Positions 1-64,000 of a DNA stretch of 64,000 nt are shown piece by piece. The position numbers were made by a program, and so were the translations under genes. Numbering within the stretch: position 1 is the stretch's first letter; each line of letters opens with the position of its first letter. Under the pieces are notes generated by a model that did not search any database, was not told where the DNA came from, and saw nothing but the letters and a program-made list of their open reading frames with translations. This DNA comes from Cladochytrium replicatum (Eukaryota > Chytridiomycota > Chytridiomycetes > Cladochytriales > Cladochytriaceae), in assembly GCA_025526935.1 (NCBI GenBank), contig JAHLKD010000093.1, positions 150,206 through 214,205 on the forward strand, in the 5' to 3' direction.

Positions 1-3000
1 GTCGACCCAGGCGCACGCCAGCAACTCATGCTCGGTTTCGGAGCTGCGATGACTCAGGCATCGGCATTTGTCCTCTTGGAAACAAAGAAGAGGGATAGTG
101 ATCAGTACTGGAAGATCTTGAGACAGCTTTACAGTCCGACGGAAGGCCTGGGAATGAACATCGTCCGCATTCCGATTGGTGTGTCTGACTTTGCAGTCGA
201 CCCGACGTTTTATGACGGCACCCCAGGAACGCAGTGGCATTCAGTACGTGCAGTGCCCTCAAGCAGTCTCATAAAGTTGACACTCTTTGCAGGATCGCCG
301 GTCGATTGGCTGGGGCGACATGTCGCTCCCCAAGAAAGACGTGGAACTGGTTCTCCCAGTGCTCAAAGATATAAGAGACGTTATCAATTCGAATATCGTA
401 CTTTACACAGAGGCCTGGGCCCTCCCTTGGTGGATGGGAGCCAAAGTTCAGGTACTGGCGCTGGCTATTTATTCTCCAATCAAGTCGAATGAAAATGCAA
501 ATACTATTTAGGATAACAACTGGTGGGGCGAGTTTGATTCTTCAAAGACAGAGTATGCCGGCTTGTACTTTGCCCGAGCAGCGAATTTGTGGAAAGAGCA
601 AGGATTCACCGTATGCGAAACTCGACAGCGAGTTGTTCACCTTATCAATTGACTGAAATTGCCCGGTTGACAGGTTAAATACGTCGGGATGATCAATGAG
701 CCCCTCGTTGGGCCGGGAGCCGGCGGCGGAGTGGGCATGCAAACAACACCCGCTCAAGAAGCTGCCATTTCTGGTGTGATCAGACGCTACCTGGACAGCA
801 ATGGAATGGGAGATAGCAAAATTGTTGCATACGCACACAACTGGAACCAGCCAAGCTACCCTCTGGAAGTTTTGCGAAGCCCTAATGCACGGGTTGACAT
901 CGTTAGTTGGCATTGCTACGAATCCGACAAGGGTGGCCCAGATGCAACGGAAATTGTTCGGAGAGAGTTTGGCAACGTCCAGCATATTATGGGCGAATGC
1001 ACTCCCACGCATGGCACACAACCGCAGATGATGGAGTTCTGGGATCAAACTGAGAACGGGTCAGTGGAGAAGAGATGGTGCAATGTGGTAGTTGACTAAG
1101 CTTTGCGTTATTATAGCGGGAAGCGTATTTTCTGGGACTCAATTCGTCACGGAATCGCTGCTGTTGTTGAATGGAACGTTGTGCTGGATCGTGCGACCGA
1201 CACTGGCTTGAACTTTTTCCGCAACTTCGATAATCGTGGATGTAATGTACGAGCACTTTGCTTGTATTGTTTGTATTCGTCACTTACAAATTGCAAATGA
1301 TGCAAACAGAGCTGTCGCGGCGTAATCAACTCTCTTGAATCTCGAGACTATCGCGAAGCTTGCGCAACTCCGGAGTACTTTGTTATGCGCCAATACGCCC
1401 CGTTCCTGGCTTCCGGCTCATTCTTTCATGTCGGATCAACCGAGCAAGGCTGCGTCTACTCAAACCACTTTTCAACGGAGGATCGCAACGCCGTTGTGGT
1501 GGTTGTTTTCAACATGTGCTCCGACGCACGGAGCGTTTCAATCTCAGTTGGTAGCCAAGGTGGTCGATCGCTTGAAATGAATGGACTCTCCGCTGCTACT
1601 GTCGTGTTTGAGGCTTCGACCAACGGGATTGTGAAGATTGATGGTAACATCCCATTCCAGCCAAGATCAAACGCGGACTCTTGTACCATTGTTGAAGCTA
1701 GTGAGAGCATCACTTCATGTCAATTAGTCTATTCTCACCTGTTAAACACCACACAGGCATTGCATCGTGTGGCCAAGGCGGATATTGGTGCAATGTTCAC
1801 CTGAAGACCAATGCAGGGCACGGGGCTGGCTCGTTCGGTCTCTGTATTGATCGCGGCTCTAGCGGATTAGCCTGGAAGTGTTTCGGTGAGAACCCGAATC
1901 AAGTATTCACACCCCGCCCCTGGGGTAAAGGCTTTGTCAGGATTGAGCACAAAGGAACATGTCTTCAAGCTTCTGGATATCAAAACGGTGCAACGTTATC
2001 TTTTGTGTTTTGCTCAAACGACGATTCACAAAAGTTTGCAATCAATGAGAACAGCAGGATGAAAGGAACCAAATCTGGTGATCATATGGTAAGTGAGCAG
2101 GTATTCTCTTCAGAATGGAAACTAAGTTTGATTGATAGTGGTGGGATGATGCTGATCATTATGTCTTGAAGCCAGTGAAAGATCAATCATACTGTTTGGA
2201 TATTGAAGCTGATGGAATCAAGGTAATTTTCATACCTGGACAATACACATTCACATATTAACTGTCGCCAGCTGCAACTTTGGCAATGCCATGGAGGACC
2301 CAGCCAACAGTTTGATTTCCTTGGATGGAATGATGGAGGTCAATGGGGTTGGAAATCAGGCAGCTGGGCAAATGATCCTGTCGGAAAAACTCATGGATGT
2401 GAGCCAAATTGCTGGGTCCATATTCGGTAAGGGAAAGATTTGGGGTTTGGATTTTTAATACCAACTCGTTTATAGGGAAACTTCAAACTGGCCAAAGAAT
2501 CTGTGTCTTGATGATCGTGGAGGAAAGACTGATGATGGAGATTGGACTCAGGGTTATCAATGTTTCCATGAAAACGAGAATCAAAAGTGGGATATCCTTC
2601 CTCATCCTTACACTGTCAATGGATTCCACATTGCCAAAGGAGGCACTGAATACCGCAACTGCATTGGCCTGTTTGATGATATTCCTTTTGACAAGAATCA
2701 GGGAGAAGGTGCAAAATCTGGCACAAGAGTGATGATGAGATCATGCAACCTGCATGCTCCGTATCAGGTCTGGAAGTTTGTTGACAGCAGTGGGAGTGTG
2801 GTTCCTTTCACTTCTCTGGATCGAATGAAGCCTCGAGATGGAATTTATCTCCAGAACGAAGGCTCTGGATTGCAGCTTTCATTCAGTCATACTTATGCCA
2901 CCGTTGGGGATGGACAGGACAATACTTTCAAAGCAATGGTTGTGGAAAGAGGCACACCAGTAGCATTTTATGATGCAATCATAACAAGTGTTGTTCCTTG

Positions 3001-5989
3001 TAAGTGTGGATCTTTATCACAAGTAGGGCCAATGTTTAACTTTTGAAAGATCAAAATCTGGCAGGACTTGAGAGCTACATTTCATCAAATCCAAAGAGAT
3101 CTCAAATTCACATAAAGTCACAGGTTGCTAACTCACCACTTTGCATTGACATTCGTAATGGAAAGACTGACAATGGAGACTGGGGTCAAGGTAAATTGTT
3201 GTATATTCGATTGAACTTTTGTTAAACCTACTTCAGGCTACTTCTGCTTTGGGGAAAACACAAATCAAGTTTGGAATCTCCTTCCAGTTCCTGCAAACAA
3301 TGAGAATCCAGCATATTCTAGTAATACCAATGTCTTCATCATTCAATCAGATAGTGCTCGCGACAAATGTCTTGGATTGTGGCCTGGAGACCCCGGACGA
3401 AAGTTGAAAGGAGATGACTGGGGTGCAGACTCAACAGTTATCACTCTGGTCTATTGCAATGTGTATGCATCAAATCAACGATTTGAGGTTTCAGGAGATC
3501 TATCGAACAATAAGAATCTCAAATTCAAGCTTCAAGCTTCTGGAAAATGCTTAGACATTGATCATACTTACACTATGTGGCCTGGCACAACTGAAAAGAT
3601 GTATAGATTGCAGCAATGGAAATGTGAGGATTCAAGTGACAGTCAGAAGTTCTTTTTGCCCAAAGGTAGTTATAATCACGTTTTTCCTGTGTGCAATTGT
3701 TAACCTGCAATCTCACTCTATTAGGTTCAGATGCTGATGATACAGTTGGCCAGTGCAAAACTGATTCAGAAGACAATTGTAATGTGAAACTCTTCATTGA
3801 AAACTATGGAACAGGTGAAGGGGTCAAGTGTGTTGTTCGCAATAGCAGTGAGTAGGCAGGCTATGCTGAATTCAATTTTTTGTATATTAACTTTCATTCA
3901 GATACAGTCATGCTGGGTTCATGCGACTTGTCTGACTCTGTCACACGTTGGTCGCTCAGCCGTATCAGAGATGGCTTAATGACAATAGCCACAGGCTTTA
4001 CAACTGATCCAAAAGGGGCAAAGTGTCTTGGGCGAGCTGGTTCAGATCTGCAACTCATGGCATGCAACCGAAACAAGGATGAGCAAATTTGGGAACGGGC
4101 TATTCTTCCAAACTTTGACCAATCATGGGAGTACAACTTTGGTCGCTTCAGAACATATACTGGTGCTAATGGCAATCAAAATGATGCATCTTGTCTGACG
4201 AGCGAGAATGGAAAACTGGTGATCAAAAGTTGTGCAACTCAATGGAATGAAGGTGAAGGTGCAGTTAGCCAGCCTATTGAAGCACAGAACTGGAGGGTTT
4301 TTGGTTCACATGGAGTTTCTGGAAACAATTTGGGTCCATACGATCAATTCCTGGTAACAAGCATCCCAAACATGCCGGCTTCAAAGTTTGATTATCGTAA
4401 TGGAAAGGTTCGAGGAGTTGGATTGGGAGGGTAAGATACTGCCATTTCAAGTTTATGAATTTTCTTTGCTGAACCAATTATTCCTTTCCACTTTATTTGT
4501 TTTGTTCACAGTTGGGTAAGTGCTGAATATGATCTGAACTTGAAAAGAGATTCTTATTCTTTGTTGTTGCAGCTTGTCCTTGAACCATTCATCACTCCCA
4601 ATATCTTCTACACTGTTTCTAATGATGCAGGGTTTGCACATGATGAATGGTCTCTCTGCGAACAATATCGAAACAAACAAATCAATCCTGCAGACGTGCT
4701 GAACAAGCATTGGAGTACATTCTATACAGAACTTGACTTTTACCTTTTTCAATACTACAAATTGAATCATGTTCGACTTCCAATTGGATGGTGGGCCATT
4801 CCAAACATTGGACTCAGTGGAACTCCATATGTCTCTAATTCTTGGGACTATGTGATTAAAGCTGTTGGATGGTGCAGGAAATATGGGTTGAAAATGATTC
4901 TAGATATACACAGGTCCGTACGATGATTCTCAGCAGTTTAGAGTCTGACATCTGTATTTAGTGCACCTGGAGAACAAAACCCATGGAATCATGCAGGAAG
5001 GGAGAAGCAGGGAGGCTGGGGAAGTGAGAACTTCTTATCAAAGACTTCTTGGGTTCAACAACTTCTGCGTGGACTGGAGACAATTGGAGACTTTGCTGGG
5101 CAGAATGACGATGTCATTACAATGGTTGATATTCTTAATGAGCCATTTTACAAAACAGATCAGCCAGCAGGGTTGAAACTCAACTGGTTTTATTCTGAAG
5201 CTTACAAGCGAAGTACGTGATGCGTGTTAGTTCAATTGTTTATTGTTTGATAAATTTGTTTCCAGTTAGATATGATAGAAACAAGAATGCTCGTGGTATT
5301 TGGGTTCAGTTTGATCAGGCCTTCCGTGAATGGAAGATTGGAAACAACTATTGGGAGAACCGCTTTGGTGAAAGTGCCAATTATGTGCGAACATCTCTTG
5401 ATATACATATTTATCAAGTTTTCGACCCTAATATCCGGACACAAGATATTATTCCACGTTGCAAAGAGGCTTGCAATAATAGACGTCATCTTGAAGCAAT
5501 GAAGAACAAACCTGGCGGACTGCTCCCAATTGGTAACTCTTGAAGTCATATCTTCGAATTGCATGCACTAACCAAGATATTTAATCAAGTGGGAGAATTT
5601 TCTGGTGCACTTACTTGGTGTGATGCACCATATCTCAGCACATTCCCTCAAGGATTTAAAGCCTCTGAAGATGACTGGCCTGCACCTGGTGGATGTTTTG
5701 GCTGGAAGGACATGCAGAGCAATGATGGTGATTCAACTGACTTGGCAACAGCAAAAGCAACAAACAAATTCTGGACTGCTGTTTTCCTCTTAAGTCAAGT
5801 ATCATCATTTGAAGGTGGTGGAGGCTGGATTTACTGGGTTGGAAAGTGAGTTCAAAGCATTGATCTCAAGTACTTAATTTATATGTGTTTGCTAGGACAC
5901 AATGGAGCAGATCCTGGGACTTTGAGTGGGCATCTATAAACAGCCTTTTCCCAACCAACTTTAATACCAATTATTGCGCAAGCTTGTAG
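1..5989 (+). CDS. Composite secreted glucanase: GH30 – ricin-type lectin modules – GH5_9 (5' partial)
   Basis: The reading frame runs through about 18 exons. The GH30 part opens near base 34 with the GFGAAMT motif; its acid/base Glu lies in MINEP (~base 700) and the likely nucleophile Glu in IMGEC (~995). A phase-1 intron (about 1700–1756) joins the GH30 beta-sandwich in frame to ricin B-type modules (QxW-like WQC, CLDIEADG, CLDIDHTY, QIWE; ~1757–4250). The exon ending at 4430 already contains the start of the GH5_9 domain, so lectin and GH5 are one protein. GH5 landmarks are GGW-LVLEPF, LNEPF (acid/base) and VGEFSGAL (nucleophile), with the stop at 5987–5989. By family, GH30 members cut beta-1,6-glucan or glucosylceramide and GH5_9 members are exo-beta-1,3-glucanases. 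I infer wall-glucan binding and degradation or remodelling. The start and signal peptide lie outside the window. Confidence 0.85.
4512..4515 (+). other. 4-nt micro-exon (TTGG) in the GH5 domain
   Basis: The upstream exon ends GGA GG at 4430, followed by gtaaga. An acceptor (ttcacag) ends at 4511, TTGG follows, then a donor gtaagt starts at 4516, and the next acceptor (ttgcag) ends at 4572. Splicing GG + T TGG + CTT restores Gly-Gly-Trp-Leu of the family motif GGWLVLEP. A single intron from 4431 to 4572 would shift the frame. Retaining the second intron (57 nt, no stop) is possible but would break the motif. Confidence 0.75.
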
Positions 5990-6545
5990 TCATCCAGTAA
6001 AGGTGGGTTCAATTTGCAATTAGCCTATCATTCGCTGACGAGATTATTCCTCTTTGGATCACTTAGGATGATCTACGTTCATATCACGTTGTGAGAATTA
6101 CTGCACTTTTTTCATACTTCACCCAGTTATGGTTTTTATGCATTAATTCGGTGTTTTCCTTATCTGCTTCATATTTTTCTTTCCATGTTTTATCTTTGAT
6201 CTGGTTAGAGTAGCGGAGAGCAAATAAAAAGAAACCCCTATTACATTCGCTTATTTCGTCGCCGCGCACATGCAGCAATCTACACTTTTCTGCTCGTGGC
6301 GAGTATTTTGTAGCTTCTCCATGCTTCGCTTTTTCGGTACTGGCTTGGTCCAACCGAGATGCTGGGACAGATATCCGTTCTACTGGGAGAATGAGCCTGG
6401 TGGTGATGTCAACTCCAGTGCTCCAGTGTTGGAAGGCGTCCAGGCTCGACGTGAAGTTGGCTGATGAACTTAGTAATTGAGCTGACAAGGTCTTCCGGCC
6501 ATCTATGCATTGAAGAATGGTGGACAGAGCGGAGAAAGTGTGATA
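5990..6545. other. Intergenic, no gene supported
   Basis: No conserved reading frame is seen on either strand. A 158-codon frame on the minus strand (6084–6560) has no recognisable domain and overlaps the upstream part of the decayed dehydrogenase, so it is not called. Confidence 0.5.
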
Positions 6546-6935
6546 CATATTGATCAACAATGCTGGTTTGGGGTATGCGAGAATGTCGATGCTGTGTCAG
6601 GAAAAGCTTGCAAGGATTGGAACAGGGATCATGACACCGCCTTTTGATCTTACCAAGGATGGTATGAGACTCAGTTGGGAATCAGTCATATCGATGAGGT
6701 GCCACAGAACATGTGTATCTGATCTAATTTTTAACTAGGGGACTTTCTTTTCACGACGACTCTGCTGCCAGTAATTCGAGCGGTGAACTCCCACGGCATT
6801 GTCAGCACTTCAGGTGCACGCTTCCCACACTTCTGGTGGAAATCAGTTTGACAAGATCAATGGCCGCCAAAGCAATGAGCACGCTCGAGCGATAAGGAAA
6901 ATTCAAGCACGCACCCAAGTAAATCTGCCCTTTAT
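6546..6935 (+). pseudogene. Short-chain dehydrogenase relic (retinol-dehydrogenase/WWOX-like)
   Basis: Pieces of an SDR appear in order but in different frames: LINNAG (near 6550), a DG-ETQLG-like stretch (about 6660–6690), FLFTTTLLPV (about 6745) and an SMSTLER-like stretch just after the usual SSG segment (near 6870). Stops and frame shifts separate them, and the nucleotide-binding N-terminus and the YxxxK region are not recoverable. SDRs are NAD(P)-dependent oxidoreductases; this copy looks dead. A plausible intron (about 6700–6738) suggests it decayed from a spliced gene rather than a retrocopy. Confidence 0.6.
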
Positions 6936-7066
6936 TAATCCCTGTAACAGAATGTGATCTTACGCGTGGCACAGACTTCCATCCGATTCCCACACTCCAC
7001 AGCCACACTCCGTCCCTTCCACCCCACCTACAAAACCAGCCCAGCGACCCAACGCCCTCAATTCCG

Positions 7067-7649
7067 ATGGCCGACAACAAACCCCCCGTCTACCAGCCGG
7101 CAGCTCCCCAAGGTAGTGCGAAGATACATTTGCACCATCTGTGCTTGTTTTTGGCGTTGGCTCACTTCTCTATACTCCACAACCAGGGTACGCTCCTCCC
7201 CCCCCACATGGTTACTACGCGGCAGCTCCCCAGGACCCAAACGCTCCCCAAGGTACGGTCTCGCTCTCTTCCAAATTCTCACACGAATAATCTTGCGTTT
7301 TGTGACTGTCAGGGTACCAGCCATACGCTCCGCCCGGACAGCAACCGTACGGCCAGCCTGCCCCGCAACCATACGGTCAACCTCAGCCGTACGCACAGCC
7401 TCAAGGTGAGGGTGGAAAGTTGGAGTCAAAGTCTGGGCTGGGTTATTAATTTCTGGTGTGTGCAGCAGGGTACTATCCTCCACCGGCAGCCGTCGCGGCT
7501 CCTCCGCCGCAACAGCAAAAGGGCACATCCAACAACTTGCTCCTTGGATGGTAAGAGCAATCAACCCCGATCTGGCGGTAATCGCTGATGTTTTATTTCT
7601 TAGCTTGGCGGCGTGCTGTGTGTGCTGTGCTCTTGACGCCATCTTCTGA
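7067..7649 (+). CDS. CYSTM-type small protein: Pro/Gln/Tyr-rich tail plus Cys-rich membrane module
   Basis: Five short exons spell a PQG-Y/APP/QPYGQP-rich segment followed by a C-terminal Cys-rich hydrophobic module (LLLGCLAACCVCCALDAIF). That arrangement is typical of the CYSTM family of small stress-related membrane proteins. The first three introns are phase 1 and fall at the same place, after CAA-G and before GG-TAC, so each exon begins with the same Gly-Tyr repeat. This suggests growth by exon duplication. The start is the ATG at 7067 and the stop is at 7647–7649. The protein probably sits at the plasma membrane through the Cys-rich helix, possibly palmitoylated (inference). Confidence 0.8.
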
Positions 7650-7896
7650 TCTTCTGAAGCAGTGAACCATTGAAGTCCTCCTCGATTTCGTTTCCTCAAT
7701 TTTTTTGTCCGGCTATGAAGTGGTTTACTTTTGTTGAGTTGAAACTACTGCTTCTTTATTGTATATTTCACTGCAGCACCCGTCACCGTAATCGTGTCTT
7801 TCTTTTGCTGGGGTCGTCCTCTTCCCTTCTTGTATGAATGTGCAAAATTACAGTAATTTTCTAAAACCCCTCCGCAAGCCACCTCCAAAGTGACTA

Positions 7897-10059
7897 ATGA
7901 CTGTTTCTCATTCGTTGCCGTCGCTGTACAGACCATCACCGCCGCCATCGCACCGTATCAACCAGCAGCCGGTCATAAGAATACGCGTGCTCTATGCATC
8001 GAAGAGGGTGTGGATTGATGTCGACGCCGGAGAACTCCCCACGATCGCACATGTCCGGGATAGAATTCTATCGATTTTGAACGAGGATGACCTGGATGAG
8101 GACGAGGTTGTGACGATTGCGAGCTCGGACGAGCTTGTGTTGATGGTGGATGGGTTTGAGTTGCTGCCGAGCAGGCCGAGCTTGGGGGTGCTGAGGGAAC
8201 ACGATCTTGTCGAGTGGGTTTCAACTTATCCGTTTTCTAACAATCAGTCTCTAAGAACATGTTTTCACGATGTAGGGTAGTGGAAAGACCGAAGCCTGCA
8301 AGGAAACGGAAATCAGATGCGCCGGCATCTAGTTGGACGACTGCAATTGTGGAGAAGCGACGAAAAACGGAAGTCCACGGCGCAAACGGTTCTAGTACCA
8401 CGAAACCAAGTGCAATAAACTCAGCGGGATCCGGCAAGCCCGTTGTTGCTGTGAACGGAGCGACTCAGCAGATTGGGGTGGGTATGAACAGTTCCGAGCT
8501 CGACAAGCGAAAAAGGGAAGCGCTCGCGCTGCTCGAGAGGATGCAGGCCAATAATCAGCAGGAGTCTTCTGATGAAAGCGAAGACTTGGATGAAGAAGGA
8601 GATGAAGAGAGTGAGAGCGAAGAAGAGGATGGCGACGACGACGATCACAGTAGAGATGAAAAGACAACAAAAGAATCGAATGCGAAGCACAGCAATAATC
8701 AACGCAAGGATGCGAAAGACGAGGTGGAAGAGGAGATTGATTTGGTGGTTGAGGAGATGGATTGGAGCCAGATGCCTGGGTTTGAAGGGTTGCCAGTATC
8801 TTTTGGGACTACAAAGCTGAAGCGAGAGGCTGCGGAGCGGAGACGTCGAAGAGAGCTGAGTGAAGAAGAAGATTATGCTGAGGGCGGCGAGTGGATTGCG
8901 GAAGACCGGTTGGAAGCAGAAGCGGAAGCGGATGTGGAGGAAGAGATCCCAGCGGAAGTCATGATGAAAGGTGGAGGTGAGATCCTGACGGTGCCGGTGT
9001 CGCTTGGACGTGCAAAGAGGAAGCAGATGAAAGAGCTGATGAAGAAGGAGCGGAAGCACATTCGATTTGGAAAAGGTGATGACGATGAAGGAAAGGAGGA
9101 CGATGAGGAAGAGGACGAGGAAGAAGAAGAAGAGCATGGAGACGATGCGGAGGCTGGAGAGTCGCGAGAGGAAGTACGGAGATCGAAAGGGGAGGAACGT
9201 GCGCAAGCGAGTTTTGAGGAGCTTGCTTCTATGGAGGTGGACGTGGAGAGACCGGCAAACATCAAGTTTACTGCGGTGTATCTGTACGACGATGGATACG
9301 TTGGACAACAAAAGCGAACTGCGAATGGCACAAAGTATTCTGCGAACGGGACTACAAGGGCAACAACGAGCCAGGACAAGTCCAAAGCACAAGAAGCAGC
9401 AATTACTAAAGAAGCAGCAACTCCGAGTGGGACTACAAGGGCAACAACGAGCCAGGACAAGTCCAAAGCACAAGAAGCAGCAATTACAAAAGAAGCAGCA
9501 ACTCCGAGTGGGTCTGCAAATGCTGTAATTGAGAATAAATCGGCGGATCTGAATGAGACGGGCAAAAGGCGGCGGCGACGGAGACGGCGAAAGAGTGGTA
9601 AATCTGCGGCGACGGACGAGAACGAGAACGGGGATGATGAGAAGAACGACGATCAGGTTGAAGAGGAAGGTGGCGCTAACGAACCCGCGGCGGCAGTTGA
9701 GAACAATGCAGTGGGCGGGGGTGGAAGCACCAGCAGATTCCCAAGGGTGGACGATCGCACTTTTGAGACATTAAAGCCGATCAAAGGAGCACCCGGGATC
9801 GGGACAATTATTGCGTACAAGGTGTGTATTGAAATCATTCAGCAGGGAACTTATTGATGCCAAGGCTCTTGACATGGGCACGCTATTTTTAAATTAGATA
9901 GTCGAATTGGGAGATGACTATGTGCCTCGGATGGGCATGCCAAGGGTCGGTGAGGTAGTCGGAGTGCATGCGAGTGCTGGAGTGATTGACATTGAGCACG
10001 ATGGAGGGGAGGTGGTGAGCCATGCGATAGTTGAGATGGTTGGACTTTGTTCCCTTTGA
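7897..10059 (+). CDS. COIL: Coilin homologue
   Basis: Exon 1 (7897–8213) encodes a ubiquitin-like coilin N-terminal domain (IRIRVLY at its start, LMVDGFELLPS, REHDLVE at its end). A GTGGGT donor at 8214 and acceptor at 8275 join it to a long acidic/basic low-complexity middle (8276–9821) with RR/KR-rich nuclear-localisation-like stretches. The last exon (9899–10059) completes the atypical Tudor domain (FETLKPIKGAPGIGTIIAYK, then GDDYVP and GEVVGV). Coilin scaffolds Cajal bodies, where snRNPs mature. The N-terminal fold plus C-terminal Tudor in the correct order makes the assignment strong despite the unalignable middle. A 27-residue tandem duplication lies in the middle. Confidence 0.82.
9348..9509 (+). 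repeat. 81-bp tandem duplication inside coilin
   Basis: Two near-identical 81-bp units (9348–9428 and 9429–9509) each encode the same 27 residues, beginning GTTRATTSQDKSKAQ. They differ by a single synonymous change (att act / att aca), which suggests a recent duplication. Confidence 0.9.
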
Positions 10060-10277
10060 GTAAAAAAAAATACATCCATCATGATGCAGAGCCAGTGATA
10101 GTGATAACATGCCATGTTCTTGTGCTATCAACCAACGCCCACCCATTACACTTGTCAATACACCCCAGCGGCTCTGTGGCTCATCGTGCCCTGTGATTGG
10201 CTCCTTGGTGCCAGCCACACACCCCTAAACTGGTTCTGGAATTTCTCTCGGAAATCTCTCCTCGCTTTCACCTGGAA

Positions 10278-11063
10278 ATGCTTGCAGCCGCCGCTTTCTT
10301 GCTGGCCCTCGTCGCCTCGGCTTCTGCTCAGACCGTCGTCACAAATAAAGTACACTAAACCACTTGGCTGTGTTGTTGCTTAAGCGCTGAGCTGTTGTGT
10401 TCTGACAACTTTTTTTAGTGGTGCAACACAGATAACTCATATTGCGTTCAGTCCGCCTTCCTCCCAGACAAGAACGCCGTCATTTTCTCAGTCTCGACCA
10501 CCGCCACCGGCTGGGTCGCCATGGGTATCGGTCAGGGCATGGCAGACGCTGACATCTGGCTCGGCTGGAACCTTGCGGACGGCACGCAGCGTCTCTCTGA
10601 CCGCACTTCAAAGGGTCGCGTCATGCCTACTGCAGACGCTACGACCACACTCTCTTCCGTCAATGCCACCGCATCCATCAACGCCGCCTTGCCCCCTGTC
10701 GCGGGCCACAAGACCCGTCTCCTCTTTGCCCGCGCGTTGACCGCCACCGCTCCCAACAAAAACATTGCCGCCGGTCAGCAGTCGTACTTGTGGGCATACG
10801 GGACCGCTGCCCCCGCGACACCTACTTCTGCCTTCAGCAACATTACCAAACACGCTGCAAAGGGAACTTTCACGATCGACTTTACCGTTTCGAGCACGGG
10901 CGGTGGGGCTCAGGACGGTGCCACCGGAACTGGAAACACCACGGGTACAACCTCCCCTGCCCCGTCGGCGGCTCTTGGGTTCAGCGTTGCTGCCTCGCCG
11001 GCAAAGGTTCTTGCTTCTGTCGTTGCCGTCCTTGCCTCGCTTGCGCTCTTTGTTGTCCTGTAA
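10278..11063 (+). CDS. Secreted GPI-anchored DOMON-domain protein
   Basis: Exon 1 (10278–10349) gives a signal peptide (MLAAAAFLLALVASASAQ). An intron to 10418 leads to exon 2 (10419–11063), starting WCNTDNSYC. The DOMON-like core shows TGWVAMGIG, ADIWLGW and PVAGHKTRL. The C-terminus is a Ser/Thr/Gly-rich linker followed by a hydrophobic tail (VVAVLASLALFVVL), as in GPI-anchor signals. DOMON domains bind haem or sugars and are often linked to electron transfer or cell-wall functions. The protein is probably displayed on the cell surface. Confidence 0.8.
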
Positions 11064-11403
11064 ATGGATTGATTTGAGCAGTGTGGCATAATGTTTTGGA
11101 GTTGCAGTAAAAACAAACGATTTTTAGACAGTCTGTTATTTCAAAGATGGTTCCGTCTGTTCACATTCCTCAAACTTTTTGCTTTTTGCTTCGTGTGTAA
11201 CTTTTTTTTGGAATCGCTTCGAAAGAAGAACTTGACCTTGCCTCTCCTTCCCCGGTTTTTTGTCGCCCATGTTCTTCTTTGTGCGTTGAAGTGTTACCCG
11301 GAAGCAAAATGAAACCATTTTGTTTTTATTTGCTGTTTTGGAGAGTAGTTTTTGAACGAATTGGCAAATTAAATGCTCCCCAACAACAACAACTTACAAG
11401 AGA
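11064..11403. other. Intergenic, nothing recognised
   Basis: AT-rich and T-tract-rich sequence between the DOMON gene and the ankyrin relic. No conserved frame is seen; it probably holds the 3' UTR of the upstream gene. Confidence 0.5.
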
Positions 11404-11868
11404 TCAGAATTTCCAAAAATAACCTTGGATGCGTCGATGCACACCGGTCCTGTGGTGTGAAGTGGATATACCATTTTCATTCTTCTTGAATCGCTTTTTG
11501 CTCTCTTTCCACCAGTCAACTGCGAGAAGGTGACCATGCGACCTCGTCGTAATCATGCCATCATCGAACGACTCCAAAAACAACTTCAATATCTCCAGAT
11601 GCCCATCTATGCTCGCCAAAAAGATGCAGCACGACTCGACTTCAGCACAAGCTGGATTGTTCCAGCACTCCCGACTGGATCAGAACTGTGTCCTCCACCT
11701 CCAGAATTGCACCATAAACGTGTAACGCGTGAGCGAAAACAACGCTTCCCACAAATCACCCGTTTTTTTGGGTGTCGGGACGTTGTGACAATTCGTGACT
11801 TTGAGGATCAGTTCCGCATTGACGATTGCTTTCAAGATTACCCGCTCAGAACCCAGCGCGACCCTTGA
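11404..11868 (-). pseudogene. Ankyrin-type repeat fragment
   Basis: On the minus strand a frame reads DGHLEILKLFLES and then SHGHLLAVDWW, the helix pattern and terminal WW of the ankyrin-like arrays at 20.2–20.9 and 31.2–32.3 kb. There is no start, and only about two units remain, followed by frame loss. It lies immediately upstream of ERG3. A 112-codon frame on the plus strand covers the same bases without recognisable content. A short real gene cannot be excluded. Confidence 0.45.
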
Positions 11869-11871
11869 ACA

Positions 11872-12982
11872 ATGGATCTCGTTTTGGACTTCGCAGATCC
11901 TCTCGTCTTCGACTCGCTCTATTCAAAGTTTCCGGCCGTTATGCAGCCGTACTTTAGCGAACGAGACCACATCGCACGGCAATCCACTTCGCTCTTCCTG
12001 ATCGCCTATGTCGGCATCTGGATCCTGTACTTGGGCTCAGGAACCCTGAGCTACATATTTCTGTTCGACAAGGAGCTCAAGAAGAACAAAAAGTATCTCC
12101 CCAACCAGATATCGAAGGAAATATACATGGCGCTGTCGGGATTCCATATCACTGCCCTCGTGACGGTGCCGTGGTGGATCTTTGAGCTGCGCGGTTACTC
12201 GAAGCTGTACTACAACATCGATGAATACGGCTGGCCTTACTTTGTTTTCTCGATGGTGTTGTTTGTATTGTTCAGCGACTGTTTGATCTATTGGATCCAC
12301 CGCGGAATCCACCACCCGTCGGTGTACTGGTGGCTTCATAAACCGCATCACTTGTGGAAGGTGCCGACTCCGTTTGCAAGCCATGCCTTCCATCCATTGG
12401 TGAGGCCAGCGAGACTAGTAGGAAGAAAGAGACCTTTTGTTTACTAACATCATTCTATTGCAGGATGGATATGCCCAGTCGATCCCGTACCATTTGTTCG
12501 TCTACCTCTTTCCGTTCAACTCGTATGCGTACCTCACCATGTTTGTTCTTGTGAACTTTTGGACGGTCTCAATCCACGATGCGTAAGCTGATCATCATGT
12601 TTGGGGCTTCTCAGCTGATATTCTATATCAGTGCATACTTTACAAACCACCCGTGGATCAACGGCGCCGCCCATCACACTGTCCACCATGCTGACTTTGT
12701 GTACAACTACGGGCAATACTTTACGCTGTGGTAAAGTGGATTGTGCAATTGGAATACGTTTCGATATTCTGATCCGGGTGAATTTCCGACAGGGATCGTA
12801 TTGGCGGGACGTACCGAAAGCCGGTGAAAGAGTTTGAGAGTGAAATGTTTTTCGAAAAGGCGAAGCGGAGTGCAGCGTTGTCCAAGAAGCTTGCAGAGAT
12901 TGATTCTGAGGAGCGTGAGCCAGCCAGCAGAGGCGGCCATTCCAAAAAGGCGAAAAGGAGGACAGAGACCCGCGAATTCTGA
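11872..12982 (+). CDS. ERG3: Delta(7)-sterol C-5 desaturase (ERG3-type fatty acid hydroxylase superfamily)
   Basis: Four exons (11872–12399, 12464–12582, 12632–12730, 12793–12982). Membrane helices are visible ([34 protein letters not shown]). The three di-iron histidine clusters are present in order: HRGIHH, HKPHH and HTVHHADF. The enzyme introduces the C-5 double bond in ergosterol synthesis in the ER. The C-terminal tail is Lys/Arg-rich, an ER-retention-like feature (inference). Length (about 310 residues) and domain order fit the family. Confidence 0.88.
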
Positions 12983-13094
12983 TTTATCTTTGTATCGTTC
13001 ATCTGCTTCTTTGCTTTTTTGCGATACTATTATAAAAGCAGCATTCCTTCCATCTGTCGGTTTTGCATCACTCAACTGCGCATAACTCCGCAAA

Positions 13095-14598
13095 ATGTCC
13101 TGTGATTCGCAGTCTGATTCCAGCGTTGGTTTTGCGCAGACTTTGGTTGCCGACTACGTCTACTACCCGGACAATCCAGCTGCGTACGGGTTCCCGCCTC
13201 CACGATCGCCATCTCCTGAATCAGGCATAGAGTATGCACCGACACTAACGCCGTTCGACCATGTACAGCGCTCTTATGATCGTCGCCGACGACGAAGGCG
13301 GAACATTGAACCTCCCTCATCCCCTCCTCGTTCATCACCGCCTCCCCCGCCGACTCCACCACCTCCACCCGAGCCCGAACCTGATCCAATGCCGCTCGTT
13401 CAATCCATCGCACCCCTCCTTACAAACACCCGCCTCACTGAGATGATATCAGACCGCGATGTCCGTATCCGCACGCTTAGAAATCGAGAACATTTTGTTG
13501 CGAAAATAAAGCGTGTTAGGATACGGCCGGATGATGGGGAGAGAGATTACGACGTTGCGGTGTCGAGCGGACAGTCTGCGATTGCTGTCTTAGATGGTGC
13601 GATGACACTATGGGTGGATGCGAGTTGTCGGAAACGAAATGTCGAGGTTCGGATAGGTTTGGAAGGGAACTATCGGCCAGGTATATTAATAGGTATAAAT
13701 GTTTCTGTTTAAAATATTTATGGGTTGCGGGAAAGTGCTCTGTACAGCGAGATGCGATTGTCCTCTATGGACGACGTGCGAGCACATTGTAGCGACTCTA
13801 CTTGCGGTGCATGCGATGGGAGGTACTGGGGATGGTACGGAGAACAATGATGATATCGATGATGTGGGCGACGACATACCGAAAAGTGTGGAGCGTGGAT
13901 CTGAGCGAATGGACAACGACGAAGATTTTGTGAAGATGCCAGAAGATTGGACTGTCAGGCGAAGGAGAAGGGGAAAACAAGAAAAAGGAGTGCGTTTTCG
14001 ACAGGAGGGTACGACGAATGGGGCAGAGAATATGCGATCTGTGGCAAAAGGAAAGAGGACGAGGGATGAGCGTGAGAGACGGAGAGACAGAAGCGATGAC
14101 GAGCAGGGCATGCGCGCAAGGAAAAGTACGAGAACAAAGAGAATAAAGGTCAAGCATGAGGAAATCGACCCAGATGACACGGGCGATTCTTTGGGACCTT
14201 CGTCTTCACGAAGATATGTGAGAAAGGAAAAACGAGCAAAGCTTGATCAAGGTCAACGGAAAGGCGTACGCAGCGTAGATAGGGAGAGGGCCGACGAGGA
14301 TTCGGACACTACAGATGATGATTACGGATCAAAACCTGGAGTGAGAACGCAAAGTTCTCAGCCGGTTGAGAACATCGATCGGGGAACGGGGCTCATGAGA
14401 GGCACGTCCTTATTGGATGCTTCTGACGTTGATGAGGACGAAGGGCAGGAAAACATGAAGCACGCAAATGTTTTCGCAAACACAGTTGGACGCTCAGGAG
14501 ACAAGCACGACAGTTTTGACGGCACAATGGGGACACTTTCAATTGTCGGATCCGCATCAGTTGATGTACAGCGGGCGTTGGACGACCTTTTCTCGTGA
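13095..14598 (+). CDS. SWIM zinc-finger protein with acidic/basic tail
   Basis: Exon 1 (13095–13680) encodes a Pro-rich segment, a short beta-rich region and the start of a SWIM domain. A phase-1 intron (13681–13735) leads to exon 2 (13736–14598), which completes the Cys/His pattern CxC…CxH (CDCPLWTTCEH) followed by IVATLL. SWIM domains bind zinc and act in DNA or protein binding. The rest is highly charged (RRRRRGK, KRTRDERER, SDDEQ), suggesting a nuclear protein. No further domain is recognised, so its function is unknown. Confidence 0.7.
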
Positions 14599-14877
14599 AG
14601 CACGTTGCATTTCCTCGAAGATTTCCCGTAATAGCATAAGGAACCTTTTGTCCCATCGTGAATGAATCGATGAACTTTTGCAGTTGCACAGCAGATTGAA
14701 ATTTTGCCTCGCTCGCTGAAACCATGTCGCCCAATACCCGGCCCGTTCTCAACTTGTGTTCCCACGCCATTCCCATCAGATCACCGTGTGGCTTGACCAT
14801 CTCATCGAAGTCGAAACAATTTCGAATTAATTCAATTAAATTGAGCAATAATTCCTGGTGGATCAGAGTCACTCACG

Positions 14878-16327
14878 ATGACCGAGAAGCACGCAGACCA
14901 AGCAATGCCGCCGTCGAAACGATCGAGAGATCATCTGCAAGAGAATGGAAACGGAAATGGAACTCTCCCAAACGGACACAACGGCATTGCAGTCGATGAG
15001 AAGCTCGACTGGGAGAACCTCGGTTTCAAGATCAGAAAGGTCAACTGCTACGTGCGTTACGTCTACCGCGACGGCGTATGGAGCCCGCCTGAGCTCGTCA
15101 GGGAACCCTTTGTGAATTTGCACGTCAGTGGTACGTTTCTGTGTCAGAACACTAGCTGACAGGGAGGAGCAATGCTGACGCGGTACGTCACAATGTTTAG
15201 CTGTCGCTCTGAATTATGGACAGTCTTGCTTTGAGGGTCTGAAGGCCTTCAGGCAGAAGGACGGGAAGGTGACTGATTGTGACAATTTCAACCGCATCCA
15301 TCCTGAAACTGTCTCTCTGCTAGGTTAGAATCTTCCGCCCCGACCTCAACGCCGAGCGCTTGATTCATTCTTGCAAAGCAGCTGCAATGGTAGCTCCGTC
15401 CATCGAGCTTTTCTGCGAAGCCGCGAAACTGGTTGTCAGAGAGAACATCGAGTTTGTCCCTCCATACGGTACCGGAGGATCCATGTATCTCCGTCCGCTT
15501 GTTTTCGGTTCCGGTAAATAAACCTTACTCGATGCCGAACACGGATTCACTGACACATGATTGTAGGCCCCCAGATCGGACTTCACTCCGCAGACGAGTA
15601 CACGTTCCTGATCTTTGTCAACCCCGTTGGCGAATTCTACAAGGGCGGCTTTGGAAAAGCGCTCCCCGCACGTATCAAGCACGGCTTTGATCGCGCCGCG
15701 CCGTTCGGCACCGGCAAATACAAGCTTGGCGGGAACTACGCACCCGTCCTCGGACCCACCGAAGAATCTGGAGCTCTTGGTTACCCGATCATGCTCTTCC
15801 TGGACCCATTGACGCATACCTATATCGACGAGTTTGCAACGTCCAACTTCTGCGCCTTGACCCCTCCTGATGCCAACGGCGTTAGGACGTACGTCACACC
15901 GAAAAGCGCGAGTGTGCTCGGATCCGTGACCAACAGGAGCTTGTTTGAACTCGCAGGACGAGAGTTTGGATGGAAAGCCGTGCGTAGGCCGGTGAAATGG
16001 GACGATGTCAAGGAGGGGGTGTTTGAGGAGTGGGCTGCGTGTGGAACTGCGGTGATTATCACCCCCGTCGCGGAGATTCATAGGGAAGTGCCCAAGGGTG
16101 GACCGATGGCGCTTGATGAGGGACCGAGTGTGGATGGAGAGGTCGGAGTGTGGGGTAGCGACGAGGATGAGAAGGTAGAGGTGGAGATGGAGGTCGCGAG
16201 GTTGTCGGAGAACGGGAAAAAGTTTGAAGGGTTCAGGAAGTTGTATGATGCCTACAGGGCTCTGCAGTTTGGGGAACTTGAGGGCGGGGAAAGGTACGGG
16301 TGGATGTGGCCAACTGAAGGGTTGTGA
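14878..16327 (+). CDS. Branched-chain amino-acid aminotransferase (class IV PLP)
   Basis: Four exons (14878–15130, 15201–15268, 15324–15513, 15567–16327). Motifs in order: ALNYGQSCFEGLKAF, RIFRPDLNAERL, GTGGSMYLRP and GKYKLGGNYAP (the PLP lysine is the K before LGGNY). These are followed by the DEFATSNFCAL region and VTNRSL. The reaction interconverts Leu/Ile/Val and their 2-keto acids with glutamate. The C-terminus carries an acidic insertion (GSDEDEKVEVEMEV) that I do not associate with the core family. The N-terminus lacks a clear mitochondrial presequence, so a cytosolic form is likely. Confidence 0.85.
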
Positions 16328-16519
16328 ACTGTACTGCACCGCACACGTGGAATTGAAATTGAATTGGGTTGTCCCTCTTCATCGGTTGCTGGATTTTCAC
16401 CGGTAGTATAAGCTGGTGCTTGCACAAAGAACAGAAAACAAATCTAATATCGATGATCTGCGCAAATAGAATATGTTTCATGAAAATTCAAACTCGCGTT
16501 GCGCGTCACACGTTTCGGA

Positions 16520-18078
16520 ATGTTGTTCACTCCAGTCATTGCGTGGGTCCTATCCGTTATAACGACAACTGCCAACACTCAAGCATTCCCAATCCAAGAT
16601 CTGTATGTTTCCTCCTTCGTACCTTATCCAGAGAAACTCAACTTACCTTCTTGAACCAGGGGGGGAAACATTCAGTCGGCCAATGAATGGAGGGAGGCTG
16701 TCGTGATAGGTGGTGTGCTTTCTCCCGACCTTCCCATTTTTCGAACCGATGACACACCGCGTGGACAGCTCCGATCTCTTCTATTGTGGACGTCTGAGGA
16801 CTGCTACCCAGAAAGGGACGACTACAATTTTCAGTGCATTACGAGGATTGATGCTACTTTCTTTGGAGGCCCACCTTGGTCCCTGGCTTTTGGCCGCCAC
16901 GTGGTATGCTCATTCAGCGCACACTGTGTATTGTGTACATTAAATTACAATAACTGATCCTCTTGCAAGCCTGGGTACTCGCGGTCGCAAAATCTGTTGG
17001 TTTTGGAGGTAGCGGAATCAACTAATTATATGACGAGAAAACCATTGATTCTTGAATGGAAGCCAGGAGAGCGAGTGCTTGAGACCCAGATATGGAGGTT
17101 CAACAATGACCAAAACCAGAACTATGGTCAGGTTGTCCAAGGCTTTCGGTGAGAAAAATGAAGTAAATCGTTGCAACGCAATTCAATTTATTCTTCCGAA
17201 AAGGATTGTTACCACCAGGCAAGACTGGATATCTCCACCAGTGATCCAAACGTACTTCAATGGTTCTTCAACGCAAGTGTTTGATGAAGCTAGATACCTT
17301 GGTGGTTTCATGTTGCAGCATGGGGACGTACTAAATTCTTTTGGCTTTTTTGCCATGCTCCCAGTTGCCAAGGAAGAAGTCTTTATCGATGATTATCCTG
17401 GATTGCCAAGTTCTGGAAGATCAACATTCCAGTTCTCAGACAGCGCAATAGTAAACAACCTTAATGGTCCTTTACCCAGCCAACGCGAATTTGCTGGAAA
17501 ACTTAGTATCACAAACGGCGAGAGCTTCAGCCAATCATTTGAGAGCACTTCGACAAAAAGCAATACTCTGAAAGTGAACCTTGGAGTCTCTGTCACTGCA
17601 AATACAAATATCGGCATATGGCAAGTTGAATCAAAAGCAGATTTTGGGCTTGAAAACACAAACGTTTTCAGTATCACAAAGACTGAATCATCGGTATGAA
17701 ATTGCCCCAACTATCTTTGGCTTTATTGTCACTGACACATCTTGTTTGTTTTAGGCCTCGCAGCTGTCGTTGCTGAAAACATTAGAAGTTACCCTATCGT
17801 GTCCCTGCAATGTGAGTGCAAAGAAGAACAGCCTTCAAATCCAGAAGCTCTGGTTAATGACCTAGCAATTTCCTCAGTGTCCACCATTCTCCAATTGTAA
17901 ATGTTCCGTCAAGGCTATCGTATCTGATTTGACTGACCTGCCATGGACTGGACATACAGTCTTAACCCTCAGCTCTGGCGCAGAATTGTCGTATCCAGTT
18001 TCAGGGACCTTCACAAAATCAGTAACCTCTGCCCAAGAGTGCACCATGATAGACTGTGAGGGACAATGTAGCAATTAA
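16520..18078 (+). CDS. Secreted protein with an aerolysin-like, Ser/Thr-rich beta-strand region
   Basis: Six exons (16520–16602, 16660–16903, 16970–17148, 17204–17693, 17755–17811, 17878–18078) splice in frame and give a protein starting with a hydrophobic signal peptide. The middle (about 17510–17760) has alternating polar/hydrophobic strands rich in Ser, Thr and Asn, which resembles the pre-stem and stem region of aerolysin-family beta-pore-forming proteins. The C-terminus is Cys-rich, probably with disulfides. The family attribution rests on pattern only; a non-toxic secreted adhesin or lectin is possible. No breaks were seen in the frame. Confidence 0.5.
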
Positions 18079-18561
18079 AAAAAATTGGTCCAACGTGGAG
18101 TTTTCTCGAGCTAATCTTTCTCTCCGTGGTTCATCATCATCTGTAACGCAATGTTATCTTTAACTTTTTTGCATGTTATCACAATACTGAGAACAGATTA
18201 GGCGCACTGATTCAACAATGGACAACATTGACAAAATGAAGTCGATAGCACAGGGTGCCACGAAATCGCCGCTGGGGAGTCGAAAGAACGAATACGTCGA
18301 TCAGGGATGCACTGAAAGTAGGGTCCACTCCTAGCTTTGAATAGACGCCGAGCAGACTTCCTGAGTCACTAGCGCAGAGTTGATGACGGTTTGCCATAAT
18401 AACCGACGTTGTTTTTCTCACGTTGCAGAAGTTCAAACGTGTCGACTGGGGAGTAAGTAAGTGGATTGCTGCAGCCTTTGTGCGATAAATCTTTGAGACC
18501 ATTTTGTGTGGCTACTGCTAGCGTAGATTAATGTATCAGTGTTCGAGATTCACAATTCAAT
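18079..18561. other. Intergenic, convergent 3' ends
   Basis: Lies between a plus-strand and a minus-strand gene that converge. No conserved coding frame is seen on either strand. Confidence 0.5.
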
Positions 18562-20003
18562 TCACTCCATGTCGTCAAATGGGTTGATCTGATTGCGATC
18601 AGCAAACGGATCATTCATGCTCTCTTTGCTCTTCTTCGACTTTTTGTAATTGTCGCCCCAATTTCCTCCATCCCTAGCCTGCGTTGGAGTCTTGCAGCTA
18701 TCGACCCAGCCTCCACCAGGCTTTGTAGTTTCTTCCTCCATGTTTCCAGCATCCGATCTCCATTTCTGTGGCTGCGACTTTGAAGTATAGCCCGCTGGTC
18801 CCCAACTTGGCGGCATCAGGTTTGCGCTGCTGGTAGGTTTCTGGTTCCACGGACCGTCGTCGTCGATTGCGAACGGATCCTCCATGTCTAGATCGACGTT
18901 TGTGCCCTGCCGAGAAACAAATGAAGGGGTTTTAGTTGTGCGTTTGACTTCCTTCATACTGATCGAAGCCGCCGGCGGAGTCGCAGGTACACCTTCAGCA
19001 CCAGGACATGAGTGATCGGGCTTCCGAATCTGGGTGCGTAGTAGGAAGATACAGACGACTGACGGTGGAGTTCCTTAGCCTTCGCTCGTCTGGCGTTAAT
19101 GATGTCCACTATAAAGTACACAATCTGATTTTAAGGAATGTAAGATTAAGCAAAACGGGGTCGCCTTCGGGAGAATCTACCCACGATCCCATCAACGCCC
19201 AGGCTCCAACAGCGGTGACTTTTAGAGTGAGCAAACTTTTGCCCGTAATGAGCTGCAGCGCAGAGTCGCATGATATGTTATCAGGTCCACGAGAGACGGT
19301 AACCATAGCGTCACACATCTTATTAATCCCCGCAGAAATGTCGAGCGATACTGCGAACATTGTGATCGCGCTCAGAAGAGAGATGGCGGCCATCTGCAAA
19401 GAGGTTTTTAAATGATTGATTTTATCTAAACAATTATATTTTTTTGTTGTTGCTTACCGTACTAATCACAAACCACCTCCTCCTTCCCTTTCGCATCTGT
19501 GGTTGTTCCGGCGCACCTTCCCGAGTCCTCTTGACCCTCGTCGACGAACCTTCCTCGGCGGCTCTCTCAGTCTCAAATTCATCCCTCCTCTTACGGGCCT
19601 CTTCCTTCCCGATTCCACCACACGCTCCAAGAAGAACGAGACCATTCGTGCGAAAAGTGCTGGAACCGCAATCCCCGTTGCAGCAGAAGCACAAATTCCG
19701 AATCCACAGAGCTCATACGAGGTCTTTGTGAAATCAAGGCTCGTTGTCGAAGGATCGGTGGGAGGGTCGGTCCACAGGAGGCAGACCCTGGTTCATGACG
19801 TTGAGGATGAGAGAAGGACTGTTCCTTGATCGTGGATGGTGGACGTCACAATGATCCCTGTAAACTAATAAAAAGGATTGAGATTTCGGATGAAGGTATT
19901 CAGTTTTGTCCAGGATCAGAGCTCGTACCAGCTGGAGAGAGTGGAAGGTCACCACCGCCAGCGCTATGAGGGGTATGATGATCGTGGGAAGGACGCGTGT
20001 CAC
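18562..20003 (-). CDS. Four-span membrane protein with DPF/NPF tail motifs
   Basis: Minus strand, at least five exons. The start ATG at 20003 opens a hydrophobic segment (LPTIIIPLIALAVVTFHSL). A middle span is less certain. Two clear spans follow in the exon below 19400 (AISLLSAITMFAVSL; TLKVTAVGAWALMGSW). An intron at about 19185–19138 continues the last span (IVYFIVDI). The last exon is a hydrophilic tail with DPFAIDDD, MNDPFAD and a terminal INPFDDME; DPF/NPF motifs bind AP-2 and EH-domain endocytic proteins. The family is not recognised. Exon edges between 19450 and 19950 are uncertain. Confidence 0.5.
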
Positions 20004-20230
20004 ATGAGAAACAGATAAAAACTTGGAAGACGAATGAAATGATGATGATGTTTGTGAGAATTAAATATGGAAAAGGAAAGACGAAAGGAGCAATTCGTCT
20101 TTACGCTCCATATTCTGTCCATGGCGCTGTTGGTTCAGATCAACTCCAACCCGCTTGCCTCCACCACTCGAAGTAGTAGTAGATGATATTCCTTTTCAGC
20201 TGGTGAAAACCATGGCCAAGTTGCTGTACT

Positions 20231-20929
20231 TCAACTCGAGGCCACTCGACTTCCACCAATCCAAAACATGAGTTTGACCACTAATGCTTGCCGAAGCGTA
20301 TAGACACTCCAGTTCAATTCAAGTCCGCTAATCTTCCACCATTCAAGCACGTTCACATGGCCATTCGCACTTGCGATGTCCAAAACCTTTGGGTAGCCCT
20401 GACCGATGTGGAGGTTGTTTGATTTCCACCAGTCAAGTGCGCCGTCGCGTCCAATCCGGCTTGTGTCTTTTACGGACCCGCTTTTGATCCACCATTCCAG
20501 CACCTCCATGTGCCCGTTAGCGCTTGCCCTGGCCTTGTCAATGTAATTAGCCGACCGTCTTCGATTGCACGAGTGCTGAACTTTAAATCTGAACCACTTT
20601 GCATACACCATTCAAGAACGCCAATGTGCCCGTTCCGGCTCGCACCGTCTATCGAATGGATGCTGCACTTTTATTCCAGCCGGCTCTGCATCCACCACTC
20701 AAGAACGTTGATATGCCCGTTCTGGCTCGCACTCTCCATGCCGATTGGCCCATATCGCAGTTCCAAGCCGGCGCATTTCCACTTGTTCAACACCTCAATG
20801 TGGGCATACTTGCTCGCGCTATCCATTGCTGAGGCGGTGTACCAGGAACCATCAAGTCCTTTCTCGGAGCAGATTCGAACGAGTTCGACTGATCCGTTAG
20901 AGCTCGCTTTGTCAAAACTTCTGATGTAA
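20231..20929 (-). pseudogene. Ankyrin-type repeat array, decayed
   Basis: On the minus strand at least six units follow the pattern A-x-x-NGH-x-x-VLEWW-x-x-SGLEL (examples: NGHINVLEWWMQS, NGHIGVLEWCMQS, NGHMEVLEWWIKS, NGHVNVLEWWKIS). At least one unit is cut by a TAA and others are out of frame, so a single protein cannot be read. Such arrays are repeat scaffolds for protein contacts, and I associate this DWW/EWW variant with large chytrid families. Confidence 0.6.
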
Positions 20930-21296
20930 TAGACAAAGCGAGAGCTTGAACATGTCTACTTCTGAGGTTTGTTGGGACTTTGAATGCATGTGCAGGACTG
21001 TTCGCCCAATCTACGAGCAGAACCAGGATCTAATCCACAAGTTCCGAGGTAAGCACAGACATCCGTCCCGCACATCGAAAGACAGACAGAATATACTGAT
21101 TGTCAAAGTGAACCAGCGAATTGCCAAAACAATATGCCAGATAGCAAGGAATACAGTACAAAGAAGGTAAAATGCAGTTTACAAGAAAACAAAATTGTTG
21201 GGTCGGCATACTAGAAAACTGTTCATGGTCATGGAAGAAACGAAACGGAAACATATTCTTCACCATTAAATTCCTCATCCGCAAAGGCTCATCATC
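20930..21296. other. Intergenic, nothing recognised
   Basis: AT-rich stretch between the ankyrin relic and the 3' end of the MAPKK gene. No conserved frame is seen. Confidence 0.5.
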
Positions 21297-22920
21297 CTAC
21301 GGCTTTGTCCGCCTCGCCATCGCCTGTTTTGCCCATGTCGCCGTATCTACCGATTTCAACTCATACGACTTTAGCCATTCGTGCTCCTGTGAATCGGGAA
21401 GATATTGCTTCAATAATTGAAAGCAGAAAGATCAGTCGAAATACACTTACCAGAAGTTGAGCATAAGTCGGCCGGTTCTTCGGCTCTTTGTGTAAGCTAT
21501 CAAGCCAATTTTTAGCAAAAGACAACAAAAAAAACAAAACTTAGTTCTCATGGACAAGTTCGCGCAATACTTTACCACTTTGCGACAAAGTCACGACACC
21601 CATCCGAAAACCCCTCCGACGGCATCTCTGGTGGCTTCCCGCTTACGATTGCGTCAAGTTGTGCGAACATGCTGTCATATTGCTCTGCGGGATACGGGTA
21701 CTGACCCATACCCATCTCGACCATGGTCAGGCCGAGACTCCAGACGTCGGATTGGACTGTATATGTTCCTGCCTCTGCTACTGATATACGCTCGGGCTGA
21801 TTGAGCAAAAATTATCAGCAGAACGTTAAGAATAATAGCAGGTTAAACTCACGGCCATGTAGCTTTGGCATCCAATGTTTGTTTTGGCTAGGGATGCAAT
21901 GAGCTGTCCGCTCACACCAAAGTCACATAGCTTGACCTCTCCCTTGCTGTTCATCAAAACGTTTGTTGGCTTGACGTCTAAAACAATTTGTATCAGCATT
22001 TCATGGTGACACATACAGGGAGTGAATTTTCGTACCTCGGTGAATTATTGAAAGTTCGTCCTTTAAGAACTTTAGACCCTTTACCATCTGATCAAATAAA
22101 AAAGATGGGATAAGAAAAAAAAGTTTGACGAAAAACCATAACGTACGCAAAGGGTAATCACACCTAGAACGTCTTCCGGTACTCCGCCTTGGTATAGTTT
22201 ATCGAGAGACCCTGCATCCATGTATTCCATGCTGAACAGGGAAGAAGGTAATTAATATCCTTTTCGCATGCGACGACAGATCCCTTGAACGAACCAGTAA
22301 TATACACAGGATTCAATGAAGAAAGCCCCGTAAAACTCAACAATGTACGGACTCTGGCTTTTATGTAGAATATCGAGCTCCATCAATATTTGGTTCAGTT
22401 TTGTTTGATCCAGCTCCAGCCGAATTTCTTTCATGGCTGTTAGAACACACAAGCAAAAATTAATAATTGTCCAGGTAAAGCTTTCGATCCGTCCACTCAC
22501 TCACCCATGGTAACATTCGTTGGTGTGTGATGAACCTTTTGCACGACGCCGTATTGACCCTTGCCCAACTCTTCCTCGAGAGACAACTCGTTCATGTTGA
22601 TCTTGTAGCTGTTCCCGCTCGTGAAATCGACACCGTCCGCGTGCAGTACTGCTTTCCCAGCGAAATTCAGCTTTCCACTAGGATCTCTGTTGGGTGATTG
22701 AGCGTCAGTATACCAAGCAAAGTTGAAATGGTAAACCCAGAGGTCGCTGAAAGTGACAACAACCAACCACGAACAAGCACCCATGCATGATCAAAACCAA
22801 AGCGCAAAGAATCCTTTTCGTTCAGAACATAAACGATACTCACACAAACTTTGCAAAGTTTGCAAATGGAGACTGGAACGAGAGCTGCATGGTCGGTCGT
22901 GCCATTCTTTGAGTGGCCAT
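21297..22920 (-). CDS. PBS2: MAP kinase kinase, Pbs2/Wis1 type
   Basis: Minus strand, nine exons: 22920–22844, 22686–22505, 22436–22295, 22231–22147, 22087–22036, 21977–21853, 21796–21576, 21496–21452, 21407–21297. Kinase motifs in order are the Gly loop GKGQYGVV, the VAIK-type lysine in TMAMKEIRL, the catalytic loop [15 protein letters not shown] in [10 protein letters not shown] and the activation segment [18 protein letters not shown], with the APE-type motif intact. [18 protein letters not shown] is characteristic of the Pbs2 subgroup that activates the Hog1/p38 stress MAPK. The N-terminus is short (about 60 residues) compared with yeast Pbs2, so Ssk2- and Sho1-docking extensions are missing or lie in an unseen upstream exon. 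Confidence 0.87.
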
Positions 22921-23317
22921 TTTGAGTGAGAGTGCTGAAAAGAACAGATTCTGAGCTGATCTCTTCCGCTAGCAAACACAGACGTATAAAGATGGCACTC
23001 CTCCTGATAGACTCCAGTGACCCGCTTGACTCTCAGCTGGTTGAATCGATTCGGCAATGGCGTGGCGGAGCCGCCATGTGAACATGTGGTGCTTTGATTC
23101 GAAATTAGAAAATAAGGGAGAACGGGAAAGCCAGCAAGCGGTGCGGCATGGAAGAATAGCGAGACCTTCTTCGGTTACACCTACGGACATCCACAACCCA
23201 GCACCTCGCTTGCGTCCGAAGAAATGGCTGCCCGTTCACTAGCAAATTTTTACAGCAATATTTTCCAATCCCAACACGTGAGAGTCGCGTCCCAAAGAAC
23301 GTGCACGGTTGAGGGAC
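22921..23317. promoter_or_regulatory. Divergent promoter region (MAPKK / TOG protein)
   Basis: 397 bp separate the start codons of two divergently transcribed genes. No coding frame is supported, and I see no defined TATA box or operator. It is inferred to carry both promoters. Confidence 0.5.
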
Positions 23318-26176
23318 ATGGCCACGAGCTGCCAAATCGATTCCCTGGCGGACGCTCTCCAACTAGTCGTCCCCAGTGTCACATCCCAATCCGCAACCTG
23401 GAAATCCCGGGCCACACTCATCGACGCGATCCATGAAAAAGTTTCCCTGATCCACGGCGAAGAAACCCTCCAAGAAGCTAAACCCCACATTCCAAACCTC
23501 TTGCAATGCCTCGTATCCCTGCTCGACGAGCCGCACTTCAAAGTCTCCCTCACAACTCTAACTGTATTCCGCCAAGTTATCGAAAAGTTCACCACCTCCA
23601 TCTACCCGCACGTCGACTCCATCCTCCCGCATCTCATCCAGAAACTCGCAGACATCAAGAGCGCTATACGCCGCGCGACGGCGCTCGTTATAGTGCAGAT
23701 CATGCGCGAAGTCGCGCCGGATCCGAAAATCATCCTTGCCAACTGCTTCCGTGAGCTCTCAAAACACCACAACAACACCAACACAGACGCAAACATCCGC
23801 GAGGAAATCGTCAACATCGTCTCAACCGCACTCCTCACTTTCCCAACGTACGAACTCGACGTACCAGCCCTCGTCGCGGATCTCACCACGTTGCTACTTG
23901 ATCCGAAATCCAGAGTGCGCTACGTCACCGTCGAAGCGTACGCCATCATCGCAAGGTACTGCATATCTTCGGAACGGCTCATCGTGACGCTTGGTGAATA
24001 TGGAGTCGATGAGGATGCACTTGAACTGCTGCGGTTCAGGTTCAGCGATGCTATGGTCCCACGACTCGGATTCGACGGTGTGGTGGAGCACGTCTTGTCG
24101 CAGTCGCATGCCCCGGCCACCCCACTAAACTTTAAAGCAGGCGGTGAGAGTATAAGTGCACCATGGAACGATTTCGCAGCAGCGCGGAGAACATTTAGTT
24201 CACTTGGACCGCCTTCTTTGCTCCCATTCCCGAAAAAAACAGCATCGTTGACTCCCACACGCCTACCGCCACCACAACCGCCCTCATCGCGTCAGCTTCG
24301 CTACGTATCGAAATCCGCGCCGATGGCGATCGAACGTGCGGCGGGGTACACCGAAGACGGCGAGGAGCACAGGCAGCATCGGTCGTCCGAGCAACCGACA
24401 AGGCTACCGATCCCGAGTCTGCATGCGTTTCGACCGTTTCATTCGGCTGGGATGAGGATCGAAGGGGCAGGGGGGGACGATGGAGGTGGGGAGAGCGAGA
24501 ATAGAGAGTCGCCAGGTCGGCAGGTTTCGGAGCCAAGGCGCACGTCGAGGTTGGCGTCGATACCGCAGTCTCCAAAGGTTGGATACACGCTGCTTGCACA
24601 CTCATCTCCATTACCCCACATCACAGCACCGAAATCAACAGTTGCTGCACAGATCAAATATGAAGATCAGGAATCGGCTGTTCCCACTCGAAGAGCCATC
24701 AGAAATGGAGAATCTAGCTCTGAAATGGTGGACAGAAGGACGAGACAGAAGTCAGAAAATCACAAGTCGACCCATTCAAACAACAAGGAAGAAGGCTACC
24801 CTCCTCCCGACAACTCTCCGCGTGCAAATGATCGGAGAGGGAAGTCATTAGTCGATTCACCACCGCATTATGATCCAACTTCTCCAACAAACCAAGTGCA
24901 AGTTGCTCCCAATGAGTTCAGACCGGTTTCGCGGGCAATACGTCCTTTGAAAGTAGACATTTCAGGATCAGACCACGTCCAACCTTCCGCATTCGAATTC
25001 TTGAACGACGAAGATCTAGTAAACAATGCTCCTGACGGTCACCCTGTGCAATCTCTGAGAGGACCGCAACCACTCTCGCGCGCAACTTTAAGAAGGATGG
25101 AGGCGAAACGTTCGTCCGCACATATCCAGGAGTCTGGATTAGCCCACCTCGGATCCCAAAATACACCAGTTTCACCACCAGAGAAATCAGATCCACTCGA
25201 TACCGAAATAATACCCCGACCTGCGCGGCCACGAGGGATCCCGCCGCGCCAAACGAAACAATCTGACCCTCCCGACACAATCGAGTCATCATCCCCATCA
25301 CAGCTCCCCAGCCCGCGAAAACAGTCGCAGTCAACGTCCAGCCTCGCTCCGCAATCCACAAAGCAGTCTCTCCAAACAATCCAGCAGAGCGTGCAGATTC
25401 TCCGTGCGGGCGCCGCGGAGTGGGAAGAAAAGTGCACGGCGCTGAACGAGATCCTCAAAGCAGTTTCGCAACCCGCGACCGCCGCGGCATTGTATGCGTC
25501 ATTTCCCAATAGCTCAAATCCCACGTCACCTCCATCGAGCACACCGGTTCCAACCGCGAATAAACACGAACTGTTGCTGCAGACGATCCTGCCGACGGTC
25601 GTGTCGGAGCTGCAGAACCTCCGAAGCACGGTTGCGAAAGCGGCGGTGCAGACGATCGGAGGACTGTATGCTTCGCTACCCAGAGGCACGCTGGACGGTT
25701 CCATTGATATTACCGTCCCCGCGCTATTGAAAAAGATTGGCGAAGGGAACAATTTCATTGTTTCCGAGATCGATAGAGTCCTGGGCGTCGTCGCGGGCAA
25801 CACTTTGGCTGCAGCGAGGATGGTCGGTGTGCTTGTGAACCACGCTGATCACAAGAGTCCCTTGATCCAGGCGAAAGCGGCGTCGCTGCTTGAGAAGGTG
25901 CTGGGTGGTATGAACGACGCGCAGCTTGCGCGGTATGTGCAGGTCCCGACTAGAGGCGCTAGCATGCTTTCGACGGATGGGGCGGAGAAGGTGATACCGG
26001 CGCTGGCGATGCTGGTTCGACAGAGACATGCGGAGACGCGGAAGGCAGCGAAGGGGATATTGATGGTGCTTGCGAAGTTTCCGGACTTTGAGAGGGTATT
26101 GGATAGGACGCTGTCGCCTGCGTATGCGAAGGATGTGAGAGATGCGCTTGCGACCAAGAACGGTCGGAATAGTTAG
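23318..26176 (+). CDS. TOG-domain microtubule protein, TOGARAM/crescerin-like
   Basis: Single exon of about 950 residues; the first ATG is at 23318. The N-terminal part (about residues 15–250) is a HEAT/TOG array (WKSRATLIDAIHEKV; SIYPHVDSILPHLIQKLAD; SAIRRATALVIVQIM; RFSDAMVPRLGFDGVVEHVL). A long disordered Ser/Pro-rich linker follows. A C-terminal TOG array starts near residue 690 (EWEEKCTALNEILK; LLLQTILPTVVSEL; RSTVAKAAVQTIGGLYASL). TOG domains bind tubulin. Paired TOGs around a disordered linker, and the RF-D-x-x-VP-x-L-x-x-DG-x-VE segment, recall TOGARAM (axonemal) rather than CLASP. A role in the zoospore flagellum is inferred; CLASP-like remains the alternative. Confidence 0.68.
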   Translation: MATSCQIDSLADALQLVVPSVTSQSATWKSRATLIDAIHEKVSLIHGEETLQEAKPHIPNLLQCLVSLLDEPHFKVSLTTLTVFRQVIEKFTTSIYPHVDSILPHLIQKLADIKSAIRRATALVIVQIMREVAPDPKIILANCFRELSKHHNNTNTDANIREEIVNIVSTALLTFPTYELDVPALVADLTTLLLDPKSRVRYVTVEAYAIIARYCISSERLIVTLGEYGVDEDALELLRFRFSDAMVPRLGFDGVVEHVLSQSHAPATPLNFKAGGESISAPWNDFAAARRTFSSLGPPSLLPFPKKTASLTPTRLPPPQPPSSRQLRYVSKSAPMAIERAAGYTEDGEEHRQHRSSEQPTRLPIPSLHAFRPFHSAGMRIEGAGGDDGGGESENRESPGRQVSEPRRTSRLASIPQSPKVGYTLLAHSSPLPHITAPKSTVAAQIKYEDQESAVPTRRAIRNGESSSEMVDRRTRQKSENHKSTHSNNKEEGYPPPDNSPRANDRRGKSLVDSPPHYDPTSPTNQVQVAPNEFRPVSRAIRPLKVDISGSDHVQPSAFEFLNDEDLVNNAPDGHPVQSLRGPQPLSRATLRRMEAKRSSAHIQESGLAHLGSQNTPVSPPEKSDPLDTEIIPRPARPRGIPPRQTKQSDPPDTIESSSPSQLPSPRKQSQSTSSLAPQSTKQSLQTIQQSVQILRAGAAEWEEKCTALNEILKAVSQPATAAALYASFPNSSNPTSPPSSTPVPTANKHELLLQTILPTVVSELQNLRSTVAKAAVQTIGGLYASLPRGTLDGSIDITVPALLKKIGEGNNFIVSEIDRVLGVVAGNTLAAARMVGVLVNHADHKSPLIQAKAASLLEKVLGGMNDAQLARYVQVPTRGASMLSTDGAEKVIPALAMLVRQRHAETRKAAKGILMVLAKFPDFERVLDRTLSPAYAKDVRDALATKNGRNS

Positions 26177-26344
26177 ATAGCTTGTTGTTAGGACAATGGA
26201 CATTTTGTTGGGGAGTGCTTTTCGTTGGTTCTCAGTGCGAAGACAAAATTCTTATGTAAAAGGCAAACAATGGAATGAAAATGAAGAAAACAAACAACCA
26301 CAAGGGAATTGTGAATCAACCAATGGACTTTCCAAGATCATCGG

Positions 26345-27346
26345 TTAGTTACGATGCGATAATCTTTCCTCGAGCACTACGCTCGCGGATACCGCGAAGG
26401 GATCACTCGTGATCAGGATTTGGATAGAATGATTTCGAATCCACATTGGGTTATGCCGATGGAGTGCATTTCCGATTGCTAGCTGCAGATTTGCGCGAAC
26501 ATATTCCCGCTGCTGCATAAACTGCACAATTTCCGAGACACGCCCATGACATCCGGCAGAATCATCTCTTCATCAGCTGCTTCAAGAATGGCTTCATGTA
26601 CAGCTGGGTTTGCTGCACCTTTGCCATTCTGTCCTTCGATATCGGTGATCGCTTCTCACCGAGCACGAGTTCAGATCTTCCTCCCATTCATACAGCAGTC
26701 GTCGGCATGAGTGTGTAGTTGCTATCCGGGGCCACGTTTGGTTTGGTTGACACAACACGCCTTACAGAATGGACACCGAGATCTGTGTGTGTTAGAGAAT
26801 TAGGGTTGGTTTCTTACTTTTCACTTGAAGCGCGTATATGAGGGAAACGTATTCTACTTGAGTGGTGTCAGCATACCGTCGCATACCCTGGTGCCCATTT
26901 TGAAGAAATTGCCATTTCGACCTCTGTTGCTTGGTTCTTCTGTGAAATCGTTTACCGCAGAGACAACTGTGTTTGAGAAGGAACAGGGTAAACGCTGATG
27001 GGATGGGTGATTCGTCAAACAGCTTTCTTGAGTTTGCCCATGTGCCAATTGAAGTGGACTATGTGCAAACATTCACATCACTGTGCGAAGTGCTCATTGC
27101 ATCGTACAAGACGATTTGACATAGCTTGGAACGAAGCCCTTTCGAAACGGTGTTTTTGGGTGAGGACGCTTCTTGTAGCTGTTCGGTGCAGACATTGACA
27201 AGGACATTGAGTCTGTAAACAGGTACGATTGGTGCATTCGACCGGCTAGGGTAGACCGATGGTACTTGATGTGGGCTCGACGCACTTTCATTCGTGCTGT
27301 ACGGTGGCGGGCTTTCTTCGCTCATTGTCGATTTCACAGCAGGCAA
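26345..27346 (-). pseudogene. Unrecognised decayed gene (PPxY near N-terminus)
   Basis: The minus-strand frame from 27322 begins MSEESPPPYSTNES and stays open for about 90 codons to a TAG at about 27057. Further open stretches follow in other frames, including a terminal one at 26527–26345 (FMQQREYVRANLQLAIGNAL). A possible intron lies near 26830–26780. A PPxY motif at the start and a few spaced hydrophobic strands recall arrestin-domain adaptors, but this is weak. It could be a spliced gene I cannot resolve. Confidence 0.3.
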
Positions 27347-27460
27347 CTTCAGAGTTACACAGGGAAACGACTCTCTTCAACAAGAAGTATCCGGCACCCA
27401 AAAGTTTTCATCCCCAAAATTTTGTTGGGCGTGGGACCAGGAAGAAAAACATTGTGTTTT

Positions 27461-27555
27461 TGTGAGTCTACTAGCTCTTGTGCAGAGAGGATCGTTGTCA
27501 CGTGTTTATTGATTTACACCAGGACGGCACATTTGTGTAGAGTGCACGTTTGACA
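27461..27555 (-). repeat. Copia LTR (3' LTR of the element)
   Basis: 95 bp, starts TGTGAGTCTAC and ends CGTTTGACA on the plus strand, identical to 31003–31097. Confidence 0.93.
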
Positions 27556-27772
27556 CTCCCCCTCACTCTGAACAAATGTAAAAGCATAGAGAAATAAAAC
27601 TAAACATAGTGCTCTAGGAAATCTATATCGGCGATGAAGAATCATAGAGCGAAAAGAAATGGAAGAACGATTATCGTCTTTTGCCACAAAAGAAACTAAA
27701 GCCCAACCATAGAATAAAATGCATATTGGCTCTCTCCCCCTCAAATCGACATCGTTGACCAACTCGTGATAT

Positions 27773-29485
27773 TTAGCGCATAGAGACTCCCCCTTTGGAC
27801 AAGGATGTCATAGAACGAATATCTGCGAGAGATCGGAGACCTAGGGAATCGCGGTGTTTGGTAAACTGAATACGGCCGAGAGTTTTGGTGAGTAAGTCAG
27901 CCATGTTCTCTGAAGAGGAGATTTTGGTGACACATAGATCAGTACCGTCGTGATGGGCAGTTGCAAAGACTTTTGAATCTACATGTTTGTTAAGGTCAGT
28001 GCGAATGTAACCTGATTTAATTTGGGAAACACAAGCAGCGTTGTCTTCATAGATAGTGGTCGGTCCATTGAGTATCGTAAGAGGTAATCGTAAGTCTGTA
28101 AGTATAGTTGTGAGAAGTTCTCTGATCCAGATAATTTCCTTAGCTGTGTCCCAGAGAGCAAGAATTTCTGAGTGCATAGTAGAGGTGGTAGGCATATCCT
28201 GTTTCGTTGATCGCCAGGAGATAGCTGCGCCACAGCAGGTTAGTGCGTATCCAGTTTGAGCTTTACCAGAGGAGTAGTCAGACATGAACGAGGCATCGGC
28301 ATAGGCAACAATCGAAGCGGGTTTTGTTCGATCAAAGTAGAGCCCATAGTCCATAGTCTGTTTTAGATATTTTAGAATCATTTTACCTCCTTCCCAGTGT
28401 CTCATAGTAGGGGCTTGGCTGTGGCGAACTAGAAGGTGTACTGCAAATGCGATGTCAGGTCTACTTTTGTTAGCAAGGTAAATTAAAGATCCAATTAGGC
28501 TCATGTAAGGATAACCGGGTGAAAGAATGTCTTCTCCTTCGCGGAGGGGACCATATTTGTCGTTCCAGGGTTCAATTTGTCTGACGTCAAGTGGGATGAG
28601 TGTAGTATCATTGCAGTCAGACATACCAAATCTGTCAAGAATTTTCTTAGTGTAAGCCTGTTGGTGGACAAAGAGACCATTGGGAGTACGAAGGAATTCG
28701 AATCCAATGCATGATTGAGCTAATCCAAGGTCTTTCATTTCAAATTCAGATTTGAGAAGTGTTTTGGTTAGTCGAATAGCTTCAGGAGTTCCCATAATGC
28801 TTAGGTCGTCTACATAGATTCCGATAATAACCCATCCATCAGCAAAGGCTTTATAGTAAATAGGAGGTGCTTTAGGCATAGAGAGATAATCTCGAGAATC
28901 GAGGAACTTCGCAAGTCGTTCGAACCAGCATCGCCCAGATTGTTTAAGACCATAGAGGGCTTTAAGAAGACGGATTCCAGGGTTGTCATAAACACCTTCG
29001 TAATATAGGCCTTCAGGAACCTTCATGTAGATCTCGCAGTCAGTGTCTCCATAGAGGTAAGCAAGTACAACGTCCATAATATGAACTTCGACGTTAAATA
29101 TAACACTTAGTGCAAGGATAATACGGTAGGTAGTAGAATCCATAACAGGGGAATAGGTATCTGAGTATTCAAATCCAGGTCGTTGATTGAATCCTTTTGC
29201 TACAAGGCGTGCCTTAAACCTAATAATGTTTCCATCAGAATCTCGTTTTGTAACAAAAACCCGTTTGTGGTCCACAAGTAGTTTGTGGGTTGGTACTTCC
29301 TGTACAGGGCCTCCAACTTGTCGTTTCAAGAGGCCAGTAATTTCTTCTTTCATCGCAGTTTGCCATTGGGGCCAGTCAGGTGAAGCTTTGGCTTCTTCCA
29401 GCGTGATGGGGTCTGGTCGATATTGTGAGTGGGAAGGTTGTTGCTTCTTTGATTTGGAGTTTGTTGAAGTGTTGTCTGTAGCCAT
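27773..29485 (-). CDS. Copia pol fragment: reverse transcriptase and RNase H
   Basis: A 570-codon frame. RT motifs in order: RFKARLVAKGFNQRPGFEY, TYSPVMDSTTYR, YMKVPEGL, LYGLKQSGRCW and the catalytic YVDDLSI. The RNase H part follows (ADASFMSD…GYALTCCGAAISWRS, STMHSEILAL, YEDNAACV). It ends DLLTKTLGRIQF. All core motifs look intact. The frame stays open somewhat upstream of the first ATG, so the ATG at 29485 is probably internal to a longer polyprotein. Confidence 0.9.
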   Translation of the reverse strand: MATDNTSTNSKSKKQQPSHSQYRPDPITLEEAKASPDWPQWQTAMKEEITGLLKRQVGGPVQEVPTHKLLVDHKRVFVTKRDSDGNIIRFKARLVAKGFNQRPGFEYSDTYSPVMDSTTYRIILALSVIFNVEVHIMDVVLAYLYGDTDCEIYMKVPEGLYYEGVYDNPGIRLLKALYGLKQSGRCWFERLAKFLDSRDYLSMPKAPPIYYKAFADGWVIIGIYVDDLSIMGTPEAIRLTKTLLKSEFEMKDLGLAQSCIGFEFLRTPNGLFVHQQAYTKKILDRFGMSDCNDTTLIPLDVRQIEPWNDKYGPLREGEDILSPGYPYMSLIGSLIYLANKSRPDIAFAVHLLVRHSQAPTMRHWEGGKMILKYLKQTMDYGLYFDRTKPASIVAYADASFMSDYSSGKAQTGYALTCCGAAISWRSTKQDMPTTSTMHSEILALWDTAKEIIWIRELLTTILTDLRLPLTILNGPTTIYEDNAACVSQIKSGYIRTDLNKHVDSKVFATAHHDGTDLCVTKISSSENMADLLTKTLGRIQFTKHRDSLGLRSLADIRSMTSLSKGGVSMR

Positions 29486-29874
29486 GATGGTTTTGTACGT
29501 GGTGAAAGCGAATGCATCGTCTACAAGGGAACGGGTGACGGTGATGTTACTGAAGAGGACCTCGTTGTTGGTAGGAGGTTTGAGAACAAGTTTGATTCGA
29601 GGTTTAGTTGATGAAGTCCCTGAATGTAGTAAGTGGATAGTGAGTGATTGGGATTTGGGATTTGAAAGATGTTAAAAAAAAATAGTGAAGACTAATAAAG
29701 ATAGAGAAAAGCATCGAATCCAGCTCTCGAGCGATATGCCGGACTTCCAAACATACACCACAAAGAGTAAGGACCTAGCTAGCAAACAACTGTCAGAAAG
29801 CGAGACGGAGGGCCTTTGAACATGGATTTACCAATGAACGTTTTCCCAACTCCACAACTCCATCAAGATGCTGC

Positions 29875-30852
29875 TTACATACCAGTTTGAGCACTGTGAC
29901 TTTCACAATTTGAGGCGTTACCCACTCCCACGGTGGCGCCGGCATTATCCACTACCACAGTGGTGCCAGAGGGTCTGTTTTCCACTACCACAGTGGTGTC
30001 CCCATTGTCATTGTCACTTTCAGGTTGCACATGAGATGTTTTTGGCCTATTAATATGATAGGTCTTTTTGCGTGTGTTGTTGACGTGGCGAGTAGGTGAT
30101 GGAGTAGTGTTTCGTTTGCGAGGTTGTTGCGGTGGTTGGTCGGGTTGTTGTTGTTGAAGGTGTTTAGGCTGACCACCGGGTGCGCGTCGAACAGGAGGGA
30201 CGTTCGCTGGTGTTGGTGTACTGTCTGGTGGTGCATCTGATGTTGATTTGCTGGGGCGTTGTTGTTTTCGTGATGAGGGTGCCCGAATGATTGTGGGTGG
30301 TTCAGCAGCAGCAATCGCACGTTGAGTGAGAGATTCGCGGTTTGCTGGGTTCGGGTGAGGGAATGGGATCTGAGAGGGCCAGTTATCGATTGGGAATACT
30401 GTCAGAGGTGAAGATGATGGTAGTTGTGGTCTTAGGTAGGGATCTAGTTCTGGGAAAGAAGATTGGTCAAAAACACAATCAGCAAAGCGAGCAGTGAACA
30501 CATAGCCTGTATATGGGTCGAGGGCCTTGATAATTTTTGGTGTATTCGCTCCGATGTAGATGGCTAATGAGCGAACTGAGGAGGTTTTTGTTCGAGCTGG
30601 AGGTGGTACAGGAACGCAGACAGTGCAGCCAAAAATCCTAGAATGGTTGATTGAGGTTGGTAAACCAGATTCTACTTCTGCAGGGATTGCATAGTCCAGG
30701 GATGAGTGAGGTAGGTGGTTCTTGACTTTGTTTTTGTCCAAAAATGAGCGGAGACTGTGGGCGATGGCGATTTTCTGGATTTTGGCGTGCCAGGCAATCC
30801 AGTTGGATCCATCAGTCTGCAGGATAATCTTCTTGCCCTTCAAGATGGACAT
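29875..30852 (-). CDS. Copia gag start fused to integrase C-terminal region
   Basis: The frame starts MSILKGKKIILQ with a typical copia gag N-terminus (DGSNWIAWHAKIQ). After about 42 residues it jumps to the region downstream of the integrase core (NHLPHSSLDYAIP, RIFGCTVCVPVPP, TGYVFTARFADCVFD). A Pro/Gln-rich segment ends at a stop at 29875. The missing middle (zinc knuckle, protease, integrase catalytic core) indicates one clean internal deletion that kept the frame. Confidence 0.85.
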   Translation of the reverse strand: MSILKGKKIILQTDGSNWIAWHAKIQKIAIAHSLRSFLDKNKVKNHLPHSSLDYAIPAEVESGLPTSINHSRIFGCTVCVPVPPPARTKTSSVRSLAIYIGANTPKIIKALDPYTGYVFTARFADCVFDQSSFPELDPYLRPQLPSSSPLTVFPIDNWPSQIPFPHPNPANRESLTQRAIAAAEPPTIIRAPSSRKQQRPSKSTSDAPPDSTPTPANVPPVRRAPGGQPKHLQQQQPDQPPQQPRKRNTTPSPTRHVNNTRKKTYHINRPKTSHVQPESDNDNGDTTVVVENRPSGTTVVVDNAGATVGVGNASNCESHSAQTGM

Positions 30853-31002
30853 GCTGAGTGGCGGTGGTGATGATCTGGGGTGGTAGTTTTGTTGTGCTGG
30901 TGGGCTGTTTTGCCTGTTTCCGTTTCGAGTAGAGCGGGTGCGACGTTTTCCGGCCAGTTTGGAGCTTGATCGCAGATGATTTGGAGCAGTGTGCTGATAA
31001 CG

Positions 31003-31097
31003 TGTGAGTCTACTAGCTCTTGTGCAGAGAGGATCGTTGTCACGTGTTTATTGATTTACACCAGGACGGCACATTTGTGTAGAGTGCACGTTTGACA
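31003..31097 (-). repeat. Copia LTR (5' LTR of the element)
   Basis: 95 bp, identical to 27461–27555; followed by the GTTTT duplication at 31098–31102. Confidence 0.93.
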
Positions 31098-31179
31098 GTT
31101 TTGAGCCCAGATTTTTACATTTGGCGGTTGCAGTAAGCAACCCACTCTGTTTCCACCTGCGAACAATGTCGTTGTAACA

Positions 31180-32330
31180 GTCGTATCTCGCCCATTCAAC
31201 ACTTACAAGTCCGCTCTGTTTCTACCAGCAATCGAACCAATATTCCATTTCTGCCCGCTTGTCGTTTCCACAGAATAAATACTTGTGCCTGGCGGGCCAC
31301 TTGTTCTCCACCACTCTGACACGTCCATCCTACCACCTCCTCTTGCCCAGTCTACTGCTTCTGCCCATTCTTTGGTTCCAGACATTCTTTGGTTCCAGAC
31401 AACCCCGCATTAGCCTTACCGCTCCATTTTATTAACTAACCCTTGCCATGTCCATCCATGGGGACCTGAATGTACTTTAGCTCAAGACCGCTCTTCTCCA
31501 CCATTCTAAGACATCGATACGTCCGCTTTCCTCGCTGACATTCCACCCATTGTAAGTATGAGACCGCGCTCGTTGAGCTTTGACCACGCCGAATGCAAAG
31601 TCCATGTTGGCATTGGTCCATTTCAACTCTAGCCCGCTAGCAGTCCGCCACTCCAACACCATCGACAAAGCATCTCGCTTTCGCTCCATCTATCCCTTTA
31701 GGGGTTCATTTGAGTTCGAGACCCCTAGTGCAACACAACGCCAGTATCTATACCAACCCCTCTGCACTTGCGTAATCCATCGCTCGCTGGTTGTATTTTA
31801 GCTCGAGACCACTGGATTTTCACCAGTCAGGGACGGTGCTATGACCGCGGGAGCTAGCACGGTCCATAGTATCGGTCGTCCACTTCAGCTCCAGTTCTGA
31901 ATCCATCCTAGGTAAGTACACCTGTATGGCTGTTCGCGCTAGCGCCGTCGAGAGGAGTGTGTCGACCTCAACTCCAGCCCTCTCGACTTCTACCGCTGGA
32001 GCACTTCCATGCGGTTGTCAATGCTTGGTTTGTCCATTGTCTCGTAGGTGTATATCATGCTGAGTCCGCTGGCGAGCCACCAGTCCAGTACGTGAATATG
32101 ACCGTTATCGCTGCCTATGTTGAATGCCTCGGAGCTCCAATCAAGTTCCTGACGACTGTATCTCCACCAGTCGAGAATGTGGGAGCGACCACATGGTACC
32201 AGTTGAGAACGAGAATGTGTTCGTATGAGCTTGCTGAATTGCATTTGAATGCGAGCACCAGATCTCCCGCCCATCTCCCGCCCATCTCCCGCCCGTTCGC
32301 CCTGCACACAAACCGAAAACAAAATTTTGA
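31180..32330 (-). pseudogene. Ankyrin-type repeat array, heavily decayed
   Basis: Minus-strand fragments carry the array signature in several frames: RMDVSEWWRTSG, RIDVLEWWRRAV, NGHIHVLDWWLASG and a VLEWRTASGLELK unit. Stops and shifts interrupt every few units. The copia insertion lies directly beside it, and the She9 gene starts 28 bp past its end. Confidence 0.6.
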
Positions 32331-32357
32331 AATATTTTCCATTTTATTTTCAAAAAA

Positions 32358-33468
32358 ATGTTGAGCGGCAGAACACTCAGACTGGTGAAACGGTCGCTAA
32401 AAGTTGGTGTCGCTCGCTTGGGGCCGCAGTGTGCTTCTGCATCTACGTCTGCATCTGGTCCCGAAGAACCGATATCGTCACAGGAACAGCCTCTTTCAAC
32501 ATCGGTGAAACTGCAGCGTGCCCTTGACGATGCAACACAAACCCTCAATGTCTTGACCGGCTACAGCAGCGTCGAGAAACTCAAGCAGCGCGTGCTTGAG
32601 CGCGATCAACAGCTTAAAGAGAAGCGGTTGAACCTACAAGCCTCGAAGGATGCGTATGAGCGGACAGTCGAAGATCGAAGTCGTTGCCAGAGCGAGATCA
32701 ATAGTCTTCTTCAAGTATGAAAAAAGAGAAATCGATAGCAAAAATAATAATATTCTCTGCAGCGCAAATCATCTTGGGTGCCGGATGATGCGAACCGATT
32801 TGGAGATTTGGCGAGACGGGAGCTGGATCTGGAGCAGAGGGAAAGAAGAGCAAAAACCGAATACGATAATGCGACAGATGGGTTTGAGCTAGCTCATGTA
32901 GAGTACCTCAGGTTCGTGTGACAACACAGAGTTCAGGCGAATCGCTCACAGTCGGAAATAGCGAAATTAGAGAAAGATATATCGAAGAGCAGCTTTTCAG
33001 CGACAAGATCCGCAAGGCGAGCACTTGGTGGACATGGTGAGATTTTTGTGTGATCGCATTAGGGGTTGAGCTCAGTGGTGCTAACATTTTGAAACATTTA
33101 GGGGGCTCATTGGAATTCAGATTACCGTTTTCATCGTCTTTAACGCATTCCTTGAGCCGAGGAGGCGACGTCGATTTGAGAACGAGCTTGTTGAGATCTT
33201 ACACGAACAGCAGGTAGCTCAAGCGGGTGATCAGAAAGCTGCGGTGGAGAAACTCTCGCAGAGAATAGAAGGGAGGGATACGTCTGGGGAGCTCGGAGCT
33301 CACAGCGTTAACGAGTCTGGAGAAGGCGATGAGGTGATGGACGTCACTACTGGTAATCGGATCAGGAAGGATATTGAAGAGACTGCCCGGTCTCCCAAAT
33401 TTTGGATTGGAGTTGGTTCTGGTGTGGCACTGAGTGGGATGGTGCTCCTTTTGCGGCTGAAACAATAG
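32358..33468 (+). CDS. SHE9: Mitochondrial inner-membrane fission protein She9/Mdm33
   Basis: Start ATG at 32358. The N-terminus is a basic, Ser/Thr-rich presequence. A coiled coil follows (TGYSSVEKLKQRV, RSRCQSEINSLLQ), then the family segment RKSSWVPDDANRFGDLARRE, then [25 protein letters not shown]. Two membrane spans are GIQITVFIVFNAFLEP and a C-terminal FWIGVGSGVALSGMVLLL. She9/Mdm33 shapes inner-membrane morphology. Introns start at about 32715 and 33039. A third junction near 32897–32928 must restore the frame: a 32-nt intron (donor gtagag, acceptor acacag) fits but is very short, so this edge is uncertain. Confidence 0.82.
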
Positions 33469-35130
33469 ATTTATTCAGAGAACAGAGATCGACAAAACTG
33501 ACGTGGAGCAACGATCAGAGAATTCAGCTACCCCTTCATGCGCTTGAGAGTGACGATTTGAGTGATGCCCAAGATAACTTCTCCAGCGTTGAAAAGCAAG
33601 TTTGGGCAGCATGCGACGACGTCCACAATCATACTATCGATATTGGGGATGAGCGTCAAGCCGTCGGTGTGATTTCACATTCGCTTACACATACGACTGC
33701 CACAGGCAGAAAAAGAGGTATCCGATAATCGAAATTAGCGTCAATGCCGAAAAGATTATAGTGGACAGTAGCTCTTCCTTTTTGTTCCCTCGGTTTCCTG
33801 TGACGATAGCAAGTTTCATCATTGATCCAGAAATCACGCACACAAGCTACCGTAGTACAGCCGGGCGCACTCGAGGAACGAGAGAAAGGCGAATCCTAAT
33901 ATTTCTAGCGGGAGCGCAGCTGGCGCATATGGGAACCACATCCCTGTGTGCGTGCCCTATGAATATACACAACAGGATCTATTGCAACACCCACCTTTGT
34001 ATATGAAGAGACATATCATGATAATCACGAAGAGAAGGAGGGTGAATTGGTTGAAGAAGAGCATCACTTGGAGAGGGAGGGACGCGCTCTTGCAGAGGGG
34101 TCACTGACTCGGGCGATTTCAGAATAAGCTAAAACTTACGATAACGGGCAATCCTGCTCAAAGATACACATGTATGTCAGATGTGTCAGACAGGTTTTGG
34201 TTCATCCACCTGAAGTGTTTGGGTGTCCCATTCCGGATGCGGAAAGAACGCGTGAGCACGTGTATGTTAGTGCGTTAGTTTGAAAGTTTCGGGACGATTA
34301 CATGTCCATGGAAATAGTATCAAACCGCGATGTCTGCTAGAGAAGCTCATCCCATCTTCCAGGATTCTCTCTCCCAAGTCAAATTTTGCTGCACGCATAG
34401 GGATTGAGGCCGTTCGGGCATTCCTAATGAGTGCTGCGACCATTTGCGATACGATTTGCGATACGCCAACTATCGGCAGCCGACCAGTTGTACAATGAGC
34501 AATCGCACAAGTCGCACTCGCTATCACCCAGCTTCGCTCCAGATGGAAAACAACAGCTTTGGAACCATCGGCGTATGTTCGAACGACGGGCACCGAAGCG
34601 TATGCCAACCACGGACGGATATTGGCTGCTTGTGCGTTTTTTATTGGAAACGCAAGCTGCTGGGTTCAGAGCTGACATGCTCTCAAACGTATCCTCCAAA
34701 ATTCGATCCCGCTCTCGTTCGCGCTCCGAATCTCCCAATCGTCCAGCTTCTCAATCATCCTTGATCTCTCAGGAAGCTGGTTTATCGGTAGTGGTTAAAT
34801 CTGTGCTGGTCAGATTGCCGGAGAATCCAGCTTCGCTGAAAACCTTGGTGCCAGCGGCGGCCCGTACCGTGTCCCCACCTGAATCTCCACTTGCGTCGGC
34901 CAGCAGACTCTGTTCATCAGCCTTTTCCCGTTTTTCCCGCTGGAGAAATCTTCATCTCTCTCGAATTTAGCGTCCCATCAATCAACCTCAACTCAATAAT
35001 TTTGGAACCGCTGAATCTCAATCCCTTCGCCAAACTCAACCATCAAAAATCTCTGCGAAATCTTAGGAAAACCCTTTGCATCTTTCCCATCTGAAGATGA
35101 ACCAGCGCTGGCCCACCAGCCCATGGAAAA
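33469..35130. other. Gene-poor stretch, no gene supported
   Basis: Several frames of 80–180 codons exist on both strands (e.g. plus 34431–34970 with an RSRSRSRSES tract; minus 34267–34608). None shows a domain, conserved order or convincing splice pattern, and they overlap each other antisense. Decayed sequence is possible. Confidence 0.4.
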
Positions 35131-35146
35131 TCGACTTGTCAAGCGT

Positions 35147-36000
35147 GGGGTGCAGGGATGAAAGCAAATTACGCAGCGTTGAGTCACAGATGGGGTGATT
35201 CGCCTTGGATCAAGTTGGCACACGCCAGCATGAGCTCGCTTAGGACGGCTATTACACTGGAATCGCTCCCCCCAAAACTATCAGTGACGCTGTAGTGATC
35301 GCACGAGAATTGAAGTTGAAACATCTTTGGGCACGTTTCGCAAACTTACAATTTTTCCGCCGGAGCTTATAGATCTTTCCAGGTTGACTTTCTATGCATC
35401 ATTCGAGACGATTTCAAAAGCATCCGTCCGACCCTGCCGCTGAATCGATATCTCGAAAGAATGGATGCCGTCATCGCTAAAGTCCAGCCTGAAAATTACA
35501 TGATTCCGAAATTCGGTCGACCATTCGACCACATCAGCCTGCAACCTCTTGCTACAAGAGGATGGACGCTCCAAAAACGATTCCTGTCTCCACGGGCAAT
35601 TCATTTCTGTCCTACTCGATGTACTGGGAGTGTCGGATGTGCACAATGAGCGTTAATTGACACTACGTGCAGCAGTTTTGCAGATCAGAAAGGCCCAGAC
35701 AACATGTAAACCGGACTACACCGAATTTTTGGGCTTCGGCATTTACATGACCGTCGAGACTGCTGGCGGAACGGCATTTTGGGAGGCATTCTTCGATATG
35801 GAAAGTGAAAACGGGGATAAGTGCCTGGCGCTGTTTTCGATCCGGAAAATGAGATCCTCCTTGCACCAGGCCTGGCGCTGTTTTCGATCCGGAAAATGAG
35901 ATCCTCCTTGCACCAGGGAGAAAAGTGCAGGTCTCTGACATTATCCAAATTTAGACGAAAATTCGGCCTGCTATTTGCCGGCGCAGATGATGGAGATATC
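35147..36000 (+). pseudogene. HET-domain (heterokaryon-incompatibility-type) gene, broken
   Basis: Parts of a HET domain appear in order: YAALSHRWGD (about 35170), PKTISDAVVIARELKLKHLW (about 35270), VDFLCIIRDDFKS (about 35380) and LATRGWTLQKRFLSPRAIHF (about 35545). A shift at a run of six C (about 35269) separates the first two. Between LW and VDFLC an intron with a GC donor (about 35330) fits. After AIHF the frame shifts again before a YWEC-like segment. In filamentous fungi HET proteins trigger cell death on non-self recognition. The N-terminus and everything past about 35650 are unclear. The breaks may be real or sequencing errors. Confidence 0.6.
35823..35916 (+). repeat. 47-bp perfect tandem duplication
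   Basis: Two consecutive copies of a 47-bp unit starting GCCTGGCGCTGTTTTCG (35823–35869, 35870–35916), within the tail of the broken HET gene. 47 is not a multiple of three, so it shifts any frame through it. Confidence 0.9.
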
Positions 36001-36190
36001 CTTGCTCATCAAATCATCCAAGATCACCGTAAGTGTCACCTCTTGGGCCAGTGAACCAGTAGTTGATGTACTTTTAACTGCGATCGGGACATGCCTTAAA
36101 CACGAACGTCCACAATCCCAACAAATCCTAACCGGGTTGTTTTTTCTTGTTCCCACACTCAGCCACAACCGCAAAAACGCGACTTTTCCA

Positions 36191-37991
<1,801 letters not shown>

Positions 37992-38123
37992 TGTAATGAG
38001 CTTTTTCGGTTACCTGGTGTTGAACCGTCGGGATGCTTGATGCTGTACAAAATATAATAAATATTTAAAAGATAAAAGATTGTGCTTTGCTACGGACCTC
38101 TCAATCCAAGCCATTAACAGCTC

Positions 38124-40882
38124 ATGAAAGTTCGCGTCGTGGACAGCTGGAGCGGTGGAACAGTTTCATTGCATCAGAAATGGATCGCTTACACTGGAAA
38201 TAAGCACAGAAGCAAAGTGCACGTCAAAGTATGGCGTGATCTGACAACCACGTTCGGCGATGAAGTTGAAGTTGCGAGAGCGGCTGATCATCTCTATGGA
38301 AATGACGTTTGTACGGTACAGACGGAATCCCCTGTCACAGCAATGAAGTTTGGAACGAGTTTAGAGAGAGGATTCCTTGTCGTCGCGACAAAACGCGACA
38401 TATCAACGTGGATCATCACAGAAGGCGGGGTAGATCAAGAGGCGCTAATGGTGGAAATAAATAATCTTGTAGAGTGGATCGTATTGGATTCGAAAGAAGA
38501 GTGGATTGCGTTTGGTGCGGGTGAGAATGTGAGGGTAGTTGGAATGAACATCGGCAAATCGTTTGTGCTAAGTGGGCACGAGGGGAAAGTCACCGGAGGT
38601 GTGTTCGTGGATACAAAATCTGAGTTCCCACTTTTTTTTTCGGTTTCGGAAGATCGGTCGTTCAAAGGTACTTGTGCTGGCTGAAAGACTGACGTGGATA
38701 TTGAATCTGTTTCGCAAAGTATGGGACATGTCATCGAGGTCGTGTATTCATCATTCACAGATATTTCGCAACATTCTGTTGAGCATTGCCTTTGATGCCA
38801 CGATTGGTAGGCTGGCTGTGGGATCGGATTCTGGTGATATACACATATTCGACTTCATCGCCAACTCTATGTCAGCAAACAAATCACTACCACGATTCAA
38901 TATCTCACGTCTTACAAAACTTAACCTGAGGAAGCAATTCCTTAGATACACTGATGATATTGAAGACTGCAGCTCGGAGGATTCCAGTTTTGGGGCACTT
39001 ACTATGATATATAATCGGCGAAACTTGTCTGTGGGAATGCCATCCGGTATCACCATGATTTCTGGCGATACACTCGAGCCAACGTCTTGGACGCTCTTTG
39101 GAGAACATGAATATCCCTTTCCGCCTGAACTCGTCGCATTCCCCGAGATCAATAACGGCTGCTCGTTTGAATTTTCTATATCTGAGAACCCAAGCTCGCT
39201 GCTGGCTTGTATTAGTGATGCATTCATCGGAAAGAACTGGATGGTCGAGTTGGTGGAAGAGGTACGAAATCCAAGTCTGGAAAGCAGAAAGGTCAAAGAG
39301 CTTGTGAACTCCGTTGTGAATCGGCGGGTGCAAGGAGGATGGGCTCAAAACCATGCTGCTGATACATTAGAAACACTCGAGCAGTTAGGGATCAACGAAG
39401 TAAGAAAGCTGACAAAGTTGGGAAAGAACGGCGGGGCACTGCTCGACGAACTTCGCGATCTAGTTCAGGACGATGAAATTGATGAGGAGCAAAAGAATTT
39501 ATCGATGCGAAAAAGTGAGAGTCATTTAAAGACTGAGTTTCGGTCAGTTGTTAACGGACGGAAGGATGGGAAGGCTCGCGGGATAATCGATCACAAAAAT
39601 GGAGTCTTAAATATGCCCATAACCTTCAGAAACAGCGTCAAGTCATCCGGCTACGGTGATGGACCAAAAGTACTTCAATTCTTTCAACGGCCCAAGATGA
39701 ATACAAAGGACAACCAAAAGAAGATACTTCCACTAACTCAAACGAGACTATATCCACTCAATCGACCCATCGACCAGAGTCTCGGAGTCATTGATCGGCA
39801 CGCCGGAGGTATCTTCTGTGTTCGACATAGTCCGGACGGGGTGTTATTGGCGAGCACATCTAGTGATCGCACAATCCGCATTCGTTCTCGAATCAGCACG
39901 AATGGAAGAACCGTGGATATTTACAGGGGACATAATGGGCCGGTTACGAGTATCTCTTGGAGCACGACCACAGCACAAGAGACGCCTACTTTTCTTACAT
40001 GTTCGCTCGACGGAACAGCACGAATGTGGTCAAAAACTCGGGCGGATCCGATTCTTATCTTCCAACGCAAGAATGCACACATAGAACATGGATGTTTCAT
40101 GTCCAAGAATGCATATGTTGCGACCACCACTTCGAATGTCCTCCACCTCGATAAATACACACTCCAGTCTCAGCCGCGGAGCTCCGTCAAACCTATGATC
40201 AACTACAACCAGTCTAAATCTGTCGCGGGTATTTCATTGGATTGCAAGAGCATAACTTCAGTGGCAACTCCAAATTTGTTTTCAACAAAGCTGGTTTTGG
40301 TCGGTGGATCGGATAGAAGCATTAGAATTCTGGATTTCGAAGCAAAGCGCGAGTGTGCCTTGTATACCAATGCCCATAGCCGAAGTGTTGGGGGACTAAG
40401 CATCGCCGATTACCTCACGCCGCCTGAGAGCATTGTGAACGTATTTGCAAGCTCGGCCATTGGCGATCCAATCAAAATATGGGATGTGAGGATGAAAAAT
40501 GCGGTGATGGTGCTGCACGGAACAGTGAACAAACAGGTGAAGAAAAAACAGGAGTTTTCGCCTTGCGGGCGATACCTTGCAGGTGGGTCAGAGGTAAGAT
40601 GGTTTGAAATAATAATTATTTTATGAAAATCAATGTCAAATCTGATTTTAGGATTACAAGGCATACATCTTCGACCTCCGCAAGGCACAGGTGCTCAGAA
40701 AACTGGGAGTAGGGACTGAAGTCCCAGTGTCACTGTCATGGCACCCGTTGAAACCGGTGCTTGTTGTCGGTACCAGCTCCGGATCACTCTATGCTTTCCA
40801 CTCCACAACAACCGAGCCCGAACCCCACCTACTCGCCCGTCCGCCACCGTCTCTTCCCGTTGCAGCGGAACGCGTCGCATAG
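38124..40882 (+). CDS. WD40-repeat protein, WDR27-like
   Basis: Three exons (38124–38667, 38720–40593, 40652–40882). The N-terminal half has beta-propeller blades (GHEGKVTGGVFVDTKSEF, then SVSEDRSFK spliced to VWDMSSRSC). A middle linker contains FIGKNWMVELVEEVRN. The C-terminal propeller (DRHAGGIFCVRHSPDGVLLAST, GHNGPVTSISW, LTCSLDGTARMW, HIEHGCFMSKNAYVATTT, VGGSDRSIRILD) ends near VVGTSSGSLYAF. The two propellers and the GKxWMVELVEE and AYVATTTSN segments recall animal WDR27, whose orthologues are mostly in ciliated lineages (recollection). Molecular function is unknown. Confidence 0.65.
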
Positions 40883-40911
40883 CGGTGCACGTGATTTCGG
40901 GAACATAAAAA

Positions 40912-42026
40912 ATGCCGAGAATTGCGGGACTAAGACTGGGACTGGGACTGGGATTGGGAGTGGGGAGGGCGATGTATGTGACGCCCGTGCGGGAAAAGTT
41001 TGCTGTGTGCGTTACAGCATATTCTCAAGCGATGAGGAGCTTGGAGTCGTCGTCGAGAACTTCGGGTGGGCAGATGCGATGGTATGCTTCGGATCGGCGC
41101 CAACGTGGCCAGGCGAAGCAGATGCGAATGTCCGCGCATGGCATTCTTGGTACAGAGAGCTTCTTGGAGTTGCAACCTTTTGAACTAGGACTAAACAAGG
41201 AATTTGAATAGATCCGTCTGTTCCAGCACCGCTTGGCTCCTTTCGTGCTTGGGTTAAATACGGAAAGAAACAGTTGGGGTCAACATTGATGTAAGGTCAC
41301 ACATGCTGCAGTTACATAGTCGTAGTCTTAATTTTCCAGTCTAGGTATTCATTTTATTGGGTCTGGAAGAGGAAGGAGCGGCTAGGCCCTGAGCCCAAAA
41401 AATGCCTCCAAGATATACAAAAAAGCTACATTGATCTGAACAAAGCGATTGCCAGGTGCGAGCTGCGATCGAGTGAATGACGCAACTTGGTGTTAATTGT
41501 TCAAATCATTAACAGGGGTGATATTGACCACATTGCGAGACTTGTGACGCCTAGAGTACAGCAAGTAAGGCATGATTTGATGTGTAGACAAAATTAGTAC
41601 TGATACGCTAAAGCAGGCATTGCAAGCACAAGTCAAAGCGGCGAAAAAGTCCAATATCCTGGCTGAATGGGAAGGGAAACCAGTCAAAATGATCAAACAC
41701 GTCCATTACGTACGCGCTGAGGCTCCCAGCAATAGCCACCCAAATGGTGTTATGCCGCTGGAGCAATACACAGTACAAATAACTCTCGAAGTGGTGAGCA
41801 TTTATTCCCTGCAATCGTGTCAAAAGTAAGTAAAACTATTTCTCTTTACCAGACCAGTGCAACATATATGAATGGGAAGCTTGTCGCAGGCGATCCTGAC
41901 AAGAAGGAACTGATGAAGGAGTACGTGGTTGTGGAGCGAATGGGGGAGACTGGACCATGGCTGTTTGCGGGCAAAGTTGTCCCAAATGCGCAAACCGAAG
42001 AACCAGCTGAATCAACATCAGCCTAA
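40912..42026 (+). CDS. Mitochondrial Tim44-like protein (Mba1 / mL45 type)
   Basis: Six exons: 40912–41149, 41212–41290, 41345–41455, 41516–41564, 41616–41793, 41853–42026. A basic presequence precedes VPAPLGSFRAWVKYGKKQLG. Next come a helical segment with YSFYWVWKRKERLGPEPK and the alpha/beta Tim44-like fold (WEGKPVKMIKHVHYVRAE, QYTVQITLEV, KEYVVVERMGETGPWLFAG). By family, Mba1/mL45 ties the mitoribosome to the inner membrane for co-translational insertion. The gene starts only 29 bp after the stop of the WD40 gene. Mba1 and mL45 cannot be told apart by eye. Confidence 0.78.
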
Positions 42027-42087
42027 AGCTCGTCGAAAGCATTTCGAAATGATTGTGTATTAGAGCGAATGAATAAGATCGAAAGGT

Positions 42088-42522
42088 TTAAGGAAATGAA
42101 GAGGGCGGTCCAGGAGGTGCTGACGAAGAGGATGACGGGAAGAATGCGCGCTGTGCTTTCCGAAGGCAGGTTTTGCAAACGTGATGGAGGAGCGTGGGCT
42201 CACCGCAGTGAGGGCACCGTCGGATGCTTTTGTTGGGCTTGAGCCAAAGTGCATGCCAGCGCAGTTTCTGAATCAACAAGAAAGTCGATCTCTGTGAGCA
42301 AATGCAAGAGACCAGAGCTTCTCACAGATAATATACCCGTCGTCTGTATGTACGTTTCTTTTTGGGTACGGCGAAGAGAATAGACGTGATGTCACGGAAG
42401 AACGCGTCGAAGCCCAGAGTCCTAGCCAGCGACGGAGCAGCGACACCCGCACCGGCACCGGCACCCGCTGCCGCCCACCGAGCGATCACACCCATTCCCG
42501 TTGCCAGAGTTGTTGCTGCCAT
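42088..42522 (-). CDS. MRPL32: Mitochondrial ribosomal protein bL32m
   Basis: Minus strand, two exons (42522–42337, 42267–42088). A presequence rich in Ala and Arg starts MAATTLATG. The mature start VPKKKRTYRRR (AVPKKK-type cleavage site) follows. The intron joins RRR to KLRWHALWLKPNKSI. A zinc ribbon CPHC…CKTC closes the core. In yeast the mature N-terminus is made by the m-AAA protease. The C-terminal Ser/Pro tail is unusual but short. Confidence 0.9.
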
Positions 42523-42586
42523 CACGAGTCTGAAAACGCGTGTCCAAGCCACCCGTGACGAACCCAAAATTGAAAATAGAATAAAA
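42523..42586. promoter_or_regulatory. 64-bp divergent promoter between two mitoribosomal genes
   Basis: The start codons of bL32m (minus) and uS5m (plus) are separated by 64 bp, which must hold both core promoters and 5' UTRs unless uS5m starts upstream. No TATA box is evident. Confidence 0.55.
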
Positions 42587-43158
42587 ATGTCGAAGCTACC
42601 TGGAAATTCGTTCATCAAGAGAGTGCTGCACGTAAGAAGGGTCTCGCGGGTCACGGCGGGTGGAAAGTCGCGCTCGGTATCGGCGCTCGTCGTCGTGGGG
42701 AACGGAAATGGTGCCGCTGGTTATGGACAGGGGAGGGGCCTCGAGGCTGCCCAGGCGATTCAGAAGGCTACGGAGCGCGCTTATAAGTCAATGATCGTTA
42801 TCCCGCGGTACGATAATCGGACGATATTCTCAAACATGGAGCACAACTATAAAGGAGTGCGTTTGATGATGTACGCTGCTCCTCCAGGTAAAGATTTTAG
42901 CACAATTCCGTGCTCGGCTGGTTTTGATTTACTCGCTTGCTTGCTTGGTTAGGTTACGGAGTGGTAGCAAACGACAAGATCCACGAGGTGTGTCGATGCG
43001 CGGGGATTGCGGATATGTCAGCAAAGGTGTATGGGTCGAGGAATCCGATGAATGTGATCAAAGCGACGTTCGATGCATTCACAAAACAAACGGTTCCACA
43101 GCAGATTGCAAAGGCGAGGGGCTGCAAAGTGATGGAAGTAGGGATCTTCAGACCGTGA
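42587..43158 (+). CDS. MRPS5: Mitochondrial ribosomal protein uS5m
   Basis: Exon 1 to 42887, intron to 42952, exon 2 to 43158. uS5 signature: FIKRVLHVRRVSRVTAGGKSR, SALVVVGNGNGAAGYGQGRG, IPRYDNRTIF, YAAPPGYGVVAND, CRCAGIADMSAKVYGSRNPMN and a C-terminal KARGCKVMEVG. uS5 sits at the mRNA entry/decoding side of the small subunit. The frame is open upstream to 42362, antisense to bL32m exon 1. I start at the ATG of MSKLPGNSF because it lies past the bL32m start, but then no clear presequence is visible, so an upstream start is possible. Confidence 0.87.
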
Positions 43159-43198
43159 CATTGTCCTAACAGACACAACTACAATAGCAATGGAAACT

Positions 43199-44070
43199 TC
43201 ATAGCTCCTCGCGCTGTGTATTAATGTTCTTCGTCGCAATTTTGACAGATATGACGTACACTGCGATGACATCTTTTCGATACACGGGATGCAAGTGGTC
43301 ATCGTCGATTTTCGAAATCGCAAGACCGTGCTTCTCGAACGCACCAAACAACTTAACATCCGCCCTGGTTGATCTAGATTGATATGCAAAGACACACAAC
43401 GCCCCTCGGTTCTCCTTCAAAATGATCTCGATTATCCTCACAAGCGGAACAATCAGCGCATCGACCCAAACCACATCGGAGGCGAGAACTACGTCCACGG
43501 GCATACTGATTGGTTTGAGATCTGGATCAGTCCAGTCTAGCGGGACGACAGAGACGGAAGAAGCAGCGTGATTGAGAGAAACGATGGTGCGGAGGGAGGG
43601 GAGTGCGGCTGGGATGTCGGTGAGTGTAACAGATGCCGCGCCAAGGTTGTGTGCAGCGATGCCAACGACACCTCGCCCCGATCCAAGCTCGAGAACGTGT
43701 CTGTTGCGCAAGTCAAGGTCCTTGTATGGGGAGCTCTGATCAGCTGTGATCATGTTTTGGTTGTGGTCCAGAAACTGGGCTAAGACGATGCTCTGTCGAA
43801 AGAGAAATTTAAATGTAACAAAAATGATGCACTAGTAGTGCTTACGCAGTCCCAAACCGAGAAAGCAGTCTTCTGCTCGTGGGGGAGTGAATCCACAAGG
43901 GAATCATGATCGCCTTCTTCCGCAGAGGCTAGGTAGATTGGTTTTCCTCCGACCATAAAAGGAGTCTCATTTCTGTTCACAGCAGATGGTACGGTCCACC
44001 AGAATGCAGGCCACGATGGTCCTGTCAGCAGCAGAACCGGTTTGGAGTTCGGTGGGTCCTGCAGAGCCAT
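43199..44070 (-). CDS. Class I SAM methyltransferase, METTL21/nicotinamide-NMT-like (Methyltransf_16)
   Basis: Minus strand, two exons (44070–43846, 43792–43199). The N-terminus ends KTAFSVWDC and splices to SIVLAQFLDHN, giving the family VWDxxxVLAxFL segment. The SAM-binding motif I is HVLELGSGRGVVGIAA. Then come LTDIPAALPSLRTIVSLN and LDWTDPDLK, and the post-motif DVVLASDVVW with the acidic-aromatic pocket typical of lysine methyltransferases of this group. These enzymes methylate lysines on chaperones, elongation factors or other proteins. The target here is unknown. Confidence 0.8.
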
Positions 44071-44202
44071 TTGTGGCTTTCGTGGCTGAGCGCTGAGCAG
44101 ATGGCGCGGCTCCTGGCTTAGCGTGGCGCTAGCACCCTGACAGCCCTGGCCAATCAGCGCGCTTCCCTGAGAGCGGCTTCCAAAACACAAATTCGCTGTC
44201 AG

Positions 44203-44500
44203 TCACACGTTCGAACTCGAAGCAACTCTCGTCCACGCACCCATAAGTGACCCAGTACACATCTCCGAGAGCACACAGACCCCCGTTGCAGAGTCAAAGA
44301 ATCGTGCATTGTTTAGTTGGTAGTTCGCTCGACCGCCTCGTTTCACGTACCGGATCATGGTGGTGAGTGCATTGGTGGAGAAGGTGTTTGAGATATGCTT
44401 GTCTAACTTTCTGTTTAACAAGGTTGCTCTTGTTTGAATCATCATCCTCGTTTAGAATTGCCCTCCCTGGTTTAGCTGCTCTTTTTCCTCGCTGTGACAT
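44203..44500 (-). CDS. Small unknown protein
   Basis: A minus-strand ATG at 44500 starts MSQRGKRAAKPGRAILNEDDD, a basic then acidic start with a nuclear flavour. In another frame, 44445–44203 reads NTFSTNALTTMIRYVKRGGR and ends at a clean stop. The two frames overlap from 44445 and no GT–AG pair clearly connects them. It lies head-to-head with the RRM gene (106 bp between starts) and upstream of the methyltransferase on the same strand. The family is not recognised. Confidence 0.35.
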
Positions 44501-44605
44501 CTGGTCGTTGGCACCGCCGTGCTTGTCGCTTCAGCGCTTTGGATTGTAGTTTTATCAAAGAACTTTGCATTTACCGTGTTTTCGATTGGTTGAGTGGAAC
44601 TCAAG

Positions 44606-47600
44606 ATGGCCCGTGCGGAGCGTACCCTTGTTGTGAAGGCACTTCCACCTGGAAAGGACCGTGCAGATTTGCTGGATTACATCCGCACAAACTATTCGCA
44701 GGGCTTCAAACGCATCGTTTACGACAAGGATGGTAAGTCGAGAGCGCTTCTGCCAAATGTCACCAAACGTGAGATTTCACGTTTAGGTGTTCGGTCACCA
44801 GTTCGCTGATAAAAATGCTTTCATCGCACATGAAGGTCGCAGTCTCCTTGTATTTGACGACCCAGAGCACGCTGGTTTTGTTCTGGAAAACATGCGGCTC
44901 TCGACTCTTATCAATGCGGACTATGCGCGTGAGGAAGCTCTGTACACTCCGAAACCTCGCCCTGAGGTTGCGCCGAGCCCCGTTGTTCGTGTTTCGCCGT
45001 CTAGCACGAACCTTTCACGGGCTGAGCTTGAAAAGTTGATGCGCTGCTACCGCGGACTAGTCAGTTTCGAGTTGCTCGAAGATGACCCCGACGAATTGGC
45101 GATTGAAGGCAAATTGAACAAAGCGCCCGGTAGTGGGAGGAAGCGTGGGGATGCTGCGGCTTACGTAATTTTTCGTGACATGTTCCTTGCGGAGCAAGCG
45201 CTTGACGATCTTACCGACAAAACCAACGTAGTCGCCAACTTTGCGTTGAAGCCAGAGCGTGTGAAACGTTCTCCGGAGCAGACCTCTCACCGCCTTTCGG
45301 TTTCGTCCGGCTCGGGAGCTAAAAGCGGAAACCAGCTGCGTGGATCCGAGCGTAATAATAGCTCTTACAGGATCGACCCCGACAAGGCCACGTGGATTGT
45401 GGTTTCGCAGATTCCGGATGATGTTTCCTACAGTACTCTCAAACGCCATTTCCATCGCTTGGACGAGTTTCAGGTAATGTCGTTCCAACACTTCGGGATC
45501 CTCGTTGCATTTGCAAGCCCCGAAGCTGCAAAGGACGCTTTGACGAATCTTCAGGAAAATGCAGCTCTCGAAGTTCACCTAGCCGATGCACAGGAACGAG
45601 GAGTTTTCAAGTACCCTTCGACTTCGCGTAATTATGCGACAATCCCTGGTTTGACGCTGTACATCCGTTTGCCTACTCACTTGGCACCTCGACGTATGGC
45701 AGAGATCCTTCGATCCTACGAAGGTTATGAGGAAGGTCGCCCGATCAAAGACCACATTTTGTGTCGCTTTATTTCGACCGATGCCGCCGAACGTGCGCTC
45801 GATGATCTTGAACGCTACACTGATTTGTACGTGGACTTCTCGTCGAAACCTTTGCTCGGTGCGCGTGGTGGAGAGGAGGACTCGACCTCAGTTCGCTCTG
45901 CAGGATCTTCAAACTTTCCTTCCGCAGCAGCGGCAATCCGTAACCGGCGTGAAAGCGCAAGCTCGGCGCAAAGCCCGGCAACTGTCGACCGCCCTGGCTC
46001 CGCAGCTGGCTCTCCGCTCCCTGTTGGTGTTCTGCAAAGTGGGCAAGGTCCGTGGGCAATTTTCGTACCCAATATCGGCGCCTTTGTTTTCAACCTCCAA
46101 TACTACTTCTCTTCCCTCAACGGCTTCGAGCGATTTGCTGTCTTCGATGAGGGTTGCTACGTGTGGTTCCGTTCTCGCGACGCTGCTACCCGCGCTGCAG
46201 CTGCCGTTGAGGCCGAACATGCTCCTCACCTCACAGCCATGGTCATCGAGAAGAACAAGCCTCGCGAGAGGATGCTTGGCGCACACGCGGTGAATGAACA
46301 CCAGACCGCATCATTGTTCATCAGGAATGTTCCGGGGCTCCCGCGGGAGCACCTTGCGCTTATCGTGGAGAGCTTCCCGAACTTTGTGACGTTCAGGGGG
46401 CTGAAGGACTATATCATTGTGGATTACGCTGACGTTGAGAGTGCGAGAGCGACACTGAGCGTTCTGAGAGCGACAAGCAACATCCGTGTGGACTACTCCA
46501 ACAAGAGCGCTAGGAGTATGGAGCAGCAAATGCTCCTGCAGGCGCAGAAAGAGGGCCGACCCGGGAGTAGATTGGATGGGGAAGATGATCGTTGGGAGAC
46601 TGGGAGCAACAGGAGCGATGGGAGTCAGAGGAGCAAAGGGAGCGGGGGAGAAAAAGCCAAAACGATCTACGTCACGAACTTGGGATCGAAGGACAAGGTA
46701 CGGACGAGATATTTGATTTAAATTCGGTTCTCATCTTGCAGTCTAGGCGGATATTATCTCATGGGTTCAAAACCTTCCTGGTTTCATTCGTTGCCAATTT
46801 GGCCAAGCGAACTTCCGTGTTGTCATGGACTCCGCAGACAGTGCGCGTGAGGCAGTGAACCGAATCCGATTTCTCTCGCGGTCAATGAAAGCGACATACG
46901 CACGAAAGCATCCTGAAACCAAGCATATCGAGGAACTGGGGGAGCCCTCCAAAGTACTTTGGACTTCTACACTCTACTGGAACGAGGGCGAGTTCACCAA
47001 GTTCCTGAAAACTCAAGAAGGTTTTGAGCGTCTGGTGTACGACAGCGCGCACAGTTGGGTGCATTTTAAGGACGTTGAGAGCGCACGGAAGGCACTGATG
47101 TTTTTGAACGGCTACACAAACTTGTACAGTGTCTTCTCGAGCAAGAAGTTCGATGGAGGTCGAGGTGCTTCAGCTCCAGTTGTGGATGAACTTCAACAGC
47201 AGCAACAGTTGCAGTTGATTCAGCAACAGCAAGCACAGATGTACTTGCAACAGAGCACGCATTTGGCTCAGAACCAACATGCTTGGGAAGCAAGTGGTGG
47301 TGCGAAAAGGACAGTGTACAATGCGAACACACCTGCGTTCGTCCCAGCTAATACGGGTTCCTCTCCATCTGGTTCAAGACCAGTCACACCTACAGTACAC
47401 CAAGCTTCACAGCTGCCAACTGTCGTCGCGCCGACACCGATGTTGGCCGCTCCTGCTATGCAGCGTGGAAGCTCGTCAGCTACAACGCATTCCAACCGCA
47501 ACTCGAGTCTCTTCGATGAAGAGTCCGCGGTGCACGTGGCACGTCTAGGAGCAAGTCCCGGCGCAGAGCACTTCCCGGTGCAACGCAAAGGACAACAGCC

Positions 47601-49506
47601 CGTCGGTACACGCATCAAGAGCAACGTCGTGATGGTTCGGAACTCGAGCGTTCAAAATGTTGATGAGCTCAAGAGGATTCTTGCGGAAGTTAAAGGGTTC
47701 GAAGACGTGCATGTGGAGAAGGGAGTGATGGGATGGCTTGTGTACGTACGCTTTGGTGAACTTGTTACTGCGACCGAGTTTTACCACAGCTATGAGGTGA
47801 GTGTCAAATTCATTCAATTACGTCTCCGAACGTTCACTGATGCGAACCTTCTCTTAGATGAGAGAGGTGCTTGGAATGGGTTACGGCGGTGTGAGCTTCC
47901 AGTACCGCGGCAGGGGTGAAGTTCCTGCGGCTTGGGAAAACCTCGTAGTCGTTGAATTAGAAACGGAGGTGTCTCCAATTGAGCCAGTGATGTCTCGGGT
48001 TGACGCCGTGGCTCCTCCGATTGATGAAGACGAAGAAGAGGAAGGTGAAATTCTCGATGAAGATGACAATCTCCCTGAAGTCGACGCGGATCATGACAAC
48101 GACGTCGAGGAGGAGGACGACGTAGGGGAGCAAGCGGGTGCGTCTGTTGACCCTTGGGCATTACCACCAACTACTTCACGAGCGGATGCAATCGGTGAAT
48201 CCAGTGCAGGAGAAGACTGGGGTGGTGCAACTAATTGGGCTGCTTCTGGTGGTGTGAATACCGGAGAAGACTGGGGTACTTATGGTGAAGACCGTGCTGG
48301 CGCCGCTGCTGCGGAGCCGGAGAGCGCAGATCAAGAATGGCCTATTAAACCAGTAAGTGGGAAAGGTCCGGCCTGGAGCGATAGCTAATAGTTGTTTGAC
48401 AGAGTCGGTCAGCGACAGAACAAGTAGTGGAGGGAGTGGCCGTCTTACCTCCGTCGCAAAGTGCTGTTCCGGTTCGAGTTGGAGAAGACGGGACACATTA
48501 TTACCCGCTCTCCAACCATACACAGCTTGTGGAGGTTGATGCACCCACGCCAACCTACGAGCGTTCGGCCTACCTCCCTGTCGAACCACCCACGATAGCA
48601 GCGGCTCCAAAACCGATAACCCCTGTGGGCAACCCTGTCGCTGCTGACGATATGGCGTCGAAGCTCGAGCGGCTTATGAAGGAGAACAGCAACTTGCGCT
48701 CCCAGCTCAGTAAAGTAAACGCGCGGATTGAGCGCGTCGAGAGCGAGGTGGATCGCGTTCTTGGAGGGCGACTCTCAGGTGCGGTCGGCGAGGTGACCGC
48801 GAAGGGGATGTTGGAAGCTGCTGATCAAATGGCTAGCGTTGAAGATCCTTGGGGCAGCGGAAGCGAGAAGGACGGCGGCGTTGAGGAGAAAGTGGGGAGG
48901 ATCGGGACGCTGGTCCTGTGGCTCGCTAAGGAGGTACTGAAGTTGCGCGAGTCTGGGACGCCAAAGAAGCCGACGGCGGCTGTCAATGGCAAGGTGCAAA
49001 ACGCTGATGTGAATGGTCATGCCGAGGGGAAGGTAGATGCGCAGAAAAATGTCGAAAAGGCAGTGGTTGACCCTTTGGTGCCGTACGTCATTCCGGAGAA
49101 AGTTGAGGCTACGATTAGCAAGCAGATCGACACTAGATCTACTGAAGTTGATGCAACCGCAGAGAAATCCAACGGCGAAGGCACGCGCTCATATTCTCAG
49201 GAGGCAATCCGACGTCGTGAGAGCACAAATAGCAGCAGTCGTCTTACCGCGTCCGATAAGATTGACCATGATAATGGGAGTAAACTGTCACGACGATTGA
49301 CAGTTGCAACTTCAGACCCGTCAAAACGCAAAGCCAAGAAAGGCTCACTCGCTGCTACAAGTTCTGGAGAGACTGTGTCTGAGCCACCTTCTCCGACAGA
49401 TTCAATCTCAAGCGCGAAGAGCTTGAGGTTCCTGTCAGGAGCTGTTGTGGCGGCTACAATTGGAATGGGCTTGCTCTATGTTGGGAAGCAGTTCTTGAAG
49501 GGTTAG
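44606..49506 (+). CDS. Multi-RRM RNA-binding protein with coiled coil and C-terminal membrane anchor
   Basis: Exons: 44606–about 44735, about 44787–46697, 46746–47796, 47858–48352, 48403–49506; about 1,530 residues. Roughly seven RRM-like modules follow one another (e.g. RTLVVKALPPGKDRADLL; TWIVVSQIPDDVSYSTLKRHF; LTLYIRLPTHLAPRRMAEIL; WAIFVPNIGAFVFNLQYYF; SLFIRNVPGLPREHLALI; KTIYVTNLGSKDK; LWTSTLYWNEGEFTKFL). Then come a Gln-rich stretch, acidic and Trp/Gly segments, a coiled coil (SKLERLMKENSNLRSQLSKV) and a terminal hydrophobic helix (LSGAVVAATIGMGLLYVG) with a short basic end. The last feature fits a tail-anchored protein of the outer mitochondrial or ER membrane. The first splice junction is off by one nucleotide with obvious sites, so its edge is uncertain. 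Confidence 0.72.
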
Positions 49507-51017
49507 TTTCGAAGAACGTTTGAACATTTTGACAAAGGACCATAATGTTGTTGTGGTTCTATTATGGAAGCTTCCTTTCTTATCCATAAATTTCTATTTT
49601 CTACTTCCCTGTTTCACCGGCAATTTCTTTTTCCCCCGCTGTTATTGATCTCTTATTTCTTATTGCTATATTGTGCCAGTCCACTGCTCAGCTCTATATT
49701 AGCATGGCACAGGGCAATCTTCTTTAACGTTCATTTGTTATGTTCACATTTTCCACATTATCCCCCGAGTTTGACTCCTCACTGCGTTACATGTTGGGAA
49801 GCAGTTCTGCTTCCCGTCATCACCTTTACATTCCCAAATCATCCAACGTGATTTGTGCAATCTTCATTTGGATTGCGCAGTAATGAATGATCTTTCGTTG
49901 TCAACACATTTAGTACGCCTAAAGCACAGGAGTTAGTAAACAAAGCTTGTTGCTTGAAACTCTACTTCGTTATCCGCCACAGAGGGCAACAATTACTAGG
50001 CCAACATCGCGGACACCCAAAGCCACCCCTGGTCCACTGGTTGCAATCTTTACACGAGACAGATCCTCAGCTGCAGCCTCTTCTTGCATGACTAGTGGCT
50101 TCAATCGTAACCAGCTAACAAGCTCTTCTGTCCTTCCAGTTTCCGTGATTTGGCTGCTGTGATATTTGCATGGGTTTTGATGACTAATTCGGCAAGGGTT
50201 TTGATGACCAATTCTGCAAATGGCAGTTCCATGTCCCTGTCAACTACATTAAGATGACCACGTAACCGATGAATGATCAAGCTTAACAAAGACGTTAGAT
50301 AGTTGCTTTGATGGAGTGATGGGCGAATCGTTGGTGGTGGGAGACAAGAAACTTAGAAGCACGCATGATCGGGCAGGATCAGATTGCATGCATAAATTGC
50401 TTGTGTAGGATAGGTCCAAAACAACGTGTTTAGTGCCAACCAAGGGCTTGCCGAGCCACAAGATTAAAGAAGAGCAGCTAAGTATAATCAATCCGCATTT
50501 CATTTTCATCACAGCCATTGATATCTCCAACAAGGACAGCGTGGCACGAGGTTGCTCAGTCAGTGAAAGCAACTCATACTTGCGTGCTGTCCAACGAGTC
50601 CACCTGCACCCAAACCCAGCGTTAATTTAGAGAACTTCAAAGCGAGCGGCACAGGAGCTAACCCTTCAAATTGAACGCGCTCGTAGCACAGGAACTCCAC
50701 GTCCCACACACGTGAGAAGGTGCAGAGGGTCACGTATTAACGTTGCTTACAATGTGACCACTTTCTGAATCACATCAGAAGCAAGCAGACTGAAGGGTGT
50801 AACGTGGCGTCCAACTTAACGGTGTGGCGGTTGTACAAGTTTATACCAGAGACACTGTTGGGACGGGATAATGGGGGATGGTGCATGTTTAACTAAACAA
50901 TCTGGGTTTGTTCTATGTACTGATTCTTTTACACACGTGCTGAGGTTTCTCATTTACATTCAGTCTGGCGCACGGTGCCGATGCGTCGTCACTACAGGTT
51001 CCGTGTGCGCACAAAAT
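49507..51017. other. Long non-coding stretch
   Basis: No coding frame, RNA gene or transposon terminus is recognised. An 18-bp segment (ATGTTGGGAAGCAGTTCT) from the end of the RRM gene (49478) recurs at 49791. At 50136–50220 the words 'gggttttgatgac' and 'aattc' repeat in a short local duplication. Confidence 0.5.
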
Positions 51018-53107
51018 CTTTTTTTTTTTTGAACTTCATAATATGTATTTATTGTCCAACCAATACATATCACCCGCTGGTGCAAAATCCAAATACAAGT
51101 GTAAAAATACACGTAAATTGGCAGCACATGGGGAGCCGTGCGAGCTGTAGGAAAGTAAAATGTTTCAAAACACTAAGGCATATCCAAATCAACAAAAGCA
51201 GACAAGATACAATCAGGAGCTGGAGACAAAACTAACTCATAACCAAGACAGTTTGACCAAATGCGGTTAAGTGCACGAAGAACAAGAACCTACTGGGAAA
51301 AAGCAGGGGAAGGATAAAAAGACTGTGGTGAAAGCATATCAATTGCAATGTCAAGAGGTAGGCGGGGATCGTCAGGCGGGCCTAAATCAAAACTAGCAGA
51401 CAAACTAGCACGCAAATGTAGACACACAGAGACATGGGCACGCGACACTACAGGGCCATCATGACAGTTCCTACAATAAGGTCAGGGGTTTGGAAACAGG
51501 CGGCCAAGGCGATATAGCAGGAACAAACGAAGACATACTGTTGGGAGATGTTGGTGTGGGGGTAGCAACAAAGGGTGGCGAAGTTTCAAATTGCGGACAG
51601 GGGCAAACGAAACTGCAATTGGTCCATTATGCGCAACAGCTAAAGACTGAAAATGCAACATCAACGGATGAAGTGGGGGGCACAACAGGCATAGGAACAA
51701 TGAGATCATTGTGACAAGCGGAAAAATAAGGAGATGAACCATAACCGACTGGAGATTACCGATAGAATTGCAACACAGCAGCTGGTAACAGAGGGCTGGA
51801 ATCACTAGACCAGCGAGCAAACATACGTGCCTGAAGGTACTTCAGCCTGAACTCAAAAGTAGGAATTTGTGCTAACAGCAACAAACCAACACGCGAAGTG
51901 GTATGGGCTAGCGAAAACAGACGACACAGTGCATGATAACAAAAACGCTCGAGTACCTGAAGCTGAGCAGTGGAAGGCCAAATAAGTGCTAAACAAACTC
52001 AAGTGAAGGTCCAATAAAAGACAAAAACAACAACCTGGCAACACGAGGAGCAGACCCACCAAAGTACGAGACATAAGGTGCAAAAAGATACAATGAGGCA
52101 CGAGCTTTCTCTAAGCGATGATCAATAGTTGCAGCAAGATCGAACCTTTCAATAGTAAAATAGTGACCAAGGTATCTAAATGAAACCTCTACAGGGAGGG
52201 CAGAGCCATGAAGCTTCAAGGGGGTGGGTAACCGTTGAGAAGATAACACAGTACACTTTGAAGGTGAAAACACGAAATGAGAAGCTAAAGCAAAATCTTC
52301 ACAAATTTTCAATGCACGTTGGGCTTGCTCAGGGGTGGCAGAAAACAAAGCTATGTCATCAGCAAAAAACAACGAATTGAAAACAGGAGTGTTATAAGAA
52401 AACCTAGCAAGATGAGAGGATTCACGACGAAGGAGCTGTGCTAAAGGATTGATGAAAACTGAGTACAAGAACGGAGACAAAACAGAACCTTGAAAAAGAC
52501 CTCGTGGAAGCGAAAACAAATCAGAAGAATAATTCTCTATAACAACCTGAGAAGAACAACGATCAAACATACTCATCAAAACAGAGATCAAACGGTTTGG
52601 AATTCTGGGAAATTGACGAAGACGTTCCCACAAAAGAGGGCTATGCACAGTATCATACGCTGCTTTAATATCTAAGAAAGTAACACAATAAGGCAGAGCA
52701 GTGCGGGAAGCCCGTCGAAGGGTAGCATCTAATGCAAAAACACACTCAACACCTGAACGATTGGCCTGGAAACCAGCTTGGGCGGGATCAAGTTTACCAA
52801 CATGAGCTACAAGCATAGGAAGCAGGGTACGCTCAAAGATTTTTCTATCACCATTGGTTAAAGTAATGGGCGGTACTGACTAATATCACCAATGGAACCC
52901 TTATTCTTCCAAACAGGTAACAACAAGCCAGCATTCCAGGCAGAGGGCGACAAACCTGAACAGAAAATAGCGTTTGAAAGTTGAACAAAAAGGATAGCAA
53001 CATCAGAAGCTAACGGCTTAAATAACTCAGCTGGAACATGGTTTGGGCCAGGAGCAGAGTTGTTTGGGGAAGAACGAATAGCACAAACAAAGTCACTAAC
53101 ACTAAGG
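51018..53107 (-). mobile_element. Non-LTR (LINE) retrotransposon, 5'-truncated and decayed
   Basis: The minus-strand reverse transcriptase reads, from 53107 down: NHVPAELFKPLA, ISQYRPITLTN (after a frame shift near 52850), ERTLLPMLVAH, QAGFQANRSGVEC, LDIKAAYDTVHS, LPRGLFQGSVLSPFLYSVFIN and the catalytic FADDIALF. The 276-codon block 52816–51989 is the longest intact part. Downstream frames are broken. An A10 run on the minus strand (about 51030–51019) is the probable poly(A) end. No endonuclease or ORF1 is present, typical of truncated insertion. Confidence 0.82.
51989..52816 (-). pseudogene. LINE reverse transcriptase fragment
   Basis: A 275-residue frame with RT motifs 2–7 including FADDIALF; it ends at a stop after LLFLSFIGPSLEFV. 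The fingers region lies upstream in another frame, so the enzyme cannot be translated whole. Confidence 0.82.
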
Positions 53108-53112
53108 ATCGG

Positions 53113-53265
53113 CGGGTTTTAGGGTCTTTCAAGTCGGGTCCGGGTCCATTGACCAAATGTACCCGACCCGAGTGCCGGGTTTTCATGGAAAATTTTCGGG
53201 TCGGATCCGGGTCGGGTATCGGGTCCAGTAGGAAAACCTAAAGTCAGACCCGAGTAAAACCCTAA
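53113..53265 (+). repeat. GGGTC/GGGTCC-rich low-complexity tract
   Basis: Multiple copies of CGGGTC, GGGTCCGGGTCC and the complement CCCGACCC within about 150 bp, between the LINE break point and the 33-bp repeats. It is G-run rich and asymmetric, so hairpins and G-quadruplex-like structures are conceivable. Confidence 0.75.
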
Positions 53266-53293
53266 CAGTTATTCCAAGCCGGAATGTTAATAA

Positions 53294-53495
53294 CATTCGG
53301 ACGGACCGTCCGACGCGAATTTATTAAATGCGGACGGACCGTCCACCTCGAATTTATCAGCCACGGACGGACCGTCCAACGCGTTTTTATTAGCCACGGA
53401 CGGACCGTCCAACGCGTTTTTATTTGGCGCGGATGGACCGTCCAACCCATTTTTATTAACCATGGACGGACCTTCCAGATGCAATTTATTCTGCT
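53294..53495 (+). repeat. Six 33-bp tandem units, each with the inverted repeat GGACGG-A-CCGTCC
   Basis: The core GGACGGACCGTCC starts at 53299, 53332, 53365 and 53398, with diverged copies at 53431 (GGATGG) and 53464 (CCTTCC): exact 33-bp spacing. Spacers end in TTTATT. Because 33 is a multiple of three, both strands stay open through the array (plus: GRTVQRVFI-type; minus: DGPSVANKNAL-type repeats), but no flanking gene supports translation. Confidence 0.92.
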
Positions 53496-54085
53496 TCAAC
53501 TGTAATTCATGCTATCTCAATCTCTCTTGTAGGTGGATTTTTCACTAAGTCTTTTCATTTCATGGGTTAGGCGATGATGCTGTTGGGAGAGACTCCTTTG
53601 ATTTCGTGGGCTAGAGCATGCTACTGGTGTAGAGAACTGATTCTTTGTATTTGTTTGTCCAAAATCTCCACCAACCATACACCTTGATAACAAGCTTCTC
53701 TGCCACCCCGGGGGTTATCAGGGCAAGACCTGGCCACAGGGTCTTCCTGCTATAGATAGTGGATCTCAACTTCCTCTCCAGCCATACCACAGCTTCTACC
53801 GCTGCTATTAGTGCAACTTCCACTCTCGTCAAAGCTAGTCAACAATCTGAAGTATGCTCTCACACGGTACAGTATACACTAGGTGCTCATGGTCCTACCG
53901 TTAGATGCAATCTAGCAGCAGTGATGTTTCTGCAATGGACTGCAATGAGTTTGTTCAACCAGGTATCACTGAAACCACTCCTAAATCTGCCCCTGGTGAG
54001 CTTCTCACTACATGTGAACATACCCAATCTCGACCTTTCTCACTAAAGGGCTCATGTTTTTTGAGTAGCCGGGCCAATCTCGATC
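53496..54085. other. Upstream region of the helicase gene
   Basis: Between the tandem repeat and the helicase start. Frames at 53759–54046 and 53905–54276 (plus) have no recognised domain; the second could contribute an N-terminal exon, since it is open up to the helicase start in another frame. Otherwise probable promoter and 5' UTR. Confidence 0.4.
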
Positions 54086-57000
54086 ATGTCCATGTTAGAC
54101 CAGCTGAGCAACCGCATCAAGGAACCCAGGATGGAGTGGATCACCAGGGAAGATGGCATGCTCGTGTGCACGCTTTGCACTGGCAAGGACCACAGGGAAT
54201 ACAAGGAGAGAGATGCTTTGAGGAAGCATTGTCGAGCTTCCCATCCCGCCAAGGAAGGGTTGGGCACCAATCCTAGAGTTCATACAGAGGAGTTCCTACG
54301 CGACGCGTTCGAGGTTGCGGGCCTCCCGGCTGCTGGCCAAGAAGGGGTTGACATGGTTCTTCGCATTCTGCAAGGCACTGTCAAGAGAGATAAGAACAGC
54401 CTCAACAATGACAGTTACGAAGAGGACCTCGCCAACGTACGTGTAGCACCCCTTCACAATGAGAACCCTGTGAACAACCCTCTGATTCAGAGCGCCATAG
54501 CTACAGGAAACCTTAGGCGTAAGCTTCCTTCATCAGGACTGCTGAAAGCATCTCACCTCTATCATTTCCTATCCTCCAGGCATAGCCTTGGATTTCTTCA
54601 TAGCAGAAGAGTTTGGTGTGCTGGTTTGTATCAGCTGTGGCATTCTCGTGGACGCGTCTTCATGCGGGGCCCATGTCCAAAAGTACCACAGTCAGGTCGA
54701 CAGGAGCACCCGCCTGATTGCTTCAAGAGCACTTTTGAATCTAAACGTGGTTAACCAGCTTACACCGCTGTGGAACAACAAGGTCATTCTGGAGCGTATA
54801 GACAGAGACAACAACAAGCTTGCCTCATTTACCCCAATCCCAGGAGTCTGTGTACAGGATGGTTTTCAGTGCCGAGGCTGCGGCTATATGTGTGGCACCT
54901 TATCTACCTTTCAAAAGCATTGTTGCAAGTCCAATCCAGCAGCAAGAGGTACCTCTCCAAAGCAGGTCAAAGTCCAGAGTATTGTCATGCCGTACTATGG
55001 ACTTCACGGTTACTGGGTCGTGCAAATGGCTCCTCTGGCACCCTATTCCCTGCCTTGAAGCTATCTGAAGAGCTTCCTCCCTGGATTCTTGGTTGCGACT
55101 TTCACCATGTGGATCCTAGGCACAGGAGCGGCCAAAAGATCAACGAGCGCATCACGTGGAAAGATGTTGTCGGGGAACAAAACCAGGACATTGGCCCGGG
55201 GTTCAACCGCAAGGAGCTGGGGAAGACTATGGTTGCCTACCACAAGGCACTGCAATCACGGATCATGCGAATGCCCTTCATGGTCAGGCAGGAAATCATG
55301 AAGCCCAGGTTTGATCAGGAGCAGCAAGTCAACGAGAAGCAGAAATTCCGACAGCTTCGGGACGCAACACTGTCACGCTATGCACAGACATGGACCTGTG
55401 TTCTGTGGCTGACGATCTTGGTGTGGAAGCGCATTATAGAGACACCCTTTGTGCAGATCAGCAGCTCATTGGGAGCATCTTTGGAGCAGTTTGCAAGAAT
55501 GTTGAAGCAGAAGGTTGGAAACTCTGGACCTGAAGAACCAACAGGAATACCACTGTTTGATCCAGTAGGGGATCAGGGGCTAGACGTGGCACAGCTGCTG
55601 TCTGGCGACACCAATCATGAGGACGAGGTGGACTCTGAAGAAAGCTCCAGTGAGTCAGGCGACGAGGATCAGGAAAGTCCGGTGGGGCCAACACATCTTC
55701 TCCCTGTTGGATCTGCGGCAGAGACAGGAGAAGAACTTTTTGCAGCTCTGCTTGCTGTTACAGAGTCTCTCTTCCAAGCAGAAACTGTCATATCAACCAT
55801 CCCCGAAAAGGTGTTCAACAATCCCCTTTTCACCTGGTGGGTGATTGATTCGAGAGATGTGCTGGGGGCCTGGAGACCTGCCAACAGCGTGTCCAGAACC
55901 GGAGCTGCATTACTCAGATGGGCGTATGTCACAGGTCTGCACCGGTTTTGGCAGGATTGCAAAGTAACCGGAAGTGTGGAGCCAGAACGTTTAATGCAGA
56001 TTGGACACTTTACCTCTCGCTTCAATAGGCACACAATGTCAGGGAGGATCGGGGTAACGTTAGCTTGGATCAAAAAGGTTGCCAGCCAGACAATTGCCAC
56101 CAATCGCATGCAGTTTGACTCCCAGGCATGTGCGTACCTGCTGGCGAAGGATACATACTTCAATATGACCACCATAGGGCATGCTTACAGTACCTTAATC
56201 AGGGACCTCAGTCTACTCATGAAGAAGATCGCTTATCCTCTCCAGCCAGATCAAGAGACATGGTTAACTCTATCGTGGCTCATAGAAAATGCTCCCGATG
56301 TTACATGTGAGACAGCGTCAGACTATGAGTGGGCGCAACACACAACTCTCTCCAGTACGCACCTGCAGCCAGCTTTGGGAGGCATATTGGCATCCTGGGT
56401 TAGAAATATTGGGCCAGTGACGGATCACCATGATCTCTGGCAGCAGCATGGACAGCTGCTGGAATGGAACAAGAAGATTGCAGCAGCGGTTCTGCTTGGA
56501 TGTGGAGCCCCGCCTCGTCTCACGGACCTAGTTGCTCAGAATGCAGTCAATTCTTCTGCAGTTCCTCGCTCTGTTTATCATAAGAATGATCGTCTGGTGC
56601 TGGTGAGCTACCGGTGCAAGACAGAACAGATAAAGGAGGAGCGGACAGTGGTTCCGCGCTTTGTTCCAAGGTCACTGGAGAGGCTGCTCATCTTCCACCT
56701 CTTTATAGTGCGGAGGTTGCTGTTCAGTACATTCAAGTGGGTGCAGAAAAAGACATTCCCCGAAGAATGTAGGCGATCCTTGTTCCTGGGAAAGAACGGG
56801 ACATTGGAATGTTCAGATTTGTCTACTACCCTCACAGAGACTTTCCAGAGCATTCTTGGGGTGCGCGTGACATATGCCGAGTACCGTAGATTTGCGAGCA
56901 ACTTTTCCCAGATTGACTCCCGACTAATGCCTGCACAAGTAAGCACGTTGCTAAGGAAAGGGGACATGGCGAACCTTGGAGAGGGCCATTCGTCACACAC

Positions 57001-60000
57001 AGCAGAGGCAATCTACAACCGAACAGGTTCAAGCATCCCTCAGCTTCTGGATGTAGTTGCAGCGGAGCGGCTGAGGATATGTGAGCACTGGTTCCAACGT
57101 TGCGGGATAGCAGATCAGGAACACGAGCAACTGGTCCCAGCAGTGACATCTCCAGAGGCAGTTCTCCGATCAGGGGACAGGTCCAATGTATCTGAGACAG
57201 TAAGAGATACGGCAAAGGTATCAGAGACGGAGACTGTGTTGGGGACCCTGACTGTGTCGGAGGTGTTGGAGACGGTGAATGTCCATGCCACATTCCGTGA
57301 AGATTTCCTAGCGAGTGGGGAGGATGCAGCAAGGGCAAATACTGTTCTGCAAGCCACGGAGCTACTTCGTACTTTTACTGGAAACCGATATGCACACTTC
57401 AGATCAGATTCCATCAGAGAGGCCATCTGCAAGAGTGAAAAACATACTCTACTGGTGTCACCAACTGGGTCTGGAAAGACCGTGGTACCGGCCATCCTGG
57501 CAGCGTTGAACACAGCAGTTCTGCATGTGCTGATATCTCCCCTACGAGCTGTTGCAGCGGAGATCAGAAAGCGACTGGAAGAGCTGCGGATTCCTTGTTA
57601 CCTGTGGAGTGAAGTGAAAGCCCACAAGAACAAGCTGAACGCAATAGCTGGTCATCCGGGGCTACTGCTATGTCAAGTAGAGCAACTTGACAATCCCGGC
57701 CTGCTTTCCACAGAATTGGTCCAAATATGGGAGAACGGGAGGCTGGGGACAGTGATACTGGACGAATGTCATATTCTCCTCACCCAACGTCACTTCCGTG
57801 AGGCCATGACCAACGTCAGGGAATTTGTACACAAGTCAAAGTATGCTAGTCGACCACTCGGAAGTTGTCGCTTTTTGTATATGACAGCCACCATGCCTGT
57901 AGTTCTCCAGTCCGCATTCGAGCAACAGGTTGGCCTGGGCCGTGGAGAGCTGAGCGTTTGCAGGTCTCCGACCGACCGTCCCAAGTTGGCATATTTTGTT
58001 AAGAGTTGGCCATTAGCGGAAGTGTGCGAGTATGTACGGGCCACATGCCAGCGCACCATCATATATATTGCCAACGAAGAACAACAGGCTCAGATCAAGA
58101 GTTTGCTTCTGGGAGGACCCAGCGCCAAAGAAGCAGTTCCGACAAACATGCACCCGTGCTGTCATCATCGATCGAAAATGTCAGAACTGGACAGAAATGT
58201 GGATCTGTGTCGATGGCTAGGCTGGGAAGGCCTAGATCAGGGGCGCGACCCTATTGCTGCAATGGCGGACATGTCAAGGGTGATGATAGCAACCAGTGGT
58301 TTGGGTGCAGCTCTGAATGTGGACGACGTTGGCCTTGTAGTTATTGTCAGTTGCTCTGGGATGATGGAGCTCAGTCAGATGGGGGGGAGGGCTGCAAGAA
58401 ACGGTTCAGTTGGCATTGAGATCCTCATTCGGAATGAGGGGTTTATGCATGTACGCACCGAAGAAGAACTATCTCCCGACCGAGCTGCACTACTGGAGTA
58501 CATGCAAACCAGTTCATGCTTGCGCAGAGCAAAGATCACATTCTTGGACGGAAACCCCAATGCACCCGAGTGTCGCAATTCCTGTGCGAAGCTGTGCGGA
58601 AACTGTGGCGGACAGTCCAACCTTTACCTAAAATTGGGGCAGCAACAGGAGACTCCACCTGGTCAGCAATACAGCGGTACCCTCTTTAGCAGCACATCCT
58701 CCACAACCACCTCTACGCAATCGGACGTATCGCGCGTTCCAGAAACTCCGAGGATCATCAGGACACAAACTCCAAACTACTGGGACTCACCTACTCCACT
58801 ATATGGGCCTCCTGGTGCAACGCAGCCTTTAGGGACTTATCACGAAAGACCCTTCCTGATCAAACCCATACCTAATAGGGGGCACATATCTCCAGGTAAG
58901 TGTTAGTTGAAAAGACAATAAGTTAACCACTAAGGGTTATTGGCAAAATTTGCACTCAGACTCATTCTCGGGACATCATTTTGGCAAACAACGGTCATCT
59001 TCCAGCTCATACACCTTGAAGAACCAGAAGGATTATGAAGAGAGTCCATCTTCTAGCTCATACACCATGAAGAACCAGATGGATTATGAAGAGAATCCAT
59101 CTGGTCTGTCTCTGAAAAGGCCAAAGGTTTGGATCCCCGTTTTGACATGTATGTTATACTTCGCCTGATCATCTTTCAAGTAGTTGCTTCAGCACTCCTC
59201 TGTTAAGTCAGATTGGTCTTGGTCACACCCGGAGGATGGTTCAGTTCAGTGGCTTCCAGCGGATGTTGGGAGCACCCAGTCAAAGTGGAGGACCTTTACT
59301 ACAGAACACAAACCTAATGATTTCCAGGTAGATATGGGTTTGTCACTGTCACAGCAAAATCCACACCCTAAGGTCTTTCGGCCATCTGCAAACCCATTAC
59401 CTGCTGTCTCCACAGCTTCAGTCATCCCACACCTTAAGAGAGACTTCACAGCTCTATACCATAGCATCTTCAACCGTAGTAGGTGTATTGTGTGTGAGAC
59501 TTTCCAAGGTTTCCCCTGTGGTTGCCAGAATGCGGTGCAGACTGTTGCAAGTTCCTCAGCAACACGGCGTGACCATCGTTGCTGGGTCTGCGGAGAACCG
59601 GGACATCGTCGGTCTGACTGTGCTGCAAAGAAGGCGTTAGACAACTTCGCAAAATTCCGACCTAACCAGTTATGCATCTACTGTCTCCTTCGGCGGACAC
59701 AACAGCATCATTCCTCAAACGAACCGTTCTGCACCACGGACAATAAACGAGCCGCTCTTCACTGCTATTGTCGTCTCCACTACGAAAGCGCCAAGAGTAA
59801 TGACGTTTCGTCCTGGCTGAAGCGGAGATATAGGAGTCAAGAGGTAGTAGATGCTTTGAGGCAGTTAGACAGTTGGGTTGAGTGGGGTATCCAGACCTAC
59901 AGTATTCACGATTTTAGCAACAACTTCAACATAGCTGGTGGGAATATATGTCGGGCACTTGTTCTGGTGTTCGATATACTTCTTTCAGAGGAGGGCTGTT

Positions 60001-60002
60001 AG
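54086..60002 (+). CDS. Subtelomeric OrsD-type / tyrosine-recombinase-like / RecQ-type helicase / CCHC protein
   Basis: Proposed exons: 54086–54518, 54580–55019, 55061–58895, 58960–59126, about 59184–60002; about 1,890 residues. The N-terminus has a C2H2-like finger (CTLCTGKDH…HCRASH) and an OrsD-like double zinc region (CISCGILV…HVQKYH; CRGCGYMCGTLSTFQKHCC). Residues around 56455–57040 show a tyrosine-recombinase-like order: Arg in APPRLTDL, Lys in RCKTEQ, YAEYRR, then GHSSHTAEAIY. The helicase follows: SPTGSGKT (57458), VILDECH (57750), MTATMP, ATSGLGAALNV and QMGGRAARNG (58376). The C-terminus carries a CCHC knuckle CWVCGEPGHRRSDC (59579). Telomere-linked RecQ-like helicases are known from many fungi. 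The intron at 55020–55060 is only 41 nt and might be a frame shift. Confidence 0.8.
58996..59098 (+). repeat. 51-bp tandem duplication in the helicase C-terminal linker
   Basis: Two 51-bp units encode SSSSYTLKNQKDYEESP and SSSSYTMKNQMDYEENP, with a few substitutions, so older than the coilin repeat. Confidence 0.85.
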
Positions 60003-60162
60003 ATTGTTATCTGTGGCAATGTAGAATTTCAACAAAATCGTAATTTACCCTGTGGCGATCTATGTCAATAACAAGCTTAGAATAGAGGAGGATCAGGTTA
60101 GATATAGACAGCTGTATTTAATGACCAAGCAAATTGTCCACGATATTTAACTGCCTCCACAA

Positions 60163-63100
60163 CTAAGTGTTTTCTTCTGTGTTTAAAAAGACACCTTTGT
60201 GCATTTTGAATACAAGGCACACCCGGAATTCGCGTGGGCTAGTTCCCCACTTCTCCAGCATATGTTCAAGGGCGCATGATCTGATGAAAAGAATGTCACC
60301 ACTCTTGAAAGGAATCTTAACTCCGAGATCAGGAAGCACGGTCCTCCCACCCTTGAATCTGCCAAAGCACACCATCGCACACCAACCATCTGGAATGTCC
60401 TTGAGATCCCAGTGTCGGACTATCCATTGATTGAGAACAACCACAAGCATTGCAAAAGTCTTGTTCGTATGGTTGTCCCAGAGTAATTTGCCGCTAGGGT
60501 TCAGCCTCCCCATCGCCGCACTGTACCGCCCCGCCATATCTGGGTCAAGGCGCCTGAATAATGCCTGGACAGTCTCAGCGAGGTCAAGAATATGTTGGTG
60601 GCGTAAGAACTCAACAACCGCATCTGTTTTTCCGCTGCTGCCGGGGAATGTTTCAGCGGAGGTACCGATGTCACCTCCAGGGGCACCTCCCGTTGGCTGC
60701 CACACACCAAGGTGGTAAACGCCGTTGTGAGTGGGCTGCAGATCCCAATTGACATGCCGATTGTCCTTTGCTGACTTAACAGGCGGATATTTTTCCACGA
60801 ACTTTTCAACGGTGCTGGTGATTCCCGGTGCCAGAGCAGAAACAGCGTTCGGAACCCAAAAGAACAATCTACGGCCCGTGCAGTCGACACCCTGAAGAGG
60901 CGCAAGCGGTCGGTGATCCCCCATCCGCGACGTGACATCAATGTAGTCCTCTGCCTCCTTAAGGTCGAGCAAATACGCCTCTTCCGCTGTGAGTTGTGGT
61001 TTCAGGTGTGTGTTGGGTTGTCTGGCTGCAGGTCTAGAAGCGAGGTCCTGCAGCTTGACCCGGAAGCGCAATTCCAGGGTTCTCTCACGTACATCCTTCA
61101 GAAGAGCATCTCGCCGCTCAACAGATAGGTCAGTTGCCGAGGGGATACTGAAGAAGAGTCGTTGTGCAGGGGTCAGTTCCGGGGTAACAACATCAATCTG
61201 AGTAAATGCAAAAACAGTTAATAGGGGGACATACTGAAAGTATGTTCCATACAGAGGTACTCGGGGCTGCAAGCACTGCCTGGGGTATCGCTGGAACGAC
61301 GTTGTCCGCTGCAAGTTTATGTGCAAGGTGCTCAAACTTGGATCGACAGGAAGCCTGCGCATATTCATGAAGTCAACATGTCAGTACCACTCCTTGGACG
61401 GCTTAAGTCTGCCGGGGGTACCTTTTTTGAGTACTTTATGTTTCCCAACTCCCAGGCACGTTGAAAATTGAAACTTTCCTGCTTGTCAAAAATAGAGATG
61501 GGTTTCATGACAGAATGATTAGAAAAAAGCCCATACCGAAGGTACCGAAGGTTTTCGTGTTTGAAACGCTAGGGAACTTGGGACTGCTTGGTGTCCCATC
61601 TCTGCCGGTGACCCAGACGCATGCTGATAGGTAGGAGAATCAGCAGCACAGGAAGCACCAATTTCCGAACCCAAGTGTTCCAAGACAGTAACCCCCTCCA
61701 TATCAATCGCTTGTGTCTGAAAAACAGTGTTGGTAATGGTCCCATACGAAAGGAAAAATCATATTAACCCTTTCACTGGATTGCTCCATGCGGACGTTCA
61801 GAAACCCTGCATCCAACCAACGGGTGGAAGTACGATAACGCTGTTTGAGCTCATTCACAAACTCTGTGCCATATCCCGGCAGGGTGACGAGACTGCGCAG
61901 AAGGGGTTTGTTGAGATGATGCAACCCATTCCATCCCACCCCAGAAACAACAGTGGCTGTGTAGTAGCCACGTTTGACAATGTCCAGGAACGTTTTCAAA
62001 AGTGTCTTTGGATTGCGAAAGACCTTCACATCTTCCAGGGCAACACCGGCAGCCTCATGACCGTGGGACACCACTTTGGTTGAAATTTCTTCCAGCGTGG
62101 AGACGATCGGGCTGTTACGGCGAAATTCTCTCCACTGAGAGGCGTCATAGGGATTCGGAAAGGCTCCACCTTCTCCATTGAATGCGTATTCCAGGGTATC
62201 CACTCCGGACCTGGCGAATTCGAGGTAACACCTTATGCAATGAACCAGGGATAGGCAGTGGAGTTCATCTGACAGTTTTGCATATCGACGCTCCCACAAC
62301 ACGCTGGATAACAGCAACTGTTGGTTACTTGCTCCTGGGAACAAAACCTGCCGAGAGTATCAAGGTCGAACTTCAAAATCAAGATCAAGGTACGCTGAGA
62401 TACCTGCTGACCATCCGGAGACATCATAGCGGAAATTTCTGTCAAGGCAGCATCAGACTCAATGTCACTAACTGATACCTCTGCTAAAGTCTCCAAAGCC
62501 AGCTTGATCCTCTCTAGGTCCAGGGCATACTTCCATGCCTTAGAACTAACCCGGTCTGCAGTTTTGGCCTGACGTCTCCACAGTGACAGGTCCTCATTCC
62601 ATTGCGGTTTTTCTTGCCCCCGGTTTTGCCAGTTAGAAAGCAGTGAATCATGATCAGGGTCTGGGATTGACACAACCTTCTTTTTCTTCAGTCTACGAGA
62701 GGTGCGTCTGGCGTTCATCCTCCTTTTCTTAGGCACGGCGGCTGCGCTGGGTGGGTTAGACATTTCCACTTCATTGTCTGACATCATGATTGGTTCACTT
62801 GCGTCGTCGCTGGTGTAACCCATTTCCACTTCGTTGTCAGCCTGCATTATAAATTCACTAGTGTCGTCGCTGCCACCCTCCTTTCCTCCAGGATGCCCAG
62901 AAACATGTGGAACTGGTAGAGAGAATGTAGAGAGGTCAGAAGTATGAGCCATGTGGTCAGAGACAGCTGACTCGGGAGAATCAAAGGTGGAGGGCTCTGG
63001 AGATGAGAGTGAACAGGCCGCGGCATCCTGACAATGATACTGACGGCGCGCTGAACCAAGATAAAAAATAAGCATAGTTAGAATACAGTATGCAGGGTTG

Positions 63101-63817
63101 TGGTTCGGGGTAGATATCACCGTGTTGTCTTTCAATATCCTCAAGAACTCTTATTGCATCTGCGACAGTCCTGTCCGGAATGCGAGGGACCTGCTCAAGG
63201 GGCCCCAGTAAATTACACGTCATTTTCAATGTCTCAAGCGTATCTCCAAACAGCGAAGTCCAGAAAGCGGCGTCAATGATCTGAGGAAAAGTTTCGGACA
63301 GGAGAGTAACATCTTCTTGAAGCTGAACAAGACCACGGCAAATTCGAGAAAGCTCTGTAAACTTTTCCGTATTTTGTAGATAAAGGGAGAGAACGGACTT
63401 CATCGCGTACGCTGCACGACAATGGGTGGATATGGCACGAAGTAGGCAATCTTTTTCAAGTAAAGGCACGGAATTTCCCTCCTGTACGATAGGGTCAGTT
63501 AAAGGACGGACAGATTCAGACTGAACCGCGAACCAATTCCGACTCAGACAACTCAGAACGGCGCAATGTCCGCGGAAGATGGATAGGGTCTCACATCGAT
63601 TGCATCTGCGCAGTGTAGAAGTTAATTTGGTTCGGGTAAATGTAGAGGAAACACGGCAGTTTCAATGTGGAGTAGCTGTTCTTCTGTCCTGCTCTTGCAC
63701 GCGGGAAAGTGGTTCCAACCGGGTACTATGAGTCACGCGACTTCGTGAGGTCCGTACCTCGCAAACTTTGGAGTTGGTTTCCGGCTCAACCGCGCTCGCG
63801 CGCGACTGGCACCCCAT
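60163..63817 (-). CDS. Telomere-adjacent gene with C-terminal TET/JBP-like 2OG-Fe(II) dioxygenase domain
   Basis: Minus strand. In-frame exons: 63605–63121, 63050–62404, 62347–61769, 61716–61537, 61478–61422, 61354–61235, 61197–60163, plus a possible first exon starting at the ATG at 63817 (MGCQSRASAVEPE); about 1,050 residues. The N-terminal region has Cys pairs (CNRCE) and no known domain; the middle has an acidic/basic linker (KKRRMNARRTSRRLKKKK). The C-terminal domain shows HWD (first iron ligands, HxD), GRFKGGRTVLPDLGVKIPF, a GDILFI strand, a distal His in CALEHM and an Arg in EFRVCLVF (2-oxoglutarate ligand). This is the JBP/TET-type arrangement. Such enzymes oxidise 5-methylcytosine or thymine in DNA; the substrate here is unknown. 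The first exon and its junction are unresolved. Confidence 0.62.
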
Positions 63818-63862
63818 ACAAGCCAAATAGATGAAGAAGGCCACTTTTGGTATACCGAGTCT

Positions 63863-64000
63863 GGGTTAGTTAGGGTTAGTTAGGGTTAGTTAGGGTTAGT
63901 TAGGGTTAGTTAGGGTTAGTTAGGGTTAGTTAGGGTTAGTTAGGGTTAGTTAGGGTTAGTTAGGGTTAGTTAGGGTTAGTTAGGGTTAGTTAGGGTAGTT
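63863..64000 (+). repeat. Telomere-like array of a 10-bp unit (GGGTTAGTTA)
   Basis: Thirteen perfect 10-bp units (63863–63992) followed by a partial unit missing one T (GGGTAGTT). The G-rich strand runs 5' to 3' toward the window end, as at a right-hand chromosome end. The unit equals TTAGGG alternating with TTAG. The window stops inside the array. Confidence 0.9.

Follow-up and report, generated by a model that had tools for sequence, protein, structure and literature searches.

Contig C93 of the chytrid Cladochytrium replicatum is 214 kb long, and a helicase and a dioxygenase gene lie together at its right end. Is this pair a telomere-linked module in its own right? The window, meaning the whole stretch of 64,000 nucleotides analysed here, covers this contig end and terminates in 13.9 copies of GGGTTAGTTA, which bears out the telomere described in the earlier note. 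The two genes indeed face each other, with one ORF on the plus strand and the other on the minus strand. The pair is thus real, and it is part of something larger.

A multi-copy element with one fixed end

The final 10.6 kb of the chromosome is one copy of a multi-copy repeat element, and the "module" of the window is a distally truncated, telomere-healed copy of this element (Table 1). The proximal end of the element is fixed at window position 53260. Since the repeat unit begins here, the inverted-repeat array, which had been taken to lie outside the module, is the terminal part of the element and lies inside it. Tandem-repeat analysis places this palindrome array at 53298-53490, in units of 33 bp, and the terminus folds as single-stranded DNA with a z of -7.1. 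It opens with bases that agree with the C-strand of the telomere, CCCTAAC.

Alignment of the copies, the route proposed for defining the boundaries of the module, revealed that the element exceeds the window copy, which is cut at ~63864 and telomere-healed, while other copies run up to ~9 kb further. The longest copy measures at least 19.7 kb and reaches a telomere. Short derivatives of ~1.1 kb consist of the segment 63232..63864 joined to 53261-53797. Most copies are 97-100% identical across many ends.

Table 1. Features of the element copy in the window.
Feature	Position	Strand	Evidence
Fixed proximal terminus (C)CTAACAGTTATT... with palindrome-rich array	53260..53500	+	67 junctions, ssDNA folding, tandem array
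Exon 1 of telomere-linked helicase (TLH) gene	54086..54518	+	ORF and phase
TLH intron, starts GTAAGC, ends CCAG	54519-54579	+	
Exon 2 of TLH, broken here by a 79-bp deletion at ~55047	54580..58906	+	
OrsD domain in TLH exon 2	~54594-54932	+	OrsD E 4.7e-12 in P0001
Tyrosine-recombinase-like pattern: R 56516, K 56618, R 56885, H 56987, Y 57014	56516..57016	+	residue conservation
DEAD/RecQ-like helicase motor, first half	57425..57904	+	PF00270 E 3.3e-14
Zinc-knuckle ORF, CCHC at 59580-59621	59334..60002	+	PF00098 E 5e-5
TET/JBP dioxygenase ORF	60163..61368	-	PF12851 E 7e-7; oxygenase domain 60199-60594 with HxD + distal H
TET/JBP gene, upstream coding stretches with predicted GT-AG introns, incl. 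ORF 62233-63075	61706..63661	-	frames; model P0013
Distal segment of window copy	63232..63864	.	
Telomere repeats GGGTTAGTTA healing the truncation	63863..64000	+	unbroken element continues GAGTCTGGCGAGCAGG...

Proximal junctions and distal ends

A search seeded with the terminus sequence, allowing up to three changes, yielded 67 proximal junctions, which are spread over 45 contig ends and two internal sites. The base at position -1 is C in 60 of the 67, while positions further upstream are near random. Forty junctions have a native target, and these correspond to 36 distinct sites of known unbroken form, where the target at the break is CCT in 26 cases, matches it in two of three bases in seven, and has an extra base in three. 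Against a background of 1.6%, the excess of CCT at the 36 distinct sites has a P of 5e-39. The fixed terminus is hence joined to many different targets, with CCT preferred. The targets read are not telomere repeats, and none of the 67 junctions has a further telomere repeat before the terminus. Identity at CCT is also compatible with primed synthesis or microhomology end-joining, neither of which would require TLH.

The distal ends are variable: copies stop in telomere repeats, at a break, or where they are cut by the next element in the same orientation. At five of the nine ends examined, in five different places, the telomere repeats directly adjoin either interior sequence of the element or that of an inserted LTR element (C11L, which matched only itself, is excluded from this count). 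Eleven contig ends supplied 18 informative junctions. Continuation of the target past the new copy was absent in ten of these, seven of the ten being on ends with telomere repeats; in the other eight, the continuation matches fall at the corresponding place inside a newer copy. One of the 19 cases entering this comparison was a self-match, and C13 contains long N runs. Erosion could have deleted distal continuations of the target. Tandem units of equal size occur on C86 (1,061 bp) and C53 (1,562 bp).

The TLH gene and its recombinase-like region

The helicase ORF (55229-58906) is DEAD/RecQ-like (PF00270, E 3e-14), and an uninterrupted exon 2 is present in the copy on another contig end that encodes P0001 (PF00270, E 4e-14). 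The length difference of 75-79 bp at 55047 was considered as an intron and rejected: the longer form codes in the C11 copy, so that the window copy bears a deletion. NCBI models P0002, P0004 and P0010 splice TLH into the 59334..60002 region and end in another frame. The 160 bp previously given between the two stops holds only if this region ends the helicase gene; from the stop of the helicase ORF to that of the dioxygenase the distance is 1,256 bp.

TLH is telomere-linked and joins an OrsD domain to a RecQ-like helicase, and one of its regions holds the catalytic pattern of tyrosine recombinases. Homology links it to P0011 and, by way of its profile, to OrsD-DEAD proteins of mushrooms that may or may not be telomeric. 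Thirty-seven of 40 TLH loci point to a contig end at most 15 kb away, where 6% would be expected for an oriented locus placed at random, although five of the 40 lie on contigs shorter than 20 kb, for which proximity to an end says little. The three exceptions are C53, C70 and C79; the element copy at C70 is old and internal.

The recombinase-like region carries a pentad, R672/K706/R795/H829/Y838 in the numbering of P0001, whose order and spacing agree with those of tyrosine recombinases. In an alignment of 34 proteins (P0001 and 33 selected homologues), R672, K706 and Y838 are conserved in 33/33 of the other proteins, R795 in 31/31 and H829 in 32/33. The pattern R-K-R-H-Y, which lacks the His of HxxR, is conserved in the mushroom homologues. 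Support for membership of the tyrosine recombinase family was absent from Pfam, from PHROGs and from PDB sequences (the profile of the region matches no PDB chain), from PF00589 searched genome-wide (no match at E<=10), and from hhalign, where a shallow alignment built from five tyrosine recombinases of E. coli served as target (probability 0.3%). As profile matches are absent, we have not filed this region as a member of the family, and it is the residue pattern that would suggest such an assignment.

The TET/JBP gene and its pairing with TLH

Every one of the genome's 23 Tet_JBP matches (E<=0.01) overlaps a copy of the element, and none has stops inside the match. At the PF12851 cut-off of 34.9 bits, the window copy falls below (29.0 and 30.8), with 15 of the 23 copies above. 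Residues H319, D321 and H369 are invariant in seven sequences and are presumably the HxD...H iron ligands of this family. NCBI models P0012 and P0013 start the last TET/JBP exon at ~61197. TET/JBP homologues were found in Geranomyces. In viral contigs, tblastn returned no relatives of either TLH or TET/JBP.

Among scored copies that reach the helicase stop, the dioxygenase adjoins the helicase in 25 of 28, and in 23 of these 25 the two stops lie 1256-1263 bp apart. This pairing is beyond chance, and pair and orientation, which the earlier note proposed to look for at all contig ends of the genome, recur from copy to copy. The case that the note gave as refuting, the helicase alone in random contexts, was not seen: the three unpaired copies are C61, cut by the contig end, C53, cut by another element, and C46, which was probably cut by another element too.

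The longest copy also carries three further ORFs, leftward, that match no Pfam family; one of the three, compared with PDB sequences, gave no convincing match. Among the element ORFs scanned (longest copy ~20 kb) there was no reverse transcriptase; those that were found are part of LTR elements inserted there or of the flanking DNA. The scanned ORFs likewise held no DDE or other Pfam transposase, small and unscanned ORFs remaining, and no Pfam match to a Helitron HUH Rep or a PIF1-type helicase.

Among copies, pN/pS is 0.52 for TET/JBP (10:6 changes) and 0.80 for TLH (91:35, plus two new stops), with 11:2 in the recombinase-like part. These values give no clear sign of purifying selection among copies, of which at least two were entered twice (C183/L010, C8R/L014). 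The CpG o/e ratio of the element is 0.65 versus 0.95 in window positions 1-50000, a depletion as expected if the element is methylated. Depletion is not specific to it, since a gypsy element (0.59) and the flank with reverse transcriptase (0.70) are likewise low; a copia element stands at 1.05.

Proposed mechanism and alternatives

What kind of element is this? Its mobility has good support; its enzymology we infer. On balance, we lean towards a one-ended selfish mobile element that attaches to chromosome ends and carries TET/JBP as anti-silencing cargo. The suggestion of a selfish or protective subtelomeric system thus survives in its selfish half, given the constant pair and the fixed terminus; nothing was found that points to protection of the host. 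TLH would be the mobility protein. Its RecQ motor may engage the 3' overhang of the telomere and strip off the G-rich strand toward the centromere, and the recombinase-like domain would take the palindrome-rich terminus as its substrate and connect it to CCT of a broken or intact chromosome end. As the far end is already a telomere, a second junction would not be needed, and fill-in or break-induced synthesis could complete the attached copy. TET/JBP would protect the element from silencing by oxidising its methylated bases. Because the proximal end is fixed and the distal end variable, each chromosome end appears to cycle as with HeT-A in Drosophila, growing by attachment, eroding, being healed by telomere repeats and receiving a new copy. 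It is conceivable, though we would not expect it, that this is a new class of mobile DNA element of which one end is its own and the other a telomere, with a RecQ-tyrosine recombinase fusion pasting the peeled G-rich strand onto other chromosome ends through a single site-specific junction at CCT and TET/JBP countering silencing; the TLH genes known for decades across fungi would then encode the mobility proteins of such elements, and not be host genes for telomere maintenance.

Copies might instead be attached by reverse transcription in trans, whereby an RNA with the 3' end ...AACTGTTAGG primes on eroded CCT ends using a foreign reverse transcriptase, with TLH and TET/JBP as passengers. The terminus is telomere-like, CCT identity would suit primer annealing, and a fixed proximal end with truncated, telomere-capped distal ends is the signature of endonuclease-deficient Penelope elements in the available text of PMC3846280. 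The TLH intron (plus strand) and the predicted TET/JBP introns (minus strand) are both retained, which speaks against an RNA intermediate, although Penelope elements can move intron-containing genes according to the same text. With no reverse transcriptase in the scanned ORFs either, we consider this explanation unlikely. The match of the terminus to the telomeric C-strand and the CCT identity would also suit a linear, telomere-capped plasmid or minichromosome fused to broken ends by microhomology-mediated end joining, its left telomere shrunk to CCTAAC. After end joining, however, the number of telomere repeats left behind ought to differ between junctions, and with none of the 67 junctions showing a further repeat this seems highly improbable.

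A two-ended, Crypton- or Starship-like insertion at CCT by a tyrosine recombinase, with distal flanks lost through end erosion, would fit a recombinase-like gene that is the one nearest the fixed end and reads into the element, and it fits the short CCT target core and the old internal copy at C70. Yet no constant right end was seen, there is no profile support for a recombinase, the 18 informative junctions hold no distal continuation beyond what a newer copy explains, and 37 of 40 loci are terminal in one orientation; we regard this reading as improbable. The high identity of the copies and the equal-size tandem units on C86 and C53 would agree with a subtelomeric repeat of the Y' type that homologous recombination spreads passively, the genes being carried along. 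Given 97-100% identity at many ends, homologous exchange probably adds to copy number. As sole cause it is very improbable, since it yields no border that is exact to the base, with CCT, at 36 distinct targets.

Relation to known systems

Cryptons and Starships have a tyrosine recombinase gene, a short target core and two-ended insertion; for the recombinase-like region here, the profile match is absent. Yeast Y' elements are a subtelomeric helicase unit amplified among ends, and are not known to have a fixed terminus at unrelated targets, unlike the present element with its 36. HeT-A itself encodes no reverse transcriptase.

The attachment cycle that we favour has its closest parallels among retroelements. 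HeT-A, TART and TAHRE and the endonuclease-deficient Penelope elements (Athena, Terminons) share head-to-tail arrays, a fixed proximal and truncated distal end, and telomere healing with our element, as far as the available texts describe them (PMC5537684, PMC3846280). Those retroelements have or need reverse transcriptase, in contrast to the scanned ORFs here. The present case would suggest that a mobile element with no evident reverse transcriptase of its own can remodel fungal chromosome ends.

TET/JBP cargo, with a likely anti-silencing role, is carried by the fungal DNA transposons KDZ, EnSpm, Plavaka, hAT, IS3EU and Helitron (Kojima 2025, PMC12730594). Our element differs in its chytrid host, its location at chromosome ends and the absence of a detected DDE transposase or HUH nuclease; the text of PMC12730594 mentions no tyrosine recombinase, Crypton or chytrid, and 'telomer' occurs there in the title of one reference only. 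The known TET/JBP captures would gain the chytrids as hosts and an element of chromosome ends.

Since the 1990s TLH genes have been on record with no established function. In the available texts of PMC7473861 and PMC12857005 they are multi-copy subtelomeric RecQ-like helicases with full and truncated copies, discussed as host genes (so called in PMC12857005) with a possible role in telomere maintenance. Those of Ustilago, Magnaporthe, Metarhizium, Agaricus bisporus and Fusarium resemble TLH here in being subtelomeric, multi-copy and RecQ-like, and the present protein is homologous to mushroom proteins over the recombinase-like region and the helicase. Unlike known TLH, it travels with a sharply defined terminus and a target preference (CCT), and with OrsD, the recombinase-like region and TET/JBP cargo. 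A literature word search, with Iyer 2014, Salimi 2024, Gao 2002 and Gladyshev 2007 beyond its scope, returned no paper that describes TLH paired with TET or a recombinase role for TLH. MoTeR and FoTeR are, from the available part of PMC12857005, telomere-associated with more truncated than full copies, as here; they code for reverse transcriptase and lie within telomere repeats, whereas the targets read in this genome are not telomere repeats. FoTeRs also co-localise with TLH in that same text.

Architecture of the repeat unit

The telomere-linked helicase gene (TLH) and the TET/JBP dioxygenase gene facing it lie in a repeat unit. One end of this unit is fixed, its junctions with chromosome ends fall mostly on CCT, and its distal part varies. 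DNA searches of the genome (50.5 Mb in 198 contigs) revealed numerous copies, most of them 97-100% identical; copy counts are lower bounds, with the best candidates scored, 40 per main search. When the last 12 kb of the window, the right end of contig C93 (bases 150206-214205 of 214,205 bp), was mapped on 12 fetched places, the units were found to share a start at 53260-53261 and to differ in their stops. Because the units begin there, the tandem palindromes form the terminal part of the unit.

Features of the window copy of the unit and its surroundings
Feature	Window position	Remark
RT ORF	51989-52816	PF00078; just proximal to the unit
Tandem palindromes	53298-53490	Terminal part of the unit
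TLH exon 1	54086-54518	+ strand
TLH intron	54519-54579	
TLH exon 2	from 54580	+ strand
TET/JBP ORF	60163-61368	- strand; PF12851 match
Telomere repeat	63863-64000	10-mer GGGTTAGTTA, not TTAGGG

In the window copy the unit breaks off at 63864, where telomere repeats follow (13.9 copies of GGGTTAGTTA close the right end); beyond this point other copies continue with GAGTCTGGCGAGCAGG... The unit of contig C11 runs from 19764 down to telomere repeats at 94 (19.7 kb), and contig C193 matches it as far as C11 base 315, minus one inserted Ty1/copia-like element. The latter (on L079) is ~5.3 kb long, with 439-bp terminal repeats that are 100% identical. The distal part of the long C11 copy holds three leftward ORFs of 242, 210 and 325 aa (L019, 4205-6576), in which no Pfam family was found and which are perhaps one intron-containing gene.

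An exact search of the genome with a 30-base piece of the telomere repeat gave 338 matches in forward and 324 in reverse orientation; the matches listed (the first places) are all no further than about 170 bases from a contig end, which for C21 is the left end. The 10-mer is possibly informative on the telomerase RNA template of C. replicatum.

A fixed terminus joined to CCT

A search for the terminus over the fetched DNA (17-base seed, up to three changes) recovered 67 unit starts, distributed over 45 contig ends and two internal places (C53 and C70); units without the terminus would escape this count, because the terminus served as seed. One start (L021, 4560) is doubtful, diverging after 11 bases, and was kept in the counts. 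CTAACAG opens 63 of the 67, the remaining four carrying one changed base. The preceding base is C in 60 junctions, T in six and G in one, and further upstream the bases appear random. The terminus, CCCTAAC, is identical to the telomeric C-strand, in the direction opposite to the telomere it faces, and no extra telomere repeat lies ahead of it in any of the 67 junctions.

For 40 junctions, an unbroken version of the target was present among the fetched DNA, representing 36 distinct sites, of which slightly fewer are independent because a few pairs differ very little in sequence. The native target at the break was CCT at 26 of these sites, CCG at three, CCA at two and TCT at two, with one extra base at the joint in three. 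In the same flanks CCT makes up 1.6% of trinucleotides (P = 5e-39 for 26 of 36). The targets hit include other unit copies, a Ty3/gypsy element and DNA resembling the RT-bearing flank of the window. A piece of this flank, 51307-51455, matches the target of a unit joined on the right end of C11.

A variable distal end and a single orientation

The fate of the target beyond the junction was followed for 23 junctions on 11 contig ends; the continuation is known for 19, of which one was a self-match. No trace of the continuation was found distal to the new unit in 10 of the 18 informative junctions. In the other eight, its matches sit at the corresponding place within a newer unit: for five, the 40 bases before the match also match the target's upstream sequence (88-100%), and for three (right ends of C8, at 6350, and C16, at 5716 and 6756) this placement was taken from the unit map. 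Seven of the 10 junctions without continuation are on ends bearing telomere repeats; the right ends of C11 and C13 and the left end of C58 are without them. C13 is a gapped scaffold there (L025, 3001-10000, is 71% N), and its runs of N may hide more DNA.

At five of nine ends, in five different places, telomere repeats directly cap either the interior of the unit or an inserted LTR element; at three others the DNA beneath the telomere repeats lies outside the reference set, and the left end of C11 matched only itself. Furthermore, 37 of 40 TLH loci point at a contig end no more than 15 kb away, against a chance expectation of 6%, five of the 40 being on contigs shorter than 20 kb. The loci off this pattern are on C53, C70 and C79. 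The distal ends look as though they erode, are healed and then receive a new unit, in a single orientation. On C5, a Ty3/gypsy element with a chromodomain lies inside the unit copy (L028), and LTR-element sequence directly precedes the telomere repeats.

The helicase and its recombinase-like region

A 79-bp deletion breaks TLH in the window copy; in C11 the second exon is uninterrupted (1,467 codons, protein P0001) and encodes OrsD (E 4.7e-12) and DEAD (E 4e-14) domains. The homologue P0011 (jgi source) was aligned to P0001 across the helicase and the preceding region, and a search with this alignment found 131 proteins (120 listed; 8,000 candidates scored). Among the matches listed are many mushroom proteins with OrsD and DEAD (Termitomyces, Suillus, Pisolithus). 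Others, of ~600 aa (P0039, P0045, P0060 and others), have neither domain listed and share both the recombinase-like region and its five conserved residues. In an alignment of 34 proteins, these residues are kept in the others as follows: R672 and K706 in 33/33, R795 in 31/31, H829 in 32/33 and Y838 in 33/33, with GHSxxT...Y surrounding H829 and Y838. The order R672-K706-R795-H829-Y838 is that of the tyrosine-recombinase active site, and the spacing is close to that of known members of that family. The region is named recombinase-like only, since profile methods give no confirmation of the tyrosine-recombinase family for it.

The dioxygenase and its pairing with TLH

All 23 genome-wide PF12851 matches (E ≤ 0.01) overlap unit copies and lack internal stops; 15 are above the cut-off and the window copy is below it. 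The iron-ligand residues are common to TET/JBP and its Geranomyces homologues (29-51% identical). A profile built from these sequences matched three PDB chains, all weakly: one Tet-like dioxygenase at E 0.06 and another at 0.09, with the unrelated YpmB between them (E 0.07). The stop-to-stop distance between the two genes is 1,256-1,263 bp in 23 of 25 paired copies, the exceptions being C47, which holds 5 kb of inserted DNA, and the old copy on C70, which is shorter. TLH lacks the dioxygenase in three of 28 copies: that of C61 is cut by the contig end, that of C53 by another unit and that of C46 probably likewise. For the dioxygenase 3' ends on C66, C168 and C150, no helicase was found among the scored matches.

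No clear purifying selection was seen in the within-genome variation among copies, as is expected if these are very young or homogenised. The CpG observed/expected ratio of the unit, 0.65, compares with 0.59 for a gypsy element, 0.70 for the RT flank, 1.05 for a copia element and 0.95 for window 1-50000. This depletion suggests, non-specifically, past cytosine methylation of the unit.

Proposed mechanism and relation to known systems

We infer that TLH performs the joining. A RecQ motor would load on the telomeric 3' overhang and peel the G-rich strand inward, as far as the palindrome-rich terminus, because such motors travel 3'-5' (available text of PMC7473861). As single-stranded DNA, this terminus has a fold z of -7.1. 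A tyrosine nucleophile could then link it to a CCT target, in the manner of certain recombinases that use folded single-stranded DNA as substrate; the far end is supplied already by the telomere. TET/JBP may counter silencing, a role proposed for other fungal transposons (available text of PMC12730594).

The main rival is that an RT supplied in trans copies an RNA template by priming on eroded chromosome ends. This accounts for the same geometry, and retention of the intron is compatible with it (available text of PMC3846280). HeT-A and endonuclease-deficient Penelope elements, as far as described in the available parts of PMC5537684 and PMC3846280, work in a way like that of the unit, but no reverse transcriptase was found among the ORFs scanned of the unit. 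The transposons of Kojima 2025 (PMC12730594, available text) also carry TET/JBP, but the ORFs scanned of the unit yielded neither a DDE nor an HUH enzyme; the text of that paper does not mention chytrids or tyrosine recombinases. The unit contains a telomere-linked helicase, which the FoTeR paper, in its available part, terms a host gene (PMC12857005). No description of the combination was found in the literature searched, which covers key older work incompletely.

Derivatives and internal copies

Short derivatives of ~1.1 kb, in which window 53261-53797 is fused to 63232-63864, keep the fixed end (e.g., L025, L032, L033). The distal segment 63232-63864 alone has at least 32 matches listed, most ~96% identical. 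An older internal copy, ~94% identical, lies at 51323-55663 of the 306-kb contig C70; its right side could reveal a constant right end, if one exists. The first part of the unit forms tandem arrays on C86 (223719-228573; five starts, equal spacing of 1,061 bp) and C53 (L031; four starts, of which three are spaced by 1,562 bp). Within each array, the cuts that were read, two for C86 and three for C53, fall at one identical CCT site. Finally, C53 carries oppositely oriented internal units at 115000-135000 (L030, L031), a head-to-head arrangement that resembles a chromosome-end fusion or a misassembly.
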